DNA of 64,000 bases from Rossellomorea vietnamensis. Lineage in GTDB: Bacteria; Bacillota; Bacilli; Bacillales; Bacillaceae_B. The notes under the pieces were generated by a model that was not told the DNA's origin, ran no database searches, and saw only the letters and a list, made by a program, of their open reading frames with translations. The translations under genes were made by a program, and so were the position numbers. This document shows, in pieces, positions 1 through 64,000 of this stretch. The first letter of the stretch is position 1. Every line of letters begins with the position of its first letter. Where the stretch lies: NCBI RefSeq assembly GCF_025398035.1, contig NZ_CP104558.1, forward strand, positions 3,916,001-3,980,000, written 5' to 3'.

Positions 1-22
1 TATAACTTCCAGGATGCAGGTG

Positions 23-80
23 GACACAAGAGAGCGTGGCACTACTAAATAGTAGCCAAATGGACTTTTGTGTCTTCTTT
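23..80 (+). terminator. Nested inverted repeat with T-rich tail
   Basis: The outer arms GACACAA (23-29) and TTGTGTC (68-74) pair perfectly and enclose a second hairpin, CTACT (42-46) with AGTAG (51-55). The 3' arm is followed by TCTTCTTTTT. This could be the terminator of a gene left of the window or a structured leader for the gene at 232. I cannot tell which from this end of the window. Confidence 0.35.
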
Positions 81-150
81 TTGTTGTGATCCAAGTTAAT
101 GTTTTCATAGTTTTTTACGCTAAATGGAGGAAGTATCTTGATGGGAATGG

Positions 151-170
151 AATACCATTAGTATGGTATT
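151..170. promoter_or_regulatory. 8-bp perfect inverted repeat, possible operator
   Basis: AATACCAT (151-158) and ATGGTATT (163-170) are perfect inverted repeats around a 4-base centre, about 60 bases upstream of the DUF3291 start. There is no T-tract after it, so an operator is more likely than a terminator. The binding protein is unknown. Confidence 0.35.
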
Positions 171-231
171 TGGTTTAGATTTTGATCCACATGAATAAAT
201 CTGAACAAAGACTATTATGGGAGGAATGTGT

Positions 232-696
232 ATGGCATTCGTGTCAATTTATACTGTTGGCAGGTTAGCTCACCCGTATGACCATCCGGCATCTCGAGAA
301 TTTTATGACGTTGGACAAAGAGTGATGCGTCAGGCTTACGTAGCAGGACATCTTATCGAAGAGTTTTCATCAGACGGTGTTTCGTTACCTGAAGAAGGAG
401 ATGGAAGTGGTTACCCCGTCCTGACATTAACGGTATGGAATAGCCTGCAATCCTTATATCGCTTTACATATGCGGGGAAGCACAGTCAGGCACTGCGGAA
501 CAGGAACAAATGGATGGAGCCTGATGATGGGAAGCGTTCTTCGTATGTTGTCTGGTGGACAGAGAAGGTCAAGGATGTCTCATGGGAGGAAGCTTTTACG
601 AGATACCATTATTATCTTGAACATCAAGCTACTCCTTTTGCGTTTGATTTAAAGAAAGCATTTGATGAGAGTGGAAAACTGTGTATTCTGAAGTGA
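232..696 (+). CDS. DUF3291 domain protein
   Basis: This 154-residue protein matches my memory of DUF3291, a small alpha+beta-barrel family related in fold to the antibiotic-biosynthesis monooxygenases. No reaction is established for it. Recognisable features are the N-terminal MAFVSIYTVGRL strand, the HPYDHPASREF segment, RNKWM near the middle and SYVVWWTEKVKDVSW toward the C-terminus. Three in-frame ATGs occur (217, 226, 232). I chose 232 because GGGAGG at 219-224 lies 7 bases before it and family members begin this way. It has no signal peptide and should be cytoplasmic. It heads a run of five small same-strand genes with 18-80 base gaps, but I see no pathway that links them. Confidence 0.8.
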   Translation: MAFVSIYTVGRLAHPYDHPASREFYDVGQRVMRQAYVAGHLIEEFSSDGVSLPEEGDGSGYPVLTLTVWNSLQSLYRFTYAGKHSQALRNRNKWMEPDDGKRSSYVVWWTEKVKDVSWEEAFTRYHYYLEHQATPFAFDLKKAFDESGKLCILK

Positions 697-730
697 AGAT
701 AAAGAGAAATTCCGGAAGGAGGAAGTTTCT

Positions 731-1078
731 ATGCTGTTTATGATGATCGTCAAAGCCTCAAGAAACTCGGAAGCCGGAAATCCTCCGAGCCCCGAGCTCA
801 TGGAAGCCATGACAAAGTACAATGAGGATTTAGTGGAAGCAGGCGTACGGGTGATGGCAAAAGGACTTCATCCAAGCTCTGACGGTATCCGCGTATCGTA
901 CCCGAAACCAGGTGGTGAGCCGGTTGTAACCAAGGGTCCATTTGAAGTCGACGGGTTAGTGGCGGGGTTCTTCCTGATTGATGTGAAATCGAGGGAAGAA
1001 GCCATCGAGTGGGTCATGCGGGTGCCGGACCCCCAGGGATATGGGGAAGGACAGGTGGAATTGCGTCAAGTCTTCTAA
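731..1078 (+). CDS. YciI/DGPF-family protein
   Basis: This 115-residue protein is of the YCII-related (DGPF) family. These are small ferredoxin-like-fold proteins with a conserved His/Asp pair in some members and no settled function. The family signature is visible as TKGPFEVDGLVAGFFLIDVKS followed by EEAIEWVMRVPDP; the usual DGPF is KGPF here. The start at 731 has AAGGAGG at 716-722, 8 bases upstream. Two further in-frame ATGs (740, 743) are less well spaced. It lies 34 bases after the DUF3291 gene and is probably co-transcribed with it. I see nothing that suggests damage. Confidence 0.78.
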   Translation: MLFMMIVKASRNSEAGNPPSPELMEAMTKYNEDLVEAGVRVMAKGLHPSSDGIRVSYPKPGGEPVVTKGPFEVDGLVAGFFLIDVKSREEAIEWVMRVPDPQGYGEGQVELRQVF

Positions 1079-1158
1079 GTAACAGAACAGAAGGGAAAAG
1101 ATGATTAATCTAGTGAACGATTGACTTGTAAATAGAAAAGAAGAAAGAAGGTTTTTAA

Positions 1159-1563
1159 ATGCATGACTTGCAAACCCGCTATAATGCCTTTACCAAAATG
1201 CACGATGAATTTATCAGGGATTGGAGTCATGCGATGAGTTCGGGTGACACCTCTTCCGTTGAAAGAATGACAGAGGATTACTATGTAGCATTTTTTAATA
1301 GTGGAAGTGATAGACCCATTTTTTTCAACAAATTAGAAGCTATGGATGGTATGAAACAATCGGTCAGCCATTTTTCAGGGGCAGAAAAAAGGTTTGAAAA
1401 CAGAGTCATTCGATTAAGGAATAGCGAGAATGCAGTGGTTTTCTATGAACAATTAATTGTAAAAGAAGAGGAAGTATTAGCACGGTTATTTACAATTGAA
1501 AACTGGAGATTAGTGAATGGAAAATGGATGGTTATAAGAGAAATAGAAGAACGGATAAAATAA
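1159..1563 (+). CDS. NTF2-like (SnoaL/DUF4440-type) protein
   Basis: This 134-residue protein has the layout of the NTF2-like superfamily: an N-terminal helix (TRYNAFTKMHDEFIRDW), a short helix with Asp/Ser residues (SSGDTSSVERMTEDYY), then strands ending in ENWRLVNGKWMVIREIEE. The final tryptophan-rich strand is typical of DUF4440/SnoaL-like members. Some of these are isomerases or hydrolases, and many simply bind small ligands. The start has AAGG 7 bases upstream. An 80-base gap from the previous gene could hold a promoter. The superfamily assignment is by pattern only, and no substrate can be inferred. Confidence 0.55.
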   Translation: MHDLQTRYNAFTKMHDEFIRDWSHAMSSGDTSSVERMTEDYYVAFFNSGSDRPIFFNKLEAMDGMKQSVSHFSGAEKRFENRVIRLRNSENAVVFYEQLIVKEEEVLARLFTIENWRLVNGKWMVIREIEERIK

Positions 1564-1592
1564 TGCAGAAAAACAAAAGGGAGCGATTTTAG

Positions 1593-1940
1593 ATGATAAA
1601 AGGATTCGGAGGAATCTTCTGGAGAACGAAAAACCTGGATGCGTTAAAGAGATGGTACAGTGAAGTGTTGAAGATTGAAATGGGGGATTGGAACGGAACC
1701 ATGATTAAACCCGATCCGGAAAATGAAACGATCTTTTCTTTCTTTAAAGAAGAAGACCCCTATTTCCCGACAGAACAGCAGGTGATGTTGAATTTTCAAG
1801 TACATGATCTTAACGAAACGATGCAGCATCTTGAACGGATGGGGGTATCCCTTGCAAAGGAAAAAGAAGTGAGTGAATTCGGTCAGTTTATTTGGATTAA
1901 AGATCCTGAAGGAAGACTGATTGAGCTATGGGAGAAATAA
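1593..1940 (+). CDS. VOC-family (glyoxalase/bleomycin-resistance fold) protein
   Basis: This 115-residue single VOC module has two beta-alpha-beta-beta-beta units. The first is GFGGIFWRTKNLDALKRWYS, and the second starts at VMLNFQVHDLNETMQHLERM and ends in FIWIKDPEGRLIELWEK. The closing DPEGRLIELWE motif with its metal-ligand Glu is characteristic of the glyoxalase/dioxygenase superfamily. The first-strand ligand position is not clearly His, so the metal chemistry is uncertain. The RBS AAGGGAG lies upstream. It sits between the NTF2-like and DUF3626 genes on the same strand. It may be a lyase, dioxygenase or binding protein. Confidence 0.82.
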   Translation: MIKGFGGIFWRTKNLDALKRWYSEVLKIEMGDWNGTMIKPDPENETIFSFFKEEDPYFPTEQQVMLNFQVHDLNETMQHLERMGVSLAKEKEVSEFGQFIWIKDPEGRLIELWEK

Positions 1941-1976
1941 TGGTTGAAATCATACGGGAAGAAGGGTCGGATCTTT

Positions 1977-3053
1977 ATGGGGTTAACACCGTCACAGCGT
2001 CAGGCAATCGATTATTTTACGGTCTATGCCCTTAAGCATAGAGCGGATGCGAAGGCTACCATTCAACATATTCTGAACATGTCCAATATTTCAGGTGAGG
2101 TATTTGAACAGGCAGTTCATCATATTAAAACTCACGCACAAATCGGTTTGCACTTCCATCCGGATCGACCGACTCCTACGATGAAGACCGTTGCCCAGTC
2201 CCTTCTTGAAAATGGGGAATACAAAAGTCAGTTTGAAACATTCATATCGAACGGGAAGGTGTCCCCCCATTCAGGTGGTGACCGGGATAGGTGGGAAGAG
2301 AGTATGTTTGGAGGGGCTTACCAATCAGACGGTACATTGATGAGCGAACGGCCAAAGTACGGGGCACTGAATCTGATGCTGCATCCGGATGGTCCTTCCC
2401 CTCGATTTGGGTCATGCTACTTTTTGTTATCACCTAACGTTTCATCCCGATCGACCTTTACATATCTGGACTCGCATCAAAACCCATTCGAGAAGGGGAC
2501 ATATCAAGAATTTGATATGATCCTTGCCGCGCTTTTAGAAGAAATGTTCTTAAGGGATTTTGCACTTGGAGAGAAGGATTTGACACCGACGAGGTTTATG
2601 CAACATGTACTGCATCATCTTGAACATGGCAGGAAAGAAAGCTTGGCGAATCGAAATTTGAACCATTACATAGAATCACAGATTCATGGTCCCATTTCCC
2701 TGAAAGAAGATGTGGAAGTGCTGGTTGCCGATCCATCCTTTAAGGACACGACTGTTGGTAAAACCCTGGAGCAAATGTGTTCCAAGTATTCCATCAATCT
2801 TAAATGGCATATGGGTTTTGTCCTTCATGTAAAAGATGTCCCTTCTGATTTCAGGGGACCATCCATGCCGTCCCTGGCAAAGCGGATCGCTTATAAAGAT
2901 AGGATTGATGCCCACACAATCGGATCAGCCGTTATGAGTTTAATACGAGATCGGGATTCCTGGAGTGATCGGGGTACGTATGAAGACGTGCTGCAGGAAT
3001 TGAAGCTATTGTGGCATGTCCTTGTGAAGTATGGAAGACCGATGAAGAAGTGA
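1977..3053 (+). CDS. DUF3626 domain protein
   Basis: This 358-residue protein has the DUF3626 signatures I remember: an LHFHPDRPTPTMKTVAQSL segment, SQFETFISNG followed by a glycine-rich GGDRDRWEESMFGG, and RPKYGALNLMLHPDGPSPRFG leading to GSCYFLL. No function is established. The Arg, Ser/Thr and Glu spacing reminds me of ADP-ribosyltransferase-like folds, but that is only an impression. A longer frame opens with TTG at 1944. I prefer ATG 1977, with GAAGGG at 1961-1966, because the upstream residues look unlike a conserved N-terminus. There is no signal or membrane segment. It is the last large gene of the 5' run. Confidence 0.75.
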   Translation: MGLTPSQRQAIDYFTVYALKHRADAKATIQHILNMSNISGEVFEQAVHHIKTHAQIGLHFHPDRPTPTMKTVAQSLLENGEYKSQFETFISNGKVSPHSGGDRDRWEESMFGGAYQSDGTLMSERPKYGALNLMLHPDGPSPRFGSCYFLLSPNVSSRSTFTYLDSHQNPFEKGTYQEFDMILAALLEEMFLRDFALGEKDLTPTRFMQHVLHHLEHGRKESLANRNLNHYIESQIHGPISLKEDVEVLVADPSFKDTTVGKTLEQMCSKYSINLKWHMGFVLHVKDVPSDFRGPSMPSLAKRIAYKDRIDAHTIGSAVMSLIRDRDSWSDRGTYEDVLQELKLLWHVLVKYGRPMKK

Positions 3054-3069
3054 TTGAGGTGGATTTAAG

Positions 3070-3237
3070 GTGAAAAAAACATCCGTGACTGCAGTAGCTT
3101 TAAGTGTGATATTGATCTGTATCCTATCAAATGAATACTCTTATCGTCATGCCGAGCAGTCTTGTATCAAAAAGGATAAAACCCCAATCGTAGAAAAGAC
3201 CTTTCTATCTTTTCATTGGAGTGTATCTTGTAAATAA
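3070..3237 (+). CDS. Small exported or membrane-anchored peptide, 55 aa
   Basis: This GTG-initiated ORF of 55 codons starts 16 bases after the DUF3626 stop. GAGGTGG at 3056-3062 is 7 bases upstream, which fits a real start. The product begins MKKTSVTAVALSVILICILS, a Lys-rich then hydrophobic segment like a signal peptide or single TM anchor. About 35 polar residues follow, including two cysteines (QSC and the C-terminal VSCK). I recognise no family. It is probably the last gene of the preceding operon because a perfect 11-bp inverted repeat follows at 3241. Confidence 0.55.
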   Translation: MKKTSVTAVALSVILICILSNEYSYRHAEQSCIKKDKTPIVEKTFLSFHWSVSCK

Positions 3238-3240
3238 GTC

Positions 3241-3273
3241 AGGACTGGCCCTTATATTCTGTGGGCCAGTCCT
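3241..3273 (+). terminator. Inverted repeat after the first operon
   Basis: The 11-base arms AGGACTGGCCC (3241-3251) and GGGCCAGTCCT (3263-3273) are perfectly complementary. The downstream sequence TGCAAAA is not T-rich, so this may be a weak terminator or an mRNA-stabilising hairpin. Confidence 0.5.
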
Positions 3274-3462
3274 TGCAAAATACAGGGGGCGGAATTCTCT
3301 CTAAAACTGAAATTTAATTTGTTTTACTGTTTTGAAAAAGTAGTAAAATCAGGTGGGTAAATTCTATAAAGATCATCGTGAGATACTAGAATATAAAGAA
3401 GGTACACTGAGATGAATCGTCTTCATAAAGTATTGCTTTCCTATCCCATGAAAATTGAAATT

Positions 3463-3615
3463 TTATTTTGCCTTTACTAACCGAAGTTCTTCCACTTTCG
3501 CTAATACACACTTCTTCTCATCCGAACTCAATTCCACGTATTCTGAATCATAGATCCAGAAAACCGTATACAACTCATCTTCATACTCTACAATATCGCC
3601 GAGATTATATTTCAT
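3463..3615 (-). CDS. Small SH3/KOW-like hypothetical protein, 50 aa
   Basis: This minus-strand ORF of 50 codons begins MKYNLGDIVEYEDELYTVFW. The pattern of a GDIVEY turn followed by YTVFWIYDSEYVEL resembles small SH3- or KOW-like barrels found in several Bacillus hypothetical proteins. The frame extends upstream to 3669, but I chose 3615 because AAGGAG (plus-strand 3621-3626) lies 5 bases before that ATG, while 3669 has no ribosome site. It is a lone gene with no same-strand neighbour. The function is unknown, and the fold is a suggestion only. Confidence 0.6.
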   Translation of the reverse strand: MKYNLGDIVEYEDELYTVFWIYDSEYVELSSDEKKCVLAKVEELRLVKAK

Positions 3616-3854
3616 TTTCTCTCCTTGAAGAAGACGACCATTCTCAGTGAACGGTGTATATTTTACCATTACTATAGAACTATAAACGTTTCATAAATTT
3701 CATTGAGAGACCATTCAGGTTGGATTTTATATCGATACCTCAGGCGCACGCTGAAATTTACCTTTTATTATTCTTCTAAGAATGTATAAAGTGAACCGGA
3801 CCAAATTTTCAAATCGGTCCTTTCGGAAGGGAGCAAACGGACGTTCGTCTGTGA

Positions 3855-3860
3855 TATAAT
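3855..3860 (+). promoter_or_regulatory. Likely -10 box of the type I toxin transcript
   Basis: TATAAT at 3855-3860 lies about 70 bases before the toxin start and about 30 bases before the 5' arm of the long-range inverted repeat. No good TTGACA is visible at -35, so the assignment rests on the -10 box alone. Confidence 0.4.
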
Positions 3861-3892
3861 GGAAGGACACAACATAATACGAAAGATGGGGT

Positions 3893-4091
3893 AGCGGCTC
3901 ACACTCCCAAGTGAAGGGAGGTGATACGCTAATGATTGCTGTAGGAGATGTATTGCAAATTATGATTGCCTTTGGAACATTGATTGTAGCAATTGTCGCG
4001 GTTACACAAAAAAAGAAGTAACCATCGTCCCCACCGCTCATGAGGATCATTGATGATTACTTCTGTTTCGATTGACTCTGAGTGAGCCGCT
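3893..4091 (+). repeat. Long-range inverted repeat joining 5' and 3' ends of the toxin mRNA
   Basis: AGCGGCTCAC (3893-3902) and GTGAGCCGCT (4082-4091) are exact reverse complements that flank the 29-codon ORF at 3932-4021. Pairing of 5' and 3' ends is a hallmark of type I toxin mRNAs, which fold into a translation-inactive form. Confidence 0.6.
3932..4021 (+). CDS. Putative holin-like type I toxin peptide, 29 aa
   Basis: The ORF of 29 codons begins MIAVGDVLQIMIAFGTLI and ends in QKKK. It consists of one hydrophobic helix with a basic tail, like the Bacillus TxpA/BsrG group and the putative holin-like toxins. In those families a membrane peptide is held off by an antisense RNA, and overproduction damages the membrane. 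The ribosome site AAGGGAGGTGAT (3914-3925) is very strong, which is also typical. The ORF is enclosed by a 10-base long-range inverted repeat and followed by a terminator at 4120. The antitoxin RNA is not proven. A minus-strand TATAAT (plus 4171-4176) could be its -10 box. Small size limits certainty. Confidence 0.65.
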   Translation: MIAVGDVLQIMIAFGTLIVAIVAVTQKKK

Positions 4092-4119
4092 GCACTTTCC
4101 ATGCAGTTTATGTTGTGGA

Positions 4120-4151
4120 GGAGTCCTGATTGCCGTCAGGGCTCCTTTTTT
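4120..4151 (+). terminator. Terminator of the toxin transcript
   Basis: The stem GGAGTCCTGA (4120-4129) pairs with TCAGGGCTCC (4136-4145), with one G-U pair, and is followed by six Ts. It ends the toxin mRNA before the T-box promoter. Confidence 0.8.
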
Positions 4152-4247
4152 AGTGTACTTAACTACTTTTATTATATACATAATGTGATTCGTTAGTAAA
4201 GAATAGTGAATAAATGGATCAATTTCAGCCCAAAATAAAATAAAGTA

Positions 4248-4276
4248 TTGACAAATTTAACCTGTTTCGTATAGAT
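4248..4276 (+). promoter_or_regulatory. Sigma-A promoter of the T-box/ileS transcript
   Basis: TTGACA at 4248-4253 and TATAGAT at 4270-4276 are separated by 16 bases. The transcript would start near 4283 and run into the T-box. Confidence 0.7.
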
Positions 4277-4302
4277 TATTTATAATATAACACTTACATT
4301 CC

Positions 4303-4575
4303 ATGACGAGAACGAGTAGGTATGGAGTCTGTTCTACAGAGAGTTGGCGATTTGGTGGAAGTCAACGTTCAGATCATATTGAATATCCTCTCCGAGAAGC
4401 AAAGCTGAAGATCCTTTAAGCTTTGACGGGTTTCCGCCGTTACAAGGAACGCGTATGATTGTACGTTGAATGAGCGCTGTCACGTAAACTTGAAATCGGG
4501 TTTATGGACAGAATCAGGGTGGTATCGCGGGTTACAAACTCGTCCCTAACTTAGGTTAGGGGCGGGTTTTTTTAT
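4303..4575 (+). ncRNA. T-box leader (isoleucine, ATC specifier) of ileS
   Basis: This leader has the conserved T-box string AGGGTGGTATCGCGG (4516-4530). It is followed by a terminator with arms ACTCGTCCCTAAC (4538-4550) and GTTAGGGGCGGGT (4555-4567) and a T-run. The Stem I region (about 4303-4400) contains GAATATCCTC, giving an ATC isoleucine specifier at 4385-4387. The TGGT bulge (4520-4523) ends in T, which pairs with the A73 discriminator base expected for tRNA-Ile. Uncharged tRNA-Ile should stabilise the antiterminator and switch on the synthetase gene 28 bases downstream. Confidence 0.93.
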
Positions 4576-4602
4576 TTTTATAAAAAATGAAGGTGTGATG
4601 AC

Positions 4603-7600
4603 ATGGAGAAGGTCAATGTAAATGAAAAGTCGGTAGATAGGGAGCAGCGGATCCAGGATTACTGGAATTCGAATCATATTTTTAAAAAGTCAGTGGCAAA
4701 CCGTGAAGGGGAAAAGACCTTTGTCTTCTATGAAGGTCCCCCGACGGCCAACGGACTTCCACACGCCGGGCATGTCCTTGGACGTGTGATCAAGGATTTC
4801 GTCGCCAGGTATCAGACGATGCGGGGGTATCAAGTGAAACGGAAGGCAGGATGGGATACCCACGGACTGCCGGTGGAACTCGGTGTCGAAAAGAAAATCG
4901 GTGTCTCCGGTAAACAGGAAATCGAGGAATACGGGGTAGAGAAATTCATTGAGGAATGTAAAAAAAGTGTATTCGATTATGAGAGGCAGTGGCGTACATT
5001 CACAGAAGCCATCGGATACTGGGTGGACATGGATGATCCTTATGTGACCCTTGAAAATGATTATATCGAAAGCGTCTGGCATATCCTTTCGAAGATCCAT
5101 GAGAAAGGTTTGCTCTATCAGGGGCATCGGGTCGTCCCGTACTGCCCGAGCTGTCAAACGTCCCTCAGTTCCCATGAGGTGGCACAAGGATATAAGGATG
5201 TAAAAGATCTTTCCGCGACGGCTAAATTCAAGGTGGAAGGAAGCGAGAATGAGTATTTTCTTGGCTGGACGACGACACCGTGGACGCTTCCGTCAAATGT
5301 GGCACTTGCCGTTCATGAAGATGTGGATTACGTGAAAGCGAGGCGTGGGGAAGAGACGTATATCCTGGCGGAAAACCTTGTGAACGAGGTGCTCGGAGAC
5401 GACTTCGAAGTGGTCAGTGAGCATAAAGGACGCGAATTTGTTGGCGTTTCGTATCAACCGCCTTTCGACAATCTTTCGCTTGAGCGCGGCCATGAAGTCA
5501 TTTCGGCAGGGTTTGTAACAGACGACAGCGGGACCGGGATCGTTCATCTGGCTCCTGCTCACGGGGAAGATGACTACAATGCCATCAAAGAAAGCGGATT
5601 GGATTTCATCAATATCGTGGATGAAAAAGGTTGTTACAAAAGTGATTTCAAGCCTCTTGAAGGGGAGTTCACAAAGGACAGTGATGTGAAGATCATCAAG
5701 ATGCTGGCAGACAGCAACCTTCTATTTGCCAAAGAAAAGTATGAACACAGCTATCCGCACTGCTGGCGCTGTGACTCACCGCTCATCTACTACGCCATGG
5801 AAGGCTGGTTCATCAAGACCACGGCCGTGAAAGACACGATCATCAAGAACAACCAATCCGTTGAGTGGTACCCGGATCATATGAAAGAAGGTCGCTTCGG
5901 GAAATTCCTCGATAATATGGTCGATTGGAACCTTGGCAGGAACCGTTACTGGGGTACACCCCTGAACGTCTGGGTCTGCGGGGATTGTGACCACCAGTTC
6001 GTTCCGGGAAGCGTTGCCGAGCTGAAAGAACATGCGGTAAGCGGATGGAGAGAGGGGCTTGAGCTCCATAAACCATATGTTGACGAGGTGACCGTAGAAT
6101 GTCCGTCCTGCTCACATGAAATGAAAAGGACGAAAGAAGTGATCGATGTCTGGTTCGACAGCGGCTCGATGCCATTTGCCCAGTATCATTACCCATTCGA
6201 GAATGAAGAGTTATTCCAACAACAATTCCCGGCGGATGTAATCGCGGAGGGAGTGGATCAGACAAGGGGATGGTTCTACAGCCTATTGACGGTTTCGTCG
6301 CTCTTCACAGGGAAAGCGCCTTATAAGCGTGTCTTATCACTCGGTCATATCCTCGATGAAGATGGACGTAAGATGTCTAAGAGTAAAGGGAATGTCATGA
6401 ATCCAATGGAACTGGTTGAGAAGTTTGGTGCCGATGCTCTCAGATGGGCATTGCTTGCAGACAGCGCCCCATGGAATAATAAGCGCTTCTCAGAGAACGT
6501 CGTCAGTCAGGCAAAATCAAAGCTCGTCGACACGCTTAATAACGTGCATTCCTTTTACACCATGTATGCCGTGATCGACGGTTTCGATCCTGAAAAGCAT
6601 GCAGCCGGAACACCTTCCCTGCTTGATCAGTGGATGTTATCACGATTGAATTCGGTAACCAGACTTGTCACGGAACATTTAGATGGATATGACTTTACCG
6701 CAGGTGCCAGGGAATTATCCATCCTGGTGGACCAGGTGAGTAACTGGTATATCCGCCGTTCACGTGAACGCTTCTGGAGTGAAGGATTGAATGAAGATAA
6801 ACTGGCAGCGTACCATACGTTACATGAAGTATTGGTCAGTGTAAGCCGGTTGCTTGCTCCATTCACGCCGTTCATCGCAGAAGATATCCATATGAACCTG
6901 ACAGGTGAAAGCGTGCATCTGGCGGATTTCCCTAAAGCGGATGGAGATCAAATCAATCCAGTCCTGGAACAAGAAATGGATCATGTGCTGCAAGTCGTCG
7001 AGCTTGCCCGGTCCGCTCGGAATATGACAAGCATCAAAACGAAGCAGCCTCTATCCGAGCTTACGGTTGTCGGGTCCCAACAAGATACAGAACCTCTTCA
7101 GAAATATGAATACATCATCAAAGATGAAATCAATGTGAAGAACGTTCAATTACAGGACAACGCAGGAGATTCGGTACAGTATGAACTGAAGCTGAATTTC
7201 CCGACTGCTGGTCCGAAACTCGGGAAGCTGGTGGGATTGGTGCAAAAGCAATTACAAACCTTATCTTCCGAAGAAGCGAAGAAGGCTGTGGAACAAGGGT
7301 TTGTTGAAATTGAGTCTCCTAACGGGGAGAAGGTTTCCGTGGAGAAGGATGACCTGATCGTTCATCAAAAAACCCATCAAGGACTGGAAATGGCTTCAAA
7401 TTCTCAGTTCAGCGTATTCCTGGATACAACCATCACAGAAGACCTGCGGAAAGAAGGAAAGGCCCGGGAACTGGTTCGCGCCGTCCAGCAATACCGGAAA
7501 GAATTGAATCTGCCGGTGGAACAGCGAGTGGATCTGGTGTTGGATGTGGACGATGTTATGAAAGAGGTAGTGAAGCAATTTGAAGATTTACTGCAGGGGA

Positions 7601-7695
7601 GTCTCTTGATCAAGAGCATGGCGTTTGAGAAACGAGAAGGCATGAAGGCTGTTGATTTGGATGGAGATCGAATAGGAATCTTTGTAAGAGTGTAA
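4603..7695 (+). CDS. ileS: Isoleucyl-tRNA synthetase, long eukaryote-like (IleRS2) type
   Basis: This class I synthetase of 1030 residues charges tRNA-Ile. The HIGH motif is HAGH at residues 54-57, inside [21 protein letters not shown] is at 590-594, followed by KGN. The CP1 editing domain lies in between (for example [12 protein letters not shown]) and a tRNA-binding C-terminal extension follows. The usual B. subtilis enzyme is about 920 residues with a PPYANG signature. The [12 protein letters not shown] form and the extra length mark the eukaryote-like IleRS2 group, whose members are known to tolerate mupirocin. The first and last HIGH residues are both His, so it lacks the swapped GXHH form. 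Transcription is controlled by the isoleucine T-box upstream. It is monocistronic, with a terminator at 7705. Confidence 0.95.
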
Positions 7696-7704
7696 TACAA
7701 TGAA

Positions 7705-7735
7705 GGGCTTACCCAAACGAGGGTGAGCCCTTTTT
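7705..7735 (+). terminator. Terminator after ileS
   Basis: GGGCTTACCC (7705-7714) pairs with GGGTGAGCCC (7721-7730), with one wobble pair, followed by TTTTT. Confidence 0.85.
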
Positions 7736-7804
7736 GTGGAAAATTTTTCTTGAGTAAGTGGATTTGGTTTGAAATAATTGGTAGTAAGAAAGGTGTGATT
7801 AGGT

Positions 7805-8488
7805 ATGAGGAGATACAAAGCTATGCTATTTGACTTAGACGATACTTTACTGGATCGAAATCAGGCAGTGGATAACATATTTCATATCATGTTGGAAAAA
7901 TGTTATGGAAATGTAGAGGATACGTTGAAAGCGGAAATGCTGCGTAAGTTTAAGGAGTATGACAATAGAGGCTATGGCGTCAGTGATAAAACAGCTGTAT
8001 TCCAATCGTTTTTTGATGAATTCCCACCGGTATATCGGCTGCAGGAGCCTCAAGAATTCTGGAATGAACAATTTCCTCAATGTTTTTCAATCAGTGAGCA
8101 TACCGCCAATCTTCTGAAGGCAATTCAAGAAAATATGAAAATAGCAATCATTACAAACGGCACGATACACAGACAAAAAGCGAAAATCCTGAATACCGGT
8201 TTACATGAGTATTTTGATGTCATCTTGATTTCCGAGGAAGTTGGATTGGAGAAACCGGATCCACGAATATTCCAATTGGCTCTGAATAAGCTTCAAGTCC
8301 AGCCGGAAGACGCATTATTCGTTGGGGATAATCTGGAGAAGGATGTGGGTGGGCCTCAAGGTACTGGCCTTAAGGGTATATGGTTCAATCCAGATGGAGT
8401 GGAAAACGATTCTGATATAAAGCCAGATGAGGAGATTCAATCGTTGGATGAACTGTTACATTATCTTACTCCTAAACAATTCACTTGA
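7805..8488 (+). CDS. HAD-family hydrolase (subfamily IA phosphatase)
   Basis: This 227-residue haloacid-dehalogenase-type phosphatase has its motifs in order: motif I DLDDTLLD (residues 10-17) with the nucleophile and acid Asp, motif II TNG in AIITNGTIHRQ, motif III Lys in GLEKPDPRIF, and motif IV GDNLEKD. The cap between motifs I and II fits subfamily IA, like YjjG-type nucleotidases or phosphoglycolate phosphatase-like proteins. The substrate cannot be read from sequence. It starts four same-strand genes (HAD, GNAT, CPBP, unknown exported protein) with 15-21 base gaps, so they are probably one operon. It follows the ileS terminator by about 70 bases. Confidence 0.85.
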   Translation: MRRYKAMLFDLDDTLLDRNQAVDNIFHIMLEKCYGNVEDTLKAEMLRKFKEYDNRGYGVSDKTAVFQSFFDEFPPVYRLQEPQEFWNEQFPQCFSISEHTANLLKAIQENMKIAIITNGTIHRQKAKILNTGLHEYFDVILISEEVGLEKPDPRIFQLALNKLQVQPEDALFVGDNLEKDVGGPQGTGLKGIWFNPDGVENDSDIKPDEEIQSLDELLHYLTPKQFT

Positions 8489-8503
8489 TGAGGAGGCAAC
8501 GCC

Positions 8504-8944
8504 TTGCGTATTCATTATCATCAGTTTCGCTCGTTACCCGAAGACCATATCATGAATGGAATGGTGACATTACACGGATCTATATTTGAAACATCGAACG
8601 ATTTGATCACTAAAATGGCCAATAAGCCTGAAATATTAATAGATGTGGCGATGGAAGATTCCAGAGTCATTGGATACAAAATAGGCTACCAACTGGACCC
8701 CGATACCTTTTATAGTTGGTTGGGAGGCGTGGATCCGGTCTACCGAAAACAGGGAATTGCGGCAGAGCTCATGAAACGGCAGCATCAAACGTTGAAGGAA
8801 CTTGGCTATACGTTGGTGCAAACGAAAACCATGAATAAATGGCGCAGTATGCTGATTCTCAATATCAAGAATGGTTTTGATGTCATCGATACGTATACAG
8901 ATGCGAAAGGCTTGCATAAGATCATTCTGGAAAAGAAGTTATAG
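8504..8944 (+). CDS. GNAT-family N-acetyltransferase
   Basis: This 146-residue acetyltransferase has the acetyl-CoA-binding motif A in GGVDPVYRKQGIAAELMKRQ. The R/Q-x-x-G-x-A loop binds the pyrophosphate of CoA. The TTG start is supported by AGGAGG at 8491-8496, 7 bases upstream, and by the N-terminal strand MRIHYHQFRSLPEDH. The last strand is GLHKIILEKKL. The substrate is unknown. It is the second gene of the HAD operon, 15 bases after the HAD stop. GNATs of this length often modify amino groups of small molecules, but nothing here narrows it. Confidence 0.82.
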   Translation: MRIHYHQFRSLPEDHIMNGMVTLHGSIFETSNDLITKMANKPEILIDVAMEDSRVIGYKIGYQLDPDTFYSWLGGVDPVYRKQGIAAELMKRQHQTLKELGYTLVQTKTMNKWRSMLILNIKNGFDVIDTYTDAKGLHKIILEKKL

Positions 8945-8962
8945 CAGAGCGGAGGGGATTCC

Positions 8963-9634
8963 ATGCAAAACAGTTTACCTGCACAGGAACCAATACCTGT
9001 TACAGAAGATGCTTCGACCATTGGATTTAAAACGCTATTAATCTATTTGGTCATATTGGCTCTTCCAGGTTATTTCATCAATCAATTGCCTCTTCAGAAC
9101 TATGACGGACTGAAAGGTCTCATTTGGTTTTTATATTTTATGTCAGTCACGCTGGGTTATAAGAATATCAGGACATTCATGGTTTCCCTAATGAAAGTGG
9201 AAGTATTCAAGAAACCAGGAACCTATCTATGGATTTTTCTCACCTTTATGCTTCCTTACGTATTATTGCACCTAAGTCTCCATTTCGAAGTACTGCTCGA
9301 CAAATACTATATTTTTTACTTCAATAATCATATGCTCCATGCAAGCAGCTGGCGAGAGACAATCGATGTAGCGGTCCTGACACCGATCTCTGAAGAAATT
9401 ATATTCAGGGGCATTTTGCTGACGGTCCTTTTAAAATTCGTAAAGCCATTTTGGGCAGTCGGCATTACATCGATCTTATTTGGACTCATCCACCCATCGG
9501 AAATTTGGCTGTTCACTGTACTGGCTGGCTTCCTTTTAACGCTGACGGCTTATAAAACCAAATCGATACTGCCGGCGATGGTGGCTCATTCATTGTGGAA
9601 CCTATATATGGTGCAGTTGTTTCTATTTTTTTGA
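8963..9634 (+). CDS. CPBP-family intramembrane metalloprotease
   Basis: This 223-residue membrane protein belongs to the CPBP (CAAX protease/bacteriocin-processing, Abi) family. Motif 1 is EEIIFRG at about residues 144-150. Motif 2 is FGLIHP and motif 3 is AMVAHSLWNLY, which supply the Glu and His metal and catalytic residues of this protease fold. Six or so hydrophobic segments are visible. Bacterial members process peptides or give bacteriocin self-immunity. It is the third gene of the HAD, GNAT and CPBP operon. The RBS is GGAGGGG. No bacteriocin precursor is visible next to it, so the substrate remains open. Confidence 0.88.
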   Translation: MQNSLPAQEPIPVTEDASTIGFKTLLIYLVILALPGYFINQLPLQNYDGLKGLIWFLYFMSVTLGYKNIRTFMVSLMKVEVFKKPGTYLWIFLTFMLPYVLLHLSLHFEVLLDKYYIFYFNNHMLHASSWRETIDVAVLTPISEEIIFRGILLTVLLKFVKPFWAVGITSILFGLIHPSEIWLFTVLAGFLLTLTAYKTKSILPAMVAHSLWNLYMVQLFLFF

Positions 9635-9655
9635 TGACAGGAGGGGAGCGAATCT

Positions 9656-10105
9656 GTGAAAAAAATAAGTATTGTGCTAGGTTTGATCCTGCTGGTCGCT
9701 ATACTGGCCAATCTGCATACGATCATCGCTTCAGCCAAATGGTATTCATTCGAGCATAACAAGAACGTTTCAACCGAAACCAAAACCATAACGTATCGTG
9801 ACATATTAGAGAGGTTGTACCAACAAAGAAAAGTGGCAGCAGAATTGGAAGACACGGTTGTTTATTCAAGGATAGGGGATGAAGTACGAAAAGGGGCTGA
9901 TGATGCTTCTGATTACCAAATATTATTAGCGCACAACGAGCAGATTACTTCTTTGAAAGTGAAGTTGCCGATCACCACGTTCACAGATGGCGATAAGACC
10001 ATAGAGTTTATTTCAGGGCATGGGGAAGTGTTAGAAATATGTGAGGACGGTCAATGGGAAGATTTTAATGGATCTTTGCAGAAGTTAATGAAAAAAGCCC
10101 AGTAA
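9656..10105 (+). CDS. Exported or membrane-anchored hypothetical protein, 149 aa
   Basis: This GTG-started ORF of 149 codons has AGGAGGGGAGCG upstream. The N-terminus MKKISIVLGLILLVAILAN is a signal peptide or single TM anchor. The rest is a soluble extracytoplasmic domain of charged helices and strands (TITYRDILERLYQQRKVAAE, later TIEFISGHGEVLEICEDGQW). I do not recognise a family. It is the last gene of the four-gene operon begun at 7805, with a terminator directly after. Its proximity to an intramembrane protease is suggestive only. Confidence 0.6.
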   Translation: MKKISIVLGLILLVAILANLHTIIASAKWYSFEHNKNVSTETKTITYRDILERLYQQRKVAAELEDTVVYSRIGDEVRKGADDASDYQILLAHNEQITSLKVKLPITTFTDGDKTIEFISGHGEVLEICEDGQWEDFNGSLQKLMKKAQ

Positions 10106-10107
10106 AA

Positions 10108-10137
10108 AACGCTCAGAAAAAATGACTCTGAGCGTTC
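10108..10137. terminator. Bidirectional terminator between convergent genes
   Basis: AACGCTCAGA (10108-10117) and TCTGAGCGTT (10127-10136) form a perfect 10-bp stem. The minus-strand reading has the better T-tract, from the A-run at 10104-10109, and terminates the GIY-YIG transcript. Confidence 0.8.
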
Positions 10138-10143
10138 TTGTGA

Positions 10144-10503
10144 TCATCTAGCCTGCTTCTGATTATATCCCTGCTCCCCATAAGGCTGCACTTTCTCCAA
10201 CCACTTTTCCTCCAGCTCAGCAAGAGCTTCTTTCTCCGTAACAAATGGATCATCATTCTTTTTCAATTTCTCCAGCACCTCGAAGGTAAAAGCGTCTTTA
10301 CCAAGCTGGTTCCATTCGGTTTGTAACGCTTTACTGGTCGTGAATCCATTGTTATCGAGCATAAACTTAATCCCGTTCAAGGTCTTCAAGTTCTTCGTGC
10401 TTCCGATATAAATTTTATTGTTTTGCTTGTTTGTAATTTGAAAGACACCCGCTTCAACCGGTGTTTCTTTGTATTGTTGTTTTAACTCCCGTTTTCGATC
10501 CAT
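10144..10503 (-). CDS. GIY-YIG nuclease-family protein
   Basis: This 119-residue protein has a single GIY-YIG module. GVFQITNKQNNKIYIGSTKN carries the two conserved strands (here GVF...IYIG) and the TKNL loop, and a later TEWNQLGKDAFTFEVLE follows with the conserved Glu region. Stand-alone members in Bacillus are predicted nucleases of unknown target. I chose the ATG at 10503 because GGGAGG (plus 10511-10518) lies 7 bases upstream. A longer frame to 10578 would overlap the upstream gene. It sits 16 bases after the DUF2087 gene, so they are likely one transcript. Confidence 0.85.
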   Translation of the reverse strand: MDRKRELKQQYKETPVEAGVFQITNKQNNKIYIGSTKNLKTLNGIKFMLDNNGFTTSKALQTEWNQLGKDAFTFEVLEKLKKNDDPFVTEKEALAELEEKWLEKVQPYGEQGYNQKQAR

Positions 10504-10519
10504 GGTACAGACCTCCCGT

Positions 10520-11266
10520 TTATTTTTTTGCCCAATACTGGCTTCCGTCGGATTTCCGGTCGAGTAAGCCGTATTCAATCATGTATCTTCTGATGAGAAC
10601 GTAATCTTCATACATGCCTTTTAGTACCCCGTTTAATTCTTTTTCATCGTACACATGGTCTTTCTTCAACTGTTTCGAAATCTCACGAAGGACAACGAGC
10701 CTTTGTTTTTCCTTTGGCGGAAACTTCGTCAATGTCCCGTCGGAGACATATTTCTTCAGTATTTTCTCCTGTTCGTCCTGTGTAATATTGTATCGTTCAT
10801 CGACCATGGTGGCGGTTTGATGAACGGGTACAAACGTCGGGGCGTTCTCATCTTTTTCTTTGAGTAACTCCATCATGGTCAGGAAGGTCTTGGCCTGACG
10901 CTCCTTTTCTTTTAACGCAAACCGGTGATGACGGATGGTGGAGGCACTGCCAATCTCCAGTTCTTCCTGAATGTCCTTATCGTTTTTCCCTTGGTAAAAA
11001 AGGGTCAGTAAACGTTTCTGATGATCTGTAAGCCCCGTTAGCTTTTTATCCATCCCGATTAAATAATCGAACACAGAAATATGCGTACGGTCAATATGAA
11101 CACCCATATATTTTTCTGCCAGGTAAAATCGATCTTCGTGTGGATAGACCATGCCTTTTTCAATATTCTCTCCACACAAAAGACAAACAAATATCTCCTC
11201 TTCTTCAATATAGCCTCTTTTCATTTCTTCTAAAGAGGCACTCCAAAACAGGTTGGAAAGCTCCAT
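10520..11266 (-). CDS. DUF2087-domain transcriptional regulator-like protein
   Basis: This 248-residue protein has three recognisable parts. The N-terminal zinc-ribbon-like segment contains CLLCGENIEKG. The middle LuxR-like helix-turn-helix begins LTDHQKRLLTLFYQGKNDKD and continues EIGSASTIRHHRFALKEKE. The C-terminal DUF2087 domain covers KYVSDGTLTKFPPKEKQR through YMIEYGLLDRKSDGSQYW. DUF2087 proteins are annotated as putative regulators, and the targets are unknown. The frame extends upstream to 11404, but those 46 residues come from AT-rich promoter-like DNA, so I start at 11266. It is co-directional with the GIY-YIG gene. Confidence 0.78.
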   Translation of the reverse strand: MELSNLFWSASLEEMKRGYIEEEEIFVCLLCGENIEKGMVYPHEDRFYLAEKYMGVHIDRTHISVFDYLIGMDKKLTGLTDHQKRLLTLFYQGKNDKDIQEELEIGSASTIRHHRFALKEKERQAKTFLTMMELLKEKDENAPTFVPVHQTATMVDERYNITQDEQEKILKKYVSDGTLTKFPPKEKQRLVVLREISKQLKKDHVYDEKELNGVLKGMYEDYVLIRRYMIEYGLLDRKSDGSQYWAKK

Positions 11267-11453
11267 TTCTTTACACGTCCTATTCTTTTGTTGGTTATTA
11301 TACAAACTATAATTAAATTCGTTGGTTAATTTATAAACATAATATATTTTTGTTTGGTTTTTGTCAAATGAGATCTTTTTGTGAAAATAAAGGAAATTGA
11401 TCATTTGAAATAGAATCTAAAACTACGAGGTTCATCGACTGGAGGTCATAAAT

Positions 11454-12275
11454 ATGAAAGAACATATCGTCGAGGTCATCAAGCAAATCGAAATCGATCA
11501 CGATGTGAAGATATTATTTGTCTGTGAATCGGGAAGCAGAGCGTGGGGATTTCCTTCTAAAGACAGCGACTATGATGTCCGCTTCATTTATATCCATAAG
11601 CCAGACTGGTATTTATCCATCGATCAAAAGAGGGATGTGATCGAAGTTCCAGCCCGGGGTTCCGTCTCGATACCGAGTGACCCGCTGTTGGATATGAGCG
11701 GATGGGAGCTGACGAAAGCACTGAGGTTATTCCGGAAATCGAATCCTCCTCTTCTCGAATGGCTCCAATCAACGATTGTCTACTACCAGTCTTATTCCAC
11801 GGTTGATCAAATGAAGGAACTGGAGCAGAAGATCTTTTCCCCCGTTTCCTGTATGCATCATTATCTGAGCATGGCGAAGGGCAATTTCCGGGATTATGTT
11901 CAGGGAGAGGAAGTCAGGATCAAAAAATATTTGAATGTGCTCCGTCCCCTGCTGGCTGCCAAATGGATCGAGAAATATGAAACGATCCCACCGATTGAAT
12001 TTCAAGAACTGGTTGAAGAACTGGTCCCAGGGGGTGAATGGAAGGATTCGATTGGGAATTTGTTAAAACAGAAGAGAGCGGGAGAAGAGATCTACCTCGA
12101 ACCGGGGATCGATGCCATCAATGAACATCTTCAAAAAGAAATCGAACATTTAGAAGCGTATGCGAAGTCGATTAAAAAAGACATTCCTGATCCAACGGCT
12201 GAATTGGATATGCTGTTCAGGGGGGCGTTGAGGGAAGTTTGGGAGGAAGAGTGGAAGGAGTTGGGGAAACGGTGA
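11454..12275 (+). CDS. Nucleotidyltransferase of the YcgL/RlaP type
   Basis: This 273-residue protein of the DNA-polymerase-beta-like nucleotidyltransferase superfamily matches the group that includes B. subtilis YcgL and RNA-ligase-associated members. The active-site signature is VCESGSRAWGFPSKDSDYDV, where the G-S-R and D-x-D residues bind NTP and metal. A helical C-terminal part follows (EWLQSTIVYYQ, LRPLLAAKWIEKYE). The target is not known, and nucleic-acid repair or tRNA modification has been proposed for the wider family. The RBS is GGAGG. It is divergent from the DUF2087/GIY-YIG pair and monocistronic. Confidence 0.85.
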   Translation: MKEHIVEVIKQIEIDHDVKILFVCESGSRAWGFPSKDSDYDVRFIYIHKPDWYLSIDQKRDVIEVPARGSVSIPSDPLLDMSGWELTKALRLFRKSNPPLLEWLQSTIVYYQSYSTVDQMKELEQKIFSPVSCMHHYLSMAKGNFRDYVQGEEVRIKKYLNVLRPLLAAKWIEKYETIPPIEFQELVEELVPGGEWKDSIGNLLKQKRAGEEIYLEPGIDAINEHLQKEIEHLEAYAKSIKKDIPDPTAELDMLFRGALREVWEEEWKELGKR

Positions 12276-12302
12276 GGGTGAGGTAAAGGGAATAACTGAT
12301 CA

Positions 12303-12418
12303 TGGACTGCTTTTTGTTAAAAATGTTATAAAATCATAGAATAGCAGGTCGGAAAGGTTCAATATTACGTTCAGACAAAAGAGTTCCAACCCAGCTTATG
12401 GGGTTGGAGCTCCTTTTT
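12303..12418 (+). ncRNA. Possible short transcript ending in a strong terminator
   Basis: A strong hairpin, GAGTTCCAACCC (12381-12392) with GGGTTGGAGCTC (12401-12412), is followed by TTTTT and lies 105 bases after the previous stop. A possible promoter (TGGACT at 12303-12308, TATAAA at 12327-12332, spacer 18) sits between them. It is either a small RNA of about 80 bases or simply the 3' UTR terminator of the nucleotidyltransferase gene. Confidence 0.35.
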
Positions 12419-12457
12419 GGTCTTAATTATCTTGAAGAGAGAGGGGGAGAGGGATTA

Positions 12458-12531
12458 ATTGCGTCATTTCCGGCGATGATTGCGTCATTTTCTCGTTTAT
12501 TGCGTCATTTTCAAATTAATTGCGTATTTTT
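12458..12531. repeat. Four phased direct repeats of ATTGCGTCATTT
   Basis: ATTGCGTCATTT occurs at 12458, 12479 and 12499, with a fourth copy (ATTGCGTATTTT) at 12519. The start-to-start spacing is 21, 20 and 20 bases, close to two DNA turns. It lies between the terminator at 12412 and the convergent small membrane gene, in non-coding DNA. Confidence 0.8.
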
Positions 12532-12561
12532 CCAAATAATACCTTTAGTACCCACCTCTAA

Positions 12562-12735
12562 CTAACGCCGACCTACCCCCTTATTACTACCCCTATTAAA
12601 CCAATACATAAGAAAAAAACCCAATGTAAATCCACCACTCAATGTCAGGATCAATGTCATCTCGTAATCACCGAGTAGGAATAAGAACATAAATATGATG
12701 ATCCCGACAACAAATGGAAAGTACCAGCGATTCAT
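12562..12735 (-). CDS. Small two-helix membrane protein, 57 aa
   Basis: This minus-strand ORF of 57 codons has AAGGAGG (plus 12742-12749) 6-7 bases before ATG 12735. The product starts MNRWYFPFVVGIIIFMFLFL and contains a second hydrophobic stretch, LILTLSGGFTLGFFLMYW, ending in a basic tail (NRGSNKGVGRR). Two transmembrane helices with a short acidic loop (GDYEM) are therefore predicted. I know no family name. It is divergent from the lnr-like operon, and its intergenic region could hold a shared regulatory zone. The ribosome site and clean hydrophobic pattern make it convincing despite the size. Confidence 0.65.
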   Translation of the reverse strand: MNRWYFPFVVGIIIFMFLFLLGDYEMTLILTLSGGFTLGFFLMYWFNRGSNKGVGRR

Positions 12736-12932
12736 CGGAATGCCTCCTTGTTAATTTTTGTAATTTATACTTATGGTTTTTTTACCCAACTACAGGGATT
12801 ATAATCTTTTAGTGTCATAGTATCTTATCTACAAACCCCACCTTACCAAACCACCCAAATAAGATTATAATGGTAATATCTTCTACCTCTATGTTCAGGC
12901 ATGAAGAGAAATCTCACGATAGAGGTGAATCC

Positions 12933-14123
12933 ATGAAACTGACTTTCTTAAGCATTCTCCGTCTGGTCATGTTCACCATGATCAGTTACATCTATTATTC
13001 TTCTGGTGGTACACCATCAACGGCACAAACCATGTATGTGATCATAGCGGGAATCGGATTTATACTGAATCATTTTTTACTGGCGTCCACTCGAAATCAG
13101 ACCTATTATCCCCTTGCCCTCGATTTCATCCTCATTACAGGGTTTGTCTATTTTTATCCTGGATCGTCTCTGTATTTGATCCTGTTTGGGGTAAATGCAG
13201 TGACACTGTTCTTGTCTGCTAAAGATAACCGGGTCCTATGGGGATTCAGCTTAACCTTTTTCATCATTTGGTTCAGCTCTATGTACTATACTTATCAAGT
13301 GACAGGCACATTTTCGCTCTTGGAAAATCTCATCAATTTCAGCTTAATCGTATTCGAAGCAGTCGTCGGACGGCTCATACATAAACTGTTCCATGCACGG
13401 GCAAAAATTGAAACCCAGTACGGGGAGCTGCAGGAAACTCACACGGCGTTAACGTCCGCCCATGAGCAATTACATCACTACTCAAAACAGGTGGAGGAGT
13501 TGACGCTGATTCGCGAAAGGAACCGGATTTCCGGGGAAATCCATGATACGGTCGGCCATAAGATGACGGCGCTTCTCGTTCAGCTTCAGGTAGCAAAGGA
13601 GCTGATGGATTCACATCCTGACATGAGCAGACAGAAAATGGAGCTCTGTGAAGACCTGGCGAGGGAGACCCTTCAGGAGATCCGCCTGTCGGTCAGGACC
13701 TTGAAGGATCACGATCAGCCGCAATCCTTCATCACAACAGTCCGCAAACTGCTGGAGGATTATCAGGTGATGACGGGTCTCGTCTCCAGTTTTACCGTCA
13801 AAGGGGATGTGACGACCATCCCAATCTCCATCCAGCTTGACCTGACCCGGGTCATACAGGAATCGATCACCAATGCCGTCCGCCACGGGGAAGCAAAGGA
13901 ATGCAGCGTCATGCTCGAAGTCACGGAATCCATGGTGGAAATCCGAATTCAGGATGACGGAAAAGGGTCTGCGGACATCAATCCCGGATTCGGCTTGAAG
14001 CATATGCGGGACAGAATCCACGAACATGGAGGGACCACCGTATTTGAAAGTGCGAAAGAAGGGTTCCGTGTGAAAGCAACGGTGCCTTTAATAGAGATGA
14101 AATGGCAAATGGGGGGATCATAA
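12933..14123 (+). CDS. lnrJ: Sensor histidine kinase, LnrJ (YfiJ)-like
   Basis: This 396-residue kinase has about six N-terminal membrane segments (residues 1-150), a coiled linker, a HisKA_3 dimerisation domain with the phospho-His at about residue 204 in RNRISGEIHDTVGHKMTALL, and an HATPase domain with N (ITNAVRHGEA), G1 (DDGKGS) and G2 (GFGLKHMRDRI) boxes. The five-gene order kinase, regulator, ATPase, permease, permease and their lengths match B. subtilis lnrJKLMN (yfiJKLMN), the linearmycin-sensing and resistance system. I start at 12933 (AGAGGTGA upstream) rather than the frame's first ATG at 12870. The stop overlaps the regulator start (TAATG), so they are translationally coupled. Confidence 0.8.
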   Translation: MKLTFLSILRLVMFTMISYIYYSSGGTPSTAQTMYVIIAGIGFILNHFLLASTRNQTYYPLALDFILITGFVYFYPGSSLYLILFGVNAVTLFLSAKDNRVLWGFSLTFFIIWFSSMYYTYQVTGTFSLLENLINFSLIVFEAVVGRLIHKLFHARAKIETQYGELQETHTALTSAHEQLHHYSKQVEELTLIRERNRISGEIHDTVGHKMTALLVQLQVAKELMDSHPDMSRQKMELCEDLARETLQEIRLSVRTLKDHDQPQSFITTVRKLLEDYQVMTGLVSSFTVKGDVTTIPISIQLDLTRVIQESITNAVRHGEAKECSVMLEVTESMVEIRIQDDGKGSADINPGFGLKHMRDRIHEHGGTTVFESAKEGFRVKATVPLIEMKWQMGGS

Positions 14124-14779
14124 TGGTCAGAATTTTAATCGTGGATGATCAGGAATTAATGAGGGACGGACTTGCCACGATATTGGATTTGAGGCAGGAA
14201 ATCGAGGTGGCAGGGGTTGCGTCTAACGGGCAGGAAGCGTTCGAGAAAGCCGGGGAACTCCGTCCGGACATCGTATTAATGGATATTCGCATGCCAATCG
14301 CGAGCGGAGTGGAAGGAACAAAACTGATTACCACCAACTATCCCGACATCAAGGTCCTCATGCTCACTACTTTCAACGACAGCGAGCTCATTTTTGAAGC
14401 ACTGGAAGAAGGGGCGAGTGGATACTTACTGAAAGATATGCCGACGGATGCCATCGTCCAGGCAATCATGACGGTTCAATCGGGGGGTATGGTGCTACCG
14501 AAAGAGCTGACGGCGGATATCGTAAGGGAAATGAGACGGAATCAGCCGGCAGAACAAATCCACACAGTCCCGGAAATCGTGAAGGACCTGACGGAAAGGG
14601 AACTGGAGGTTCTTCAACAGCTCGGTCTCGGACTGAACAACAAGGAAATTGCGGAGAAACTGTATATATCCGAAGGCACCGTAAAGAATCATGTGTCCAA
14701 TCTTATCAGTAAGCTTCAATTAAGGGACCGCACCCAGGCGGCGATCTTTGCCGTCCGCTATCACATCACGCATTATTGA
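14123..14779 (+). CDS. lnrK: Response regulator, LnrK (YfiK)-like
   Basis: This 218-residue NarL/LuxR-family response regulator has a receiver domain with an acidic pair (VDDQELMRDG), phospho-acceptor Asp54 in IVLMDIRMP, the T/K switch residues in MLTTFND and GYLLKDMP, and a C-terminal helix-turn-helix (LTERELEVLQQL, NKEIAEKLYISEGTVKNHVS). The start at 14123 shares a base with the kinase stop, and GGGGGGATC lies upstream. By homology it activates the downstream ABC genes when the kinase senses membrane-active compounds. A terminator separates it from the transporter genes. Confidence 0.85.
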   Translation: MVRILIVDDQELMRDGLATILDLRQEIEVAGVASNGQEAFEKAGELRPDIVLMDIRMPIASGVEGTKLITTNYPDIKVLMLTTFNDSELIFEALEEGASGYLLKDMPTDAIVQAIMTVQSGGMVLPKELTADIVREMRRNQPAEQIHTVPEIVKDLTERELEVLQQLGLGLNNKEIAEKLYISEGTVKNHVSNLISKLQLRDRTQAAIFAVRYHITHY

Positions 14780-14809
14780 ACCATGACTTTCAGCATAGTA
14801 TCCCTATGA

Positions 14810-14837
14810 AATACAGCTATCAAAGCTGTATTTTTTT
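14810..14837 (+). terminator. Terminator between regulator and ABC genes
   Basis: AATACAGCT (14810-14818) pairs with AGCTGTATT (14824-14832), and seven Ts follow from 14831. It separates the two-component genes from the exporter genes, so the exporter probably has its own inducible promoter. Confidence 0.8.
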
Positions 14838-14864
14838 ATGTTCAAATTCTATCGCAGGAGGGAT

Positions 14865-14891
14865 TTGGAAAAGGAAGATCCCCGCTATACT
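14865..14891 (+). promoter_or_regulatory. Candidate promoter of the exporter genes
   Basis: TTGGAA (14865-14870) and TATACT (14886-14891) are separated by a short 15-base spacer, which would suit an activator-dependent promoter. LnrK-like regulation from sites just upstream is an inference. Confidence 0.45.
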
Positions 14892-14925
14892 TAAGCTATA
14901 GTCAATGAAAAAAGGGTGTGGAGAT

Positions 14926-15861
14926 ATGCTGGAAGTGAAAGAACTGAAGAAAAGCTATGGAAAAAAAGAGGTCGTGAAGAACGTATCCTTTATGATCGAA
15001 AAGGGGGAGGCGTTCGGATTGCTGGGACCAAACGGAGCGGGGAAATCAACGACGATTTCCATGATTTGCGGACTTGTCCCGTATGATCAAGGGGAAGTGC
15101 TCGTGGCCAGTCAATCGGTGAAACAATTTCCGTTGCTGGTTAAAAAGAAAATCGGGGTGGTCCCCCAGGAAATTGCCCTGTATCCAACGATGTCAGCAAG
15201 GGATAATCTGTTGTTCTGGGGGAAGATGTACGATTTGACCGGAGCACAGGCAAAGAAACGGGTGGAGGAAGTCCTCGAAATCGTGGGACTGAAGGAGCGG
15301 GGGAAAGATAGGATTGAAACCTTCTCCGGAGGGATGAAGCGGAGAATCAACATCGGAGCCGCCTTGATGCACGAACCGGAATTATTGATCATGGATGAGC
15401 CGACGGTGGGGATCGATCCACAGTCGCGCAATCACATCCTTGAAACCGTCAAAGCACTCAATGAAAAAGGCATGACCATCATATACACGAGTCATTACAT
15501 GGAGGAAGTGGAGTTCCTTTGTAACCGCGTCGGCATCATGGATCATGGGGAAGTGATTGCCCTCGGAACGAAGTCGGAATTGTGCAGCCGGCTAACGGGA
15601 AGCAGCTTCATTCAGATAAAGGTGGAAAATCTATCGGATGATGCGAGGAAGGAGTTGGAAAAGGCGGGGGATATAGGACGAATCGCTTTTCAACAGGAAG
15701 CCGGCATCATCGAAGTATTTGCACCGAACCCCCAGGAAGTCGTGGCCTCGGTCATCACGTCCGGCGTCCATGCAGGATTGAAGATTAAATCCGTTGAAAT
15801 CAAAGAATCGAATCTAGAGACACTTTTCCTGCAGCTGACAGGACGAACGTTACGGGATTAG
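14926..15861 (+). CDS. lnrL: ABC exporter ATPase, LnrL (YfiL)-like
   Basis: This 311-residue ATP-binding protein has Walker A GPNGAGKST at residues 34-42, Q-loop VVPQEIALYPT, signature FSGGMKRRINIG, Walker B LLIMDEPTVGID and a switch His in IYTSHYMEE. The C-terminal extension of about 80 residues is typical of drug- and lipopeptide-export ATPases. It energises the two following permeases, probably expelling linearmycin-like polyenes or other membrane-active compounds. I use ATG 14926 instead of the frame's first ATG at 14905, since homologues begin close to LEVKELKKSYG. It is 13 bases from the next gene. Confidence 0.85.
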   Translation: MLEVKELKKSYGKKEVVKNVSFMIEKGEAFGLLGPNGAGKSTTISMICGLVPYDQGEVLVASQSVKQFPLLVKKKIGVVPQEIALYPTMSARDNLLFWGKMYDLTGAQAKKRVEEVLEIVGLKERGKDRIETFSGGMKRRINIGAALMHEPELLIMDEPTVGIDPQSRNHILETVKALNEKGMTIIYTSHYMEEVEFLCNRVGIMDHGEVIALGTKSELCSRLTGSSFIQIKVENLSDDARKELEKAGDIGRIAFQQEAGIIEVFAPNPQEVVASVITSGVHAGLKIKSVEIKESNLETLFLQLTGRTLRD

Positions 15862-15873
15862 GAGGAGATAGAC

Positions 15874-17088
15874 ATGAGCATGTTCACCATTGCATGGAAA
15901 GATATCAGGATCCGTCTCAAGGATCGGAAGTCCTTTATCACACTATTATTGATGCCGATCGTCCTGACAGCCATCCTTGGATCTGCTTTAAGCGGTGCTT
16001 TCAGTGAAAATGGATCGCTTCCAGAACTGACTGCAGGAGTCGTGGTTACCTCACAAGATGAGCTCACAGATCAATTCCTGCACAACACCCTGCAGGGAGA
16101 AGAATTGAAGGACAGTATCACCTTAAAGAATTTTAAAACAGAAGCCGACTTGCGGGACGCCATCGGGGAGGGGAAGGTGGATGCCGGCCTCGTCATCCCG
16201 AACGGTTGGGGAGACGGGATAGTGAACGGGGAAACCGTACCGGTCAAACTATTCAAAGATCCCGGTAAAGACATTCAGTACACCATCCTTTCCACTATCA
16301 CCGAATCCTTCACGAACCGTGTGGCAACGGTATCAGCGGCTACACGGACCGTGGGTCAGGAGTTGAGCTCGGCTGTGCCGGTGTCCAATCAGATTATCGA
16401 TCTTTCCGCTGCCATGAAGAATCTATCAGAAGAACTTAGTGCGATTGCAGATTCAAAGGAAAACGGGGTCATCACTCAAAAAGACGGCAAGGAATCTCTT
16501 TCAGGCATGCAATACTACGCTGCCGCCATGGGAGTCATGTTCATTTTGTTCAACACCACCATCGGGGCCAAAACCATCCTTCAGGAGCGGAATACCGACA
16601 CATTGGCAAGGCTGATGGTCACTCCCGTCCGTCACTCATCCATTATGGGAGGGAAGTTTCTCGGGACCCTCTCGTTCACGATCCTTCAGTTTTCAGTGTT
16701 CGTTATCTCCACCCGGTTGTTATTTGGAGTGGACTGGGGCAGCAATGGGTGGCAGCTGATCCTTGTAGGCTTCGCATATTCCGTTACGGTTTCAGGTCTT
16801 TCCATGTTGCTTGCGGGATTCCTTACGGATGAAAAGACGGCAGACTCCATCGGGGGGATCGGCGTGCAGGTTCTCGCCCTTCTTGGCGGTTCGATGATCC
16901 CACTGGCATCGTTCCCTGACGCCTTACAGAAGTTCGCCTCCATCGCCCCCAATAAGTGGGCCCTCGGCGGATTTCTTGATATTATGAACGGAACGTCGTG
17001 GAATAGTCTTGTCCTGCCTGTCGCTATACTCGTACTGAGCGGTCTTCTGGCATTGTGGATCGGTTCATTGAAATTAAAGCTTAGATAA
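15874..17088 (+). CDS. lnrM: ABC-2 type permease, LnrM (YfiM)-like
   Basis: This 404-residue ABC-2 permease has the standard layout: TM1 at residues 20-40 (FITLLLMPIVLTAILGSAL), a large extracytoplasmic domain of about 180 residues, then five C-terminal TM segments starting with MQYYAAAMGVMFILFNTTIG. The cytoplasmic ERNTDTLARLMVTPV coupling segment is the typical ABC2 motif that contacts the ATPase. It probably pairs with the next permease as a heterodimer. AGGAGG precedes the start. It is co-transcribed with the ATPase gene. Confidence 0.85.
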   Translation: MSMFTIAWKDIRIRLKDRKSFITLLLMPIVLTAILGSALSGAFSENGSLPELTAGVVVTSQDELTDQFLHNTLQGEELKDSITLKNFKTEADLRDAIGEGKVDAGLVIPNGWGDGIVNGETVPVKLFKDPGKDIQYTILSTITESFTNRVATVSAATRTVGQELSSAVPVSNQIIDLSAAMKNLSEELSAIADSKENGVITQKDGKESLSGMQYYAAAMGVMFILFNTTIGAKTILQERNTDTLARLMVTPVRHSSIMGGKFLGTLSFTILQFSVFVISTRLLFGVDWGSNGWQLILVGFAYSVTVSGLSMLLAGFLTDEKTADSIGGIGVQVLALLGGSMIPLASFPDALQKFASIAPNKWALGGFLDIMNGTSWNSLVLPVAILVLSGLLALWIGSLKLKLR

Positions 17089-17101
17089 GGAGAGAAATAG
17101 G

Positions 17102-18259
17102 ATGAGGAAAATCATCAGCATAGCCCGATTTGAAGTGAAACGACTTTTTCAAAATCGCCGTGCCTTTCTGCTGCTGTTCGGAATGCCCCTTTTATTCACC
17201 TTTATCTTCGGCGGAGTCATAACCGGGGATGGGGAAAATAAGCCGGAGATTGCCGTGGTGGATGAAGACCAGACGGAGGCTTCACAGGCTCTGATCAATG
17301 AAATGAAAGCAAGCGATTCTTTTACATTTACAAAAGGAAATAGCAAGAGAGTTGCCGAACAGTTCGACAACCAGGAAATAACGGGATATCTTTCGGTGGA
17401 AAAAGGATACGAATCAACGCTTCAAAATGAGGGAACACCGGAAGTCGTCTTTGTTTCAGGACCTTCCTTCGAAGGGGCGGCACTTGTGGAACAGCTCATC
17501 AATGACAGCCTCGTGAAACAGAAGGTAAGTACAGCTGCTGCAAAATTTTATCAAGAGAAAACGGGAGAAAATCAGGCCGCCATCCAGGAGAGAATCTCAG
17601 ATGAACGGAACTCGGTACCGGCAGCTGTTGAAACCGTCTCTGTTACGAAAAATGAAGTAATGCAATCGATGAACAATCTGACGGCGCGTTCAGCAGGCTT
17701 CACGATCATGTTCGTCATGATCGCCATGTTATCAAGCACCGGTATCCTACTCGAGGCGAGACAAAACGGGGTATGGTACCGGATGATGTCCACTCCTGCG
17801 ACTAAAGTGGAAATATTATGTGGATACATGCTGGCATTCTTCGTCATCGGCTGGATCCAATTCGGAATCTTGATGACTCTGTCAGAGAAGATTTTTCACA
17901 TCGAATGGGGGAATGTGTTCGCCAATATGATTCTCGTTTCAAGTCTGCTTCTCTGCAGCATCGGCCTCGGACTCTTCCTTGCCGGACTCGTCAAAACGTC
18001 AGAACAGCAATCGGTCTTCGGCAACCTGATCATCATCTCCACCTGCATGATCGCCGGCGTCTACTGGCCGGTTGAAATCATGCCGAACTTTATTCAGCAT
18101 ATCTCAACTTTCCTTCCACAATACTGGGGGATGGAAGGATTTGCTGAGTTGACGGTAAGAGGCGGAGGGATTGCGGATATCGTTACCCCGGTTGGGATCC
18201 TCCTTGGATTTTCGGTTGTGTTTCTGATGGTGGGGTTGAGAAGAGTGAGGTTTGAGTAA
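17102..18259 (+). CDS. lnrN: ABC-2 type permease, LnrN (YfiN)-like
   Basis: This 385-residue permease has the same architecture as its neighbour. TM1 is in RAFLLLFGMPLLFTFIFGGV, an extracytoplasmic domain covers roughly residues 45-200, and five TM helices follow from AGFTIMFVMIAMLSSTGILL. The coupling segment is LEARQNGVWYRMMSTPA. A conserved C-terminal YWGMEGFAELTVRGG precedes the last helix. It is the last gene of the lnr-like operon, 13 bases after lnrM. No terminator with a T-run appears at once. The first one downstream is the bidirectional hairpin at 18623, beyond the palindrome quartet. Confidence 0.85.
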   Translation: MRKIISIARFEVKRLFQNRRAFLLLFGMPLLFTFIFGGVITGDGENKPEIAVVDEDQTEASQALINEMKASDSFTFTKGNSKRVAEQFDNQEITGYLSVEKGYESTLQNEGTPEVVFVSGPSFEGAALVEQLINDSLVKQKVSTAAAKFYQEKTGENQAAIQERISDERNSVPAAVETVSVTKNEVMQSMNNLTARSAGFTIMFVMIAMLSSTGILLEARQNGVWYRMMSTPATKVEILCGYMLAFFVIGWIQFGILMTLSEKIFHIEWGNVFANMILVSSLLLCSIGLGLFLAGLVKTSEQQSVFGNLIIISTCMIAGVYWPVEIMPNFIQHISTFLPQYWGMEGFAELTVRGGGIADIVTPVGILLGFSVVFLMVGLRRVRFE

Positions 18260-18383
18260 GAGGAAATGTAAGGTACATCGTCAATAGGTAGAATCGATTT
18301 GTTTTCTATCATGAAGGCAGTTACCCCGGGCTAACAATGAGTTTATTAAACTCGTCGCTAATGAAACTAAAACCAGTTTAGTG

Positions 18384-18572
18384 AATAGGCGGAGAAATTC
18401 CGCTTATTTACTAAAAATAACTGAAAATACCTTAGATAGACGGAATAATTCCGACTATCTTCACGAAAAACGTAAAAATGTTCGATTTTGCTTTGCTTAA
18501 CCGGAATATCTCCGCTTATATCCGGAACAAAGCTCTATTCTGCAATTTTAACCGGAAAATTTCCGCTTATTA
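18384..18572 (+). repeat. Palindrome-quartet element, copy A
   Basis: Four palindromes have cores at 18390-18402, 18441-18453, 18502-18514 and 18553-18565, each of the form CGGA-N5-TCCG with AT-rich outer arms. The centres lie 51, 61 and 51 bases apart. Unit 2 has ATAGACGG and CCGACTAT arms, and unit 4 begins TAACCGGAAAA. The same order and spacing recur at 29811 (inverted) and 53476. The element fills the gap between convergent lnrN and the ctaA-like gene. I see no ORF in it. Confidence 0.85.
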
Positions 18573-18622
18573 TCAATGGTTACTCAATCATGGATAAGGC
18601 TTCTTACTAAACTAAATCATAA

Positions 18623-18664
18623 AAAACGCACTGTGAATGATATCCTGAATTCACAGTGCGTTTT
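18623..18664. terminator. Strong bidirectional terminator
   Basis: The 16-base arms AAAACGCACTGTGAAT (18623-18638) and ATTCACAGTGCGTTTT (18649-18664) are perfectly complementary, with A- and T-rich edges on both sides. They serve the lnr operon and the convergent ctaA-like gene. Confidence 0.9.
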
Positions 18665-18710
18665 CATATGTGTATTACAATGTTTACCTCTCTAAAGTAA
18701 ACCCGCTAAC

Positions 18711-19565
18711 TCAAATCTGCCTGGCTTTCTTTTTCTGATTAAAATAACTGACGGCCGTCATCCGGCTCAATAAAGCGACTGTCAAAATGGACAGGATCAT
18801 GTGTACGGAGGACGTCACAGGGCTCAGTTCTTCTGTTTTTACGACAAATCCACCAAAGGTTGTCAGGATGGATAGTAGGATCAAGAGTAAGGCGGATTTC
18901 CTCATCACGTTAAATCTTAATGCAAGGAAAACGGCATATCCGATGAAGAATAACGCAATCATACCGAGCAATCCGTGAATCACATAAGTGAAATTTGCAA
19001 GTTCCACATTCGTGTTTCTTACTTCAAACAGTAATTTGCTGAGTTGGAAATGTTTAAAGAGTGCTCCGATTAATACCTCGAGCATGAGTGCTGAAAACCC
19101 GATCACTAATGGCTTTTTCACTTCATTCAACTTCACGTTTCCTGTTCCTCTCTGTAATCCTTCATGAAGGAAAATAAGAGAGATTAATAGAAAGAGGCTG
19201 AACATGACATCGAGTGTCGTGAAACCTGTTGGTGTTCCGAGCAGAACATTCATCCCGCCGATCATCGCCTGAGTAAATAAGAGAACCAGGGATAATAACG
19301 AAATGACTTTCACTGCTTTATCGGTTGTCTTTCTCCAGGCAATGATGGCGTTGATCAGAATGACCAGTCCGAGCAGTGTCGTGAATAGCCGGTGAGAGTA
19401 TTCGATCACGACGCGATAATTGGTGATATCCGGGATAATTTTTCCGTTACAGATCGGCCAATCGCTCCCGCATGCATCACCGGAATGTGTCGCTACGACC
19501 AGGTTGCCGAGCACCAATGCCGCGATGGTGACGATGATCGTAAAGAATGAGAATCTATTTTTCAT
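18711..19565 (-). CDS. COX15/CtaA-family protein (divergent heme A synthase homologue)
   Basis: This 284-residue protein has eight predicted TM helices. The first loop has the family cysteine pair in ATHSGDACGSDWPICNGK, and a heme-ligand-type His is in VIEYSHRLF. Further His residues occur in TYVIHGLLGM and SSVHMILS. By recalled alignment to B. subtilis CtaA, the second heme-ligand His (ALHFGIS) is replaced here by Asp (TTLDVMFS), and the second Cys pair is absent. Normal members oxidise heme O to heme A for cytochrome oxidase; this copy may do something else. The start is 19565, with AAAGGA upstream. It faces the ArsR/ATPase operon across a shared intergenic region. Confidence 0.75.
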   Translation of the reverse strand: MKNRFSFFTIIVTIAALVLGNLVVATHSGDACGSDWPICNGKIIPDITNYRVVIEYSHRLFTTLLGLVILINAIIAWRKTTDKAVKVISLLSLVLLFTQAMIGGMNVLLGTPTGFTTLDVMFSLFLLISLIFLHEGLQRGTGNVKLNEVKKPLVIGFSALMLEVLIGALFKHFQLSKLLFEVRNTNVELANFTYVIHGLLGMIALFFIGYAVFLALRFNVMRKSALLLILLSILTTFGGFVVKTEELSPVTSSVHMILSILTVALLSRMTAVSYFNQKKKARQI

Positions 19566-19592
19566 ATCATTGAAGTCCTTTCGTGTTAGAAT

Positions 19593-19619
19593 CAACATAT
19601 ATTGATATCTGTTCATATA
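19593..19619. promoter_or_regulatory. ArsR/CzrA-like operator upstream of the ctaA-like gene
   Basis: The stretch contains TATATTGATATC followed by TGTTCATATA, an imperfect dyad close to the ATATGAACA/TGTTCATAT half-sites known for CadC/CzrA-type repressors. It lies just upstream of the ctaA-like ATG. Shared control with the divergent metal operon is an inference. Confidence 0.4.
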
Positions 19620-19751
19620 CTAACAGGATTGTGAGATGGAACACAATCGTTAAACGTCGATGTCACATAACGTTCATCTATCGTTAGTAAAGAATGGAAG
19701 GCTGGTTTACAAAAAACTCTTAGACCATTTGAAAAGTACAACAACTTCTGT

Positions 19752-19816
19752 TTGACAGTGGCATGTTCTTTTTTTTATCATATAAATAAGAATACATGAA
19801 CACATTGTCATATATT
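19752..19816 (+). promoter_or_regulatory. Promoter and operator of the arsR-type/ATPase operon
   Basis: TTGACA (19752-19757) and TATCAT (19776-19781) are 18 bases apart. Immediately downstream, at the expected transcription start, lies a dyad in 19792-19816 (ATGAACA, CAT, TGTCAT). This fits an ArsR-family repressor blocking its own operon until metal binds. Confidence 0.55.
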
Positions 19817-19838
19817 GAAATAGAATAGGAGTGTCGAC

Positions 19839-20198
19839 ATGCGAAAGAATAATAATCATGAAGAGCTGAATGGGCATAAACAGGATGAAAAAATAGATGA
19901 ACCGTGTGTGGAGATTGATGAAGAAACGTTGTTTATCGTCACTCAGACGTTTAAAGCATTGTCCGAGCCGACTCGTGTAAAGATTCTTCATCTATTGGCG
20001 CAAAAGGAACACTCTGTTAATGATATCGCTGAAAAGCTGTCGCTGCTTCAAACGACCGTATCTCATCAATTGCGCTTCTTGAAAAATTTACGATTGGTCA
20101 AGTACAGACGCGAAGGCACGACATTGTACTATTCTGCCGATGATGATCATGTCATGAACATGCTTCAGCAAACGATGCACCATGCTAGACACCACTAG
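19839..20198 (+). CDS. ArsR/SmtB-family metal-sensing repressor (CzrA/CadC-like)
   Basis: This 119-residue winged-helix repressor has [27 protein letters not shown], then the recognition helix in [19 protein letters not shown] and a wing [15 protein letters not shown]. The C-terminal helix carries Asp and His residues ([19 protein letters not shown]) in the arrangement of the alpha-5 Zn/Co site of CzrA. An N-terminal Cys (DEPCVE) may add to a CadC-like site. It should repress this operon and release DNA on binding Zn, Cd or Co. It lies 21 bases before the ATPase gene. Confidence 0.88.
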
Positions 20199-20219
20199 GA
20201 AACAATGGGGGAGTTCAAG

Positions 20220-22319
20220 ATGGACGAATATAAGCTTCAAGGGCTCTCGTGCAGCAATTGTGCGAGGGAAATGGAAGAGGAAATCAATAAACTGGAAAAT
20301 GGAGAAGGCTCGAGAATTCTTTATAACAGCAGCAAATTAGTCCTGAATAAAGGCGTTGATATGCAAAAAGTGGAGAAGATCCTTTCCGCTGATGGAGCGG
20401 CCCTCGTGAAGGAACACGGGGATGAACATGGTCATGACCATTCCCATGAGCATACGAACAGCAGCACAATGAAGATCCTGCTTGGGATGTCGGCCATCAT
20501 CTTTTTCTCAGCGATCTATGTTGATTCGCAGTTGGATAATCTGGTCCCGATCATCATGTATTTGACCGCTGCTGCGACAAGCGGATATCCTACCTTCATC
20601 AAGGGAGCAAAGAATCTGCTGAAATTCAAGTTCAACATCGATACGCTGATGACGATTGCCTTGATAGGGGCCTTTTCCATTGGGGAATGGAAAGAAGGGA
20701 CGCTAGTAGCGATTCTGTTCGGCGTCAACGAACTGCTTGAAGGAATGGGCATGGAGAAGGCAAGGAAGTCCATGGAGGAATTAATGAAGGTCGCTCCGAA
20801 AGAAGCGATTCTGATTGAAGGGGACAAGGAAAGAGTCGTACCGATCAGTTCATTGAGCGCAGGGGACCTCGTCCTTGTGAAATCAGGACAGAAAATCCCG
20901 TCAGACGGAATCGTCGAATCGGGTAAGAGTTCCGTAAATGAAGCGGCCATCACCGGTGAAGCCATGCCGGTCGAAAAGGAAAAAGGTGAAAAAGTCTTCG
21001 GCGGAAGCATCAATAACGAAGGGGTCCTCAAGGTAAGGATTTCGAAAGAATACAAAGATTCGTCCCTTGCGAAAATCCTGCACTTAGTCGAAGAAGCTCA
21101 GGAAACCAAGACCCCGACAGAACAATTCATCAATCGATTTGCCCGGTATTATACACCGATCATCATGATCGTGTCCGCATTGGTGATACTCGTTCCTCCG
21201 CTTCTGTTCAATGGGGATTGGGGAGAATGGTTTTATCAAGGGCTCGCGGTACTCATTGTCGGTTGTCCGTGTGCATTGATCCTGTCGTCTCCGATAGCCA
21301 TCGTGTCCGGGATTGCCCGCAATGCAAAAAACGGAATCCTTGTAAAAGGCGGCGTCTTCCTAGAGCAACTTGGAAAAATTGATACCGTTGCATTTGATAA
21401 AACAGGTACGCTCACCAAAGGCCATCCGTATGTAGAAGAAATGGCTGTCTACGATCAAGAAAACTTTTTCCGGATTGCCGGTTCAATTGAAAAATCATCT
21501 TCACATCCGATTGCCAAAGCCGTCATGAAAAAGATCAGCGAAGACTCTGAAAACCAGGCATTCTCGGAACCTGAAGAGATCAACACCATCTCAGGTCAAG
21601 GTGTAGCTGCCATGATTGAAGGAAAAAGTTACAGAGTCGGAAACGAGAAAAGCCTCGAATGTTCCGTTCCGTCTGAAGTCGAGCAAAAGATTCAAACGAT
21701 GAAAGCGAATGGGTATACGCTGGTGATCGTCTCAAGCGATACAGATGTTCTTGGATTATTCGGCATCACGGATGAAATCAGGGAAGAAAGTAAGGAAATC
21801 ATACAGGACCTTTATTCATCCGGAATCAAACAGGCCGTGATGCTGACAGGAGACCATGATAAGACCGCAGAAAAAGTGGCCCAGCAAGTAGGGTTGACCG
21901 ATTACTATGCAGGTCTCCTGCCGGACGAAAAAGTCTCGAAAGTAAAAGAACTTACAAGCAAAGGAAAAGTGGCCATGGTGGGTGACGGAATCAACGATGC
22001 CCCGGCACTGGCCACAGCAGACCTGGGAATCGCCATGGGGAAAGGAACCGACAGCGCCATTGAAACCGCCGATATCGTGCTGATGCAGGATCACCTCGGA
22101 AAACTTCCTTCTGCCATCAAGATTGCGAAAAGGGTTAATAATATCATTAAAATCAACATTTCCCTGGCATTGGGGTTAAAACTGATTGCACTGCTCCTGA
22201 CCATCCCAGGACTACTCACACTATGGATTGCCATCCTGTCTGATATGGGTGCGACCATCTTGGTTACGTTGATTAGTTTGACGGTGATGATTGGGGAGAA
22301 GTCTAAAGTATCAAATTAA
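20220..22319 (+). CDS. cadA: Zn/Cd/Co-exporting P1B-type ATPase (CadA/ZntA-like)
   Basis: This 699-residue P-type ATPase has an N-terminal metal-binding motif CSNC at residues 11-14. A His-rich linker follows (HGDEHGHDHSHEH), then the TGEAMPVEK actuator loop and the CPC metal-transport motif at 349-351. DKTGT with the phosphorylated Asp is at about 393, SSHPIA is in the nucleotide domain, and GDGINDAP is at about 588. The last TM has LSDMGATILV, the Asp typical of the Zn/Cd (P1B-2) group. It pumps divalent soft metals out of the cell. I use ATG 20220, preceded by GGGGGAG, rather than 20205. It is co-transcribed with the metal-sensing repressor. Confidence 0.92.
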   Translation: MDEYKLQGLSCSNCAREMEEEINKLENGEGSRILYNSSKLVLNKGVDMQKVEKILSADGAALVKEHGDEHGHDHSHEHTNSSTMKILLGMSAIIFFSAIYVDSQLDNLVPIIMYLTAAATSGYPTFIKGAKNLLKFKFNIDTLMTIALIGAFSIGEWKEGTLVAILFGVNELLEGMGMEKARKSMEELMKVAPKEAILIEGDKERVVPISSLSAGDLVLVKSGQKIPSDGIVESGKSSVNEAAITGEAMPVEKEKGEKVFGGSINNEGVLKVRISKEYKDSSLAKILHLVEEAQETKTPTEQFINRFARYYTPIIMIVSALVILVPPLLFNGDWGEWFYQGLAVLIVGCPCALILSSPIAIVSGIARNAKNGILVKGGVFLEQLGKIDTVAFDKTGTLTKGHPYVEEMAVYDQENFFRIAGSIEKSSSHPIAKAVMKKISEDSENQAFSEPEEINTISGQGVAAMIEGKSYRVGNEKSLECSVPSEVEQKIQTMKANGYTLVIVSSDTDVLGLFGITDEIREESKEIIQDLYSSGIKQAVMLTGDHDKTAEKVAQQVGLTDYYAGLLPDEKVSKVKELTSKGKVAMVGDGINDAPALATADLGIAMGKGTDSAIETADIVLMQDHLGKLPSAIKIAKRVNNIIKINISLALGLKLIALLLTIPGLLTLWIAILSDMGATILVTLISLTVMIGEKSKVSN

Positions 22320-22320
22320 A

Positions 22321-22361
22321 TGAAAGGAGCGGGGAACGATCCCTGCTCCTTTCATTTTTTT
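22321..22361 (+). terminator. Terminator of the metal-export operon
   Basis: TGAAAGGAGC (22321-22330) with GCTCCTTTCA (22344-22353) and an inner GGGG/CCCT stem form a long hairpin followed by a T-run. Confidence 0.88.
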
Positions 22362-22442
22362 ATTTGGCATTAAAGGGTTTTTGCAGCTGTTTAATAGAAT
22401 AAACAAGAGAGAACACAATTCCAAGATGGGAGGCATTTTAGA

Positions 22443-23255
22443 ATGAAAAAACTGCTTATATTCGGAGCAAGCGGATTAGTGGGAAAAGCACTGGTGAAAG
22501 AATGCAAAGACTCCTTCGATGTATACGGGACCTATGCAACCCGACCAGTAGATCTCCCTCAGGAAAATCAATTTCAATTAGAAATAAGCGATGTGGATCA
22601 GATGAAAGATATGGTCAAAACCATCAGACCCGATGCCGTCATTTCATGTCTAAGAGGGGAGTTCGATGAACAGCTTGAATTTCACAGGGAAATCGCAAAG
22701 GAAATTCAACATACAGAAAGCACACTCTACTACTTTTCTACGGCCAATGTGTTCGATGGGGATTTCACGAAGCATCATACAGAAGAAGACGCTCCTAACG
22801 CTGCATCACCTTATGGGAAGTTCAAAATAGAATGTGAAAACCTGTTGCGAGAATTATTACAGGAACGGGCCGTTACAATACGCATTCCGCAAATATGGGG
22901 GAAGAACTCTCCTAGGCTGGACCAGATTAAAAGTGGGATTGAAGAAGGCGCCATTGATGTATACAGCAATCTGGAGTGTAATCATCTCACAGATGAATTA
23001 TTGGCCAAACAGTTAAAATACATCATTCTTCATCACCTTAAAGGAGTTTTTCATCTCGGTGCGGTCGATATGATGGCTCAGTCTCAATTCGTTGAGGAAC
23101 TAGTGGGCAACCTTACGAATAAGGATGTTACGTTTCATGATTGCCTGCTTGAAGATAAACCGGAGACATTTCATTTCGGGCTGAAAAGCATTCGAAAGGA
23201 TCTTCCGGAGCGTTTGGTGAAGACGAATAGGGCATTGATAAGCGATTTAGTTTAG
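22443..23255 (+). CDS. RmlD-like NAD(P)-dependent sugar reductase
   Basis: This 270-residue extended short-chain dehydrogenase has the N-terminal Rossmann motif GASGLVGKAL. A substrate-fold Ser/Thr stretch follows in YYFSTANVFDGDF, and the catalytic YxxxK is in SPYGKFKIECE. The overall order resembles dTDP-4-dehydrorhamnose reductase (RmlD). No other rhamnose genes are next to it, so its real substrate is uncertain. The RBS is GGGAGG. The next gene, a P-loop kinase, starts 29 bases later and may be co-transcribed. Both could act in small-molecule modification. Confidence 0.78.
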   Translation: MKKLLIFGASGLVGKALVKECKDSFDVYGTYATRPVDLPQENQFQLEISDVDQMKDMVKTIRPDAVISCLRGEFDEQLEFHREIAKEIQHTESTLYYFSTANVFDGDFTKHHTEEDAPNAASPYGKFKIECENLLRELLQERAVTIRIPQIWGKNSPRLDQIKSGIEEGAIDVYSNLECNHLTDELLAKQLKYIILHHLKGVFHLGAVDMMAQSQFVEELVGNLTNKDVTFHDCLLEDKPETFHFGLKSIRKDLPERLVKTNRALISDLV

Positions 23256-23284
23256 GCAGATCCTGTTGAAATGGGGGCTTACAC

Positions 23285-23812
23285 ATGTTTGATACGTTTA
23301 ATTTTGACCTGATCTACCGTGAACGAGATGATGTAACCCCATTAGTGGTCATGATGTGTGGGGTGGCGGGTTCCGGTAAAACGACTTTTTCACAAATATT
23401 GGAGCGATCCGGTTTTGTCCGCCTTTCAATAGATGAAGAAATATGGGCAACGAATGGTCGTTGGGGGATTGATTTCCCAATGGAAAAGTTTGAGGAATAT
23501 AGACAAGCTGCAGAAGTAAAATTACGAAACCGTTTAATAAAGTTAATCCGCGATAAACAGAAGGTTGTGATTGACTTTAGTTTTTGGGACCGGGGGAGAA
23601 GGAATCGATATAAAAAACTGATTGAGGATTCCGGCGGTAAATGGATACTGATTTATTTGAAGGTTCAAGAACATGATTTGCGTGAACGACTTAAGGTACG
23701 AAACCAGCGTTTTGATGCAAATTCCTTCCCGATTTCTGAAGAACTTTTAACATCATATCTTAATGGTTTTGAAATACCTCAAGGAGAAGGGGAAATAGTG
23801 ATAGACAATTAA
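23285..23812 (+). CDS. P-loop kinase (AAA_33 type)
   Basis: This 175-residue protein has Walker A GVAGSGKTT at about residues 26-34. A second strand, VRLSIDEEIWATNGRWG, places Asp and Glu for metal and substrate. The Walker-B-like KVVIDFSFWDRGRR and a lid with Arg residues (LRERLKVRNQRFDANSF) follow. This pattern is shared by chloramphenicol phosphotransferase-like and zeta-toxin-like small-molecule kinases. The substrate is unknown. No epsilon-type antitoxin lies beside it, so I do not call it a toxin. Confidence 0.78.
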   Translation: MFDTFNFDLIYRERDDVTPLVVMMCGVAGSGKTTFSQILERSGFVRLSIDEEIWATNGRWGIDFPMEKFEEYRQAAEVKLRNRLIKLIRDKQKVVIDFSFWDRGRRNRYKKLIEDSGGKWILIYLKVQEHDLRERLKVRNQRFDANSFPISEELLTSYLNGFEIPQGEGEIVIDN

Positions 23813-23828
23813 AAGGTGGTAAGTAACA

Positions 23829-23897
23829 GTGCAGATCTATGCTACAAAAGCAGGACTTCCCCTCCCAATCTCAGAATACATAAGTAAAATAGATTGA
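23829..23897 (+). CDS. Possible 22-codon leader peptide or gene remnant
   Basis: A GTG-started frame begins with QIYATKAGLPLPISEYISK and stops at 23895-23897. AAGGTGG lies about 9 bases before it, and its stop is 13 bases before the amidohydrolase ATG. It may be a translated leader that couples to the next gene, or the tail of a deleted gene. No family is recognised. Confidence 0.25.
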   Translation: MQIYATKAGLPLPISEYISKID

Positions 23898-23910
23898 AAG
23901 GAGAAAAAGG

Positions 23911-25011
23911 ATGAACGTTGAAAAACAGATACTAGAATGGTTCACCCATTTCCACGCTCACCCGGAAGTGAGCTGGAAGGAAGTTGAAACGACGAATACG
24001 ATTGCAGGGATCCTCGATGATCTGAATGTGAGCTACAGGAGATTTTCTGATGTGACGGGTTTGATAGCTGAAATAGGGGAAGGGGATGAAGTGACGGCTG
24101 TTCGCGCGGACATCGATGCCCTGTGGCAAGAGGTGGACGGGGTGATGCAGGCGAATCATTCCTGTGGTCATGATGCCAATATGTCAATGGTTCTCGGAGC
24201 GCTTCTTTATTGCCTTCAGGATCCTCCGAAGGATAAGCGGATCCGTTTCATTTTTCAGCCTGCAGAGGAGAAGGGGAATGGATCGCTGACCATGATTGAG
24301 AAAGGGGCCCTTGAGGATGTCCGTTATTTATTCGGGGTCCATCTGCGACCGAAGGAAGAATTGGAGCATGGTTCCTTTTCGCCTTCCGTTCATCACGGGG
24401 CAGGCATTTACATGGAAGGGAAAATAAAAGGAATTGATGCCCATGGGGCGAGACCCCATCAGGGAAAGAATAGCATCGATGTGTTGATGGCCATCCATTC
24501 CTTTTTGAAAACGATCTATTTGTCTCCATTTGAATCGTATTCTGCGAAACTGACAAAGCTCGCTGCAGGTGGGGAGAATCTCAACATCATCCCGGGGAAT
24601 GCGGAGTTTGCCATCGATGTTCGTGCCCAGAAGAATGAGGTGATGGAAGAGATACAGCGTCGTCTTAACGAAGGGGTCGAAGGGATTGCCAAACTGTACG
24701 GAGTCACGATTGAGTATGAATGGACAGACTATACTCCTGGAGCGGAAGTGTCGGATGAAGCTGAGAGCATCACGAGGGAAGCGATTGTATCCATCGCGGG
24801 TGAAGAAGCATTGGCTCCGCCGGTCATTACATCGGGCAGTGATGATTTTCATTTTTACACGATCAAGCATCCTGAAGTGAAAGCGGCGATGATCGGGGTC
24901 GGTGCAGGTTTGACTCCAGGACTGCATCATCCTGATATGACGTTTAATGTTTCAGCCCTGAATCAAGCGGCAAAAATATTGGCTGAAACGTTAAAAAAGG
25001 CATCATCCTGA
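23911..25011 (+). CDS. amhX: M20-family amidohydrolase, AmhX-like
   Basis: This 366-residue metallohydrolase of the M20 family has metal ligands in VRADIDALWQ, the SCGHDANM motif, PAEEKGNG with the catalytic and ligand Glu pair, and a late GLHHPDM. The dimerisation domain lies between (GIDAHGARPHQGKNSIDV). RADIDALWQEVDG and NHSCGHDA match my memory of B. subtilis AmhX. Such enzymes cleave N-acyl amino acids or related amides. It is followed by an NhaC antiporter, a regulator and a dipeptide-epimerase-like enolase. The cluster suggests uptake and breakdown of an amide-linked amino acid compound. The RBS AAAGGAG is well placed. Confidence 0.82.
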   Translation: MNVEKQILEWFTHFHAHPEVSWKEVETTNTIAGILDDLNVSYRRFSDVTGLIAEIGEGDEVTAVRADIDALWQEVDGVMQANHSCGHDANMSMVLGALLYCLQDPPKDKRIRFIFQPAEEKGNGSLTMIEKGALEDVRYLFGVHLRPKEELEHGSFSPSVHHGAGIYMEGKIKGIDAHGARPHQGKNSIDVLMAIHSFLKTIYLSPFESYSAKLTKLAAGGENLNIIPGNAEFAIDVRAQKNEVMEEIQRRLNEGVEGIAKLYGVTIEYEWTDYTPGAEVSDEAESITREAIVSIAGEEALAPPVITSGSDDFHFYTIKHPEVKAAMIGVGAGLTPGLHHPDMTFNVSALNQAAKILAETLKKASS

Positions 25012-25034
25012 TTGTAAACGGTACCAAAAACGGA

Positions 25035-25093
25035 TTGACGACTCCCATTTCTGCCCTTATGATACTCATATAGCGACTATTTAGCGACAATTA
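25035..25093 (+). promoter_or_regulatory. nhaC promoter with overlapping direct-repeat operator
   Basis: TTGACG (25035-25040) and TATGAT (25058-25063) have a 17-base spacer. At the expected start site lie two direct repeats of AGCGAC (25072-25077, 25083-25088), 11 bases apart, within TATAGCGACTATTTAGCGAC. The same arrangement, with AACGAC, lies at 27827-27851 in front of the divergent regulator and epimerase genes, so this is probably the regulator's binding site. Confidence 0.65.
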
Positions 25094-25134
25094 GAAATAG
25101 TCAAAAAACAAAGAGGTATCAAGGGGGAGTTTGG

Positions 25135-26553
25135 ATGAAGAAAGAAATGTCGTTTTGGCTGGCAATCATACCATTGCTTGTCATGATCACCGTAATGGCC
25201 ATTACAATTGTGGTGTTGGAGCAGGGGCCGCACATTCCCCTGATCATCGGTACGGTCACGGCTGCACTTGTTGCCTGGTTTTCGGGGTTCAAGTGGAAGG
25301 ATATAGAGGAAGCGATGTATAAGGGGATTCGCCTTGCTTTACCTGCCGTCGTCATCATTATGCTTGTGGGATTGACGATCGGTGCGTGGATCGGCGGCGG
25401 AGTCGTCGCAACAATGATCTATTACGGTCTGAAGATGATCACACCTTCGCTTTTCCTATTATCGATTGCGGTTATCTGCGCAGTTGTGTCGCTTGCGATC
25501 GGAAGTTCCTGGTCAACAATGGGGACCATCGGTGTTGCAGGCATGGGAATCGGCATCAGTATGGGGATTCCGGCTCCGATGATTGCAGGTGCCATTATCT
25601 CCGGGGCTTATTTCGGTGATAAGATGTCGCCGCTGTCAGATACAACGAATCTGGCTTCAGGACTGACCAACACGGATCTTTTTGTACATATCCGCCATAT
25701 GCTTTATACGACGATCCCGGGCTTTGTGATTGCCCTGGCTGTATATGCGTATTTAGGAAGGAATTTTGGAAAAAGCGGGGTCAATACGGAGGACATCGAA
25801 AAAACAATCGGGGTTCTGCAGGACAGCTTTGTCGTGTCACCATTTTTACTGATTGTACCATTGCTTGTCATTGTACTCGTTGCCCGGAAAGTTCCGGCCA
25901 TCCCGGCTCTGATTGTGGGGATCATTCTTGGATTTGGAGCCCAGGTATTCATTCAGCACGATTCGTTTGCGGATGCTGTTTCGGCTCTTCAAAGCGGATA
26001 CGTGATCGAGACGGGCAATACGATGGTGGATGATCTGTTTTCACGGGGAGGTCTCGATTCCATGATGTACACGGTCTCGATGACGATCGTCGCCATGACC
26101 TTCGGGGGGATCCTTGAGCACACAGGTATGCTTCAAGCCATCGTCAACCAGATCCTTAAGGTGACAAAGACAGCGAAAGGCCTGGTTGCTTCCACTGTAG
26201 TGTCTTGTTTTGCCACAAATGCATCATGCTCTGAACAATATATTTCGGTGGTGGTGCCTTCAAGGATGTATGCAAATGCCTACAAGGAAAAAGGGCTGCA
26301 TTCAAAGAATCTGTCCCGCGCCCTTGAGGATGGAGGGACGTTGACATCGGTCTTCATTCCATGGAATACATGCGGGGTCTTTATTTTAGGAACGCTCGGG
26401 GTCCATGCATTTGAATATGCGCCATATGCGGTGCTGAATTTTATCGTGCCGATCATTTCCATCATCTATGCCTTCACGGGCTTCACCATTACCAAGCTGA
26501 CAGAAACCGAAATGAAGGCAATGGAGCAGGAGGATGCCACACTTTCCTCCTGA
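25135..26553 (+). CDS. nhaC: NhaC-family Na+/H+ antiporter-like transporter
   Basis: This 472-residue membrane protein of the NhaC family has about 11-12 TM helices. Family features include the paired-repeat segments LVGLTIGAWIGGGVVATMIYYG and SSWSTMGTIGVAGMGIG, then GAYFGDKMSPLSDTTNLAS, and later CFATNASCSEQYISVVVPSRMY. Characterised NhaC members exchange Na+ for H+, and related ones carry organic acids with sodium. Flanking catabolic genes make organic-substrate transport plausible here. Its promoter carries the shared direct-repeat operator. The convergent regulator gene begins just 5 bases past its stop. Confidence 0.85.
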   Translation: MKKEMSFWLAIIPLLVMITVMAITIVVLEQGPHIPLIIGTVTAALVAWFSGFKWKDIEEAMYKGIRLALPAVVIIMLVGLTIGAWIGGGVVATMIYYGLKMITPSLFLLSIAVICAVVSLAIGSSWSTMGTIGVAGMGIGISMGIPAPMIAGAIISGAYFGDKMSPLSDTTNLASGLTNTDLFVHIRHMLYTTIPGFVIALAVYAYLGRNFGKSGVNTEDIEKTIGVLQDSFVVSPFLLIVPLLVIVLVARKVPAIPALIVGIILGFGAQVFIQHDSFADAVSALQSGYVIETGNTMVDDLFSRGGLDSMMYTVSMTIVAMTFGGILEHTGMLQAIVNQILKVTKTAKGLVASTVVSCFATNASCSEQYISVVVPSRMYANAYKEKGLHSKNLSRALEDGGTLTSVFIPWNTCGVFILGTLGVHAFEYAPYAVLNFIVPIISIIYAFTGFTITKLTETEMKAMEQEDATLSS

Positions 26554-26558
26554 CCCGG

Positions 26559-27809
26559 TCAATAAATGGGGAAGGTCAATTCATAAATGGCCCGCGGCCG
26601 GCCTTGTGCGTAGGTCATTTCTTCTCCAATGATCTTGGCCGAACCGTTGTCAACCAGCTTCTTTAAGATCCGTTCTGTGGAGCGCCGTGTGATTTGCATA
26701 TAGTCAGAAAGCTCTGCCGCAGTGAAATCACGGGCCGAACGGGATTTGTAGAATTGGACGAGTTTGGATAAGTTCGCCGGACTTAATGTTAATTGTTTGG
26801 CAAGAGACAGCATTTCGGGAGTATCATTCTTCAGATGCTGTTTCTTGCTTTTATCAGGGTAAGGTCCTGACAACTCTTTTTCTTCATTTAGAATGAAGGC
26901 GCAGCCATTAGAATCAGCCTTTCTGGCAAATGACAACGCAATCTCTGCGTTTGCCTCTGCCTCCGTTGCCGTATGACCGTATCCGAACCCTGCAAGCATG
27001 GGATGTTCATGGAAGTCGGTGCTTTCCAGGAAATGTTCGATGCTGCCCCTATTGCTGTAGATCGTGTAGGAAGCATCATCCTCATTTTTTTGGAGTGTTC
27101 CCTTCATCAAGCGGGCGAGTTCATGAATACGTTCTTGTTCACCTTCCAAATCTTGAACGGAAAGACGGGCTGCGGCAATCGTGGCAGCTTTTCGTTTAGA
27201 AAGAAGGGATTGGGAATGAGCTTCATCAATAGCACGAATGAGCGACTTGGCAGGGTCGATCATTCTCATGCAAGGGATGTGCAACTCGACAAGCCGGTCA
27301 TAAACCGCATGGATGCTCGTTAAGGCCATCTCTGTTTGACCGTCCTGAAATAACTGCTGGTGGAATTCTGTATAGTCGTTGATGTGAAAATTGTGGGGCA
27401 GGCTCTCTTTATAATCCATCACATAGCGGGGCGGGTTCTTGAGGTGTAAGTCTGACTGGGCATGATCGATGAGAGAACGATCCATCAAATCGATGGACAC
27501 ACGGTCTGGTTCAATCCCATGATGGTGCAGGATATAAAGCAGTGATGTCACAAGGGCCGTTTCATCCTGTTCCAGGTAAAGGACAGGGACAGTAAAAGTG
27601 CGGCATTCTTGTTGTGAAAAAAAGTAAGGCAGTGCTCCGGAGAACAATACGGCATCACAAGGTGTGAGGTTTTTCATAAGCTTGCTTGCTTCCTGAGGTT
27701 CATCGTACATATAAGGGACCAGTTCGATACTGTTCAAGTCATAAGGGATGGACTTCTCGATACGTTCGATGAACTCCCTGGACCCGATCAGGGCGATTTT
27801 CGTTTTCAT
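26559..27809 (-). CDS. Large one-component transcriptional regulator, unrecognised sensor
   Basis: This 416-residue protein ends in a winged-helix domain: AAELSDYMQITRRSTERILKK, then a wing GSAKIIGEEMTYAQGRPRAIYEL. The N-terminal third (KTKIALIGSREFIERI) resembles periplasmic-binding or PrpR-like sensor folds. The middle part has RGSIEHFL and FGYGHTATEAEANAEIALSF, which recall the degenerate GGDEF/GTP-cyclohydrolase-III-like fold. It is divergent from the epimerase gene and convergent with nhaC. Paired AACGAC/AGCGAC repeats lie in front of its own gene, the epimerase and nhaC, so it probably represses all three. No named family is assigned. Confidence 0.7.
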   Translation of the reverse strand: MKTKIALIGSREFIERIEKSIPYDLNSIELVPYMYDEPQEASKLMKNLTPCDAVLFSGALPYFFSQQECRTFTVPVLYLEQDETALVTSLLYILHHHGIEPDRVSIDLMDRSLIDHAQSDLHLKNPPRYVMDYKESLPHNFHINDYTEFHQQLFQDGQTEMALTSIHAVYDRLVELHIPCMRMIDPAKSLIRAIDEAHSQSLLSKRKAATIAAARLSVQDLEGEQERIHELARLMKGTLQKNEDDASYTIYSNRGSIEHFLESTDFHEHPMLAGFGYGHTATEAEANAEIALSFARKADSNGCAFILNEEKELSGPYPDKSKKQHLKNDTPEMLSLAKQLTLSPANLSKLVQFYKSRSARDFTAAELSDYMQITRRSTERILKKLVDNGSAKIIGEEMTYAQGRPRAIYELTFPIY

Positions 27810-27826
27810 GGCAATCTCCTTTCTGA

Positions 27827-27851
27827 TTTAACGACTATATAACGACATTAT
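27827..27851. promoter_or_regulatory. Direct-repeat operator between regulator and epimerase genes
   Basis: TTTAACGACTATATAACGAC contains two AACGAC repeats (27830-27835, 27841-27846), 11 bases apart. It matches the nhaC site at 25069-25093 in sequence and spacing. It lies between the divergent starts at 27809 and 27898 and could act on both. Confidence 0.65.
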
Positions 27852-27897
27852 ACCAAGTGCTAATAAAATTTGTTAGATGTAAAGGAGTGTTTATCTT

Positions 27898-29007
27898 ATG
27901 ATCATAAAAAAAATAAATCTGTATGCCATTCGATTACCACTGAAACAACCTTTTATCATCAGTTACCATACCTATGACGATATGCCGTCTATCATTTTGG
28001 AAATGGAGACGGATGAAGGAATCATTGGATACGGTGAAGCGGTGGCGGATGAACATGTGACAGGCGAAACGTGGGAAAGCACATTTCAAGTACTTCAGCA
28101 CACCCTAGCCCCGAAACTGATCGGAGAGAATCCGTTTCATATTGAACGAATCCATGAACTGATGGATAAAGCGATTTACAATGCCCCGACAGCAAAGGCG
28201 GCCATCGATATCGCTTGCTATGATGCCATGGGGAAAAAAGTGAATCAGCCTGTTTATCAGCTCCTTGGCGGCCGGTATCATGATGAATTCCAGCTCACCC
28301 ATGTCCTCAGCATAACAGAGCCGGATACGATGGCAGACGAAGCGGCCAGCATGATCGAGGAAGGATTTAAATCCTTTAAAATGAAGGTTGGAACCGATAT
28401 CGACCAGGATATTGAACGAATACGGAAGGTCAGGGAACGTGTCGGGTGGGACGTGCCGATCCGGGTGGACGTAAACCAGGGCTGGAAGAACAGCAGTCAG
28501 ACGCTGAAGGCACTTAGGCATCTTCAAGAGTTGAACATCGATTGGCTGGAGCAGCCCGTCTTGGCAGATGATATAGATGGGATGGTCCGGATCAAAGCGA
28601 GGACGGATATCCCCCTCATGATTGATGAAGGGTTGAAAGGCTTACGTGACATGCGTGAGATCATCCAGAAGCAGGCAGCGGATAAAGTGAATATCAAATT
28701 GATGAAAAGCGGAGGGATCTACCCGGCAGTCAAACTCGCCCACATGGCTGAGATGGCCGGGATGGAATGCCAGGTCGGTTCAATGGTCGAATCTTCCATC
28801 GCGTCAGCAGCCGGATTCCATGTGGCTTTTTCCAAAAAGGTCATCACTAGTGTAGAATTGACGGGACCGATTAAGTTTTCAAAGGACATTGGAGACCTGC
28901 ATTATGACGTTCCATTTATCCGACTATCGGATAAAGCGGGCCTCGGTGTTACAGTAGATAAAGCTATTTTGGAAGAGTTGACTGAGTTTAAGAGTATCGT
29001 AGAGTAA
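27898..29007 (+). CDS. Enolase-superfamily dipeptide epimerase-like enzyme
   Basis: This 369-residue member of the mandelate racemase/muconate-lactonising branch has catalytic KxK in SFKMKVGTD. The metal ligands are Asp in IRVDVNQGW, Glu in DWLEQPV and Asp in PLMIDEGL. A second catalytic Lys lies in DKVNIKLMKSGG. The pattern fits L-Ala-D/L-Glu-type or other dipeptide epimerases such as YkfB. It sits with an amidohydrolase, an NhaC-type carrier and a GNAT, suggesting use of a peptide-like or N-acyl amino acid substrate. The operator upstream indicates control by the divergent regulator. The start has AAAGGAG upstream. Confidence 0.82.
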   Translation: MIIKKINLYAIRLPLKQPFIISYHTYDDMPSIILEMETDEGIIGYGEAVADEHVTGETWESTFQVLQHTLAPKLIGENPFHIERIHELMDKAIYNAPTAKAAIDIACYDAMGKKVNQPVYQLLGGRYHDEFQLTHVLSITEPDTMADEAASMIEEGFKSFKMKVGTDIDQDIERIRKVRERVGWDVPIRVDVNQGWKNSSQTLKALRHLQELNIDWLEQPVLADDIDGMVRIKARTDIPLMIDEGLKGLRDMREIIQKQAADKVNIKLMKSGGIYPAVKLAHMAEMAGMECQVGSMVESSIASAAGFHVAFSKKVITSVELTGPIKFSKDIGDLHYDVPFIRLSDKAGLGVTVDKAILEELTEFKSIVE

Positions 29008-29020
29008 GGAGCATGGAATC

Positions 29021-29734
29021 ATGGATTATCTATTCGAAGGGTTTCTTGAAAATAAAAATGAATCATACATCGTCCGTTTGTTAAGTAAAGAGGATATGAG
29101 TCAAATACAGCAGCTGCAGGAACTTGTGGTGGATACGTTGACGGAAAAAAAGAACCTGCAACCCCTGACGTATGAGGAATTGGATTATATTCTAACCGGA
29201 AACGGGCTGATGATCGGAGCCTTTACAGAGACGGGATTAATCGCATTCAGAGCATTATTGATCCCGCCTATTGACGAAGAGCATCTGGGGCTGGATGTAG
29301 GATTGGGTGCAGAAGAACTGCCACGGGTCATCTACCAGGAAATTTCGAACGTCCACCCGGATTACAGAGGCAACCGGCTTCAGCAAACACTGGCTCATTT
29401 GATCATGCAGGAGATGGGGGAGCTGGAACAAAAGTTCACCTATGTGGCGTGCACCGTCGCGCCCTTTAATATTCCCAGTTTAAAAGATAAGTTCAAGCAG
29501 GGAATGGAGATTGCTGCTCTTAAGATCAAGTACGTTGATCAATTGCGCTATGTTTTCATCAAGCGCCTTGAGGGAGATGGCGGAGGAGAAGAAATTTCCG
29601 AGATTGCCAGAGTTCCGATGGGGGATGTCGAGGGCCAGCAGGCGTTATTGGATGAGGGCTGGCGAGGGATTTCGATGGAGGAAGATGATGGTGGGTATCG
29701 GGTGTTGTATGTGAGAAGGCAGTTGAAGGGATAA
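29021..29734 (+). CDS. GNAT-family acetyltransferase
   Basis: This 237-residue protein has an acetyltransferase core. EISNVHPDYRGNRLQQTLAH matches motif A with the R-G-N/G-x-L pyrophosphate loop, and FTYVACTVAPFNIPSL is the following strand and helix. The C-terminal 60 residues (DGGGEEISEIARVPM and on) are an unassigned extension. The start lies 13 bases after the epimerase stop, with AAGGAG upstream, so it is probably in the same operon. Its substrate is unknown. An N-acetylation step on an amino acid product would fit the amidohydrolase in the cluster, but that is speculation. Confidence 0.72.
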   Translation: MDYLFEGFLENKNESYIVRLLSKEDMSQIQQLQELVVDTLTEKKNLQPLTYEELDYILTGNGLMIGAFTETGLIAFRALLIPPIDEEHLGLDVGLGAEELPRVIYQEISNVHPDYRGNRLQQTLAHLIMQEMGELEQKFTYVACTVAPFNIPSLKDKFKQGMEIAALKIKYVDQLRYVFIKRLEGDGGGEEISEIARVPMGDVEGQQALLDEGWRGISMEEDDGGYRVLYVRRQLKG

Positions 29735-29810
29735 AGCTCCTTCTTTTAAAATAGCGGAATTGCAGTGAAAGGCAGATGAATTCATCCTTCATTTTGAGTG
29801 TCCCCTGATT

Positions 29811-29999
29811 AATAAACGGACTTTTTCCGGTTATCATGCAAAATAGGGGTAGTCTTAGGGGAAATAAGCGGAATTTCTCCGTTTAAGGCAAGTCAAAGTG
29901 GCCCATCTTAAAGCTTTTTGAGTAAATAGGCGGAATATTTCCGTCTATTACTCGATATTTCGTGCAGAATTCCTCAATAAGCGGAATATGTCCGCTTAT
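29811..29999 (-). repeat. Palindrome-quartet element, copy B (inverted)
   Basis: Palindrome cores lie at 29817-29829, 29869-29881, 29931-29943 and 29982-29994, with centres 52, 62 and 51 bases apart. Read on the minus strand, the units appear in the same order as copies A and C. The second unit then has ATAGACGG and CCGCCTAT arms, and the fourth begins TAACCGGAAAA. It fills the gap between the convergent GNAT and EamA genes, with no ORF inside. Confidence 0.85.
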
Positions 30000-30037
30000 G
30001 AAAGTGTGTTGTTTTATGGATATATAGAAGTCGCAAG

Positions 30038-30071
30038 AAAATGCTTGGAGCATCTGTCGCCAAGCATTTTT
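30038..30071. terminator. Bidirectional terminator
   Basis: AAAATGCTTGG (30038-30048) and CCAAGCATTTT (30060-30070) are perfectly complementary. The hairpin lies between the convergent GNAT operon and EamA gene. Confidence 0.87.
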
Positions 30072-30078
30072 ATTTTCT

Positions 30079-31005
30079 TTATGAAGTCTTCACATGCTCA
30101 TTGGACAGCATACCTGATGGAACTTCCTTGAACAATTTAGGCTTTGTCTTCAATACCGAAAACAACACACACCCTGCCAAAACAATCGCACTTCCTACAG
30201 CTTGAAGCCCATTCATCTTCTCACCCAAAAAGACAAACGCCAACAAAGCCGTGAAAACAGGGTTAAAGTTCAAGAACAACCCCGACGTACTTGGCCCTAG
30301 CTTATTCACCCCGACATTCCAAAGCACCATGCAGACAACCGTGGAAATCACGCCGGTATACAGGATCGACTGCACAAATGATGCATCGACATTGGTCACA
30401 CGGAAATCATGAAGATTGAAAGGCAGCAGTATAAGAAGTCCGAAAATCCCTGAATAAAGTATCGACATCATGGGCGTAACACTCTTCATCGCCCACTTGC
30501 TGCAAACGGAATAAAAGCCCCACATCACCACCGCAGCCAGCATATACAGGTCCCCTTCATTGAACTCTAAGGAAAAGACCATTTCCAGGTTTCCTTTGGA
30601 CAGGACAAGCAACACGCCAAAGAGTGACAAGAACATGGATGACAGTTGAAAGGCGTTCACCTTTTCCTTCAGAAAAACAAACGAAATTCCGGCAATCGAA
30701 AACATATTTAACGTGGAAATCAGGCCAACATTCGTGGCAGAGGTCTTTTCCAATGCCATGAATTGCAGCGCCTGAAAGAGGGCGACCCCTGTCAGCCCCA
30801 TTAAACATAATGGCAGTATCGATCGTAGTGGTGGGACGAGCTTTTTTTCCTTCCACCAGACAATCGGAAACAGGCAGACAATGGCGATTGCCCATCTTAA
30901 TATCGTCAACGTTCCCGGGGATGCATGCTCCACGAGCGTTTTCCCCACGATGAAATTGCCTCCCCAGAGAAGGCTGGTCAGTAACAATAGATAATGATAT
31001 TTCAC
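30079..31005 (-). CDS. EamA/DMT-family transporter
   Basis: This 308-residue transporter has ten predicted TM helices in two EamA repeats. The first begins LLLTSLLWGGNFIVGKTLVE, and the second contains AVVMWGFYSVCSKWAMKSV. The end of the second repeat, LFLNFNPVFTALLAFVFLGEK, is characteristic of drug/metabolite exporters. It probably exports an amino acid or related metabolite. The divergent Lrp/AsnC regulator gene at 31219 is the usual partner for such exporters and may control it. It is monocistronic. Confidence 0.88.
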   Translation of the reverse strand: MKYHYLLLLTSLLWGGNFIVGKTLVEHASPGTLTILRWAIAIVCLFPIVWWKEKKLVPPLRSILPLCLMGLTGVALFQALQFMALEKTSATNVGLISTLNMFSIAGISFVFLKEKVNAFQLSSMFLSLFGVLLVLSKGNLEMVFSLEFNEGDLYMLAAVVMWGFYSVCSKWAMKSVTPMMSILYSGIFGLLILLPFNLHDFRVTNVDASFVQSILYTGVISTVVCMVLWNVGVNKLGPSTSGLFLNFNPVFTALLAFVFLGEKMNGLQAVGSAIVLAGCVLFSVLKTKPKLFKEVPSGMLSNEHVKTS

Positions 31006-31218
31006 GTCATTTTAGCCCCTTTTCACAGAGCCACTGTGCACAATGACATTTACTATAAGAATAATTTTAACATTTAATCAGATTTACAGAAGAACATATT
31101 GTATAATGAGGATTAATCGAAATAATTGAAAGTATGATAGAATATAAGGTTATAAAAATTCATTTTTATATCGTTTTATCAGGGGGTTTTTGGAACAATT
31201 GAAAAGGGTGGTTGAATC

Positions 31219-31698
31219 ATGGAATCAGTGGTAAGCAGGGTATTGGACCAAATGGATCTCAAGCTTTTGGATTTGCTGCAGAAGGACGGGCAGCTGAGCA
31301 ATCTTGAATTATCGAAGCGGGTCAATTTATCGGCACCGGCCGTTCACGCACGAATCAAGCGTTTGGAAACAGAAGGGTATATCAAGAAACAGGTAGCGAT
31401 TCTGAACCATGAAAAACTGGGATTTGATCTACTATGCTTCGTGTTTATGAGTACGAATGAACACCGCACCGAAAAATTGGAAGCAGTGGAAAGGACATTG
31501 GAATCAATGGAGGAAGTCCTGGAATGTCATTGCTTGACCGGGGAATATGATTATCTTCTAAAAGTCGCCTGCAAGGATCGAAAGGGGCTGGAGCTCTTTA
31601 TTAGAAGGTTGAATGAGATGGGGATCACGAAGATACAAACGAGCTTGGCGTTGAGGGAGATTAAGGATTCGACGGTGCTACCGATAGTGGAGGATTAA
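31219..31698 (+). CDS. Lrp/AsnC-family transcriptional regulator
   Basis: This 159-residue regulator has an N-terminal HTH (LDLLQKDGQLSNLELSKRVN then SAPAVHARIKRLETEGYIKK). The RAM/AsnC ligand-binding domain follows, with the conserved CHCLTGEYDYLLKVACKD loop, which binds amino acids and supports oligomerisation. It ends in LREIKDSTVLPIVED. It is divergent from the EamA exporter, so an amino-acid-responsive exporter switch is likely. AAGGGTGG lies upstream of the ATG. The specific amino acid cannot be inferred. Confidence 0.9.
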   Translation: MESVVSRVLDQMDLKLLDLLQKDGQLSNLELSKRVNLSAPAVHARIKRLETEGYIKKQVAILNHEKLGFDLLCFVFMSTNEHRTEKLEAVERTLESMEEVLECHCLTGEYDYLLKVACKDRKGLELFIRRLNEMGITKIQTSLALREIKDSTVLPIVED

Positions 31699-31719
31699 GT
31701 GGGGATTAGCCCCCAACAT

Positions 31720-32028
31720 TCAGAAACTTAAATATAAGTAGAGTTGCAATAATACATATAGGAATCCGAGCAACAGCAAAATCAGCAGACCAATGATGGA
31801 CGGAATCAGATAAAGGGCACGAGCCCCTTTTTCCAGGTTTATCATAGAAAAAATGAAAGCAGAAACACCAATTAAATAAGGGATAAGGTATCCAATGCCT
31901 AGATAAAGTAAAATACCCCCACTTGAGCCGATAGAGTATTCAACAGCTGTGTCTGCTAAAATCAGTAGAATGGTAGAAAATCCGGTTATTAGTAAAAAAA
32001 TTCGTATGTAATGGTGAATGGTTAACAT
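31720..32028 (-). CDS. Small membrane protein, 102 aa
   Basis: This 102-residue hydrophobic protein has three or four predicted TM segments: IRIFLLITGFSTILLILAD, GILLYLGIGYLIPYLIGVSA and LIPSIIGLLILLLLGFLYVL. There is a short charged loop (SMINLEKGARA). No family is recognised. GAAAGGA lies about 8 bases before the ATG on the minus strand. It is convergent with the Lrp gene, only 21 bases between stops, and no clear terminator separates them. It could equally be a membrane-stress or immunity-type protein; the sequence does not say. Confidence 0.55.
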   Translation of the reverse strand: MLTIHHYIRIFLLITGFSTILLILADTAVEYSIGSSGGILLYLGIGYLIPYLIGVSAFIFSMINLEKGARALYLIPSIIGLLILLLLGFLYVLLQLYLYLSF

Positions 32029-32217
32029 CCTTTCTTTTATCCAACTGCCTTATGTTTGATCATTTTTACGCTATGATTTTTCTGGTCTTTGAAGTTAAGA
32101 ATCTTACTTTATGATTTATCATTTGGAGACTGATGTCAATGTGTGCTGTAAATATTATTAAGGCACTGGCGATGCACGACTTTGCCAATCCACAGGGCTT
32201 AATTTAGTGATGTCATC

Positions 32218-32251
32218 AGCATTATCCCAGCCAGGGATCAATGCTTTTTTT
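32218..32251 (+). terminator. Terminator in the gap before the ECF sigma gene
   Basis: AGCATT with ATCCC (32218-32228) pairs with GGGAT and AATGCT (32234-32245), followed by seven Ts. No ORF upstream of it on the plus strand accounts for it, so the 32040-32250 stretch may encode a short untranslated RNA or a leader. Confidence 0.65.
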
Positions 32252-32326
32252 ATGAGGAATTCACTCCAAACGTGACCAATCTATTTCCATTTGCGTCTAA
32301 GTGTAGGAGAGAAAGGGGGAACAGTT

Positions 32327-32851
32327 TTGGACCAACAAGAATTAAATGAATGGTTTACACAATACGGAGAATCGATCCTCACATACATACTTTTGATGGT
32401 ACGTGATTATCAACAGGCAGAGGATTTAACACAGGAGACCTTTCTGAAAGCCTATAGAAGCAAACAGCAATTCAAACAAAATTCATCTGTGAAAACATGG
32501 CTGTTTTCCATTGCGCATAATGTGACGATCGATCACTTTCGGAAGAAGCACCCGCTGAAACACTACCTGGACCTCACAATGGAGGAGAAAGACGGCATGC
32601 CTTTACCTGAACAAATCGTCGAGATGAATGAAGAATCGGAAGAATTATACAGAGCGATTCAACAATTAAAACCAACGTACAAACATGTCATTATCCTAAG
32701 AAAGTTGAAAGAATTTTCAACAGCAGAAACAGCCCATGTGTTGAACTGGTCAGAAAGTAAAGTGAAAATGACGCTAAGAAGAGCGCTGGTTGAGCTGGAG
32801 AAGGTTTTGACGAGGGGAGGGGTCATCAATGAAATCAACAGATCCATTTAA
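32327..32851 (+). CDS. ECF-type RNA polymerase sigma factor
   Basis: This 174-residue sigma-70 family factor of ECF type has region 2 in ILLMVRDYQQAEDLTQETF and FKAYRSKQQFKQNSSVKTWLF (residue stretches around 20-60). Region 4 contains RAIQQLKPTYKHVIILRKLK and the HTH FSTAETAHVLNWSESKVKMT. I start at TTG 32327 because GAAAGGGGG is about 8 bases upstream; the longer frame from 32291 overlaps a CGTC promoter-like motif. Its 3' end overlaps the anti-sigma gene by 23 bases, so they are translationally coupled and co-regulated. Confidence 0.85.
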   Translation: MDQQELNEWFTQYGESILTYILLMVRDYQQAEDLTQETFLKAYRSKQQFKQNSSVKTWLFSIAHNVTIDHFRKKHPLKHYLDLTMEEKDGMPLPEQIVEMNEESEELYRAIQQLKPTYKHVIILRKLKEFSTAETAHVLNWSESKVKMTLRRALVELEKVLTRGGVINEINRSI

Positions 32852-33872
32852 AGAGTTGGAAGAACAGCTAAAGGTAAGAGACAGATCAAAAGAACAGCTT
32901 CGAAGTAAAATGATGCAGAGCACAAATGAAAGGAAGAAGAGCTCTTTTAAAAAGTATGGATGGATTGCGGCAGCGTGTATGCTCTTTCTTGTCATATCTC
33001 CGTTCTACTCAACGACCATGGCAAGTATTGTGGCGAAAGTATTACCAATCACGATCACTCCACAGATTTCAGACGGAGAACCCAATCCCAATTTGACTTC
33101 GGACCTTTTTAAACTAGTCGAAAAGGAAGGATACAGAGTAGGTTCAGTTGGAACAACACCGTCTCCCTTCACCATTGAAGTGTCACTCGTGTTGGGGGAT
33201 TCCACATTAAAACAAGCCAAAGAAGATCTTGAAGCCAAGATCACCAGTTATTTATATGAAAATGGATATGACGATTACGAATTAAAGATATCCGAAGCAC
33301 CTGAAATTCCCACTCATGAGGGAAGTGATGGCTTAAACAAGGAATATGATCAAGTCCGAGAAATCGTGAAGGAAATATTCGCTTCCTATGGATATGCCGA
33401 AGAAGCTGAGTATGAGTTAGCAGGTATGAAGGGGACCGGCGCTTCAGCGATCGTCACCATTGATATGCCGGACCATATTGATGAATCAAAGGAAATCATT
33501 GCAGACATTGAAAAAGAAATAGAACGACAGGATCTAGATGTGAAAGAGGTTGAGGTGAATACTTTCAATTTACAGCATCGTCTGCAGGATAATCGTTGGT
33601 CCATGATCTCTTCTGATATTTATGATGCCATGGTAGGGAAATCGACATATAAATTGGCTGGGCTATCGTACCAGGTGAAGGATGGACACTCTTATGTTTG
33701 GATAAAAACAGATCTGGATAAACCACTTCCTCAAGAGCAGATTGCAGAAATCAAAAAAGCGATACAGGACTATATGGCTTTACCTGAAACGAAAGAGCAA
33801 ATTCGTGATGATGAGTATACGATTGAATTTTTGTTGAAGAATGGGAAGTCGTTTGTGGAGATAACGAATTAA
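32829..33872 (+). CDS. Membrane-anchored anti-sigma factor with DUF4030-like domain
   Basis: This 347-residue protein has a cytoplasmic N-terminus (FKELEEQLKVRDRSKEQLRS), one TM helix at about residues 43-62 (YGWIAAACMLFLVISPF), and a large extracytoplasmic part. That part holds FKLVEKEGYRVGSVGTTPS and repeated K/E-rich helix-strand units, which I associate with DUF4030. Position and topology identify it as the partner that holds the ECF sigma factor at the membrane until a signal releases it. The signal is unknown. The start lies inside the sigma gene. Confidence 0.75.
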   Translation: MKSTDPFKELEEQLKVRDRSKEQLRSKMMQSTNERKKSSFKKYGWIAAACMLFLVISPFYSTTMASIVAKVLPITITPQISDGEPNPNLTSDLFKLVEKEGYRVGSVGTTPSPFTIEVSLVLGDSTLKQAKEDLEAKITSYLYENGYDDYELKISEAPEIPTHEGSDGLNKEYDQVREIVKEIFASYGYAEEAEYELAGMKGTGASAIVTIDMPDHIDESKEIIADIEKEIERQDLDVKEVEVNTFNLQHRLQDNRWSMISSDIYDAMVGKSTYKLAGLSYQVKDGHSYVWIKTDLDKPLPQEQIAEIKKAIQDYMALPETKEQIRDDEYTIEFLLKNGKSFVEITN

Positions 33873-33892
33873 ATGGTTGTTTCAAACTTAGT

Positions 33893-33921
33893 AAGCTGTC
33901 GGGAAAGTTACGGCAGCTTTT
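33893..33921 (+). terminator. Terminator after the sigma/anti-sigma operon
   Basis: AAGCTGTC (33893-33900) pairs with GGCAGCTT (33912-33919), with one wobble, followed by a short T-run. Confidence 0.6.
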
Positions 33922-34016
33922 ATCTATATATGGTAAAATATAACTATTGAGTTTCAGGGGGAGAGGGGAGTGGAAGGTGCCTGCAACCTACACTGCTCAA
34001 ACAAGGATGTGAAAAT

Positions 34017-34307
34017 ATGTTTGTAGCTCAAATAATATTCATTTCAATAGGAATATTCACTATTATTATGGGGTTGTTGGTATGGAAAAAACGTTGCTAC
34101 AAATTGATGGCAGGATATGTGGAAGGCAGCATCAAGAATGAAGCTGCGTTTGGAAAAGTGAATGGAATTTTCGTTATGGTCATGGGGATATGGACCATTG
34201 TTTTTAGTTTCTTTATGGATGTGATGAGTGTATGGGTGTTTATTGGTCTACTAATGATAATAGTTATTGCTCAAATTTTATTGAATAGTAAGATTGCTAA
34301 AAAATGA
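34017..34307 (+). CDS. DUF3784-like small membrane protein
   Basis: This 96-residue protein has three TM helices: IIFISIGIFTIIMGLLVW, GIFVMVMGIWTIVFSFFM and VWVFIGLLMIIVIAQILL. Between the first two is a polar loop, YKLMAGYVEGSIKNE, resembling the short loop of DUF3784 proteins, which are common single genes in Bacillus with no known role. AAGGATG precedes the ATG. It is followed by an A/T hairpin that probably terminates it. Confidence 0.6.
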   Translation: MFVAQIIFISIGIFTIIMGLLVWKKRCYKLMAGYVEGSIKNEAAFGKVNGIFVMVMGIWTIVFSFFMDVMSVWVFIGLLMIIVIAQILLNSKIAKK

Positions 34308-34318
34308 AGTTATCGCTG

Positions 34319-34350
34319 AATGAAACGAAAAGTATTTTTTGTTTCATTTT
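34319..34350 (+). terminator. A/T-rich hairpin after the DUF3784-like gene
   Basis: AATGAAAC (34319-34326) pairs with GTTTCATT (34341-34348), extended by GAAAA with TTTTT, and ends in Ts. Confidence 0.6.
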
Positions 34351-34379
34351 GTGATAAAATATAGATGAAGGAGGGGTTT

Positions 34380-35111
34380 ATGATGATTATTGAAGAAGGT
34401 AAAATAAATTCTGCTGCCTTGATTTTAGATAACATCGATTATGAAAAAGACCCTGCATTTGTGTTTCTCATGTTAGCGCATGCCACTGAAATGAAACATC
34501 ATCGTTCTGTACGGAAAATACTACACACTGAAGATACAGTCTTTAAACAGAAAATAAATTCTCATGATGAATATAAAAAGTTGATCGTGTCACTGTCAGA
34601 AGTATTGAGGGATACAGCGATGCATCCTGTGGAGAATTTGGCTGTCACAAAATACTTTCTAGACTCCCTGTTCTTACTTATCTCAGACAAGGGATCTTTG
34701 AAATATGATTACCAGCACGACTATCTTTATTCTTCCAGTTTGATCTGCAATGGCTTGAAAATTTCTAAGGCTACTCTAAGTCGCTATGTAAATCTTGGTT
34801 TAGAGGTGGTTGAGACAAATAAACATAATCGATATCCTGCTCATGTAACATTTTATTGGAAGGACAGCTTGTGGTCATCACGCATACAAGCCATATTTCA
34901 GGCATTTAAGATCCGTAACCGTACCCGGTTGGATATCATAAAAGAGTTGGAAGAAGAAAATCGTACGTATGAAAAGAGCCACGGGAATAAATCTTTCTAT
35001 GAAGTCTACGCCCAAGTTAAGAATCCAGATGAATTAGAAGATCCCGAGAAATATTATGACTGGAAAGACATAATGGACGAGTTAGAGGAACTTACAAATG
35101 AAGATCAATAA
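34380..35111 (+). CDS. Partner protein of the DUF6516 gene, possible antitoxin
   Basis: This is a 243-residue protein of no family that I recognise. The first half is helical (MIIEEGKINSAALILDNIDY, AFVFLMLAHATEMKHHRSVR). A central LKISKATLSRYVNLGLEVVE looks like a DNA-binding helix-turn-helix followed by a basic patch (NKHNRYPAH). The C-terminal part is acidic and ends in DWKDIMDELEELTNEDQ. AAGGAGG at 34368-34374 supports 34380 (or 34383) rather than the frame's first ATG at 34365. Its end overlaps the next gene by 14 bases, which is typical of two-component toxin-antitoxin modules. The role is an inference from the neighbour. Confidence 0.55.
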   Translation: MMIIEEGKINSAALILDNIDYEKDPAFVFLMLAHATEMKHHRSVRKILHTEDTVFKQKINSHDEYKKLIVSLSEVLRDTAMHPVENLAVTKYFLDSLFLLISDKGSLKYDYQHDYLYSSSLICNGLKISKATLSRYVNLGLEVVETNKHNRYPAHVTFYWKDSLWSSRIQAIFQAFKIRNRTRLDIIKELEEENRTYEKSHGNKSFYEVYAQVKNPDELEDPEKYYDWKDIMDELEELTNEDQ

Positions 35112-35571
35112 GACTGATCGGATTCAACATATTCAACGACTCTTCGAATCAAATCCGGATGTATTTGATTTTAATAAACCTGAGGTACTTGAAATTAGTG
35201 CAAAAGGTTCTAAAAGAGTGACGGCTGTTCTTCCCTTATTGCATCATAACGTGTATGGTGAAACAGTCCTTTTTATAAATGAAAAAATCGAAAATGAAGA
35301 CTTAAAGGAGTTTAGATATGGCTGGGAGCTTTCCCAACGTCAACGCAAGTTGGGTGTTTCATCACGATTTCTTACAGCGTTTGATAAACAACATAAACCA
35401 GAACCGCCTTATAACAATATTAGTACTGATCCATATCACCATCATTATGAAATAGGCAATAAGGTTCTGCGTACTGAAACTTTTGTTCAGTCTTTAGAGG
35501 ATGTTATTACTATTTTAAGAGATTATATTATAAGTGGAGACCCTTACCACAGTAATCATAGATTCATATAA
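35098..35571 (+). CDS. DUF6516 (TumE-like) family protein, possible toxin
   Basis: This 157-residue protein resembles the DUF6516 family, now linked to the TumE toxin group. The matching pattern is a strand FINEKIENEDLKEFRYGWEL, a later PEPPYNNISTDPYHHHYEIG where family members have a Pro/His-rich PHH motif, and a final helix QSLEDVITILRDYI. In TumE-TumA pairs the toxin is encoded next to an HTH antitoxin. Here the upstream gene overlaps by 14 bases and carries a possible HTH. The start ATG lies inside the upstream gene. The family assignment is from motif order, not from a search. Confidence 0.6.
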   Translation: MKINKTDRIQHIQRLFESNPDVFDFNKPEVLEISAKGSKRVTAVLPLLHHNVYGETVLFINEKIENEDLKEFRYGWELSQRQRKLGVSSRFLTAFDKQHKPEPPYNNISTDPYHHHYEIGNKVLRTETFVQSLEDVITILRDYIISGDPYHSNHRFI

Positions 35572-35700
35572 TCGCCCCTAAACTAGAGAGGTTTTTTCTT
35601 TCCACGAATATCCCCCCACTAAAAACACCATTGCTATCAAAAAATAATTAGTGTACGATAAAAAGAAAATTTTAACGAACGAATCATAGTGGAAAGTATA

Positions 35701-35774
35701 GAAGGGACACCAACAAAGCGAACGGAATGATTTTTTCATAATAAGCAGATTCGTTTTGGCAGGGGTCTCTTTTG
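35701..35774 (+). ncRNA. Leader hairpin upstream of mgtC copy 1
   Basis: The 5' arm (35701-35722, with AAAGCGAAC) pairs imperfectly with the 3' arm (35749-35774, with GATTCGTTTTGG and GGGGTCTC) and is followed by TTTT, just before the ribosome site. The same conserved blocks, AAGCGAAYGG, TGATTTTTT and ATTCGTTTTG, occur at 52024-52112 upstream of mgtC copy 2. Confidence 0.6.
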
Positions 35775-35793
35775 GTTTAAGGAGGATGCCAAC

Positions 35794-36309
35794 ATGACAC
35801 ACTACATAAATGAATTTATAGACTTCTTCTGGAAGCATGACATCTATTTCCGAATTGTGGTGAGTGCGGTGTTGGGGTTCATCATCGGATGGGATCGGTC
35901 ATCGAAGAATAAGCCGGCCGGTTTGAAAACCTATACGTATGTTTCGGTGGCATGTACGTTGATTACGATTGTTTCGATTGAAGGGGCCAATATGCTCAGT
36001 GAACCGGATAGTGGGAAGATGATGGATCCACTCCGTCTCGCTGCCCAGATCGTATCGGGGCTCGGTTTCTTGGGTGCAGGTGTGATCCTGAAAGATGGAC
36101 TGCGGGTGAAAGGGCTCACGTCGGCTGCAATGATTTTCTACGTCGGGGGTATCGGAATCGGCATCGGGGCAGGGTTTTATTCGATTGTCATCTTCGCCAC
36201 ACTTGTCACCTTCATCATGACGAGGATCGGTAACTTCTTTGAAGAACGGGAGATTAAGGCGATGAGTCTGCCGAAGCTGCGGAAGAAAAGCGATGAGAAA
36301 GACGACTAA
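35794..36309 (+). CDS. MgtC/SapB-family membrane protein, copy 1
   Basis: This 171-residue membrane protein has the MgtC core: RIVVSAVLGFIIGWDRSSKNKPAGLKTY in pieces, the AAQIVSGLGFLGAGVILKDG motif and GLTSAAMIFYVGGIGIGIGA. About four TM helices are predicted. The family is linked to magnesium limitation and membrane ATPase control in some bacteria. The paralogue at 52132 is nearly identical through residue 150 and differs at the C-terminus. AAGGAGG is upstream of the ATG. A conserved leader hairpin precedes both copies. Confidence 0.88.
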   Translation: MTHYINEFIDFFWKHDIYFRIVVSAVLGFIIGWDRSSKNKPAGLKTYTYVSVACTLITIVSIEGANMLSEPDSGKMMDPLRLAAQIVSGLGFLGAGVILKDGLRVKGLTSAAMIFYVGGIGIGIGAGFYSIVIFATLVTFIMTRIGNFFEEREIKAMSLPKLRKKSDEKDD

Positions 36310-36318
36310 ATGCAAGGT

Positions 36319-36346
36319 GGGAACGGATGATCCGTTCCCGCTTTTT
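36319..36346 (+). terminator. Terminator after mgtC copy 1
   Basis: GGGAACGGA (36319-36327) pairs with TCCGTTCCC (36331-36339), followed by TTTTT. Confidence 0.87.
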
Positions 36347-36417
36347 ATTTTGTGCCAAGAATTTCATTGCCAACTTTTAGTTAATGTTGTATTATTGTGA
36401 ATAATCAGACATATATA

Positions 36418-36526
36418 TTAGACAGGTTTTAGTCTAAGGGTAGAGATGCGGAGAATCCCTGTGACCAATAAAATGCATGCCACATTTTTGTGCTGCAGTT
36501 TATTGTTCATGGGTTTTTTTATGAAA
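36418..36526 (+). ncRNA. Structured leader with terminator before the Ugp-like operon
   Basis: A first hairpin TTAGAC/GTCTAA (about 36418-36437) is followed by GGGTAGAGATGCGGAGAATC. A long bulged stem then pairs CCCTGTGACC-AATAAA (36457-36472) with TTTATT-GTTCATGGG (36499-36513) and is followed by seven Ts. The hairpin ends about 25 bases before the lipoprotein gene, so it could be an attenuator. I do not recognise a known riboswitch. Confidence 0.5.
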
Positions 36527-36545
36527 AAAAAGGGGAGGAAATGAC

Positions 36546-37820
36546 ATGAAGATCAGGCTTTTATCATTCGTTTTAGTGTTGATGGTTGTGTTTGCCGGAT
36601 GCAGCAGCAGTGATACCGCTGGAGGTGAAACGACTGAAATTGATTTTTGGTTCCCGGTAGCGGTTGGCGGTGATGTAGCGAAGATCGTGGATGGGTTTGT
36701 GGCGGATTTCGAGAAAGAGAATCCCGACATCAAGGTGAATGCGAAATACGGAGGCAGTTATGCCGAGACGATGACCCAGGTGATGGCATCGGCCCAGGCA
36801 GGAAATTCGCCTGAGCTTGCCGTATTATTCTCCATCGACCTTTTTACATTGCTTGAGAATGACCTGATTGAGGAATTGACGCCGATGTTCGATGAAAAGT
36901 ATCTGGATGATTTCTATGATGGATTCATGGCGAACTCTTCCATCGGGGATAAAGTGTACAGCTTGCCGTTCCAGCGCAGTACGATCGTCCTTTACTACAA
37001 TAAGGATGCATTCAAGGAAGCCGGGCTTGATCCGGAAGCTCCACCAGAAAACTGGGATCAGCTTGTGGAATATGGGAAGAAGCTGACGAAGAATGGTGGA
37101 AAGGATCAGTGGGGTCTTGAGATTCCGAGTACCGGCTATCAGTACTGGATGTTCCAGGCGCTGGCTCTTCAGACAGAAAAGAATATCATGTCCCAGGATG
37201 GAAAAGAAGTGTATTTCAATGCACCATATGCAAAAGAAGCAATGGATTTCTGGTTATCCCTTGGAAAGGAACATAAAATCATGCCGGAGGGTGTCATTGA
37301 ATGGGCGACGGTCCCTTCTGACTTCCTGAGTGGAAAAACGGCGATGATGTACCATACGACAGGTAACCTGACAAATGTGAAGAACAATGCGGACTTTGAT
37401 TTCGGTGTCTCGTTCCTGCCGGCGAACGAGCAATATGGTTCCCCTACAGGAGGCGGGAATATCTACTTGTTCAAAGGCCTGCCAAAAGCAAACAAGGAAG
37501 CAGCCGTCAAGTTCATGAAATTCCTGACTGAACCGGAGCGTGTGGCTCAGTGGTCCATCGATACAGGATATGTCGCCACCACCGAATCGGCTTACGAGAC
37601 AGACGTGTTGAAGAAGTATGTAGAGGAATTCCCTCCTGCACTGGTTGCCCGTGAGCAATTGGAATATGCAGAAAGTGAACTCGCAACCTATCAAAATGGT
37701 GAAGTACAGAAAATTTTCAATGATAACATTCAATCGATCTTAACGGGTCAAAGCCCTGTGGATGAAGGATTGGATAACGCACAGAAGAAAGCAGAAGACG
37801 TGTTGGAGCCATTTCAGTAA
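36546..37820 (+). CDS. Ugp-like ABC transporter substrate-binding lipoprotein
   Basis: This 424-residue extracellular solute-binding protein of the carbohydrate/glycerol-3-phosphate class has a signal with lipobox VFAGC, making Cys19 the lipidated residue. It continues TEIDFWFPVAVGGDVAKIVD, SYAETMTQVMASAQAGNSP and ends LDNAQKKAEDVLEPFQ. Features such as YSLPFQRSTIVLYYNKDAF and STGYQYWMFQALAL match UgpB-type binding proteins. It feeds the two permeases downstream. The operon has no ATPase gene, so a shared MsmX-like ATPase is likely. A stem-loop follows the gene. Confidence 0.85.
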   Translation: MKIRLLSFVLVLMVVFAGCSSSDTAGGETTEIDFWFPVAVGGDVAKIVDGFVADFEKENPDIKVNAKYGGSYAETMTQVMASAQAGNSPELAVLFSIDLFTLLENDLIEELTPMFDEKYLDDFYDGFMANSSIGDKVYSLPFQRSTIVLYYNKDAFKEAGLDPEAPPENWDQLVEYGKKLTKNGGKDQWGLEIPSTGYQYWMFQALALQTEKNIMSQDGKEVYFNAPYAKEAMDFWLSLGKEHKIMPEGVIEWATVPSDFLSGKTAMMYHTTGNLTNVKNNADFDFGVSFLPANEQYGSPTGGGNIYLFKGLPKANKEAAVKFMKFLTEPERVAQWSIDTGYVATTESAYETDVLKKYVEEFPPALVAREQLEYAESELATYQNGEVQKIFNDNIQSILTGQSPVDEGLDNAQKKAEDVLEPFQ

Positions 37821-37849
37821 ACGGCAACAGGTGAAGCATTGAAAGAAGT

Positions 37850-37885
37850 GGAGCTCAAGTGGACAGTGTGCTGCCCTTGGGCTCC
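37850..37885 (+). terminator. Intra-operon stem-loop
   Basis: GGAGCTCAAG (37850-37859) pairs with CTTGGGCTCC (37876-37885), with one wobble. It has no T-run. It lies between the binding-protein and permease genes, where such hairpins protect the upstream message and lower expression of downstream genes. Confidence 0.6.
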
Positions 37886-37911
37886 TTTCACAAGAAAGGT
37901 GGGACTGATCG

Positions 37912-38802
37912 ATGACAACGAAACATAGAAAATTCAGTTCCCGGGCAAGGAATAATCTGTTCGCCTACGGGTTGCTGTTACCTTCATTTATCTTTTTAAC
38001 CTTGTTTACGTTTTATCCGACGCTGAAGTCGATTCAGTTAAGCTTCTACAGCGGTCCGATGACGAGGCTGCAATTTTCCGGATTGGAACAGTATAAGGAA
38101 GTCTTCGGAGATGAAATTTTCAGGAAGGTCATCTTGAATAACATCCTCTTCATGATCGGGACAGTACCTACGAGTCTGTTCCTGGCGATGTATCTTGCCA
38201 TCTGGTTGAATAAGAAAATGGCAGGAAGCGCCTTGCTCCGTACGTCCTTTTTTTACCCGACCATTGTTCCGCTCATCGCGGTAGCGAATATTTGGCTTTT
38301 CATTTACACGCCTCAGTATGGATTGCTTGATAACTTTCTCCATACGTTCGGCCGCGGGGATACAAGCTGGTTGGGGGACCCGAGTACCGTCATGGTTGCG
38401 ATGATTGTCATGATCATCTGGAAAGATGCGGGTTTCTTTATGATCTTCTATCTGGCAGGTTTGCAGAATTTGCCGAGTGACGTGTATGAAGCGGCTGAGA
38501 TGGAAGGGGCAAAACCGTTCCAGATGTTCCGTCATATCACGTTTCCTCTGCTGATGCCGACGACGCTGTTCGTCATGATCGTGGCGATCACGAATTCATT
38601 CAAAAATGTCGACCACCTGTACATAATGACCAAAGGTGGACCGGATAATGCCAGTAATCTATTACTCTACCATATTTACGAAGCGGCGTTTACGAACTGG
38701 GATCTTGGTAAAGCCGCGGTGCTGACCGTGATCCTGATTGTCATCATGCTCGGTATCACTGCCTTTAACTATTTATATCTTGATCGGAAAATCCATTATT
38801 AG
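37912..38802 (+). CDS. ABC sugar transporter permease, UgpA/MalF-type
   Basis: This 296-residue permease has six TM helices. The first is in GLLLPSFIFLTLFTFYPTLK. The binding-protein-dependent EAA loop is VYEAAEMEGAKPFQMFRHITFPLL, which contacts the ATPase. TNSFKNVDHLYIMTKGGPDN is typical of the UgpA/MalF permease group. It forms a heterodimer with the next gene's product. The start is ATG 37912, with AAAGGTGGGAC upstream. It is 14 bases from the UgpE-like gene. Confidence 0.88.
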   Translation: MTTKHRKFSSRARNNLFAYGLLLPSFIFLTLFTFYPTLKSIQLSFYSGPMTRLQFSGLEQYKEVFGDEIFRKVILNNILFMIGTVPTSLFLAMYLAIWLNKKMAGSALLRTSFFYPTIVPLIAVANIWLFIYTPQYGLLDNFLHTFGRGDTSWLGDPSTVMVAMIVMIIWKDAGFFMIFYLAGLQNLPSDVYEAAEMEGAKPFQMFRHITFPLLMPTTLFVMIVAITNSFKNVDHLYIMTKGGPDNASNLLLYHIYEAAFTNWDLGKAAVLTVILIVIMLGITAFNYLYLDRKIHY

Positions 38803-38816
38803 GAGGGGAAGCGACG

Positions 38817-39626
38817 ATGAAAAAACTGAACTATGGCATCATTATTGTTCTAGGGATTCTTTCATTCATCCCCCTGCTTTGGGTGGTCGTCACTTCTTTC
38901 TCTCCGGGGAATCAAGTGATTAATGGAGGCTTTCCGTTTTGGGTCACAAATCCGACGTTTGAAAACTACATCCAGGCATGGGAGACGGCACCATTTCTGC
39001 AATACTATTTCAATACGTTCGTGATTGTGTTTGGCGTGTTGATCGTCCAGATCGTCACGGTGACCCTTGCTGCTTATGCGTTTGCACGGGTGAACTTCAC
39101 AGGAAAGAATGTCTTGTTCATCCTGTTCCTGCTGCAGCTCATGATTCAGCCTGAAATCCTGCTGTTCCCAAACTACCAGGTCATCAGCCAGCTGGGACTC
39201 GTCAATACCAAGCTTGCCGTCATGATGCCGTATTGGGCTTCGGCGTTCGGGGTCTTCCTGATGCGCCAGACGTTCAAGCAGGTTCCATTTGATCTTGATG
39301 AAGCGGCAAGAATGGACGGATGTAAATGGTATCAAACCCTGTGGCATGTCTATATACCATCGGCGAAACCGACCTATATAGCCTTTGCCCTGGTATCCGT
39401 CAGCCACCATTGGAGCAACTTCATGTGGCCTTTGATCATCACGGATTCCGTTGAGTCCCGCCCATTGACCGTCGGGCTTGCATTATTTGCACAATCCTAT
39501 GAAACAGGCGCCCAGTGGGGGATGGTTGCCGCAGGTACGGTCATGGTCATCATGCCATTGGTCATTGCCTTTTTCCTTTTTCAAAAACAATTCGTATCGA
39601 GCTTTATGCACTCAGGAATTAAATAG
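38817..39626 (+). CDS. ABC sugar transporter permease, UgpE/MalG-type
   Basis: This 269-residue permease has six TM helices. The EAA loop is DLDEAARMDGCKWYQTLWHVYIP. The opening MKKLNYGIIIVLGILSFIPL and the TFAYARVNF-like motif (LAAYAFARVNFTGKN) are typical of MalG/UgpE. It partners with the UgpA-like protein. AGGAGGGG precedes the ATG. The next gene, an MBL hydrolase, begins 11 bases later. The operon should import a phosphodiester- or sugar-phosphate-type compound, judging by the downstream enzymes. Confidence 0.88.
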   Translation: MKKLNYGIIIVLGILSFIPLLWVVVTSFSPGNQVINGGFPFWVTNPTFENYIQAWETAPFLQYYFNTFVIVFGVLIVQIVTVTLAAYAFARVNFTGKNVLFILFLLQLMIQPEILLFPNYQVISQLGLVNTKLAVMMPYWASAFGVFLMRQTFKQVPFDLDEAARMDGCKWYQTLWHVYIPSAKPTYIAFALVSVSHHWSNFMWPLIITDSVESRPLTVGLALFAQSYETGAQWGMVAAGTVMVIMPLVIAFFLFQKQFVSSFMHSGIK

Positions 39627-39637
39627 GAGGGAATCTG

Positions 39638-40378
39638 ATGGACATTCATTTTTTAGGAACGGGGAGTGCGTATCCCGGTTCGGAACGCGACAATACCTCC
39701 ATCTGCTTCTCGAATGATAAGTATCATGTGCTGGTCGATGTCAGCGGAAACCCTTGCAGGAAACTGAAGCAGCTGCAGATAGATTTAAAGGAACTTGATG
39801 CCGTCGTGTTCACCCATTTTCATATTGATCACATTTACGGCTTGCCATCCCTGCTATGGGGGATGTGGCTTGACGATAGGAGGAAGCCTTTAAGGATTCT
39901 GTGTGACGAGCGGAATGAGAGGAAGCTTCAGGAATGGCTCGATACTATGGAAGCCGACCAATGGCCGATTGCCTTTCCGATTGAGATCGAGACATTTGAT
40001 GGTGATCGGGAAACGGAAATTCTGTCTGGAGGGGGAATGACGTTTTCCTGCTTTAAGGCCCTACATTCTGTTCCAACAGTCGGGCTTGAAGTACGATGTG
40101 CCGGAAGGGTGCTCGTATATTCGAGCGATTCGGAAATCAACGCACGGATTGGTGAGTATGACCATATAGATGTGTTAATCCATGAAGCAACGTCTGCGAG
40201 GAAAGTGGCAGGCAATCACAGCAGTCTTGTTGAAATCGTTGAAAAGTATGATGTGGATAGAATCGGGAAGATTGTTCTTGTCCACCTATCCGACGGCGAA
40301 CCGTATGAAGAAGAGGTGGAGAAGCTCGGAACATCAAAGGTCATCATCGGCGAAGATTTGATGACACAACACTTGTAA
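39638..40378 (+). CDS. MBL-fold metallohydrolase, PhnP/RNase Z-like phosphodiesterase
   Basis: This 246-residue metallo-beta-lactamase-fold enzyme starts MDIHFLGTGSAYPGSERDN, the RNase Z/PhnP-type opening. It has the metal motif THFHIDHIYGLPSL and later His ligands in IHEATSARK and a VLVHLSDGEPYEEE region. Related PhnP cleaves cyclic phosphodiesters. It is embedded in the importer operon and followed by a HAD phosphatase, which suggests that an imported cyclic or linear phosphodiester is opened here and then dephosphorylated. That pathway is an inference. AGGAGGG lies upstream. Confidence 0.8.
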   Translation: MDIHFLGTGSAYPGSERDNTSICFSNDKYHVLVDVSGNPCRKLKQLQIDLKELDAVVFTHFHIDHIYGLPSLLWGMWLDDRRKPLRILCDERNERKLQEWLDTMEADQWPIAFPIEIETFDGDRETEILSGGGMTFSCFKALHSVPTVGLEVRCAGRVLVYSSDSEINARIGEYDHIDVLIHEATSARKVAGNHSSLVEIVEKYDVDRIGKIVLVHLSDGEPYEEEVEKLGTSKVIIGEDLMTQHL

Positions 40379-40408
40379 ATGAATAGGTACAAGGATAAAG
40401 ATGAGGAG

Positions 40409-40477
40409 ATTCCTTGGGTATGACGAAAAATCCAATTATTCAATTGGAGAAATCGTCATGCTTAAGGAATTTTTTAT
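40409..40477 (+). terminator. Long two-tier hairpin with T-run between MBL and HAD genes
   Basis: Three nested paired segments are ATTCCTT/AAGGAAT (40409-40415, 40464-40470), ATGACGA/TCGTCAT (40420-40426, 40453-40459) and TCCAATT/AATTGGA (40431-40437, 40442-40448), followed by TTTTTATTT. This is unusually long for an ordinary terminator and may be regulated. Confidence 0.75.
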
Positions 40478-40495
40478 TTGTTGGAGGGGGTACAA

Positions 40496-41281
40496 ATGAA
40501 GAATTTAAAGGGGTATATTTTCGACTTGGATGGGACCGTGTATCTCGGTAAACAGTTGATAGAGGGAGCAGACACCACCATCAATGCACTTCTCAAGGAA
40601 GGAAAAAAGGTGCTGTTTTTGACCAATAAGACCATTGAGTCCCGTCAGCGCTATGTGGAGAAGTTGAACGGATTTAATATTCAGGCCAACCTTGAGAACA
40701 TTTTGAATCCGACGGTTACCCTGATTGACTATTTAAAGGAACATCATCCCCAAGCGACGTTGTATGTGATTGGGGAGCAGCCCATCAAGGATGAGCTGAC
40801 ACTTGCGGGATTCCGGGAAGGAATGACACCTGCCGAGGTGGATATCGTCGTGCTTTCATGGGACCGGGATTTTCATTATGACCATTTGAATTTTGCCTAT
40901 CAGTCAATCAAGCTCGGTGCGAAGATGATTGCGACCAATCCAGACAAAACCTGTCCAGTAGAAATGGGTGATGTGCCGGACTGTGCTGGGATGATCGGCG
41001 CGGTGGAGGCCGTTGTCGGGAGAAAGATTGATGTGCAGATTGGAAAACCATCGATCCTGACCATCAAGGCAGCACTGAAGATATTACAACTGGAGCCGGA
41101 AGAATGCGTCATGATCGGTGATCGCCTGGAAACCGATATCCGGATGGGGATCGAAGCAGGGATGAGAACGGCCCTTGTGCTGAGCGGGATCACCAGGGAG
41201 GAGGATTTGAGGGGAACGGTTTGGACGCCGGATTATGTGTTGGAGTCGGTTAAGGGGTTGTTGTCGGAAAAGAAGTTATAA
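40496..41281 (+). CDS. HAD-IIA phosphatase (AraL/NagD-like)
   Basis: This 261-residue subfamily IIA phosphatase has motif I DLDGTVYLGK (nucleophile Asp10), motif II LTNKT, motif III Lys in QIGKPSILTIKAAL and motif IV MIGDRLETDIRMG. The cap has the C2 layout of NagD/AraL. These enzymes dephosphorylate sugar phosphates or glycerol-like phosphates. A TTG-initiated frame starts at 40478, but GGAGGGGG supports ATG 40496. Separation by a long hairpin from the MBL gene suggests separate expression control. Confidence 0.86.
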   Translation: MKNLKGYIFDLDGTVYLGKQLIEGADTTINALLKEGKKVLFLTNKTIESRQRYVEKLNGFNIQANLENILNPTVTLIDYLKEHHPQATLYVIGEQPIKDELTLAGFREGMTPAEVDIVVLSWDRDFHYDHLNFAYQSIKLGAKMIATNPDKTCPVEMGDVPDCAGMIGAVEAVVGRKIDVQIGKPSILTIKAALKILQLEPEECVMIGDRLETDIRMGIEAGMRTALVLSGITREEDLRGTVWTPDYVLESVKGLLSEKKL

Positions 41282-41300
41282 GTAGCAAAGCGAGCAAAGA

Positions 41301-41360
41301 GGGGACGGTTCTTACTCTACTTTTTGAGGGGATGGTAGAGGCGGAACCGTCCCCACTCTT
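41301..41360 (+). terminator. Terminator built from the ACCGTCTCC-type repeat
   Basis: GGGGACGGTTC (41301-41311) pairs with GAACCGTCCCC (41344-41354), with an inner CTCTAC/GTAGAG stem and a short T-run at the end. The arm resembles repeats at 47136, 53744 and 60089. Confidence 0.7.
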
Positions 41361-41388
41361 TTCCGCAGACTCATTATTAGCCTATACC

Positions 41389-41679
41389 TCAATTTTCAAT
41401 GTTGTATTTTTTTACGACACTTACTCCAATAGCAATCAATAAAACAATCAGACTATTAATCAGTAAATAGTACCCAACTTGCAGACCATAAAATATGGCA
41501 AAAGGATCTCGAATGATGAAGAGTGCTAGTAATCCCCCGATGGACGCAAATAAAGCTGCTAGAAGAAGTATAGTAAAGGCAGCAGAATATAGACTCTTCT
41601 TTTTCTTATATGAAATAAATCCAATAACATTTGAAATTACAATAAAAAATCCTATAAGTATGATGAAGAAATTTATCAT
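41389..41679 (-). CDS. Small membrane protein, 96 aa
   Basis: This minus-strand ORF is mostly hydrophobic, with three TM segments: INFFIILIGFFIVISNVIGF, SAAFTILLLAALFASIGGLL and GYYLLINSLIVLLIAIGVSV. A basic patch (YKKKKSLYS) follows the first, and a short basic tail (KKYNIEN) ends it. No family is known. The start at 41679 has AAGGGGG upstream; the frame's GTG at 41697 lacks one. It lies 27 bases downstream of the stop of the next minus-strand small gene and may be in the same transcript. Confidence 0.5.
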   Translation of the reverse strand: MINFFIILIGFFIVISNVIGFISYKKKKSLYSAAFTILLLAALFASIGGLLALFIIRDPFAIFYGLQVGYYLLINSLIVLLIAIGVSVVKKYNIEN

Positions 41680-41706
41680 TACATTCCCCCTTTTCACTAA
41701 TATAAA

Positions 41707-41865
41707 TTAATCTTGAACTGATATGTATTCCTCGTCCGTGAATCCGTCTTTAATACCCTCAAGAATGGAATCTCCATTAAAGATAAAGAAGGTCAATGCC
41801 AGAATAGACAGCAGAATAATAGAACCGAAGATGATGGAAGGTATCATGCCCTTTTTCTTTTCCAT
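41707..41865 (-). CDS. Single-TM small protein, 52 aa
   Basis: This minus-strand ORF starts MEKKKGMIPSIIFGSIILLS, one TM helix, and continues with an acidic tail (GFTDEEYISVQD). AAGGAGTG lies 5 bases before the ATG at 41865. A longer TTG-initiated frame from 41925 with a strong AAGGGGGG is also possible and would add 20 residues. No family is recognised. It is upstream of the other small membrane protein and divergent from putB. Confidence 0.45.
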   Translation of the reverse strand: MEKKKGMIPSIIFGSIILLSILALTFFIFNGDSILEGIKDGFTDEEYISVQD

Positions 41866-42052
41866 ATTTACACTCCTTAGCATATGTTTATTAATTAGAC
41901 GGAAACCGATAACAGATAGTTTCAATTTATTCGCCCCCCTTTTGTGCTCCCACCATAACTCAACCCACAAATATTTGTGTCCCGAGCACGTTGTTTCAGA
42001 GCCGCTTTTCCCGTTATAATTTTCTTAAGATTTACATTTCTTCGTTTAATCA

Positions 42053-42066
42053 CCTCACACTTGAGG
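42053..42066. promoter_or_regulatory. Dyad upstream of putB
   Basis: CCTCA (42053-42057) and TGAGG (42062-42066) form an inverted repeat with a CACT centre. It is about 10 bases upstream of TATAAG (42077-42082) and overlaps the -35 region, so it may be the site for the proline-responsive regulator. Confidence 0.35.
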
Positions 42067-42096
42067 TAACAGTCACTATAAGGAGGTGTTGTAATC

Positions 42097-43014
42097 ATGG
42101 AAGCAATCAGTAAGCGTTTTTTCATGTTTCTTTCTCACAATAAGGCATTGGATAAGATGGCCAAACGGTGGGGATCGAAATTTGGGGCTAACAATCTTGT
42201 GGGGGGAGAAACCTTTTTACAAGCGATTCCATTGATTACGCAATTGAACGAGGAGGGATTCCAGGTAACGGTCGATCATCTTGGTGAGTTCGTCGATTCC
42301 ACAGAGGTGGTGCGGGAGAATGTCCAAGGATGTATCCAGAGTATCAGTGCCATCGCCTATCATGGGCTAAACACTGAAATCTCTGTCAAACTGACTTCCC
42401 TGGGGTTGGATATCAGTCAAGATCTTGTCATGGAAAACATGGAGTTGATTCTGTCGAAGGCAAATGAAAGCGGAATCACGGTCACTCTCGATATGGAGGA
42501 TTCCTCGAGGTGCCATGCCATCCTAGACGTTTACAAGAAGCTCCGTCAAAAGTACGACAATGTGGGGACGGTGATCCAATCCTATCTATATGTTTCAGAT
42601 AAGGATGTGGATGATCTCAATCAGTTCTCCCCTTATTTGAGGCTTGTGAAGGGTGCATATAATGAATCGGGTAAAGTGGCGTTCCAGGAGAAGAAAAAGG
42701 TGGATGAGAACCTGAAGCATCTTATCAAGAAGCAGCTCTTGAACGGCCATTATACAGCGATCGCAAGCCATGATGAAGCAATCATCGATTACACGATCGG
42801 ATTAGTGAAAGAACACAATATCCCGAATGACAGATTTGAGTTTCAAATGCTTTACGGCATGCGGAACCAATTGCAGTCCGAATTACTGAAAAAAGGATAC
42901 ACCGTCCGCATTTACCTGCCATATGGCGAGGACTGGTTCGGGTATTTCATGCGACGTCTGGCGGAACGGCCGGCGAACATCGCATTCGCATTAAAAGGAA
43001 TCTTCAGCAAGTAA
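42097..43014 (+). CDS. putB: Proline dehydrogenase
   Basis: This 305-residue FAD-dependent proline dehydrogenase catalyses the first step of proline catabolism, proline to P5C. Landmarks are ISVKLTSLGLDI (FAD-binding strand), VTLDMEDSSRCHAILDVYKK, YLRLVKGAYNESGKVAF with the conserved KGAY, and the C-terminal signature YLPYGEDWFGYFMRRLAERPAN. The RBS AAGGAGGTG is strong. It is followed by the P5C dehydrogenase gene and a PucR-type activator. The length is normal for a monofunctional bacterial enzyme. Confidence 0.94.
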   Translation: MEAISKRFFMFLSHNKALDKMAKRWGSKFGANNLVGGETFLQAIPLITQLNEEGFQVTVDHLGEFVDSTEVVRENVQGCIQSISAIAYHGLNTEISVKLTSLGLDISQDLVMENMELILSKANESGITVTLDMEDSSRCHAILDVYKKLRQKYDNVGTVIQSYLYVSDKDVDDLNQFSPYLRLVKGAYNESGKVAFQEKKKVDENLKHLIKKQLLNGHYTAIASHDEAIIDYTIGLVKEHNIPNDRFEFQMLYGMRNQLQSELLKKGYTVRIYLPYGEDWFGYFMRRLAERPANIAFALKGIFSK

Positions 43015-43053
43015 CATCCAGACAGATTGAAATCAGAAAGGAATGTGAAGAGA

Positions 43054-44685
43054 ATGAGTAACGGAATTTACAACATCCCAACACCTACAAATGAGCCTGG
43101 CAATACATATGCCCCAGGTACGAAAGAAAGAGAAACGCTAAAAGCTGAATTAGAGCGCCAAGCTGGTCTAGAGGTTGAGATCCCGGTCATCATCAATGGT
43201 GAGGAAATCAAGACAGATACAGTGAAGCAAGTAGTAATGCCACATGATCACAAACATGTGTTGGCTACGTATTCACAAGCAGGTGAAAAGGAACTTCGCG
43301 ATGCAGTGGAAGCGGCAATGGCTGCAAAAGAATCATGGTCTAATATGCCATGGCAGCACAGAGCATCCATCTTCCTGAAAGCGGCTGACCTGATCTCTGG
43401 TCCATACCGTGACGTCATCAATGCGGCAACGATGTTGGGGCAATCCAAAACTGCGTATCAAACGGAAATCGATGCAGCACAAGAATTAGCTGATTTCTTA
43501 CGCTTTGGCGTGGATTATGCAAACCAAATCTATCAAATGCAGCCGGACAGCATGAAAAACATCTGGAATCGCCTGGAATACCGTGCATTAGACGGTTTCG
43601 TACTGGCGATCTCACCATTCAACTTCACGGCAATCGGTGGTAACCTGCCGTCAGCTCCTGCAATCATGGGGAACGTAGTCGTGTGGAAACCGGCAACAAC
43701 AGCTATCCTATCAAACTACTACTTCATGCGTATCCTGGAAGAAGCTGGACTGCCTAAAGGCGTCATCAACTTTGTTCCTTCACGCGGTTCACAAGTATCA
43801 GAAGTGGTGTTAACAGATCCACGTATGTCAGGATTCCACTTCACTGGATCAACAAGCGTGTTCCAGACGATCTGGAAAACAGTAGGAGAAAATATCACTA
43901 ACTACAAATCATATCCTCGTCTAGTTGGGGAAACAGGCGGTAAAGACTTTGTCTTCGCTCACGAAACGGCTCAAGCTGACAAAGTAGTCGCTGCACTTGT
44001 TCGTGGTGCATTCGAATACCAAGGTCAAAAATGTTCAGCAGCATCACGTGCCTACATCCCAGCAAGCATGTGGGAAGAAGTGAAAAATGGTGTCGTGGAA
44101 GAAACGGCGAAGCTTAAAGTAGGGGATGTGCGTGACTTCAGGAACTTCATGGGTGCAGTCATTGATAAACCTGCCTTTGATTCCATCACAAGCTACATCG
44201 ACTACGCGGCTGATTCAGAAGAAGCTGAAATCATTGCCGGCGGTACGTATGATGATTCTGTTGGATACTTCATTCAACCGACTGTCATCGTCACAACGAA
44301 TCCAAACTTCAAAACGATGACCGAAGAAATTTTCGGACCGGTCTTAACGATCTATGTATATGAAAACGATCAATTAGAAGAAACACTGACTTCAGTGGAT
44401 ACAGCTTCCATGTATGCCTTAACGGGTGCGATCTTCGCACAGGACCGTGAAGCGATCATGCACTTGGAACGCCGCCTATCCGGTGCAGCTGGTAACTTCT
44501 ACATCAACGATAAACCAACAGGTGCCGTGATCAACCAACAACCATTCGGCGGTTCACGCGGTTCAGGTACAAACGATAAAGCAGGCTCAGTTTTCAACAT
44601 GATTCGCTGGACCAGTCCTCGTATCATCAAAGAAAACTTTGCGCCAACAACCGATATTACTTATCCGTTTATGGATGAGGAATAA
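43054..44685 (+). CDS. putC: L-glutamate gamma-semialdehyde (P5C) dehydrogenase
   Basis: This 543-residue aldehyde dehydrogenase oxidises P5C/glutamate semialdehyde to glutamate. It has catalytic Glu293 in LVGETGGKD and catalytic Cys327 in QGQKCSAASR. VLAISPFNFTAIGGNLPSAP holds the NAD fold start, and VFNMIRWTSPRIIKENF closes it. Length and sequence resemble the mitochondrial ALDH4A1-like (TIGR01236) form rather than the 515-residue RocA/PutC of B. subtilis. Many codons end in A, as in a highly expressed gene. I use ATG 43054 rather than the upstream frame start. It is co-transcribed with putB. Confidence 0.92.
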   Translation: MSNGIYNIPTPTNEPGNTYAPGTKERETLKAELERQAGLEVEIPVIINGEEIKTDTVKQVVMPHDHKHVLATYSQAGEKELRDAVEAAMAAKESWSNMPWQHRASIFLKAADLISGPYRDVINAATMLGQSKTAYQTEIDAAQELADFLRFGVDYANQIYQMQPDSMKNIWNRLEYRALDGFVLAISPFNFTAIGGNLPSAPAIMGNVVVWKPATTAILSNYYFMRILEEAGLPKGVINFVPSRGSQVSEVVLTDPRMSGFHFTGSTSVFQTIWKTVGENITNYKSYPRLVGETGGKDFVFAHETAQADKVVAALVRGAFEYQGQKCSAASRAYIPASMWEEVKNGVVEETAKLKVGDVRDFRNFMGAVIDKPAFDSITSYIDYAADSEEAEIIAGGTYDDSVGYFIQPTVIVTTNPNFKTMTEEIFGPVLTIYVYENDQLEETLTSVDTASMYALTGAIFAQDREAIMHLERRLSGAAGNFYINDKPTGAVINQQPFGGSRGSGTNDKAGSVFNMIRWTSPRIIKENFAPTTDITYPFMDEE

Positions 44686-44697
44686 ACCGAATACGAC

Positions 44698-44735
44698 AAG
44701 CTCTCCCGACATGGGGGAGCTTTTCATTTTTTATT
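44698..44735 (+). terminator. Terminator after putC
   Basis: AAGCTCTCCC (44698-44707) pairs with GGGGGAGCTT (44713-44722), with one wobble, followed by a T-rich tail. Confidence 0.82.
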
Positions 44736-44791
44736 GGGGGATTTAACGCTATAATAGGAATCACAAACATTCGTGGAAAGGTAAGATTCCT

Positions 44792-46063
44792 ATGGAAGCA
44801 ATAGATATCATCCTCCAAACAGAAGACATTCATAAAGCAACGGAATTGATCAGCTCAAAACTGGGCAATCCCGTCATCATAGAAAACAAAAATTTCGAGC
44901 TGATTTCATATAGTTCCTCTTCTAATAAATTCGACCAAACACAGCTAAAGACAATCCTTACGAAAAAATGTCCGGTCTTTATTATCGACCGACTGAAAAA
45001 AGAGGGCATCGTCCACCAGCTCGAAAAACACACGGATCCGATCCGGGTGCAGGCGATGGAAGAACTAGGATTTCACCAGCGCGTCGTCATCGCCGCAAAA
45101 TATCTGGGAAACACGATGGGATACATCTGGGTTCAGGAATCCAACCGCCTTCTCGAAAATGAAGAGCTCGGTTTCCTTGAAGAGATCTCCGCGCATCTTG
45201 GAAACCTGATCAATGATATGTACGCAAAGGTCAATATCAAAAAAGACAGAAAAGAAGAAGTACTGTGGCATCTCCTGCAGCACGAGTACGGCAGTGAAAG
45301 CCAGCTCCGCCATGATGCCTCCCTCGTCAAACTGACCCTGCCGGAACGGTTCACGGTAGCGGTGTACTCGATTGCATCGTCAGACTATAAGCCGATGCTC
45401 GACCAACTGGAGAAACTGGTACAGGAATCGAGCTTCAACACAAAGGTTTATTCACTGCGGACGGAATACCAGGTGATCCTCGTTCTCTACGGCAAAGCAG
45501 ACACACCGTCTTCTTCCCTGGAACTAGCGAGGGACCTCGTCGAAAAGGTGAAAGAACAAACTGGTGAGGAAGAATTCTACAACTTCCTGATCGGAATCGG
45601 GAAGGAATACACTACGTTATATCAAATGAGAAAAAGCTTCCTGGAAGCATCAGAAGTCATTGAAACGGCTAACTTCATCAGCCCGCGTCCTGAATCCATG
45701 CCACGGGAATTCGCTCATCTGGGTATTTACCGGTACTTGCCGACCCTTTATGAGAAGAACACGTCAAAGGATTATTACAGTGATGATCTGCTGGTATTGA
45801 TAAAGAATGATGTAAAGAAGCAGACAGATTTGCTTAAGACACTTGAGGTGTATCTGGCGAATGACGGGAAGGGGAAACAGACGGCGAATGAGCTGTTTAT
45901 CCATCCTAATACGTTGAATTATCGGATTAAGAAGATTCAGGAACTGACTGCGATTGATTTTAACGATTTTAATATGAAGGTGTATTTGTATACGGAGTTG
46001 TTGTTGTTGAATAATGTGGAGGCTTATTATCAAAGGTATAAGGATGCGTTGAAGGGAATTTAA
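44792..46063 (+). CDS. putR: PucR-family transcriptional regulator, PutR-like
   Basis: This 423-residue regulator has an N-terminal ligand-sensing region (LGNPVIIENKNFELISYSSS, PUCR-type). It also has a C-terminal PucR HTH, in which ETLEVYLANDG-like LLKTLEVYLANDGKGKQTAN is followed by ELFIHPNTLNYRIKKIQEL. In B. subtilis a PutR of this family activates putBC in response to proline. Its place immediately downstream of putB and putC fits the same role, though it has its own terminator-separated transcript. No putP transporter lies nearby. Confidence 0.85.
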   Translation: MEAIDIILQTEDIHKATELISSKLGNPVIIENKNFELISYSSSSNKFDQTQLKTILTKKCPVFIIDRLKKEGIVHQLEKHTDPIRVQAMEELGFHQRVVIAAKYLGNTMGYIWVQESNRLLENEELGFLEEISAHLGNLINDMYAKVNIKKDRKEEVLWHLLQHEYGSESQLRHDASLVKLTLPERFTVAVYSIASSDYKPMLDQLEKLVQESSFNTKVYSLRTEYQVILVLYGKADTPSSSLELARDLVEKVKEQTGEEEFYNFLIGIGKEYTTLYQMRKSFLEASEVIETANFISPRPESMPREFAHLGIYRYLPTLYEKNTSKDYYSDDLLVLIKNDVKKQTDLLKTLEVYLANDGKGKQTANELFIHPNTLNYRIKKIQELTAIDFNDFNMKVYLYTELLLLNNVEAYYQRYKDALKGI

Positions 46064-46121
46064 CGTGATACCGCTGTTGATTTTCCTGTAAAGTACATTT
46101 TATATGCTTATAACAAAGGAT

Positions 46122-46182
46122 AAAAAATCCGAACGCAATTCGATGTTCATTAATGAATGTCGACTCATCGTTCGGATTTTTT
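46122..46182 (+). terminator. Terminator after putR with inner palindrome
   Basis: AAAAAATCCGAACG (46122-46135) and CGTTCGGATTTTTT (46169-46182) are perfectly complementary. The loop holds a second palindrome, TTCATTAATGAA, flanked by TCGA. Confidence 0.88.
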
Positions 46183-46313
46183 CTTTGGGCCATCAGCCCG
46201 AAACTATATAGAAAAGAAGAATAGGAACCGTTCCGCAATTGTAAATGATGGAAAATAATTATTGATAAAATCACCCTATAAGTGTAAAATTACACTAAAG
46301 AAGGAGGGGGATT

Positions 46314-46571
46314 ATGGAGTTTTTTCCACTTATGATATTTCAAATATTCATAATGTTGTTATTGGTGAGTGCTTTTGCGTTTCTTCTCTCCAAAATGTAT
46401 AAGCGAATAAACGTTACCTATCCTTTAATCGTTGGTGTGTTGGCGGCAATAACATTTCTGCTCATATTTAATGTTGAAAATCTGTTGTCTGCAATTGCAT
46501 TATCCTCTAACATTTTGTTTTCGATTATGGTGTATCTTGTTGCTATTAATCAACGAAAAAATTTCAAGTGA
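46314..46571 (+). CDS. Small membrane protein, 85 aa
   Basis: This 85-residue protein has three hydrophobic segments: LMIFQIFIMLLLVSAFAFLL, YPLIVGVLAAITFLLIF and IALSSNILFSIMVYLVAI. A basic stretch (SKMYKRIN) separates the first two, and it ends NQRKNFK. AAGGAGGGGG is directly before the ATG. No family is known. It is followed 29 bases later by the DUF3139-like gene and probably transcribed with it. Confidence 0.5.
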   Translation: MEFFPLMIFQIFIMLLLVSAFAFLLSKMYKRINVTYPLIVGVLAAITFLLIFNVENLLSAIALSSNILFSIMVYLVAINQRKNFK

Positions 46572-46600
46572 CTTTTCAAGGTTGTTGAGGGGGTTGTATT

Positions 46601-46993
46601 TTGAAGAAATATATAAAGCCAATAATTATTGTGTTAATTTGTTTCGTTGTGGTTGGAGTCCTAATGTTTATTTATGATGCATTACATGGAAACTTTATAA
46701 GGGATTATTTAATGGAAAAACAAGTCAAAGAACATTTGTTGGGAAATGGATATACAGAAGAAGATCTTCTATCAATTGAAGCAGAATACAGTATGAAGTT
46801 AAATACGAATAGAATCAAAGGCACATTTGCTTACGTTATTTTTAAAGATGAGCCTAAGGAAAAATATGTATATATGCAATGGAGAGAGACAGGGAAAATT
46901 CAGCAAGAATGTAGTTATTACAGCGAAGGAACAGGGGCGTATGAAGTGAAATATACCGAAGAAAGAAAACATATGATTAAAAATTGTTTTTAA
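46601..46993 (+). CDS. DUF3139-like exported protein
   Basis: This 130-residue protein starts MKKYIKPIIIVLICFVVVGV, a signal or membrane anchor. A soluble domain follows with QVKEHLLGNGYTEEDLLSIE, IKGTFAYVIFKDEPKEKYVY and TEERKHMIKNCF. The order and lengths resemble DUF3139, an exported family in Bacillus with no known function. The start is TTG at 46601, with GAGGGGG at 46587-46593, 7 bases upstream. It follows the small membrane gene on the same strand. Confidence 0.55.
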   Translation: MKKYIKPIIIVLICFVVVGVLMFIYDALHGNFIRDYLMEKQVKEHLLGNGYTEEDLLSIEAEYSMKLNTNRIKGTFAYVIFKDEPKEKYVYMQWRETGKIQQECSYYSEGTGAYEVKYTEERKHMIKNCF

Positions 46994-47040
46994 GTCATAG
47001 AGGGTTTTAACAGCATAAGAAGGAATATAGACAAAAAGGC

Positions 47041-47068
47041 CAGATCCATTTTAGGTCTGATTTTATTA
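47041..47068 (+). terminator. Weak terminator-like hairpin
   Basis: CAGATCC (47041-47047) pairs with GGTCTG (47054-47059), with a wobble, followed by ATTTTAT. It ends the DUF3139 region. Confidence 0.4.
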
Positions 47069-47135
47069 CTGTAAAAAAAGAGATATTTACACTGCTATAT
47101 CTGCTGCTAATTTTGGTGTGATTTAAGAGTAGAGT

Positions 47136-47154
47136 GGAGACGGTTTTTACTCTA
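47136..47154 (+). repeat. ACCGTCTCC-family repeat
   Basis: GGAGACGGTTTTTACTCTA is one of four related short sequences in the window (41301, 47136, 53744, 60089), all in intergenic DNA. Flanking TAGAGT/ACTCTA makes an inverted repeat here. Confidence 0.6.
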
Positions 47155-47201
47155 TCTTTTCCTATCGCCCGTTCCCAAAAAATCGACAAGGAGGTTATCA
47201 G

Positions 47202-47708
47202 ATGACAAGTGGATTCTCAATAATGGATTTTGAAATAATGACTGAACGGCTTTACTTGAGTATATGGGAGGAATCGGATGCATCTTGGTATAGGGAACTT
47301 GTTGGGGAACGTGGAGTTGATAAGCCAACTCTTGAAGATGCTCGCAAACATGTTATCAGTTTACGTGATAGAGCACTGGAAAGTGGTATAGGTGCACTTA
47401 CAATCCGACGCAAAGAGGAAGGAGATATGATTGGGTATTGTGGATTAATTATTGGTCGTTCTACTATAGAAGAGCCGGAAATTGCTTATGAACTTTTCAA
47501 AAGTGTCCACGGGAAAGGCTATGCAACAGAAGCTGCATTAGCAATTATAGAAGCTGCGGGCGCAACTGGGCGTAAACGTCTGTGGGCTACTGTTGGGTCT
47601 TGGAATATTGCTTCCTTTCGAGTTCTTGAAAAGATTGGTTTCATACGCCACCATAGTACCTGGAAAGAAGATGGAGAAGAAGTTGTTTGGAACATGCGTG
47701 ATCTTTAG
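47202..47708 (+). CDS. GNAT-family acetyltransferase, RimJ/RimL-type
   Basis: This 168-residue acetyltransferase has the RimJ-like opening MTERLYLSIWEESDASWY. Motif A is in AYELFKSVHGKGYATEAALA, with the GKGYA pyrophosphate loop. The C-terminal WATVGSWNIASFRVLEKIGF has the N-x-x-S/A-x-x-x-L-E-K-x-G-F signature of this group. The target amine is unknown and could be a ribosomal protein or small molecule. AAGGAGG is 7 bases upstream. The small membrane gene follows about 110 bases later. Confidence 0.83.
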   Translation: MTSGFSIMDFEIMTERLYLSIWEESDASWYRELVGERGVDKPTLEDARKHVISLRDRALESGIGALTIRRKEEGDMIGYCGLIIGRSTIEEPEIAYELFKSVHGKGYATEAALAIIEAAGATGRKRLWATVGSWNIASFRVLEKIGFIRHHSTWKEDGEEVVWNMRDL

Positions 47709-47818
47709 ATATCAAATAACTGAAGATCAACTATTTGATCCGACTTTTGCCCTTATTAAATTGTTGGGCTGGAAAATGGAAGGGAAAACTAATTCCCAAA
47801 CAATGTGAGGTATATCAT

Positions 47819-48049
47819 GTGGACCTATTACTCTGGATCACTATTGGCTTCATCATAATCGGATTTATTGTGCTCTTTTCTATGAAAACAAGTATGGAAA
47901 ATAAGCTCGCTTATATAACAGCAAATTCGGAAGGTGAGGAGAGCTCAGTGAAGGCTAAATCCATCATTTGGTGGATAGCGAGTACGACTGCTTGGGGAAT
48001 TGTTAGTATGTTTCTTATTGTTTGGTATTTTCATAGTCACTTTGGATGA
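47819..48049 (+). CDS. Small two-TM membrane protein, 76 aa
   Basis: This ORF starts GTG at 47819, with GTGAGGTAT upstream, and encodes two TM helices: LLWITIGFIIIGFIVLFSM and IIWWIASTTAWGIVSMFLIVW. A hydrophilic loop (ENKLAYITANSEGEESSVKA) separates them. A longer frame opens at 47735 but has no ribosome site and an unlikely N-terminus. No family is recognised. Confidence 0.5.
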   Translation: MDLLLWITIGFIIIGFIVLFSMKTSMENKLAYITANSEGEESSVKAKSIIWWIASTTAWGIVSMFLIVWYFHSHFG

Positions 48050-48121
48050 CAGGTGGAAGATAGGGTTGAATGGTTATTAAATAATGTAATTTCAAAACAT
48101 CATTAAAGGAAGTGTGTATCA

Positions 48122-48667
48122 TTGGGTAGTGAAGATAAAATCGTCATTTCTCCATTAAAGGATGTATTAATTGAAGACATCAATCAAACAAATGATTCTT
48201 TTAAAGTGTTTGGTAAGCTTGTACCCAGTTTTCAATCAGGAAAATGGTCTTTTGAAGAGAAATTATTTGATGAAACCAAAGATATTCGTTTCCCGGAGGA
48301 CAAACTTGATTGGAGCCAATATATAAACAGTCAAGATAAAGCTCTATTTTTAGCTTATAAGAATAGTCAATGCATTGGGCAAATTAGAGTCGTGAAGGAT
48401 TGGAATCGCTTCTGCTATATTGAAAACATTGCGACTAAGAAAAAGTATAGAGGCAGTGGAGTCGGAGCGTTGCTATTAAATAAAGCAGAAGAGTGGGCAA
48501 AACAAAGAGAACTGATAGGAATGTCATTGGAAGCACAGGATGATAATCTTGGTGCATGCAGGTTTTATGTGAAACAAGGCTTCATACTGGGTGGAGTTGA
48601 CACATTGAAGCAGTCCTATAACCCTAATATTGAGACCACTTTATATTGGTATAAGTTATTCAATTAA
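48122..48667 (+). CDS. satA: Streptothricin acetyltransferase-like GNAT (SatA)
   Basis: This 181-residue acetyltransferase has the SatA-type N-terminus KIVISPLKDVLIEDINQTND and the fingerprint FKVFGKLVPSF. The CoA-binding ATKKKYRGSGVGALLLNKA has R/Q-G-x-G-V/I/L-A. ISLEAQDDNLGACRFYVKQGF is typical of SatA and other aminoglycoside-like acetyltransferases of Bacillus. The enzyme inactivates streptothricin by N-acetylation in characterised members; resistance here is an inference. The start is TTG 48122, with AAAGGA upstream at a longer spacing of about 11. Confidence 0.75.
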   Translation: MGSEDKIVISPLKDVLIEDINQTNDSFKVFGKLVPSFQSGKWSFEEKLFDETKDIRFPEDKLDWSQYINSQDKALFLAYKNSQCIGQIRVVKDWNRFCYIENIATKKKYRGSGVGALLLNKAEEWAKQRELIGMSLEAQDDNLGACRFYVKQGFILGGVDTLKQSYNPNIETTLYWYKLFN

Positions 48668-48686
48668 GGTGGCTTTAACCTCATAA

Positions 48687-48724
48687 GAAAAAACCAGAGC
48701 CATTTATTTAGGTCTGGTTTTTTC
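48687..48724 (+). terminator. Terminator after satA-like gene
   Basis: GAAAAAACCAGA with GCC (48687-48701) pairs with GGTCTGGTTTTTTC (48711-48724), with one extra base, followed by a T-rich tail. It also faces the convergent secreted-protein gene. Confidence 0.8.
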
Positions 48725-48761
48725 ACATACTGAGATCCTTCTCTTCTATGACGACTTTATG

Positions 48762-51749
48762 CTACTCGATCCCCTTATCGTCCTTCATCAACTTCTTCAT
48801 ATCAATCTTAAGCATCCGGTCCATCGGGTAGGTGGTGGTGTAGCGGTATTTGTTGGCACCGGATTCGAATACGACGTACAGTTCCTTCTGTATTTCCACT
48901 ATTCCCTCTGGCATCGGGATGGCTTCGACACTCTGACGGGGTTTGGCCGTGTGACCATCCAGGAACCATAATGGAACTTGTTTTCCTTCTACTGTGACAA
49001 ATGCGTGAGGATCTTCTTTTAATGGATATTCATAGCGATACAGCACACTGTCGTTTGCCCTGCCGTAAGAAGTGCTGAGTGTGACGCCATTTCTTGCAGC
49101 CTTCTGCATGATGGCTCCCTGGACTTTGCCTGTTGTCGAGAGGACGTAATCCGGTATGGCGTTGACCTCAGGTGAGCCATTCCACTGGTCTTTACTTAGC
49201 ATGTCGTTGTTTCGTTCTAGATCGTATCCGATCATCCATGCGTAGTGCATGTCTCCGTCACGGTTCTCGATGTGATGAGTTGGATCGGTCGGATAGGAGC
49301 TTGCTTCATAGAATTCCCCGACCCAGAGAATACCTTCATCATAAACGGTGTATGCCGCTTCGACGGGGATGGGGATCTGCTTGGTGAACTGGATTTCCCC
49401 GTTGTTTGGTGCATTGACCAGGTCGCTTAAATCGAAGCTGAATAAGTGATTCTCTGAGGCCACCCAACCGTGATCACGACTGACGGTCACTCCGCCTGCG
49501 TGTCCGGTATACGGTGTGCCGTCCGTATTGTAGAGGACAACGGATTTCACTAATTGTCCAGTTGTGCGATCTGTAATGGTTATAGTACCCGGTCGGATCC
49601 CATCATCCACGTAGCCGATGGTAATGAGCCAGTCTTTTTTCTTGTAATAGGTCAATCCTTGTGGAACGAGCCCTTCTGATAGTCCGGCGATCACCGGGCC
49701 GTCGGTACTGATATCCCACAGGTCCTGGTAGGCGGGGTCCTTCTCATGCTGGGAACGTTCCACCTGGGTGATGAGCTGGTGATCAGGTCTGACGCTTACG
49801 GGATCTGATTTCTCCGACACATTCCCTGATGTATCCTCTGCACTTACCTGTAACGTGTATGTTTGATTACCCGCTAATGTATAAAGAGTAAAGTCTGTCT
49901 GTGATGGATCGACGGAATATTCAAGTTCTCCATCTTTGTAAATGTGATAGCGGTACAGATCGGTTTCACTGGAAGCATCCCATGTTAAAACGGCTTCTCC
50001 GTTGCCTGCAGTGGCATCCACGTTGGTCGGTGTTTGCGGTGGTTCCTGATCTGCCACGGGACGATCCGGTGCTTGATCTTCAATGACCCATCCCGGTGTC
50101 GGACTTTGACCCGCGGCCAATTTTTCCATCGTCCGGGTATTATCCTTTGGATAGGAATAGGTGACGGTTTGTTTCAGGGAAACATCCTCTCCTGAATAAT
50201 CGGCCCTTACGACTTCGCGTCCATCAGGGTCGTAAACGGTCAGCGTATTGCCGCCATTGACCAGGCCGGCGATATCACCGAGGACGATGGTATCCTCTTC
50301 CTGAAGATACTTACTCTTGTACCCATAAAAATAGTTATAGTTGAACGCTTCAAGGGAGATAGGGCTGATGGCAGTGTTTCTGGTCCAGATCACCACCGTA
50401 TCCCAAGGCTTTAAGATATGAGTGTCCCCGATTTCTTCATCCCAGTTGTAGGACGCGAACCGATATCCTTTTAAATCGATTGGGTCGGGGCTGTTGTTAT
50501 AAAGCTCTAAGTATTCAAATGCATCATAACCTGCATAGTTATCTGTATTCGGAATCAATTCCGTGATCAGCAGGTTTGGTATCGGGACATTTTCACTCGG
50601 ACCTGTGACGAGTGGTTTGGTCGGTTTCGATTCGTTTCCGACTTGGTCGATTGCCGTTACTTTGAATGAGTACTCCCTGTTCAATTCCAGAGGGGATACG
50701 TCGATGCTCTTTTGGTCAGCAGGGGCGGTCCCGTAAAGCGTCCCGTTGATGTAGATGCGGTATCCGGCAAGATCACTGTCAGGATTGGCATTCCAAAGCA
50801 ACTTGACATGATCCTTGCCTGGAGTTGCTTTTAATCCAGTTGGAGTGGATGGGGCTTCACTATCCACAATTTCCTGTGGGACGGCCCGGACTTCTTTTGT
50901 TGCCGGGGATTCATTTCCTTCTGCGTCCACGGATGTCACCCTGAACGTATAGGCCTTTCCATTTTCCAACCCGTTTAAGATTGATGTGGCATCGTCCGTA
51001 GAAGTGATCGATCCATCAGATTGGTAGATTTGATAGGAAACGGCACCCTCCGTCGCTTCCCACTCAAGGGTAACCGACTGGTTGGCTGGAGTTGCGGTCA
51101 GGTTTGTAGGTGTCGCAGTGCCAGCTACCTGTCCGGTCAGAACGACGCCTGGAGTCGGCTGTTCATCATTGTTAAGCTTGGTCATCGCGGCAGAGCTGGT
51201 AGCCTGATAGGTGATGCTCCGGTTCGTGATGCCATCTACTTCGCCATCATTGATGAGAGCGGTGCTGAGGATCGTGCCATCGGCGTCCGCAATTCCTACC
51301 TGACGCAGGCTGCTGTCATGCAAGCCCTGACCAGTTGAGGTCAGCTTGACTTCGTATACATCCTCGGGCGTGAGGTTCATCTCATAATTGGAGTTGAAGT
51401 CCCAAAGGGGTACATCAGGATAGGCTAATTTCTTTAACCAAAGGACGAGGGAATCTTTCGGCTGGATGATTTTATCTTCGATGGGCCAGCGGTTGGCAGG
51501 GCTTGAGAAGTTACTTGTGAAGTATTGAAGCTGATAGTCTTGCAGGTTGATGGCTTCTGAGGTGGTATTATAGATTTCGACGTACTCATAGGGCTGTCCT
51601 GACCCTGCAGATTTGGTTACGATTTCCGTAATGATAAGGGGCGGGTTGGTTTCTTGCGCACTTGCATTGTGAAACTGAAGTAATAACAATCCTGTGATAA
51701 CTAAAACAAGAAGGGTGGCTATCCGGGTTATTGAGTTGGTTTTCAACAT
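48762..51749 (-). CDS. Secreted lamin-tail and fibronectin-III domain protein
   Basis: This 995-residue secreted protein has a signal peptide (LLVLVITGLLLLQFHNASAQ). Lamin-tail-like domain 1 begins at NPPLIITEIVTKSAGSG. Two fibronectin type III domains follow (ATPTNLTATPANQSVTLEWE, APSTPTGLKATPGKDHVKLLW). A second lamin-tail-like domain starts at IPNLLITELIPNTDNYAGYD. Another FN3 domain follows, and the C-terminal 300 residues look like a propeller-type or esterase-like module (WDISTDGPVIAGLSEGLVP onward). Such proteins bind or act on polymers or surfaces outside the cell. The start is the second ATG (51749), since AGGAGGA is 5 bases before it. A 23-codon ORF lies upstream. Confidence 0.8.
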   Translation of the reverse strand: MLKTNSITRIATLLVLVITGLLLLQFHNASAQETNPPLIITEIVTKSAGSGQPYEYVEIYNTTSEAINLQDYQLQYFTSNFSSPANRWPIEDKIIQPKDSLVLWLKKLAYPDVPLWDFNSNYEMNLTPEDVYEVKLTSTGQGLHDSSLRQVGIADADGTILSTALINDGEVDGITNRSITYQATSSAAMTKLNNDEQPTPGVVLTGQVAGTATPTNLTATPANQSVTLEWEATEGAVSYQIYQSDGSITSTDDATSILNGLENGKAYTFRVTSVDAEGNESPATKEVRAVPQEIVDSEAPSTPTGLKATPGKDHVKLLWNANPDSDLAGYRIYINGTLYGTAPADQKSIDVSPLELNREYSFKVTAIDQVGNESKPTKPLVTGPSENVPIPNLLITELIPNTDNYAGYDAFEYLELYNNSPDPIDLKGYRFASYNWDEEIGDTHILKPWDTVVIWTRNTAISPISLEAFNYNYFYGYKSKYLQEEDTIVLGDIAGLVNGGNTLTVYDPDGREVVRADYSGEDVSLKQTVTYSYPKDNTRTMEKLAAGQSPTPGWVIEDQAPDRPVADQEPPQTPTNVDATAGNGEAVLTWDASSETDLYRYHIYKDGELEYSVDPSQTDFTLYTLAGNQTYTLQVSAEDTSGNVSEKSDPVSVRPDHQLITQVERSQHEKDPAYQDLWDISTDGPVIAGLSEGLVPQGLTYYKKKDWLITIGYVDDGIRPGTITITDRTTGQLVKSVVLYNTDGTPYTGHAGGVTVSRDHGWVASENHLFSFDLSDLVNAPNNGEIQFTKQIPIPVEAAYTVYDEGILWVGEFYEASSYPTDPTHHIENRDGDMHYAWMIGYDLERNNDMLSKDQWNGSPEVNAIPDYVLSTTGKVQGAIMQKAARNGVTLSTSYGRANDSVLYRYEYPLKEDPHAFVTVEGKQVPLWFLDGHTAKPRQSVEAIPMPEGIVEIQKELYVVFESGANKYRYTTTYPMDRMLKIDMKKLMKDDKGIE

Positions 51750-51764
51750 CATTTCCTCCTTTTT

Positions 51765-51836
51765 CTATTGTTTATGTAAAAAAGAAAAGAACCCCATGGC
51801 AATGGAGTGCACGATGACCGTACACGCGATTGACAT
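51765..51836 (-). CDS. 23-codon upstream ORF overlapping a terminator
   Basis: ATG at 51836 is preceded on the minus strand by GAGGAGAACCCT, a good ribosome site. The product begins MSIACTVIVHSIAMGFFSFL. The stop is about 15 bases before the start of the secreted-protein gene. The ORF runs through both arms of a terminator hairpin (51779-51845), so translation could affect termination. I recognise no family. Confidence 0.5.
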   Translation of the reverse strand: MSIACTVIVHSIAMGFFSFLHKQ

Positions 51837-51845
51837 AGGGTTCTC
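51779..51845 (-). terminator. Terminator hairpin inside the 23-codon ORF
   Basis: On the minus strand, AGAACCC (plus 51838-51844) pairs with GGGTTCT (plus 51788-51794), with further A/T pairs, and is followed by TTTCTTTTTT. It lies before the secreted-protein gene and could be an attenuator. Confidence 0.6.
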
Positions 51846-52023
51846 CTCATCTCTACCCACTTTATTCACTGTTTAAGTCCATCATACAATGTACCCAAGC
51901 TAGAGGAAATGGGCATTTAGGTTTAATTTAGTGTATATTTAGAATTTTTAGATATATCGTTGAAATGAAGCGGGAATTGGTGTATGATGAAAGGAATAAG
52001 ATGAAGCTTGATAGGAAGAGTAA

Positions 52024-52112
52024 AAGAGATCCCCTGTGAAGCGAATGGTTTGATTTTTTTCACAATACTGTGGAGAAATCATGTATTCGTTTTGTGGCGC
52101 GGTCTTTTTTTC
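52024..52112 (+). ncRNA. Leader hairpin upstream of mgtC copy 2
   Basis: The 5' arm (around AAGCGAATGG, 52039-52048) pairs with the 3' arm around ATTCGTTTTGTGG (52085-52097) and is followed by GGTC and TTTTTTT. The ribosome site comes 6 bases later. Conserved blocks match those upstream of mgtC copy 1. Confidence 0.6.
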
Positions 52113-52131
52113 ATTTAAGGAGGAAGAGGTC

Positions 52132-52671
52132 ATGGGGCATTACATGGATGAAGTAACGAGATTCTTCTGGCAGCATGATATCTATTTCCGGATTGTCGTG
52201 AGCGCAATATTAGGATTCATCATAGGGTGGGACCGGACATCCAAAAATAAGCCCGCTGGTTTAAAAACATACACATATGTATCAGTGGCTTGTACGTTGA
52301 TCACGATTGTCTCGATTCAAGGGGCCGAGATGCTCAGTCAACCGGGTAGTGGTAAGATGATGGATCCATTCCGTCTTGCCGCTCAGATCGTATCCGGTCT
52401 GGGATTCCTTGGGGCAGGCGTGATCCTGAAGGACGGGTTGAGGGTGAAAGGACTCACTTCAGCAGCCATGATTTTTTACGTGGGGGGAGTCGGCATCGGC
52501 ATTGGAGCTGGATTTTATTCCCTCGTCATCTTTGCCACACTGGTAACCTTCATTATTACGAAAATTGGAAACATCTTTGAAGAGCGGGAGATCACGATCG
52601 TACGAGTTCGCCTCCCGTGGATCGGGAAAAAAAGAAAAGATGATGATGCAGAAAAAAAGGTAGGGACCTAA
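52132..52671 (+). CDS. MgtC/SapB-family membrane protein, copy 2
   Basis: This 179-residue paralogue of the protein at 35794 shares RIVVSAILGFIIGWDRTSKN, AAQIVSGLGFLGAGVILKDG and GLTSAAMIFYVGGVGIGIGA. The C-terminal tail differs (RVRLPWIGKKRKDDDAEKK). I start at ATG 52132, with AAGGAGG 7 bases upstream, instead of the frame's first ATG at 52081, which lies inside the leader hairpin. It is followed by a bidirectional terminator. Confidence 0.88.
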   Translation: MGHYMDEVTRFFWQHDIYFRIVVSAILGFIIGWDRTSKNKPAGLKTYTYVSVACTLITIVSIQGAEMLSQPGSGKMMDPFRLAAQIVSGLGFLGAGVILKDGLRVKGLTSAAMIFYVGGVGIGIGAGFYSLVIFATLVTFIITKIGNIFEEREITIVRVRLPWIGKKRKDDDAEKKVGT

Positions 52672-52704
52672 AAGGACTGGAACTCAGATGAGTTCCAGTC
52701 CTTT
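52671..52704. terminator. 15-bp bidirectional terminator between mgtC copy 2 and glpP
   Basis: AAAGGACTGGAACTC (52671-52685) and GAGTTCCAGTCCTTT (52690-52704) are perfectly complementary, separated by AGAT. Confidence 0.88.
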
Positions 52705-52708
52705 CTAG

Positions 52709-53278
52709 TCAAACATCCAAATTCCAAAGCTTCGGATCCCCGGAAGAAATGGCGAGGGCGCCGGCACTCAACCCATTCAGAATATCCTGCTTATTACTGA
52801 TCAAGCCACCAGCGATGATGGGCAGGGTTGTCATAGTCGTGAGTTTATCAATAATAGAAGGCATCAGACCAGGAAGCACTTCAATGGCATCGGGCTTGCA
52901 GTTATGGGAGATTTCAATTCCCTTATCAAGGGCATTCCGGTCGATCAAAAAGAGACGCTGAATCGTCATCAAGCCTTCTTCCTTCGCATACTTGATCAGG
53001 TTGCTCCTTGTCGTAATGATACCAGCCGGTTTCCAAATTTCTGCTATGTATTTAATGGCACTCTTCGTATTGGACAGCCCATCGATGAAATCAATATGGA
53101 TAAACGTGGTTTTACCGGCGTCCTTCAGCTTTTTCAGATATCCGTTCATCGTAATTAAATTGCCTGTAAGGATGAACACGATGTTGGCGTTTGACTGTAT
53201 GGCTTTGTCGAGGTCCTTTTCATCCTTGATGGAAGCGATGACCTGGGATTGGACTATGTCGATAATGTTTGGTTTCAT
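52709..53278 (-). CDS. glpP: Glycerol-3-phosphate-responsive antiterminator GlpP
   Basis: This 189-residue GlpP-family protein starts MKPNIIDIVQSQVIASIKD. It has HIDFIDGLSNTKSAIKYIAE, WKPAGIITTRSNLIKYAKEE and the terminal EVLPGLMPSIIDKLTTMTTL and AGGLISNKQDILNGLSAGAL. In Bacillus the protein with glycerol-3-phosphate prevents premature termination in glp leaders. The RBS AAGGGG precedes ATG 53278. No glp operon is next to it; the Ugp-like operon is 16 kb away. A decayed copy of the glpP start lies upstream. Confidence 0.88.
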   Translation of the reverse strand: MKPNIIDIVQSQVIASIKDEKDLDKAIQSNANIVFILTGNLITMNGYLKKLKDAGKTTFIHIDFIDGLSNTKSAIKYIAEIWKPAGIITTRSNLIKYAKEEGLMTIQRLFLIDRNALDKGIEISHNCKPDAIEVLPGLMPSIIDKLTTMTTLPIIAGGLISNKQDILNGLSAGALAISSGDPKLWNLDV

Positions 53279-53344
53279 GTAATTGGCCCCTTTGAAAAGT
53301 CTGAATATTTTTTCTTTTAGTATAGCACAGTTGTTTATGGGGTA

Positions 53345-53396
53345 GGCGATGACCTGGAAAAGTACGATATAGATAATATTTGGTCGCTCCTTTATG
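53345..53396 (-). pseudogene. Decayed duplicate of the glpP 5' end
   Basis: The minus-strand sequence at 53345-53388 matches 53234-53277 (start of glpP) at an offset of 111 bases, with about 31 of 39 positions equal. It has CCAAATATTATC for CCAAACATTATC and ends in the same CAGGTCATCGC. The start ATGAAA has become GAGCGA, but AAAGGAG remains. Confidence 0.55.
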
Positions 53397-53475
53397 AGTG
53401 AATATAGTAGACAGCCTGTTAAGATAACTAGCACAATTATCGTTAGTGAGATCCGGGTAAGCACCAGAGCTAATC

Positions 53476-53664
53476 AATAGACGGAAAAATTCCGCTTAAT
53501 TCGTCATTACTTTAAAAAAAAGCTGAAATAGACGGAAAAATTCCGCCTATTGACTCAAGAAATACAATATGAGGTGATTTTTCTGTGTGTAAGCGGAAAA
53601 CCTCCGCTTATTTTCCCTCAAATCTAGTTCCAAACTGAATGTAACCGGAAAACCTCCGCTTATA
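53476..53664 (+). repeat. Palindrome-quartet element, copy C
   Basis: Cores lie at 53482-53494, 53533-53545, 53594-53606 and 53646-53658, with centres 51, 61 and 52 bases apart. Unit 2 has ATAGACGG and CCGCCTAT arms, and unit 4 begins TAACCGGAAAA. The element sits between divergent glpP and the SAM-riboswitch operon. Only the glpP remnant, this element and a short repeat (53744) occupy the gap before the riboswitch promoter. Confidence 0.85.
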
Positions 53665-53743
53665 TCCTTGATCGTAAAGTGGGTCCGATTCCGTTTCTAC
53701 CTTCTCCTTTCAAGTAATCTCAATTTCTCTTAAAGCCAAAAAA

Positions 53744-53762
53744 TAGAGTAAGAACCGTCTCC
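53744..53762 (-). repeat. ACCGTCTCC-family repeat
   Basis: TAGAGTAAGAACCGTCTCC is related to copies at 41301, 47136 and 60089. It lies just before the SAM riboswitch promoter. Confidence 0.6.
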
Positions 53763-53800
53763 GGTTTGCCCTCCATAATGAAATATATTGAAAAACAGGA

Positions 53801-53829
53801 TTGACAACCCAGCTAAAATCCTTTACCAT
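53801..53829 (+). promoter_or_regulatory. Promoter of the SAM-riboswitch operon
   Basis: TTGACA (53801-53806) and TACCAT (53824-53829) with a 17-base spacer. The transcript begins about 40 bases before the riboswitch. Confidence 0.6.
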
Positions 53830-53876
53830 TACCCTAATGCAGAAACGCATCATAACTTTAACTTAATAAAGCGTTA

Positions 53877-53987
53877 TCTTCTTATCCAGAGAGGTGGAGG
53901 GACTGGCCCTGCGATACCTCGGCAACGGGTTCTTAATGAATACCGTGCCAATTCCATCAAGTCATATGACTTGAAAGATGAGAAGAG
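53877..53987 (+). ncRNA. SAM-I (S-box) riboswitch
   Basis: The leader contains CCAGAGAGGTGGAGGGACTG, GATACCTCGGCAAC, CCGTGCCAATTCC and GATGAGAAGA, the standard S-box blocks, and P1 is TTCTTATC with GATGAGAA. It is followed by a terminator at 54006. SAM binding should stop transcription of the methionine transport operon. Confidence 0.95.
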
Positions 53988-54005
53988 CGGGACATATACA
54001 TATTT

Positions 54006-54038
54006 GTGCCTCTCTTCTTATGAAGAGGGGCACTTTTT
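54006..54038 (+). terminator. S-box terminator
   Basis: GTGCCTCTCTTC (54006-54017) pairs with GAAGAGGGGCAC (54022-54033), with one wobble, and TTTTT follows. Confidence 0.9.
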
Positions 54039-54104
54039 ATTTTCACCCATGTCCTTATAACCCAGGCACCGAGAAGAATACATAACGAAAGGAGCAAGTT
54101 CTGT

Positions 54105-55130
54105 ATGATCAGAGTTCAGAATGTTACGAAAGTATTCGAGACGAAGGATGGCCCATTCACTGCTTTGAGGGATGTTTCCTTTGAAGTGGAGAAGGGAGAG
54201 ATTTATGGGGTGATCGGATTCAGTGGAGCGGGGAAAAGCACGCTTGTCCGCTGTCTCAATTTTTTAGAGAAACCATCTTCGGGTGATATTTTCATAGAGG
54301 GTCGCAGCCTGAAGGATCAGTCGGCCATCGATCTGAGGAAAGAGCGGCACCGCATCGGGATGATCTTTCAGCATTTCAATTTGTTTCAATCCCGGACGGT
54401 AGCAGGGAATATCGCCTACCCTCTGAAACTGGCAAAATGGCCGAAAGATAAAATCAACGAGAGAGTAAAGGAATTGCTCGCGTTTGTCGGACTTGAAGAT
54501 AAAGCGAAGCATTATCCCGATGAACTGTCAGGAGGGCAGAAGCAAAGGGTAGGGATAGCAAGGGCACTGGCGACGTCGCCTTCGATTCTGCTCTGTGATG
54601 AAGCCACATCGGCACTGGATCCTCAGACGACGGAATCGATTCTCAATTTATTAAAGAGAATCAACGCGGAGTATGGCATTACGATCGTGATGATCACCCA
54701 CGAAATGGGGGTCATCCGGGAAATCTGTGACAAGGTCGCGGTGATGGAAAATGGAGAAATCGTGGAAGAGGGAAGCGTCTTCGATATCTTCTCCAACCCC
54801 CAGACCTCGACGACGAGAAACTTTGTGAAGAGTGTCATGAATGATCAGCTGCCGGCATCGGTTCTTGATAAATTAAATGACAGCAAGGAAGGGCGTATCT
54901 GCCGCCTTATTTTCAAGGGGGATTCGACGGGAACGCCGATCCTTTCCGAAACGGCAAAGACATTCAATGCCCATATCAATGTATTATTCGGACAGATCAC
55001 GGAACTACAGGGCAAGCCGTTCGGGAATCTCATCGTACAGATCATCGGCAGCAAGAACGAAACGGAAGAAATCCTGGAATATTGGAGAAACAGATTATTC
55101 GTAAGCGAGGTGGAGAAGCGTGCAAGTTAA
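54105..55130 (+). CDS. metN: Methionine ABC transporter ATP-binding protein
   Basis: This 341-residue ATPase has Walker A GFSGAGKST, Q-loop MIFQHFNLFQSRTVAGN, signature LSGGQKQRVGIARAL, Walker B ILLCDEATSALDPQTTE and switch His in VMITHEMGV. The C-terminal NIL regulatory domain (GRICRLIFKGDSTGTPILSE to the end) is the methionine-sensing part typical of MetN. It is controlled by the SAM riboswitch upstream. It overlaps metI by 11 bases. Confidence 0.94.
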   Translation: MIRVQNVTKVFETKDGPFTALRDVSFEVEKGEIYGVIGFSGAGKSTLVRCLNFLEKPSSGDIFIEGRSLKDQSAIDLRKERHRIGMIFQHFNLFQSRTVAGNIAYPLKLAKWPKDKINERVKELLAFVGLEDKAKHYPDELSGGQKQRVGIARALATSPSILLCDEATSALDPQTTESILNLLKRINAEYGITIVMITHEMGVIREICDKVAVMENGEIVEEGSVFDIFSNPQTSTTRNFVKSVMNDQLPASVLDKLNDSKEGRICRLIFKGDSTGTPILSETAKTFNAHINVLFGQITELQGKPFGNLIVQIIGSKNETEEILEYWRNRLFVSEVEKRAS

Positions 55131-55782
55131 CTGGGAATTATTCTGGCCAAGAATTATTGAAGCGACATGGGATACCGTGGCGATGGTGTCATTCTCCCTT
55201 TTATTCGCCACGTTGATCGGGCTTCCCCTCGGCATCATCGTTGTGGTGACGAGGAAGGGGCACTTACTTGAACATAAAGCCGTCTTTTCAGTACTCAGCA
55301 GCATTATCAACGTGTTTCGGTCGATCCCGTTCATCATCTTGATGGTGGCGATCATCCCCTTTACAAGATTGGTAGTGGGCACGTCAATCGGCACGGCGGC
55401 AGCCGTCGTCCCGCTTGTAGTATTTGCGGCACCGTATATTGCGAGATTGGTAGAGAGCTCGCTCCTTGAAGTGGAACCGGGAGTCATCGAAGCGGCGGAG
55501 TCCATGGGGGCCGGGCCGTGGCAGATCATCTTCGGCATCCTCATTCCGGAAGCACTGAGTACACTGGTCCTGAATATCACAATCGCGACGATCGGACTTG
55601 TAGGGGCATCAGCCATGGCCGGGGCAGTCGGAGGCGGTGGACTTGGGGATCTTGCCATCGCATACGGATATCAGCGATTCGAAACATCCGTCATGATTGT
55701 GACCGTCATCATTTTAGTCGTGATGGTACAGGGACTTCAGACGGCAGGAAATACATTATCAAAAATCATCAGGAGACGTTAG
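55120..55782 (+). CDS. metI: Methionine ABC transporter permease
   Basis: This 220-residue permease starts with GTG at 55120, inside the end of metN, with GAGGTGG upstream. It has five or so TM helices, the FRSIPFIILMVAIIPFTRL stretch and the EAA motif in GVIEAAESMGAGPWQIIFGI. It ends near AIAYGYQRFETSVMIVTVII. It pairs with MetN and MetQ in high-affinity methionine uptake. Confidence 0.93.
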   Translation: MQVNWELFWPRIIEATWDTVAMVSFSLLFATLIGLPLGIIVVVTRKGHLLEHKAVFSVLSSIINVFRSIPFIILMVAIIPFTRLVVGTSIGTAAAVVPLVVFAAPYIARLVESSLLEVEPGVIEAAESMGAGPWQIIFGILIPEALSTLVLNITIATIGLVGASAMAGAVGGGGLGDLAIAYGYQRFETSVMIVTVIILVVMVQGLQTAGNTLSKIIRRR

Positions 55783-55793
55783 GAGAGAAGAAT

Positions 55794-56630
55794 ATGAAAA
55801 AATCAATCAGTCTAGCAAGTATCGCCATTCTATTATTCACCCTACTATTGAGCGGTTGCTCCGGAAACAGTGCATCCGGTTCAGGTGACAACGAAGTCGT
55901 GAAAGTCGGAGTGAATGGATCCGGGGTGCCGATTTGGGAGTATATGAAAGAGAAAGCAGCGAAGGAAGGAATTGACATTGAGATTGTGGAGTTTGCCGAT
56001 TACGTGAGACCAAACCAGGCGCTGGCTGATGGGGATATCGACCTGAACGCCTTCCAGACGATTTCGTATTTTGATTCTTTCGTGGAAGAACATAACCTGG
56101 ACCTTGTACCGATCGGCTCGACGATCATCGCGCCGATGGGCATCTATTCGGAAAAATATAAATCAGTAGAAGAGTTACCGAAAGGCAGTAAAGTTGCCGT
56201 CCCTCAAGAGGCGACTAACCTTGGACGTGCCCTTCTCTTATTGGAGGAATCAGGCCTAATCAAACTGAAAGAAGGATTTGATCAGTCACAAGGTCTCGAA
56301 GCCATCAAAGAAAACCCGAAAAACCTTGAATTCACACCGGTCGTCGCTGCCCAGACACCGAGGGTACTGCCGGATGTGGCAGCATCGATCATCAATAATG
56401 GCGTAGCGGTGGAAGCAGGACTCGTCCCGGTTGATGACAGCATCTATATCGAAGGGGCGGAATCCAAGCCATTCATCAATATCATCGCGGCACAGGAAAA
56501 AGATAAAGACAATAAGACCTATAAAAAGATCGTAGAGCTCTATCAGGAAGATGACGTAGCGGAACATATCAAGAAATCATACAAAGATTCCCTGATCCCG
56601 ACATTCGTGCCGGTCAGTGAATTGCATTAG
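55794..56630 (+). CDS. metQ: Methionine-binding lipoprotein
   Basis: This 278-residue lipoprotein has a lipobox LLSGC (Cys22) after a hydrophobic signal. NlpA/MetQ features are VKVGVNGSGVPIWEYMKEKA, DYVRPNQALADGDIDLNAFQ, EATNLGRALLLLEESGLIKL and ANGVAVEAGLVPV-like NNGVAVEAGLVPVDDSIYIE. I start at ATG 55794, with AGGAGAG at 55781-55787, rather than the long frame from 55518. It delivers methionine to MetN/MetI. Confidence 0.94.
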   Translation: MKKSISLASIAILLFTLLLSGCSGNSASGSGDNEVVKVGVNGSGVPIWEYMKEKAAKEGIDIEIVEFADYVRPNQALADGDIDLNAFQTISYFDSFVEEHNLDLVPIGSTIIAPMGIYSEKYKSVEELPKGSKVAVPQEATNLGRALLLLEESGLIKLKEGFDQSQGLEAIKENPKNLEFTPVVAAQTPRVLPDVAASIINNGVAVEAGLVPVDDSIYIEGAESKPFINIIAAQEKDKDNKTYKKIVELYQEDDVAEHIKKSYKDSLIPTFVPVSELH

Positions 56631-56642
56631 GAGGGAAAAGAG

Positions 56643-57839
56643 ATGAGTCAACCAGCAGTGATTACCGATCGCAAAAACAACATCGTCTCTGCAGTCGATC
56701 AATTGGCTGTGAAACTCGTGTCGACCAGCCATCAGATCCACGACAAACCTGAAATCGGAAACGAAGAGTTCTTTGCTTCAGAGACTTTAACCACCTTACT
56801 TGCAGCAAACGGGTTCTCCATTGAACGGGGAGTGGCGGGTCATGAGACTTCCTTTGTGGCACGCAAACATTCAGGGAAGGAAGGACCGGTCATCGGCTAC
56901 CTGGCTGAATATGACGCCCTGCCTGGACTCGGCCATGCCTGTGGTCACAATATCATCGGGACGGCAAGCTGCGGGGCGGCCATCGCCCTGTCGTCCGTAC
57001 TCGAGGAAACAGGAGGGGAAGTGGTCGTGTTCGGTACTCCTGCCGAGGAAGGCGGTCCGAACGGAAGTGCGAAGGGCAGTTTTGTAAAGGCCGGCTTGTT
57101 CGAAGGAGTGGATGCCTGCATGATGGTCCATCCATTCAATCGGACAACACAGACAGGGAAAACCCTTGCGGTGGACCCCCTTGATTTCGAATTTAAAGGA
57201 AGATCTGCCCATGCGGCAGCTTCCCCTGAAGACGGCATCAATGCCCTCGACGGTGTGATCCAGCTGTTCAACGGCATTAACGCCCTTCGTCAGCACGTGA
57301 CCGATGATGTACGGATTCATGGCATTATCACCCACGGTGGGGACGCGCCAAACATCGTCCCTGACTATGCAAAAGCCCGCTTTTATATACGAGCTGCAAC
57401 GAGGGAAGCGTGCAATGAAGTCACGAAGAAAGTAAAAGCCATCGCTGAGGGATCGGCTCTTGCCACGGGGACGAAACTGAATATCATCAAAATCCAAAAT
57501 GAAGTCGATCACTTTCAGCTCAACCGCCGTTTCGATCAAGTATTCCAGCACTCCATCGAGTCACTGGGCGAATCCTTCGACGATACGGAACGAAAGGGAC
57601 TCGGCTCATCCGACGCCGGAAACGTCAGCCGCGTGGTCCCGACCATCCACCCCTACATCAAAATCGGCCCCGAATCCCTCGTCGTTCACACGAACGAATT
57701 CAGGGAAGCGGCTAAATCCACCGAGGGTGACCGTGCCCTTGTGATCGGGGCAAAGGCACTTGCGCTGACGGGGTATGAACTCCTCACGGATAAGCTGCTT
57801 TTAGAGGAAATATGGAAAGAGTTCGGTTCAAGTAAATAA
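56643..57839 (+). CDS. M20-family amidohydrolase in the methionine operon
   Basis: This 398-residue metallopeptidase-type hydrolase has Zn ligands in LPGLGHACGHNIIGT, the PAEEGGPNG motif and a late RVVPTIHPYIKIG. The dimerisation domain holds FEFKGRSAHAAASPEDGINA. It resembles AbgB/PM20D2-type aminoacyl-dipeptidases. The position 12 bases after metQ, in an S-box operon, suggests it releases methionine or a sulphur amino acid from an N-acyl or peptide form. AGGAGGG lies upstream of the ATG. Confidence 0.85.
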   Translation: MSQPAVITDRKNNIVSAVDQLAVKLVSTSHQIHDKPEIGNEEFFASETLTTLLAANGFSIERGVAGHETSFVARKHSGKEGPVIGYLAEYDALPGLGHACGHNIIGTASCGAAIALSSVLEETGGEVVVFGTPAEEGGPNGSAKGSFVKAGLFEGVDACMMVHPFNRTTQTGKTLAVDPLDFEFKGRSAHAAASPEDGINALDGVIQLFNGINALRQHVTDDVRIHGIITHGGDAPNIVPDYAKARFYIRAATREACNEVTKKVKAIAEGSALATGTKLNIIKIQNEVDHFQLNRRFDQVFQHSIESLGESFDDTERKGLGSSDAGNVSRVVPTIHPYIKIGPESLVVHTNEFREAAKSTEGDRALVIGAKALALTGYELLTDKLLLEEIWKEFGSSK

Positions 57840-57847
57840 AGACGAAG

Positions 57848-57876
57848 AGACAGCTAAATCAGGGCTGTCTTTTTTA
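57848..57876 (+). terminator. Terminator of the met operon
   Basis: AGACAGC (57848-57854) pairs with GCTGTCT (57864-57870), followed by TTTTTT. Confidence 0.8.
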
Positions 57877-57972
57877 TATTGCTGGAGAATGTTCCAATGT
57901 TTAACAAAAACCCTGAGAGGATAATGAATAAATGAGAGATAGTATCGTAGAAACCAAAGAAAGGAGAACGAC

Positions 57973-58419
57973 ATGAAAAAACTACTGATAGCAGGAAACC
58001 TTTTTTTCTCCCTCTCAATCCTGGGAGCGTGCGGTTCAGACGAGGCCGAACCGGAAGAGAATACATCAAGCGATACAGCAGAAATGAATGATCAGCAGGA
58101 AACCCAGGAAATGGACGAACCGGCAGCAGACCTGTTCAGCAGTGAAAAGCTGCAAGAACGAATCCAAAAGGGGATGGATCTTGATTCCTATTCTGCTGAA
58201 TTAACAGCAATGGAGGAAAAAGGGGAAACCACCCTCGTCAAAAAATACAACTTGACCGGGAATGAAGAAATAAAAGCACAAATTCTTCAATCGTCAGACG
58301 GATTTGTCGCAGTGGAAACGGATGGACTGGAAGTGACAGACGTTTCAAGCTATGAATCCATGAAAGAGGTCGAGAATCATTTGAACGACAAGGATATGGA
58401 AGAAGATATGAGCGAGTAA
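57973..58419 (+). CDS. Small lipoprotein, 148 aa
   Basis: This 148-residue lipoprotein starts MKKLLIAGNLFFSLSILGAC, with Cys20 as the lipidated residue. An acidic stretch (EAEPEENTSSDTAEMNDQQE) precedes a domain with DLDSYSAELTAMEEKGETTL and a YNLTGNEEIKAQILQSSDGF repeat-like end. No family is recognised. GAAAGGAG lies before the ATG. It is monocistronic, with a terminator after it. Confidence 0.65.
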   Translation: MKKLLIAGNLFFSLSILGACGSDEAEPEENTSSDTAEMNDQQETQEMDEPAADLFSSEKLQERIQKGMDLDSYSAELTAMEEKGETTLVKKYNLTGNEEIKAQILQSSDGFVAVETDGLEVTDVSSYESMKEVENHLNDKDMEEDMSE

Positions 58420-58467
58420 ACGATCCATACCAGTCGTAATCCAGTAATAAATAGATAAATGAAAGGA

Positions 58468-58498
58468 AGCGTTGATCTAAAAGAATCAACGCTTTTTC
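58468..58498. terminator. Terminator after lipoprotein gene
   Basis: AGCGTTGAT (58468-58476) and ATCAACGCT (58485-58493) form a perfect stem, followed by TTTTCC. It also lies between convergent genes. Confidence 0.8.
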
Positions 58499-58539
58499 CT
58501 TTGAAGTTTAAACTGAAAGGCAGGTTAATGCATTCAAAT

Positions 58540-59937
58540 TTAACAGTTGTTTAGCTTCATATTAATCTCCTTCATTGCTTTTGAGGTTTGTACATGGTTC
58601 AACCAATCCTCTTCTACTGTTTCATGTTCTTCCATCAAAATTTCGACTAGATCCATATCCTTTAATTTTGTATAAAGGTTTTTTGGTTCACCATTTACTT
58701 TTACCCCGTACATCCTTGTTGCTATTGAGGGATCTAAAAAGAATGCAAAATCTAAAGCGGTTGAACCATTCGGGAGGGAAACTACGTCCATTTTAGGAGT
58801 GTAAATTGTAATATCATTTTGCAGTAATTCAAATGAAATCAATTCATAAAATTCTATAGGATCATTCGAAACAGCCTTAACAGACTGAATGGAATCTCTT
58901 AGTAAATCGGAACTGAGCACTTCTATTTCTGTGACAGAAAGTTCATTGAGTAAATGAAATATACTCACATTCAAAGAGCTTTCCGTTTTGATTTCAACGT
59001 TGACCTCCACATCCTGAACCATGACGGAGGTTTTAAGATGGCTATCGAATCTCTTTCGCTGACCCGAAATCTCATCTCTAAACATATTGGGAACAGGTCT
59101 GAATGAGTTATGGATGATTCCTAAAAGTGTATAACAGTTTATTGGGGTATCTGTGATGATTTGAATGGTGAAAAGCTTAGAGAGAGACTCTCCTTCTTGA
59201 AGTTTTGAATATGAAACGTAGATGGGTGCAGAACGCCATTTTATGTCTACAGGTAGAGGTGTTTGGTTATTTTCTAGTATGTGTCTTTTACAATAATGAA
59301 AGATGTTGGAGAAAATTTTTTCATAATTACCTTTAAGATTCTTTACACCGGCATACCTTTGAGGATTGAGATACTTAAAAGCAAGTTCCTCGAGTTCCGA
59401 TTGGAATTCAACTAACCCTAACCGTTCACAAAGCGGAGAGAAAAAGACTAAAGTTTCATTTGCATAAGGAACTTTCTTTTCGATCTTTTTAATACCAAGC
59501 GTTCTCATATTGTGAAGCCTATCTGCTATTTTCACAATGGCTACCCTAATATCCTTGGCTGCGTGTGAAAGCAGTTTTTCGGAATTCAAGGCATGATAGA
59601 GCTCTTTGTTTATAGAACCTTTCTCAAACTTCGTTAATCCATCTACAATCAAGGCAACCTGGGGACCAAACTGGTCTTCGATATCCTCTAAGGAGCAATC
59701 AGTATCTTCAACCACATCATGAAGGAGAGCTGCTATAAGAGTTGTACTATCCGCTTTATAGTGCATCAGAATCTCACACACTGTAAATGGGTGACAAACA
59801 TAAGGTTCTCCAGTAGCCCTTTTCTGTCCCAGATGCGCTCGTTCTGTAAACTCTAGAGCACTCTTAAAAACATTTAACTCCCTGGGTTTTAGATAAACAG
59901 CCTTCTCAATCAAAGAATTTCTTAACTCAAGTACCAT
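58540..59937 (-). CDS. RelA/SpoT homologue with HD and TGS domains and a damaged synthetase domain
   Basis: This 465-residue protein has a hydrolase HD domain with the conserved YVCHP (His49) and LLHDVVEDT (HD at 73-74, ED at 77-78). The middle region aligns with the (p)ppGpp synthetase (INCYTLLGIIHNSFRPVPNM). However, the active-site residues of that domain are changed: KLFTIQII replaces DLLAIRVI, and SGQRKRFDSHLKTSV replaces the nucleotide-binding motif. A TGS domain closes the protein (ITIYTPKMDVVSLPNGSTAL). It lacks the ACT domain. It is expected to hydrolyse (p)ppGpp. The start is 59937, with GGGAG upstream. Confidence 0.82.
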   Translation of the reverse strand: MVLELRNSLIEKAVYLKPRELNVFKSALEFTERAHLGQKRATGEPYVCHPFTVCEILMHYKADSTTLIAALLHDVVEDTDCSLEDIEDQFGPQVALIVDGLTKFEKGSINKELYHALNSEKLLSHAAKDIRVAIVKIADRLHNMRTLGIKKIEKKVPYANETLVFFSPLCERLGLVEFQSELEELAFKYLNPQRYAGVKNLKGNYEKIFSNIFHYCKRHILENNQTPLPVDIKWRSAPIYVSYSKLQEGESLSKLFTIQIITDTPINCYTLLGIIHNSFRPVPNMFRDEISGQRKRFDSHLKTSVMVQDVEVNVEIKTESSLNVSIFHLLNELSVTEIEVLSSDLLRDSIQSVKAVSNDPIEFYELISFELLQNDITIYTPKMDVVSLPNGSTALDFAFFLDPSIATRMYGVKVNGEPKNLYTKLKDMDLVEILMEEHETVEEDWLNHVQTSKAMKEINMKLNNC

Positions 59938-59951
59938 CTTATCTACTCCCA

Positions 59952-59978
59952 TTTTTTTTTTTTTTTTTTTTTTTTTTT
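59952..59978. repeat. 27-base poly(T) tract (poly(A) on the gene strand)
   Basis: An uninterrupted run of 27 T on the plus strand lies immediately upstream of the RelA/SpoT-like gene's ribosome site and contiguous with the alternative first ATG (59952). Homopolymers of this length are prone to slippage and sequencing error. Confidence 0.95.
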
Positions 59979-60276
59979 GGATAATTATAACATTTAAGCT
60001 GAGTGGGGGAGAGAATAATTTATTGAAAATGATTTGTTCATTCGCTTTTATACCTTTTCTTCAACTAATTCCCCTAAGTCAAAAAGTCGTGTAAGAACTG
60101 TCTCCGATTTAAGGCCAGGTTGTTGAATAGTCTTCTACGACTAAAGTACTGATAGCTTAGAAACACTTATAAATTTGTTACACGTATAATAGGAAAATAA
60201 ATGACAAAAGATAACCATTAAAACACACGCACAATTCAGGGTAAAGGCGTGAGGGATATGTGAGGAGGATTGAAGA
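59979..60276. other. Non-coding gap with a short repeat and a promoter
   Basis: The stretch holds an ACCGTCTCC-related repeat (GTGTAAGAACTGTCTCCG at 60089-60106) and TATAAT at 60185-60190, a likely promoter for the next gene, with no clear -35. The gap also contains divergent AT-rich DNA for the RelA/SpoT-like gene. I see no ORF or RNA family here. Confidence 0.5.
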
Positions 60277-60843
60277 ATGAGAGTGAGAGAAGGAATACAA
60301 CAAGCGAATAGAGCTACCGAAAAGTTAATTGAAGTAAATGATTTGATGACGGATGCAGTAGTTCATTCCTTTATGTTTACATGGCAATGGTGGTTTGGAA
60401 TCGGACTATTTATTATTCCTTGGATCCTTTGGTTTCTGTTTAGAAACAAGGAAAGTACAGGCAGACTTCTTATTGGAGGATTTGTAACCATCATTTTATC
60501 ATTAATCATTGACCTTATTGCCTTGTCTTATGGGTTGTGGTCTTACCCCATGAAATTTTCACCTATAGCTCCACTGTTATTTCTTCCCTATCATTTTTCA
60601 TTAGCTCCTGTTGCCATTATGTTTGCCCTCCAAATCAAACCAAGAACGAATGCACTTTTAAAAGGTTCAATATTTGCTGCAATTGGGGCTTTTATAGGTA
60701 TGAATTTCTTTGCCATGATTGATTTTTACGATCCAAAAGGATGGTCAACCATTTATGACTTTTTTATTTATCTATTCCTTTTCTTTGTAGCGCATTGGTT
60801 CAGCAACATGGATAGTTTTAAAAAAATATCAGATCCCTCTTGA
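60277..60843 (+). CDS. CBO0543-family membrane protein
   Basis: This 188-residue integral membrane protein has about five TM helices, including FIIPWILWFLFRN, LIGGFVTIILSLIIDLIAL, AIGAFIGMNFFAMIDFY and YDFFIYLFLFFVAHWF. The WSYPMKFSPIAPLLFLPYHF segment, with its W, P and Y residues, is the part I associate with the CBO0543 family of Bacillus and Clostridium. No function is known. GAGGAGG precedes the ATG. It is monocistronic, with a terminator at 60881. Confidence 0.75.
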   Translation: MRVREGIQQANRATEKLIEVNDLMTDAVVHSFMFTWQWWFGIGLFIIPWILWFLFRNKESTGRLLIGGFVTIILSLIIDLIALSYGLWSYPMKFSPIAPLLFLPYHFSLAPVAIMFALQIKPRTNALLKGSIFAAIGAFIGMNFFAMIDFYDPKGWSTIYDFFIYLFLFFVAHWFSNMDSFKKISDPS

Positions 60844-60880
60844 GATACGGAAGAGAGCCTTTAATTTGTTCAAGTAACGG

Positions 60881-60909
60881 GCGCGATTATTTAACATCGC
60901 GCTTTTTTT
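60881..60909 (+). terminator. Terminator after the CBO0543-family gene
   Basis: GCGCGAT (60881-60887) pairs with ATCGCGC (60896-60902), followed by TTTTTTT. Confidence 0.8.
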
Positions 60910-61125
60910 GGCGGAGTAAAACCATTGTAAGAATTAAAAATTTTTGGAATAATTGGTATTAAGTTAACCTGGGAATTTAAGAAGCAGGTGGGTTCGGAAC
61001 TTATATTTAAGAAAGATTAAGAAACTATCACAATTGAAACACGACAACATTATTTTATATGGAGTATGCCAAAGGAGATAAAGTTTTGCAAAGTTGAGGG
61101 AAATGAAAACCAGGGGGACAAAGCA

Positions 61126-61382
61126 ATGAAAACGATTGGACTTATAGGTGGAATGAGTTGGGAATTATCTTTGAAGAGTTGTGTTTAGGGAAAGTGGAAC
61201 AATCATCTAAGGATTATTATAAGGGTGTTATTCAAAAATTAGTGGATAGAGGAGCTGTAGGAATCATCTTGGGATGTACAGAAATCGGATTGTTAGTTAA
61301 ACCCGAGGATTCACAAGTTCCATTGTTTGATACAACAGTTATTCATGCGATTGAAGCAGTAAATACGGCTTTAAGAAAATAA
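61126..61382 (+). pseudogene. Aspartate/glutamate racemase-family pseudogene with internal deletion
   Basis: The first codons encode MKTIGLIGGMSWE, the typical N-terminus of aspartate/glutamate racemase-type (YgeA/RacX) proteins. They are then joined directly to a C-terminal piece, FEELCLGKVEQSSKDYYKGV, continuing to GIILGCTEIGLLVKPEDSQV and PLFDTTVIHAIEAV. About 150 residues in the middle are missing, and the two pieces are in different frames (61126 and 61158), so no functional protein is made. The second catalytic Cys (GCTE) is in the retained tail. The junction is near 61160. Confidence 0.8.
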
Positions 61383-61480
61383 GACTTCTTAATGTAGCGG
61401 GGGGCAGTAATCGAAGATGTGTTAATTGATTCTACTACTGCACTTATTCAATTATTGAGGCAGCTTAGAAAAAAGGATAT

Positions 61481-62041
61481 GTGGAGGAGATTAAAATCGA
61501 AAACAGTAATAGTAGTCTCTCAAATGAAAGGTTATGGTTAAGGGAATTTACTACGAGTGATTGGATGGGTGTACATACATACGCATCACAAGAGATCGTT
61601 TGTCAATATCAGCCTTGGGGACCGAATACAGAAATAGAGTCGCAGGATTTTGTAAATCAAGCGATAAAAGACTCTACGCAAAACCCAAGAACAAGGTTTA
61701 TTTTTGCCGTTATTTATGATGAAATTTTGATTGGTGCTGGAGAGTTTAATATAAGGGATTTCACTAATAAAGTGGGGGAAATTGGCTATATTGTTAATCC
61801 GGATTATTGGGGAAAAGGGATAGCGACAGAAGTTGCAACTCTATTAATTGATTTTGGATTTGGAGAACATAAACTTCATCGTATATATGCAACCTGTGAC
61901 CCAAGGAACATAGGTTCATCAAGAGTTTTGGAGAAAGTTGGATTGACCAAAGAAGGTAGAATGCGTGAAGATTTGTTAATGAAAGATGGCTGGCGAGATT
62001 CATTACTATACAGTGTTTTGGAACACGAGTGGAAATTGTAA
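61481..62041 (+). CDS. GNAT-family acetyltransferase, RimJ/RimL-type
   Basis: This 186-residue acetyltransferase starts with GTG at 61481 with AAAAGGAT upstream. It contains RLWLREFTTSDWMGVHTYAS, GEIGYIVNPDYWGKGIATEV (motif A, with the GKGIA loop) and YATCDPRNIGSSRVLEKVGL. It ends in KDGWRDSLLYSVLEHEWKL. This is the RimJ/RimL ribosomal-protein acetyltransferase type, but the real substrate is unknown. A T-run after 62100 with only a weak stem is the nearest terminator candidate. Confidence 0.83.
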   Translation: MEEIKIENSNSSLSNERLWLREFTTSDWMGVHTYASQEIVCQYQPWGPNTEIESQDFVNQAIKDSTQNPRTRFIFAVIYDEILIGAGEFNIRDFTNKVGEIGYIVNPDYWGKGIATEVATLLIDFGFGEHKLHRIYATCDPRNIGSSRVLEKVGLTKEGRMREDLLMKDGWRDSLLYSVLEHEWKL

Positions 62042-62189
62042 TATAACAAACCATATTTAGCTGCCAGGGGTATTAAGTGAAGATCATGCAGCAGTACTTC
62101 GGTTTTTTTATTGAAGTTATCGGGCAGGTTAATGGAATAATTACCGTTAAAAATATAAATACTTTGGTGTCCCAAGGAGGGGAGTTGAA

Positions 62190-62372
62190 GTGAATAACAA
62201 GTTAATAAAATCCCGAACAGATAAGTCAATAAGCGGTGTTTGTGGAGGAATAGCGGAATATTTCGGTATTTCTTCTTTGGGAGTAAGGTTAATATTTCTT
62301 TTATTACCTGCTAATATACTTATCTATATAATTCTTGTTAATATCATGCATGACAGTCCCCGAACATTATAA
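62190..62372 (+). CDS. PspC-domain small membrane protein
   Basis: This 60-residue protein has a complete PspC domain: KLIKSRTDKSISGVCGGIAE, YFGISSLGVRLIFLLLP and one TM helix, NILIYIILVNIM. The ISGVCGGIAEYFG signature is diagnostic. PspC proteins help anchor or sense membrane stress. The GTG start at 62190 has AAGGAGGGG upstream. It lies just before a WYL-domain regulator, 52 bases from it. Confidence 0.88.
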   Translation: MNNKLIKSRTDKSISGVCGGIAEYFGISSLGVRLIFLLLPANILIYIILVNIMHDSPRTL

Positions 62373-62424
62373 TTACTAATTTCCAATTTTTTTAAAAAAT
62401 ATAGAGGGATACAGGTAGAATCAT

Positions 62425-63387
62425 ATGCCCAAAATTGACAATATGCTAGCCATTCTCTGGATGCTTCGTTCAGGTAAAAAAGTGACGGCACAGCAAATTT
62501 CAGAAAAGCTAGAGATGAATATAAGGACGGTGTATCGTTATATTGATACCATTTCTACAAGTGGCGTACCGATCGTTTCAGAACCGGGACATAACGGTGG
62601 GTACTCTTTATTGAATCATTTTGTTGAGGCTCCTCTGTTTTTTGATTTTGAGGAGCAAACTTCACTCTTTCACGCTGCTGTTTTTGCAGAAGAAGCCGGA
62701 TATTATGGAGGGGAAGCACTCGATAGGGCCCTTTCTAAACTCAGTCACCACTCCAATCAAGAGCAGGAAACAAAGGTAAACCAACATGTTACGAGTCTTG
62801 AAGTCATAAGTGGAATACGTTCATCTTCTATTGAACCATTTTTGAAAGAATTGGAGCAGGCCGTAGCTGATGGGTACTCAGTCAACATTCTTTATTATAA
62901 AAGTGGCGAAAAGCCATTAAGTGAAAGATTAGTCGATCCCTACAGAATGATCTATTGGAATAACAAGTGGTATGTGATTGGATATTGTCATCTTCGAAAT
63001 GATATCCGTAGTTTTAGAGTGGATCGAATGGAACGTCTAATGTTAACCGAAAATACCTTTAACCGACCGGAGAATTTTTCAGCACGTGACTTTTTCGTGA
63101 AAAATCTTCTTCCAACAATAAAAGATATGGATGGGATTATTTCTTTGGTTCTTCATGGAGATAAAAGTGCATTGGATGATATTTGCCACCATTGGTTCTT
63201 GGGACATTATCTACAAGAACGTACCTCCAATCAAGCCGTATTTCTTCTGGAAAAAGAGATCATACATACCTATGTACCTTATTTACTTTTACCGTACAAT
63301 ACATCGATTAAAGTGATGGAGCCCATCAGTCTTAAGAAACGAATGATTGAAGTTTTGACGGAATTAATAGAATTTCATCAAGTTTAA
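62425..63387 (+). CDS. WYL-domain transcriptional regulator (YafY-type)
   Basis: This 320-residue regulator has an N-terminal DeoR-like HTH (MLAILWMLRSGKKVTAQQIS, MNIRTVYRYIDTISTSGVPI). A WYL domain follows (VNILYYKSGEKPLSERLVDP, YRMIYWNNKWYVIGYC), and it ends with a WCX-type region (FVKNLLPTIKDMDGIISLVL). The HTH binds DNA, and the WYL domain senses a ligand or nucleic acid. Its targets are unknown; the PspC gene beside it and the next ECF gene are candidates by position only. Confidence 0.88.
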   Translation: MPKIDNMLAILWMLRSGKKVTAQQISEKLEMNIRTVYRYIDTISTSGVPIVSEPGHNGGYSLLNHFVEAPLFFDFEEQTSLFHAAVFAEEAGYYGGEALDRALSKLSHHSNQEQETKVNQHVTSLEVISGIRSSSIEPFLKELEQAVADGYSVNILYYKSGEKPLSERLVDPYRMIYWNNKWYVIGYCHLRNDIRSFRVDRMERLMLTENTFNRPENFSARDFFVKNLLPTIKDMDGIISLVLHGDKSALDDICHHWFLGHYLQERTSNQAVFLLEKEIIHTYVPYLLLPYNTSIKVMEPISLKKRMIEVLTELIEFHQV

Positions 63388-63389
63388 TG

Positions 63390-63422
63390 ACTTCCCTGAC
63401 GCTACCTGTCAGGGAAGTTTTA
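63390..63422 (+). terminator. Terminator after the WYL regulator
   Basis: ACTTCCCTGAC (63390-63400) pairs with GTCAGGGAAGT (63408-63418), followed by TTTATT. Confidence 0.85.
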
Positions 63423-63548
63423 TTATTTTCCTTTTAGGATTGAAGCTAGTTCGAATTTTCATCTTTAATCGAAAAAGGTAAAGAATGACAAGTCTTATAT
63501 TCTAAAATTCTTTTGTAAAATGAAAAAACATCCTTAATTATGAAAAAA

Positions 63549-63584
63549 TGAAACTATCTGTCTGACTTAATCGTCAAACAGATA
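63549..63584 (+). promoter_or_regulatory. ECF-type autoregulatory promoter with inverted repeat
   Basis: TGAAAC (63549-63554) and CGTC (63572-63575) are separated by 17 bases, a usual ECF promoter form. TATCTGT (63555-63561) and ACAGATA (63578-63584) form an inverted repeat between and after the boxes. It likely serves the ECF sigma gene that follows. Confidence 0.6.
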
Positions 63585-63607
63585 ACTTATACAAGAAGGG
63601 AATAAAC

Positions 63608-64000
63608 ATGGACAAAAAAGAAAGAGATGACATCCTTGACCAAGCCATGGGTGACTATGGTGATGAATTGGTTAGGCTTGCCTATACTTATGTAAAGGAA
63701 GAGCATATGGCAAAAGACCTTGCGCAAAATGCCTTTGTCAAATGCTACAACCAACTAGGACACTTTCGAGAAGAATCTGAACTTCGGACATGGCTATACA
63801 GAATTACTATAAATGAATGTAAAGATTACTTAAAGAGCTGGAAATGTAAGAAGGTTCAACTAGTGCACTATATACAAGAAAATACACAAAAATATCAGAA
63901 ATCATTGGATCAAAAAGTCGTTCAAGATTCTGTCAATCAAGAGATTAAAAGGATTGTCTATTCCTTGCCAACAAAATACAAGGAAATCATCTATCTCTAT
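63608..64000 (+). CDS. ECF sigma factor, truncated by the window end
   Basis: The first 131 residues of a sigma-70 ECF protein are present. Region 2 lies in ELVRLAYTYVKEEHMAKDLA and QNAFVKCYNQLGHFREESEL, with RTWLYRITINECKDYLKSW. Region 4 begins at VNQEIKRIVYSLPTKYKEII and is cut off by the end of the window. AAGGGA precedes ATG 63608. The upstream ECF-like promoter suggests it controls its own transcription. Any anti-sigma gene would lie to the right, out of sight. Confidence 0.85.
   Translation, partial: MDKKERDDILDQAMGDYGDELVRLAYTYVKEEHMAKDLAQNAFVKCYNQLGHFREESELRTWLYRITINECKDYLKSWKCKKVQLVHYIQENTQKYQKSLDQKVVQDSVNQEIKRIVYSLPTKYKEIIYLY

Follow-up and report, generated by a model that had tools for sequence, protein, structure and literature searches.

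A putative portable operator array of four helically phased palindromes between genes of Rossellomorea vietnamensis and other Bacillales

INTRODUCTION

Why should groups of four similar palindromes recur, at nearly the same distances from one another, at three places between genes of one bacterial chromosome? The question arises from a 64-kb stretch of Rossellomorea vietnamensis DNA (the window), which spans positions 3916001-3980000 of a 4.52-Mb single-contig genome, so that a window position is the genome position minus 3916000. An earlier note on these letters described three intergenic elements at 18384-18572, 29811-29999, and 53476-53664, each with four palindromes at centre distances of 51/61/51, 52/62/51, and 51/61/52, respectively, and our window scan recovered all three elements and every distance. 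The core given in that note, CGGA-N5-TCCG, is present in the sites; its stated length fell short, the real site being a longer, 21-bp sequence, TARNCGGARNNNYTCCGNYTA. The core matched 15 times in the window, 12 of them within the three quartets, compared with a mean of 0.90 and a maximum of 4 matches in 100 dinucleotide shuffles of the window, none of which reached 15.

RESULTS

Three oriented elements in the window

The quartet core of element 1 lies on the plus strand at 18386..18569, where the 21-bp site scan placed four symmetric sites at 18386-18406, 18437-18457, 18498-18518, and 18549-18569. A class-A-type right flank follows it on the same strand (GGTTACTCAAT..GGATAAGGCTTCTTACTAAACT, 18570..18615, with approximate limits drawn by eye); a class-A left flank, also looked for by eye, was not recognised at this element. 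Element 2 runs opposite to elements 1 and 3, with its core on the minus strand at 29813..29998 (52/62/51 as read on the plus strand) and sites at 29813-29833, 29865-29885, 29927-29947, and 29978-29998, two of which have one mismatch each. The core of element 3, again on the plus strand, occupies 53478..53662, with sites at 53478-53498, 53529-53549, 53590-53610, and 53642-53662, and is preceded on that strand by a class-A-type left flank (GAGATCCGGGTAAGCACCAGAGCTAATCAATAG, 53434..53477, limits approximate and by eye). Both the orientation of the elements and the conserved flanks that run past the palindromes had been missed by the earlier note.

Other features were seen in the same stretch. A SAM riboswitch (53879-53984) lies upstream of a MetN-like gene, with element 3 just upstream of the riboswitch, and a T-box leader is found at 4294-4550. 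A 33-nt inverted pair (41294-41326 and 53737-53769, 88% complementary, GGACGGTTCTTACTCTA..) represents another dispersed repeat, and its second copy sits just downstream of element 3.

Copies in the host genome and among Bacillales

Eight complete quartets, with at most one mismatch per site, occur in the host genome, at positions 1866368, 2074853, 3180022, 3862069, 3934386, 3945813, 3969478, and 4064597. Broken or remnant arrays lie at 2105385/2107027, 3983209, 4015990/4017580, and 4027149, and a lone one-mismatch site at 1474133 has class-A-like flanks on either side, as judged by eye. The reversed-pattern control yielded no triplets in this genome. The earlier note had set its quartets against palindromes scattered singly and at random, and here the result depends on the length of the site. 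The bare core does occur singly (126 matches in the genome versus 31 for the reversed control, among the matches listed). The perfect 21-bp site never occurs outside arrays or their remnants: a check of each locus assigned all 33 of its 33 copies in the 4.52-Mb genome to a full, broken, or remnant array. When up to two mismatches were allowed, 52 such sites were found in the genome versus 18 for the control.

A candidate autonomous version at genome positions 2105385-2107047 was rejected, as it is an array interrupted by an IS256-family IS with the duplication AATTATTC. A pattern scan of viral contigs matched three contigs, of which one has an IS21 array and the other two share a short repeat. 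BLAST gave nothing beyond 22-base matches, whether plasmids were queried with element 1 or phages with element 3.

The search of the whole genome and of related Bacillaceae that the earlier note had proposed uncovered a family present across many Bacillales. A pattern scan of named genomes, which selected loci by a spacing of 49-54/59-64, gave at least 120 loci; of those listed, 114 belong to Bacillales and six do not (L016, L023, L035, L065, L081, and L085). The genera among the matches listed are Neobacillus, Cytobacillus, Mesobacillus, Robertmurraya, Rossellomorea, Pseudoneobacillus, 'Bacillus sp.', Sporolactobacillus, and Ammoniphilus. After two unrelated loci (L035 and L081) were dropped from 120, the quartet set comprised 118 copies (7 from the host genome and 111 from named contigs, among the matches listed), all of which share one oriented core. 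In Cytobacillus gottheilii (L107:7061-7925), quartets stand in tandem, with the distances 51/61/51/104 repeated at a period of 267.

A single-site pattern, free of any spacing condition, was scanned in 397 genomes sampled across the order (135 genera) and was present in 60 of the genomes and 27 of the genera. At least three sites were found in 43 of the 60 matching genomes, and the reversed control matched 8/397 genomes, with one or two matches each. The maximum of 181 was reached in one genome (G337), where these are perfect sites in 4.8 Mb. In the host genus, 17 of 36 genomes matched at a spacing range of 41-71; two of these (G008 and G016) were judged to be chance from their letters, leaving clear copies in 15 genomes and none or chance pairs in 21. 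The array family is large and apparently undescribed.

Helical phasing

All intervals of the 118 quartets, a set chosen by spacing, lie within one base of 51/61/51, with means of 51.19/61.15/51.23 (sd 0.40-0.45 bp per interval). These values correspond to 10.24/10.19/10.25 bp per helical turn (~10.2), and the earlier proposal that the distances approach 5, 6, and 5 DNA turns thus extends to 118 copies, whose four sites could face one side of the helix. Because this set had been picked by spacing, the scan was repeated with the single-site pattern. The 29 loci fetched from that spacing-free scan consisted of 18 arrays and 11 single sites, and their 50 neighbour distances were 51 (22 times), 52 (10 times), 61 (16 times), 60 (once), and 111 (once).

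A second quartet type, D (genomes G018 and G002), has distances of 51/62/52 and 52/61/51, with one deviating copy at 51/29/52. None of 24 comparisons between D spacers and those of elements 1-3 exceeded the maximum of 200 shuffles, one equalled it, and several lay more than 2 sd above the shuffle mean, with six of the 24 involving a locus represented twice; a faint kinship between these spacers may exist. As the D type and the family share their spacing despite spacers that are not significantly alike, the palindromes and their phasing are kept more than the sequence between them.

Conservation at orthologous positions

Seven orthologous sets were assembled, with 29 sequences linked by flank comparison through one or both flanks. 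Element 2 has orthologues in five further genomes of its genus, although the G032 copy has its fourth site cut by an IS; the set used here joins the host copy to those of G018, G019, G026, and G031. Element 3 has a single complete orthologous copy, in G004, with one flank matched.

Across the seven sets, 13/336 contact columns are variable and the R/Y class is broken in 3/112 columns, compared with 43/140 variable columns at the free positions of the same palindromes and 203/715 in the spacers. The contrast is strong for contact versus free (p=5e-15) and contact versus spacer (p=3e-24) and absent for free versus spacer (p=0.61), with columns treated as independent and some members linked by one flank. 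Gaps affect 9/715 spacer columns versus 1036/2473 columns in the flanks, which may include nonhomologous sequence. Consequently, the earlier observation that the spacers have diverged and kept their length holds, and in orthologues it looks like selection.

No site of the counted copies exceeded two mismatches, and the BLAST choice of loci itself favours similar copies. The mismatch filter removed 0/26 BLAST-picked loci outside G004 and 1/14 within it; as it removed almost no loci, it accounts for little of the contrast between contact and free columns. On the basis of these alignments, the contact bases and the spacing appear to be under purifying selection.

Transposon shells

Under a loose rule for both classes, 36 of the 118 copies were assigned to class A and 31 to class B, and 51 had no recognised shell. 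Class B, which we take to be ISL3-like, has the TIR GGCTCTGTTA.., 8-bp AT-rich duplications, and a length of about 275 bp in most copies. Both TIR ends were found in 23/31 copies, and the 8-mers outside them were at least 7/8 identical in 13 of the 23 pairs, versus 2.2% for mismatched pairs. Its TIR pattern occurs in 3/36 genomes of the host genus and is absent from the host genome, so class B is not the shell of the window elements.

The other shell has TIRs of the type TAANGGGTTCCGTTT.., 8-9 bp duplications, and a length of 450-690 bp (L281, 450 bp; L121, 455 bp; L273, 656 bp; L275, 689 bp), and such a TIR pair also encloses a 188-bp single-site element (L178). Target duplications match at 9/9 positions in L275 (CTTTTATGG), 8/8 in L121 (GACTTACT), and 8/9 in L273; of the five TIR pairs, those of L281 and L178 showed no clear one. 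The class A flanks appear to belong to this other shell, which every class A copy presumably uses. Since the orthologous intergenic regions have turned over, window elements 1 and 3 yielded no clean target duplication. The arrays are internal to the shells, not terminal. Judged by these ends, two or more different MITE-like shells carry the core, and its status as MITE cargo had escaped the earlier note.

A cassette-type transposon family of the host genus (L357-L362), with the TIR AAAGGGTTCCGTTTTGAGGTGC and mostly 9-bp duplications, encloses small genes whose products were judged, by eye only, to be lipoprotein-like, acetyltransferase-like, and MoxR/DUF58-like. One member, L357, is a TIR-matched 5.8-kb element with a weak IS1-like transposase (an NCBIfam hit below the cut-off and no Pfam hit).

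DISCUSSION

Host sites or selfish DNA

Taken whole, the reading that we find reasonably probable is that of a portable putative operator array, spread by transposons, selected, and working most likely like the BIMEs and REPs of enterobacteria. In each element, four operators would serve a single sequence-specific DNA-binding protein, probably a dimer. With sites 5, 6, and 5 turns apart, four bound dimers would lie on one helix face and could join in one higher-order complex, looped or wrapped, over about 164 bp. Small non-autonomous MITE-like transposons, bounded by terminal inverted repeats and flanked by target duplications of 8-9 bp, would have spread the arrays, and once in a gene-free 3'-end region an array would be kept by purifying selection on its contact bases and spacing. 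Its most likely use would be to load protein between transcription units, in either orientation, in the service of DNA topology or chromosome organisation, and it would act as neither a promoter operator nor an RNA.

Protein binding, the dimeric state of the protein, the joint action of the four sites, and the architectural role are what we infer from this layout. An architectural role in the cell, taken by itself, is the least certain part and is offered tentatively. We consider it rather doubtful that the arrays represent a Firmicutes counterpart of chromosome-architecture sites, with a dedicated putative protein and four phased operators forming a 16-turn unit at gene ends and with the whole system (the protein and dozens of transposon-delivered sites) gained or lost between sister species. 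The all-or-none presence of the arrays among relatives counts against our best explanation, being odd for a useful host function. Furthermore, a free-standing host operator was sought at 11 single-site loci of other genomes (8 touching a predicted ORF and 3 intergenic), and none was convincing. Single matches in one other genus (L368:1501 and L369:1501) share their neighbours, including a regulator-like ORF, and there the match belongs to a long inverted repeat that lies between convergent genes and, by eye, resembles a terminator.

The main rival is that the arrays are selfish, their sites binding a transposase or accessory protein of mobile elements and their conservation reflecting the needs of mobility rather than benefit to the host. 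Such a protein could be IstA/TnsB/MuA-like, with two HTH domains reading two GC-rich blocks one turn apart. The copies are mobile and their distribution is patchy. Moreover, an IS21-family element, found in Phocaeicola (L023:2155-2396) and on an IMG/VR contig (L158:7333-7576), has five AACGGA-N5-TCCGTT palindromes upstream of istA, spaced 52/62/65/52. An excerpt of PMC10122671 describes IstA repeats as two GC-rich blocks about 10 bp apart, and the CGG and CCG of the array sites are likewise centred 10 bp apart. However, the shells possess TIRs of their own, the arrays do not lie at the shell ends, the host genome has no perfect site beyond arrays or remnants, and conservation is visible at orthologous places. 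In addition, when one IstA and one IstB were compared by tblastn with the loci then fetched, matches were confined to L158 and L023. We therefore regard the selfish account as unlikely, and the selected operator array as the better reading.

Selection on contact bases and helical phasing is legible here from sequence alone. The bound protein, if found, could prove to be a new factor in chromosome organisation or transposon control in Bacillales, and it would provide a direct test of whether arrays of interspersed palindromes serve the host or parasitise it.

Duplex or hairpin

The earlier note had also allowed for four tandem RNA hairpins, and an array might indeed act as structured RNA, or as single-stranded DNA, in this form: every site is a near-palindrome able to fold, and REP repeats have been so interpreted, according to an excerpt of PMC3733652. 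The arm consensus of the 118 copies, TARNCGGAR-NNN-YTCCGNYTA, is symmetric, and its TA, CGGA, TCCG, and TA are near-invariant. Arm position 5 is a free mismatch (e.g., C.C at site 4 in 69/118 copies), A.C and G.G mismatches also occur within the stems, and positions 0 and 6 mostly have a purine opposite a pyrimidine, Watson-Crick paired or not. Counts of Watson-Crick pairs at positions 0, 5, and 6 are close to independence in 11/12 cases, the largest excess among these being 57 versus 49.6 expected. The exception, which favours hairpins, is position 6 of site 2 (P2), with 97 Watson-Crick pairs versus 61 expected; this coupling follows subfamilies in part (observed/expected, 28/28.8 in class A, 26/21.7 in class B, and 43/29.5 in the rest). 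Outside the motif, at positions 9-15, some pairs lie above and others below expectation when all classes are pooled.

A selected hairpin should couple its arms and the half-sites of a protein need not, so the little coupling seen favours a protein that reads the duplex. Several further points stand against hairpins. At position 0, the bias toward G.T/A.C suggests opposite strands for P1-P2 and P3-P4, and the orientation of elements relative to tandem genes is random (26 same, 25 opposite). No Rfam family matched the window elements at gathering score, and a search of one array with E values of up to 1 gave two Rfam hits, both far below gathering score. The hairpin alternative is thus unsupported, and we consider it very improbable; the motif would instead be the trace expected of a dimeric DNA-binding protein, as the operator array reading has it.

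Position relative to genes

Placement was scored for 114 elements with ORFs of at least 90 aa, using element-free gaps of at least 250 bp as background and a crude ORF caller. No element (0/114) lies wholly within an ORF; 39 are convergent, 51 tandem, 2 divergent, and 22 at locus ends, and the background gaps are distributed 12/58/33 (convergent/tandem/divergent). Elements are thus depleted between divergent genes (2/92 scorable elements versus 33/103 gaps, p=1e-8) and enriched between convergent ones (39/92 versus 12/103, p=1e-6). The earlier description of the family as dispersed, intergenic, and fixed in its quartet spacing holds. It is hardly credible that the sites are ordinary transcription-factor operators controlling neighbour genes, as the motif resembles a classic symmetric operator but the sites avoid divergent promoters and the window neighbours (ABC permease, CtaA-like, EamA, G3P antiterminator, and MetN-like) are mutually unrelated.

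Arrays as IS targets

The left end of the IS256-family IS had 26 matches in 13/36 genomes of the host genus, and 6 of the 26 represent five insertions located in arrays. Three of the four host-genome copies lie in arrays (2105513, L324; 3860597, L330; 4016108, L334), together with one copy in G031 (C24:17416, L322) and one in G032 (C15:50675, L329, over two contigs). The IS is 1.38-1.47 kb long with 8-bp duplications, and in 4/5 insertions the split in the site falls no more than one base from the junction of ..TAAGC and GGA. The other 20 left ends had no adjoining array, with one side only covered for some of them.

Comparison with known systems

The earlier statement that no described repeat has this layout fits the open-access literature as represented by titles and the starts of abstracts, among the matches listed. 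The letters of the motif retrieved no repeat study from that literature among the matches listed.

The closest likeness in behaviour is to the REPs and BIMEs of E. coli, Pseudomonas, and other bacteria, which are also extragenic palindromes in regular arrays, mostly away from divergent promoters, and take IS insertions at a set point of the palindrome. REP sequences are known as IS targets, the IS256 family included, and often lie between convergent genes (excerpts of PMC1525189 and PMC3733652), and REPs and BIMEs bind gyrase, IHF, and Pol I (excerpts of PMC1525189, PMC2817692, and PMC3733652). In contrast, the array consensus has no counterpart of the GTAG or CGTC tag at the foot of the REP palindrome given in an excerpt of PMC3733652. 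The array stems also show little sign of selected base pairing (with the exception of P2 position 6), and the arrays consist of four sites at 51/61/51 inside MITEs with TIRs and target-site duplications. The Y1 domain PF01797 is found in 36/36 genomes of the genus, whether arrays are present or absent, in a count of Y1 overall with the RAYT subgroup not separated.

Some copies of both shells resemble MITEs in being short and noncoding, with terminal inverted repeats and target-site duplications, and ordinary genes of the genus are likewise bordered by TIRs of the other-shell type, several with 9-bp duplications, as in mobile insertion cassettes. What separates the arrays from MITEs is that one conserved array is found in more than one kind of shell and is maintained once inserted. 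Within Bacillaceae, the Bacillus cereus group likewise has interspersed repeats of 100-400 bp (bcr1-bcr18), the first of which is described as confined to that group and as having a mobility tied to a TTTAT motif (excerpt of PMC6542083). The arrays were set beside the bcr repeats, and beside stem-loop families such as Bhal-1 (excerpt of PMC2267715), at the level of published description. IS21 ends share the bipartite GC-rich sites one turn apart and, in the Phocaeicola IS21-family element, a comparable palindrome spacing; unlike these, the fetched Bacillales loci have no match to that istA/istB. On the features compared here, we rate the arrays as BIME-like in their probable behaviour and MITE-like in transport, and place them outside REP/BIME.
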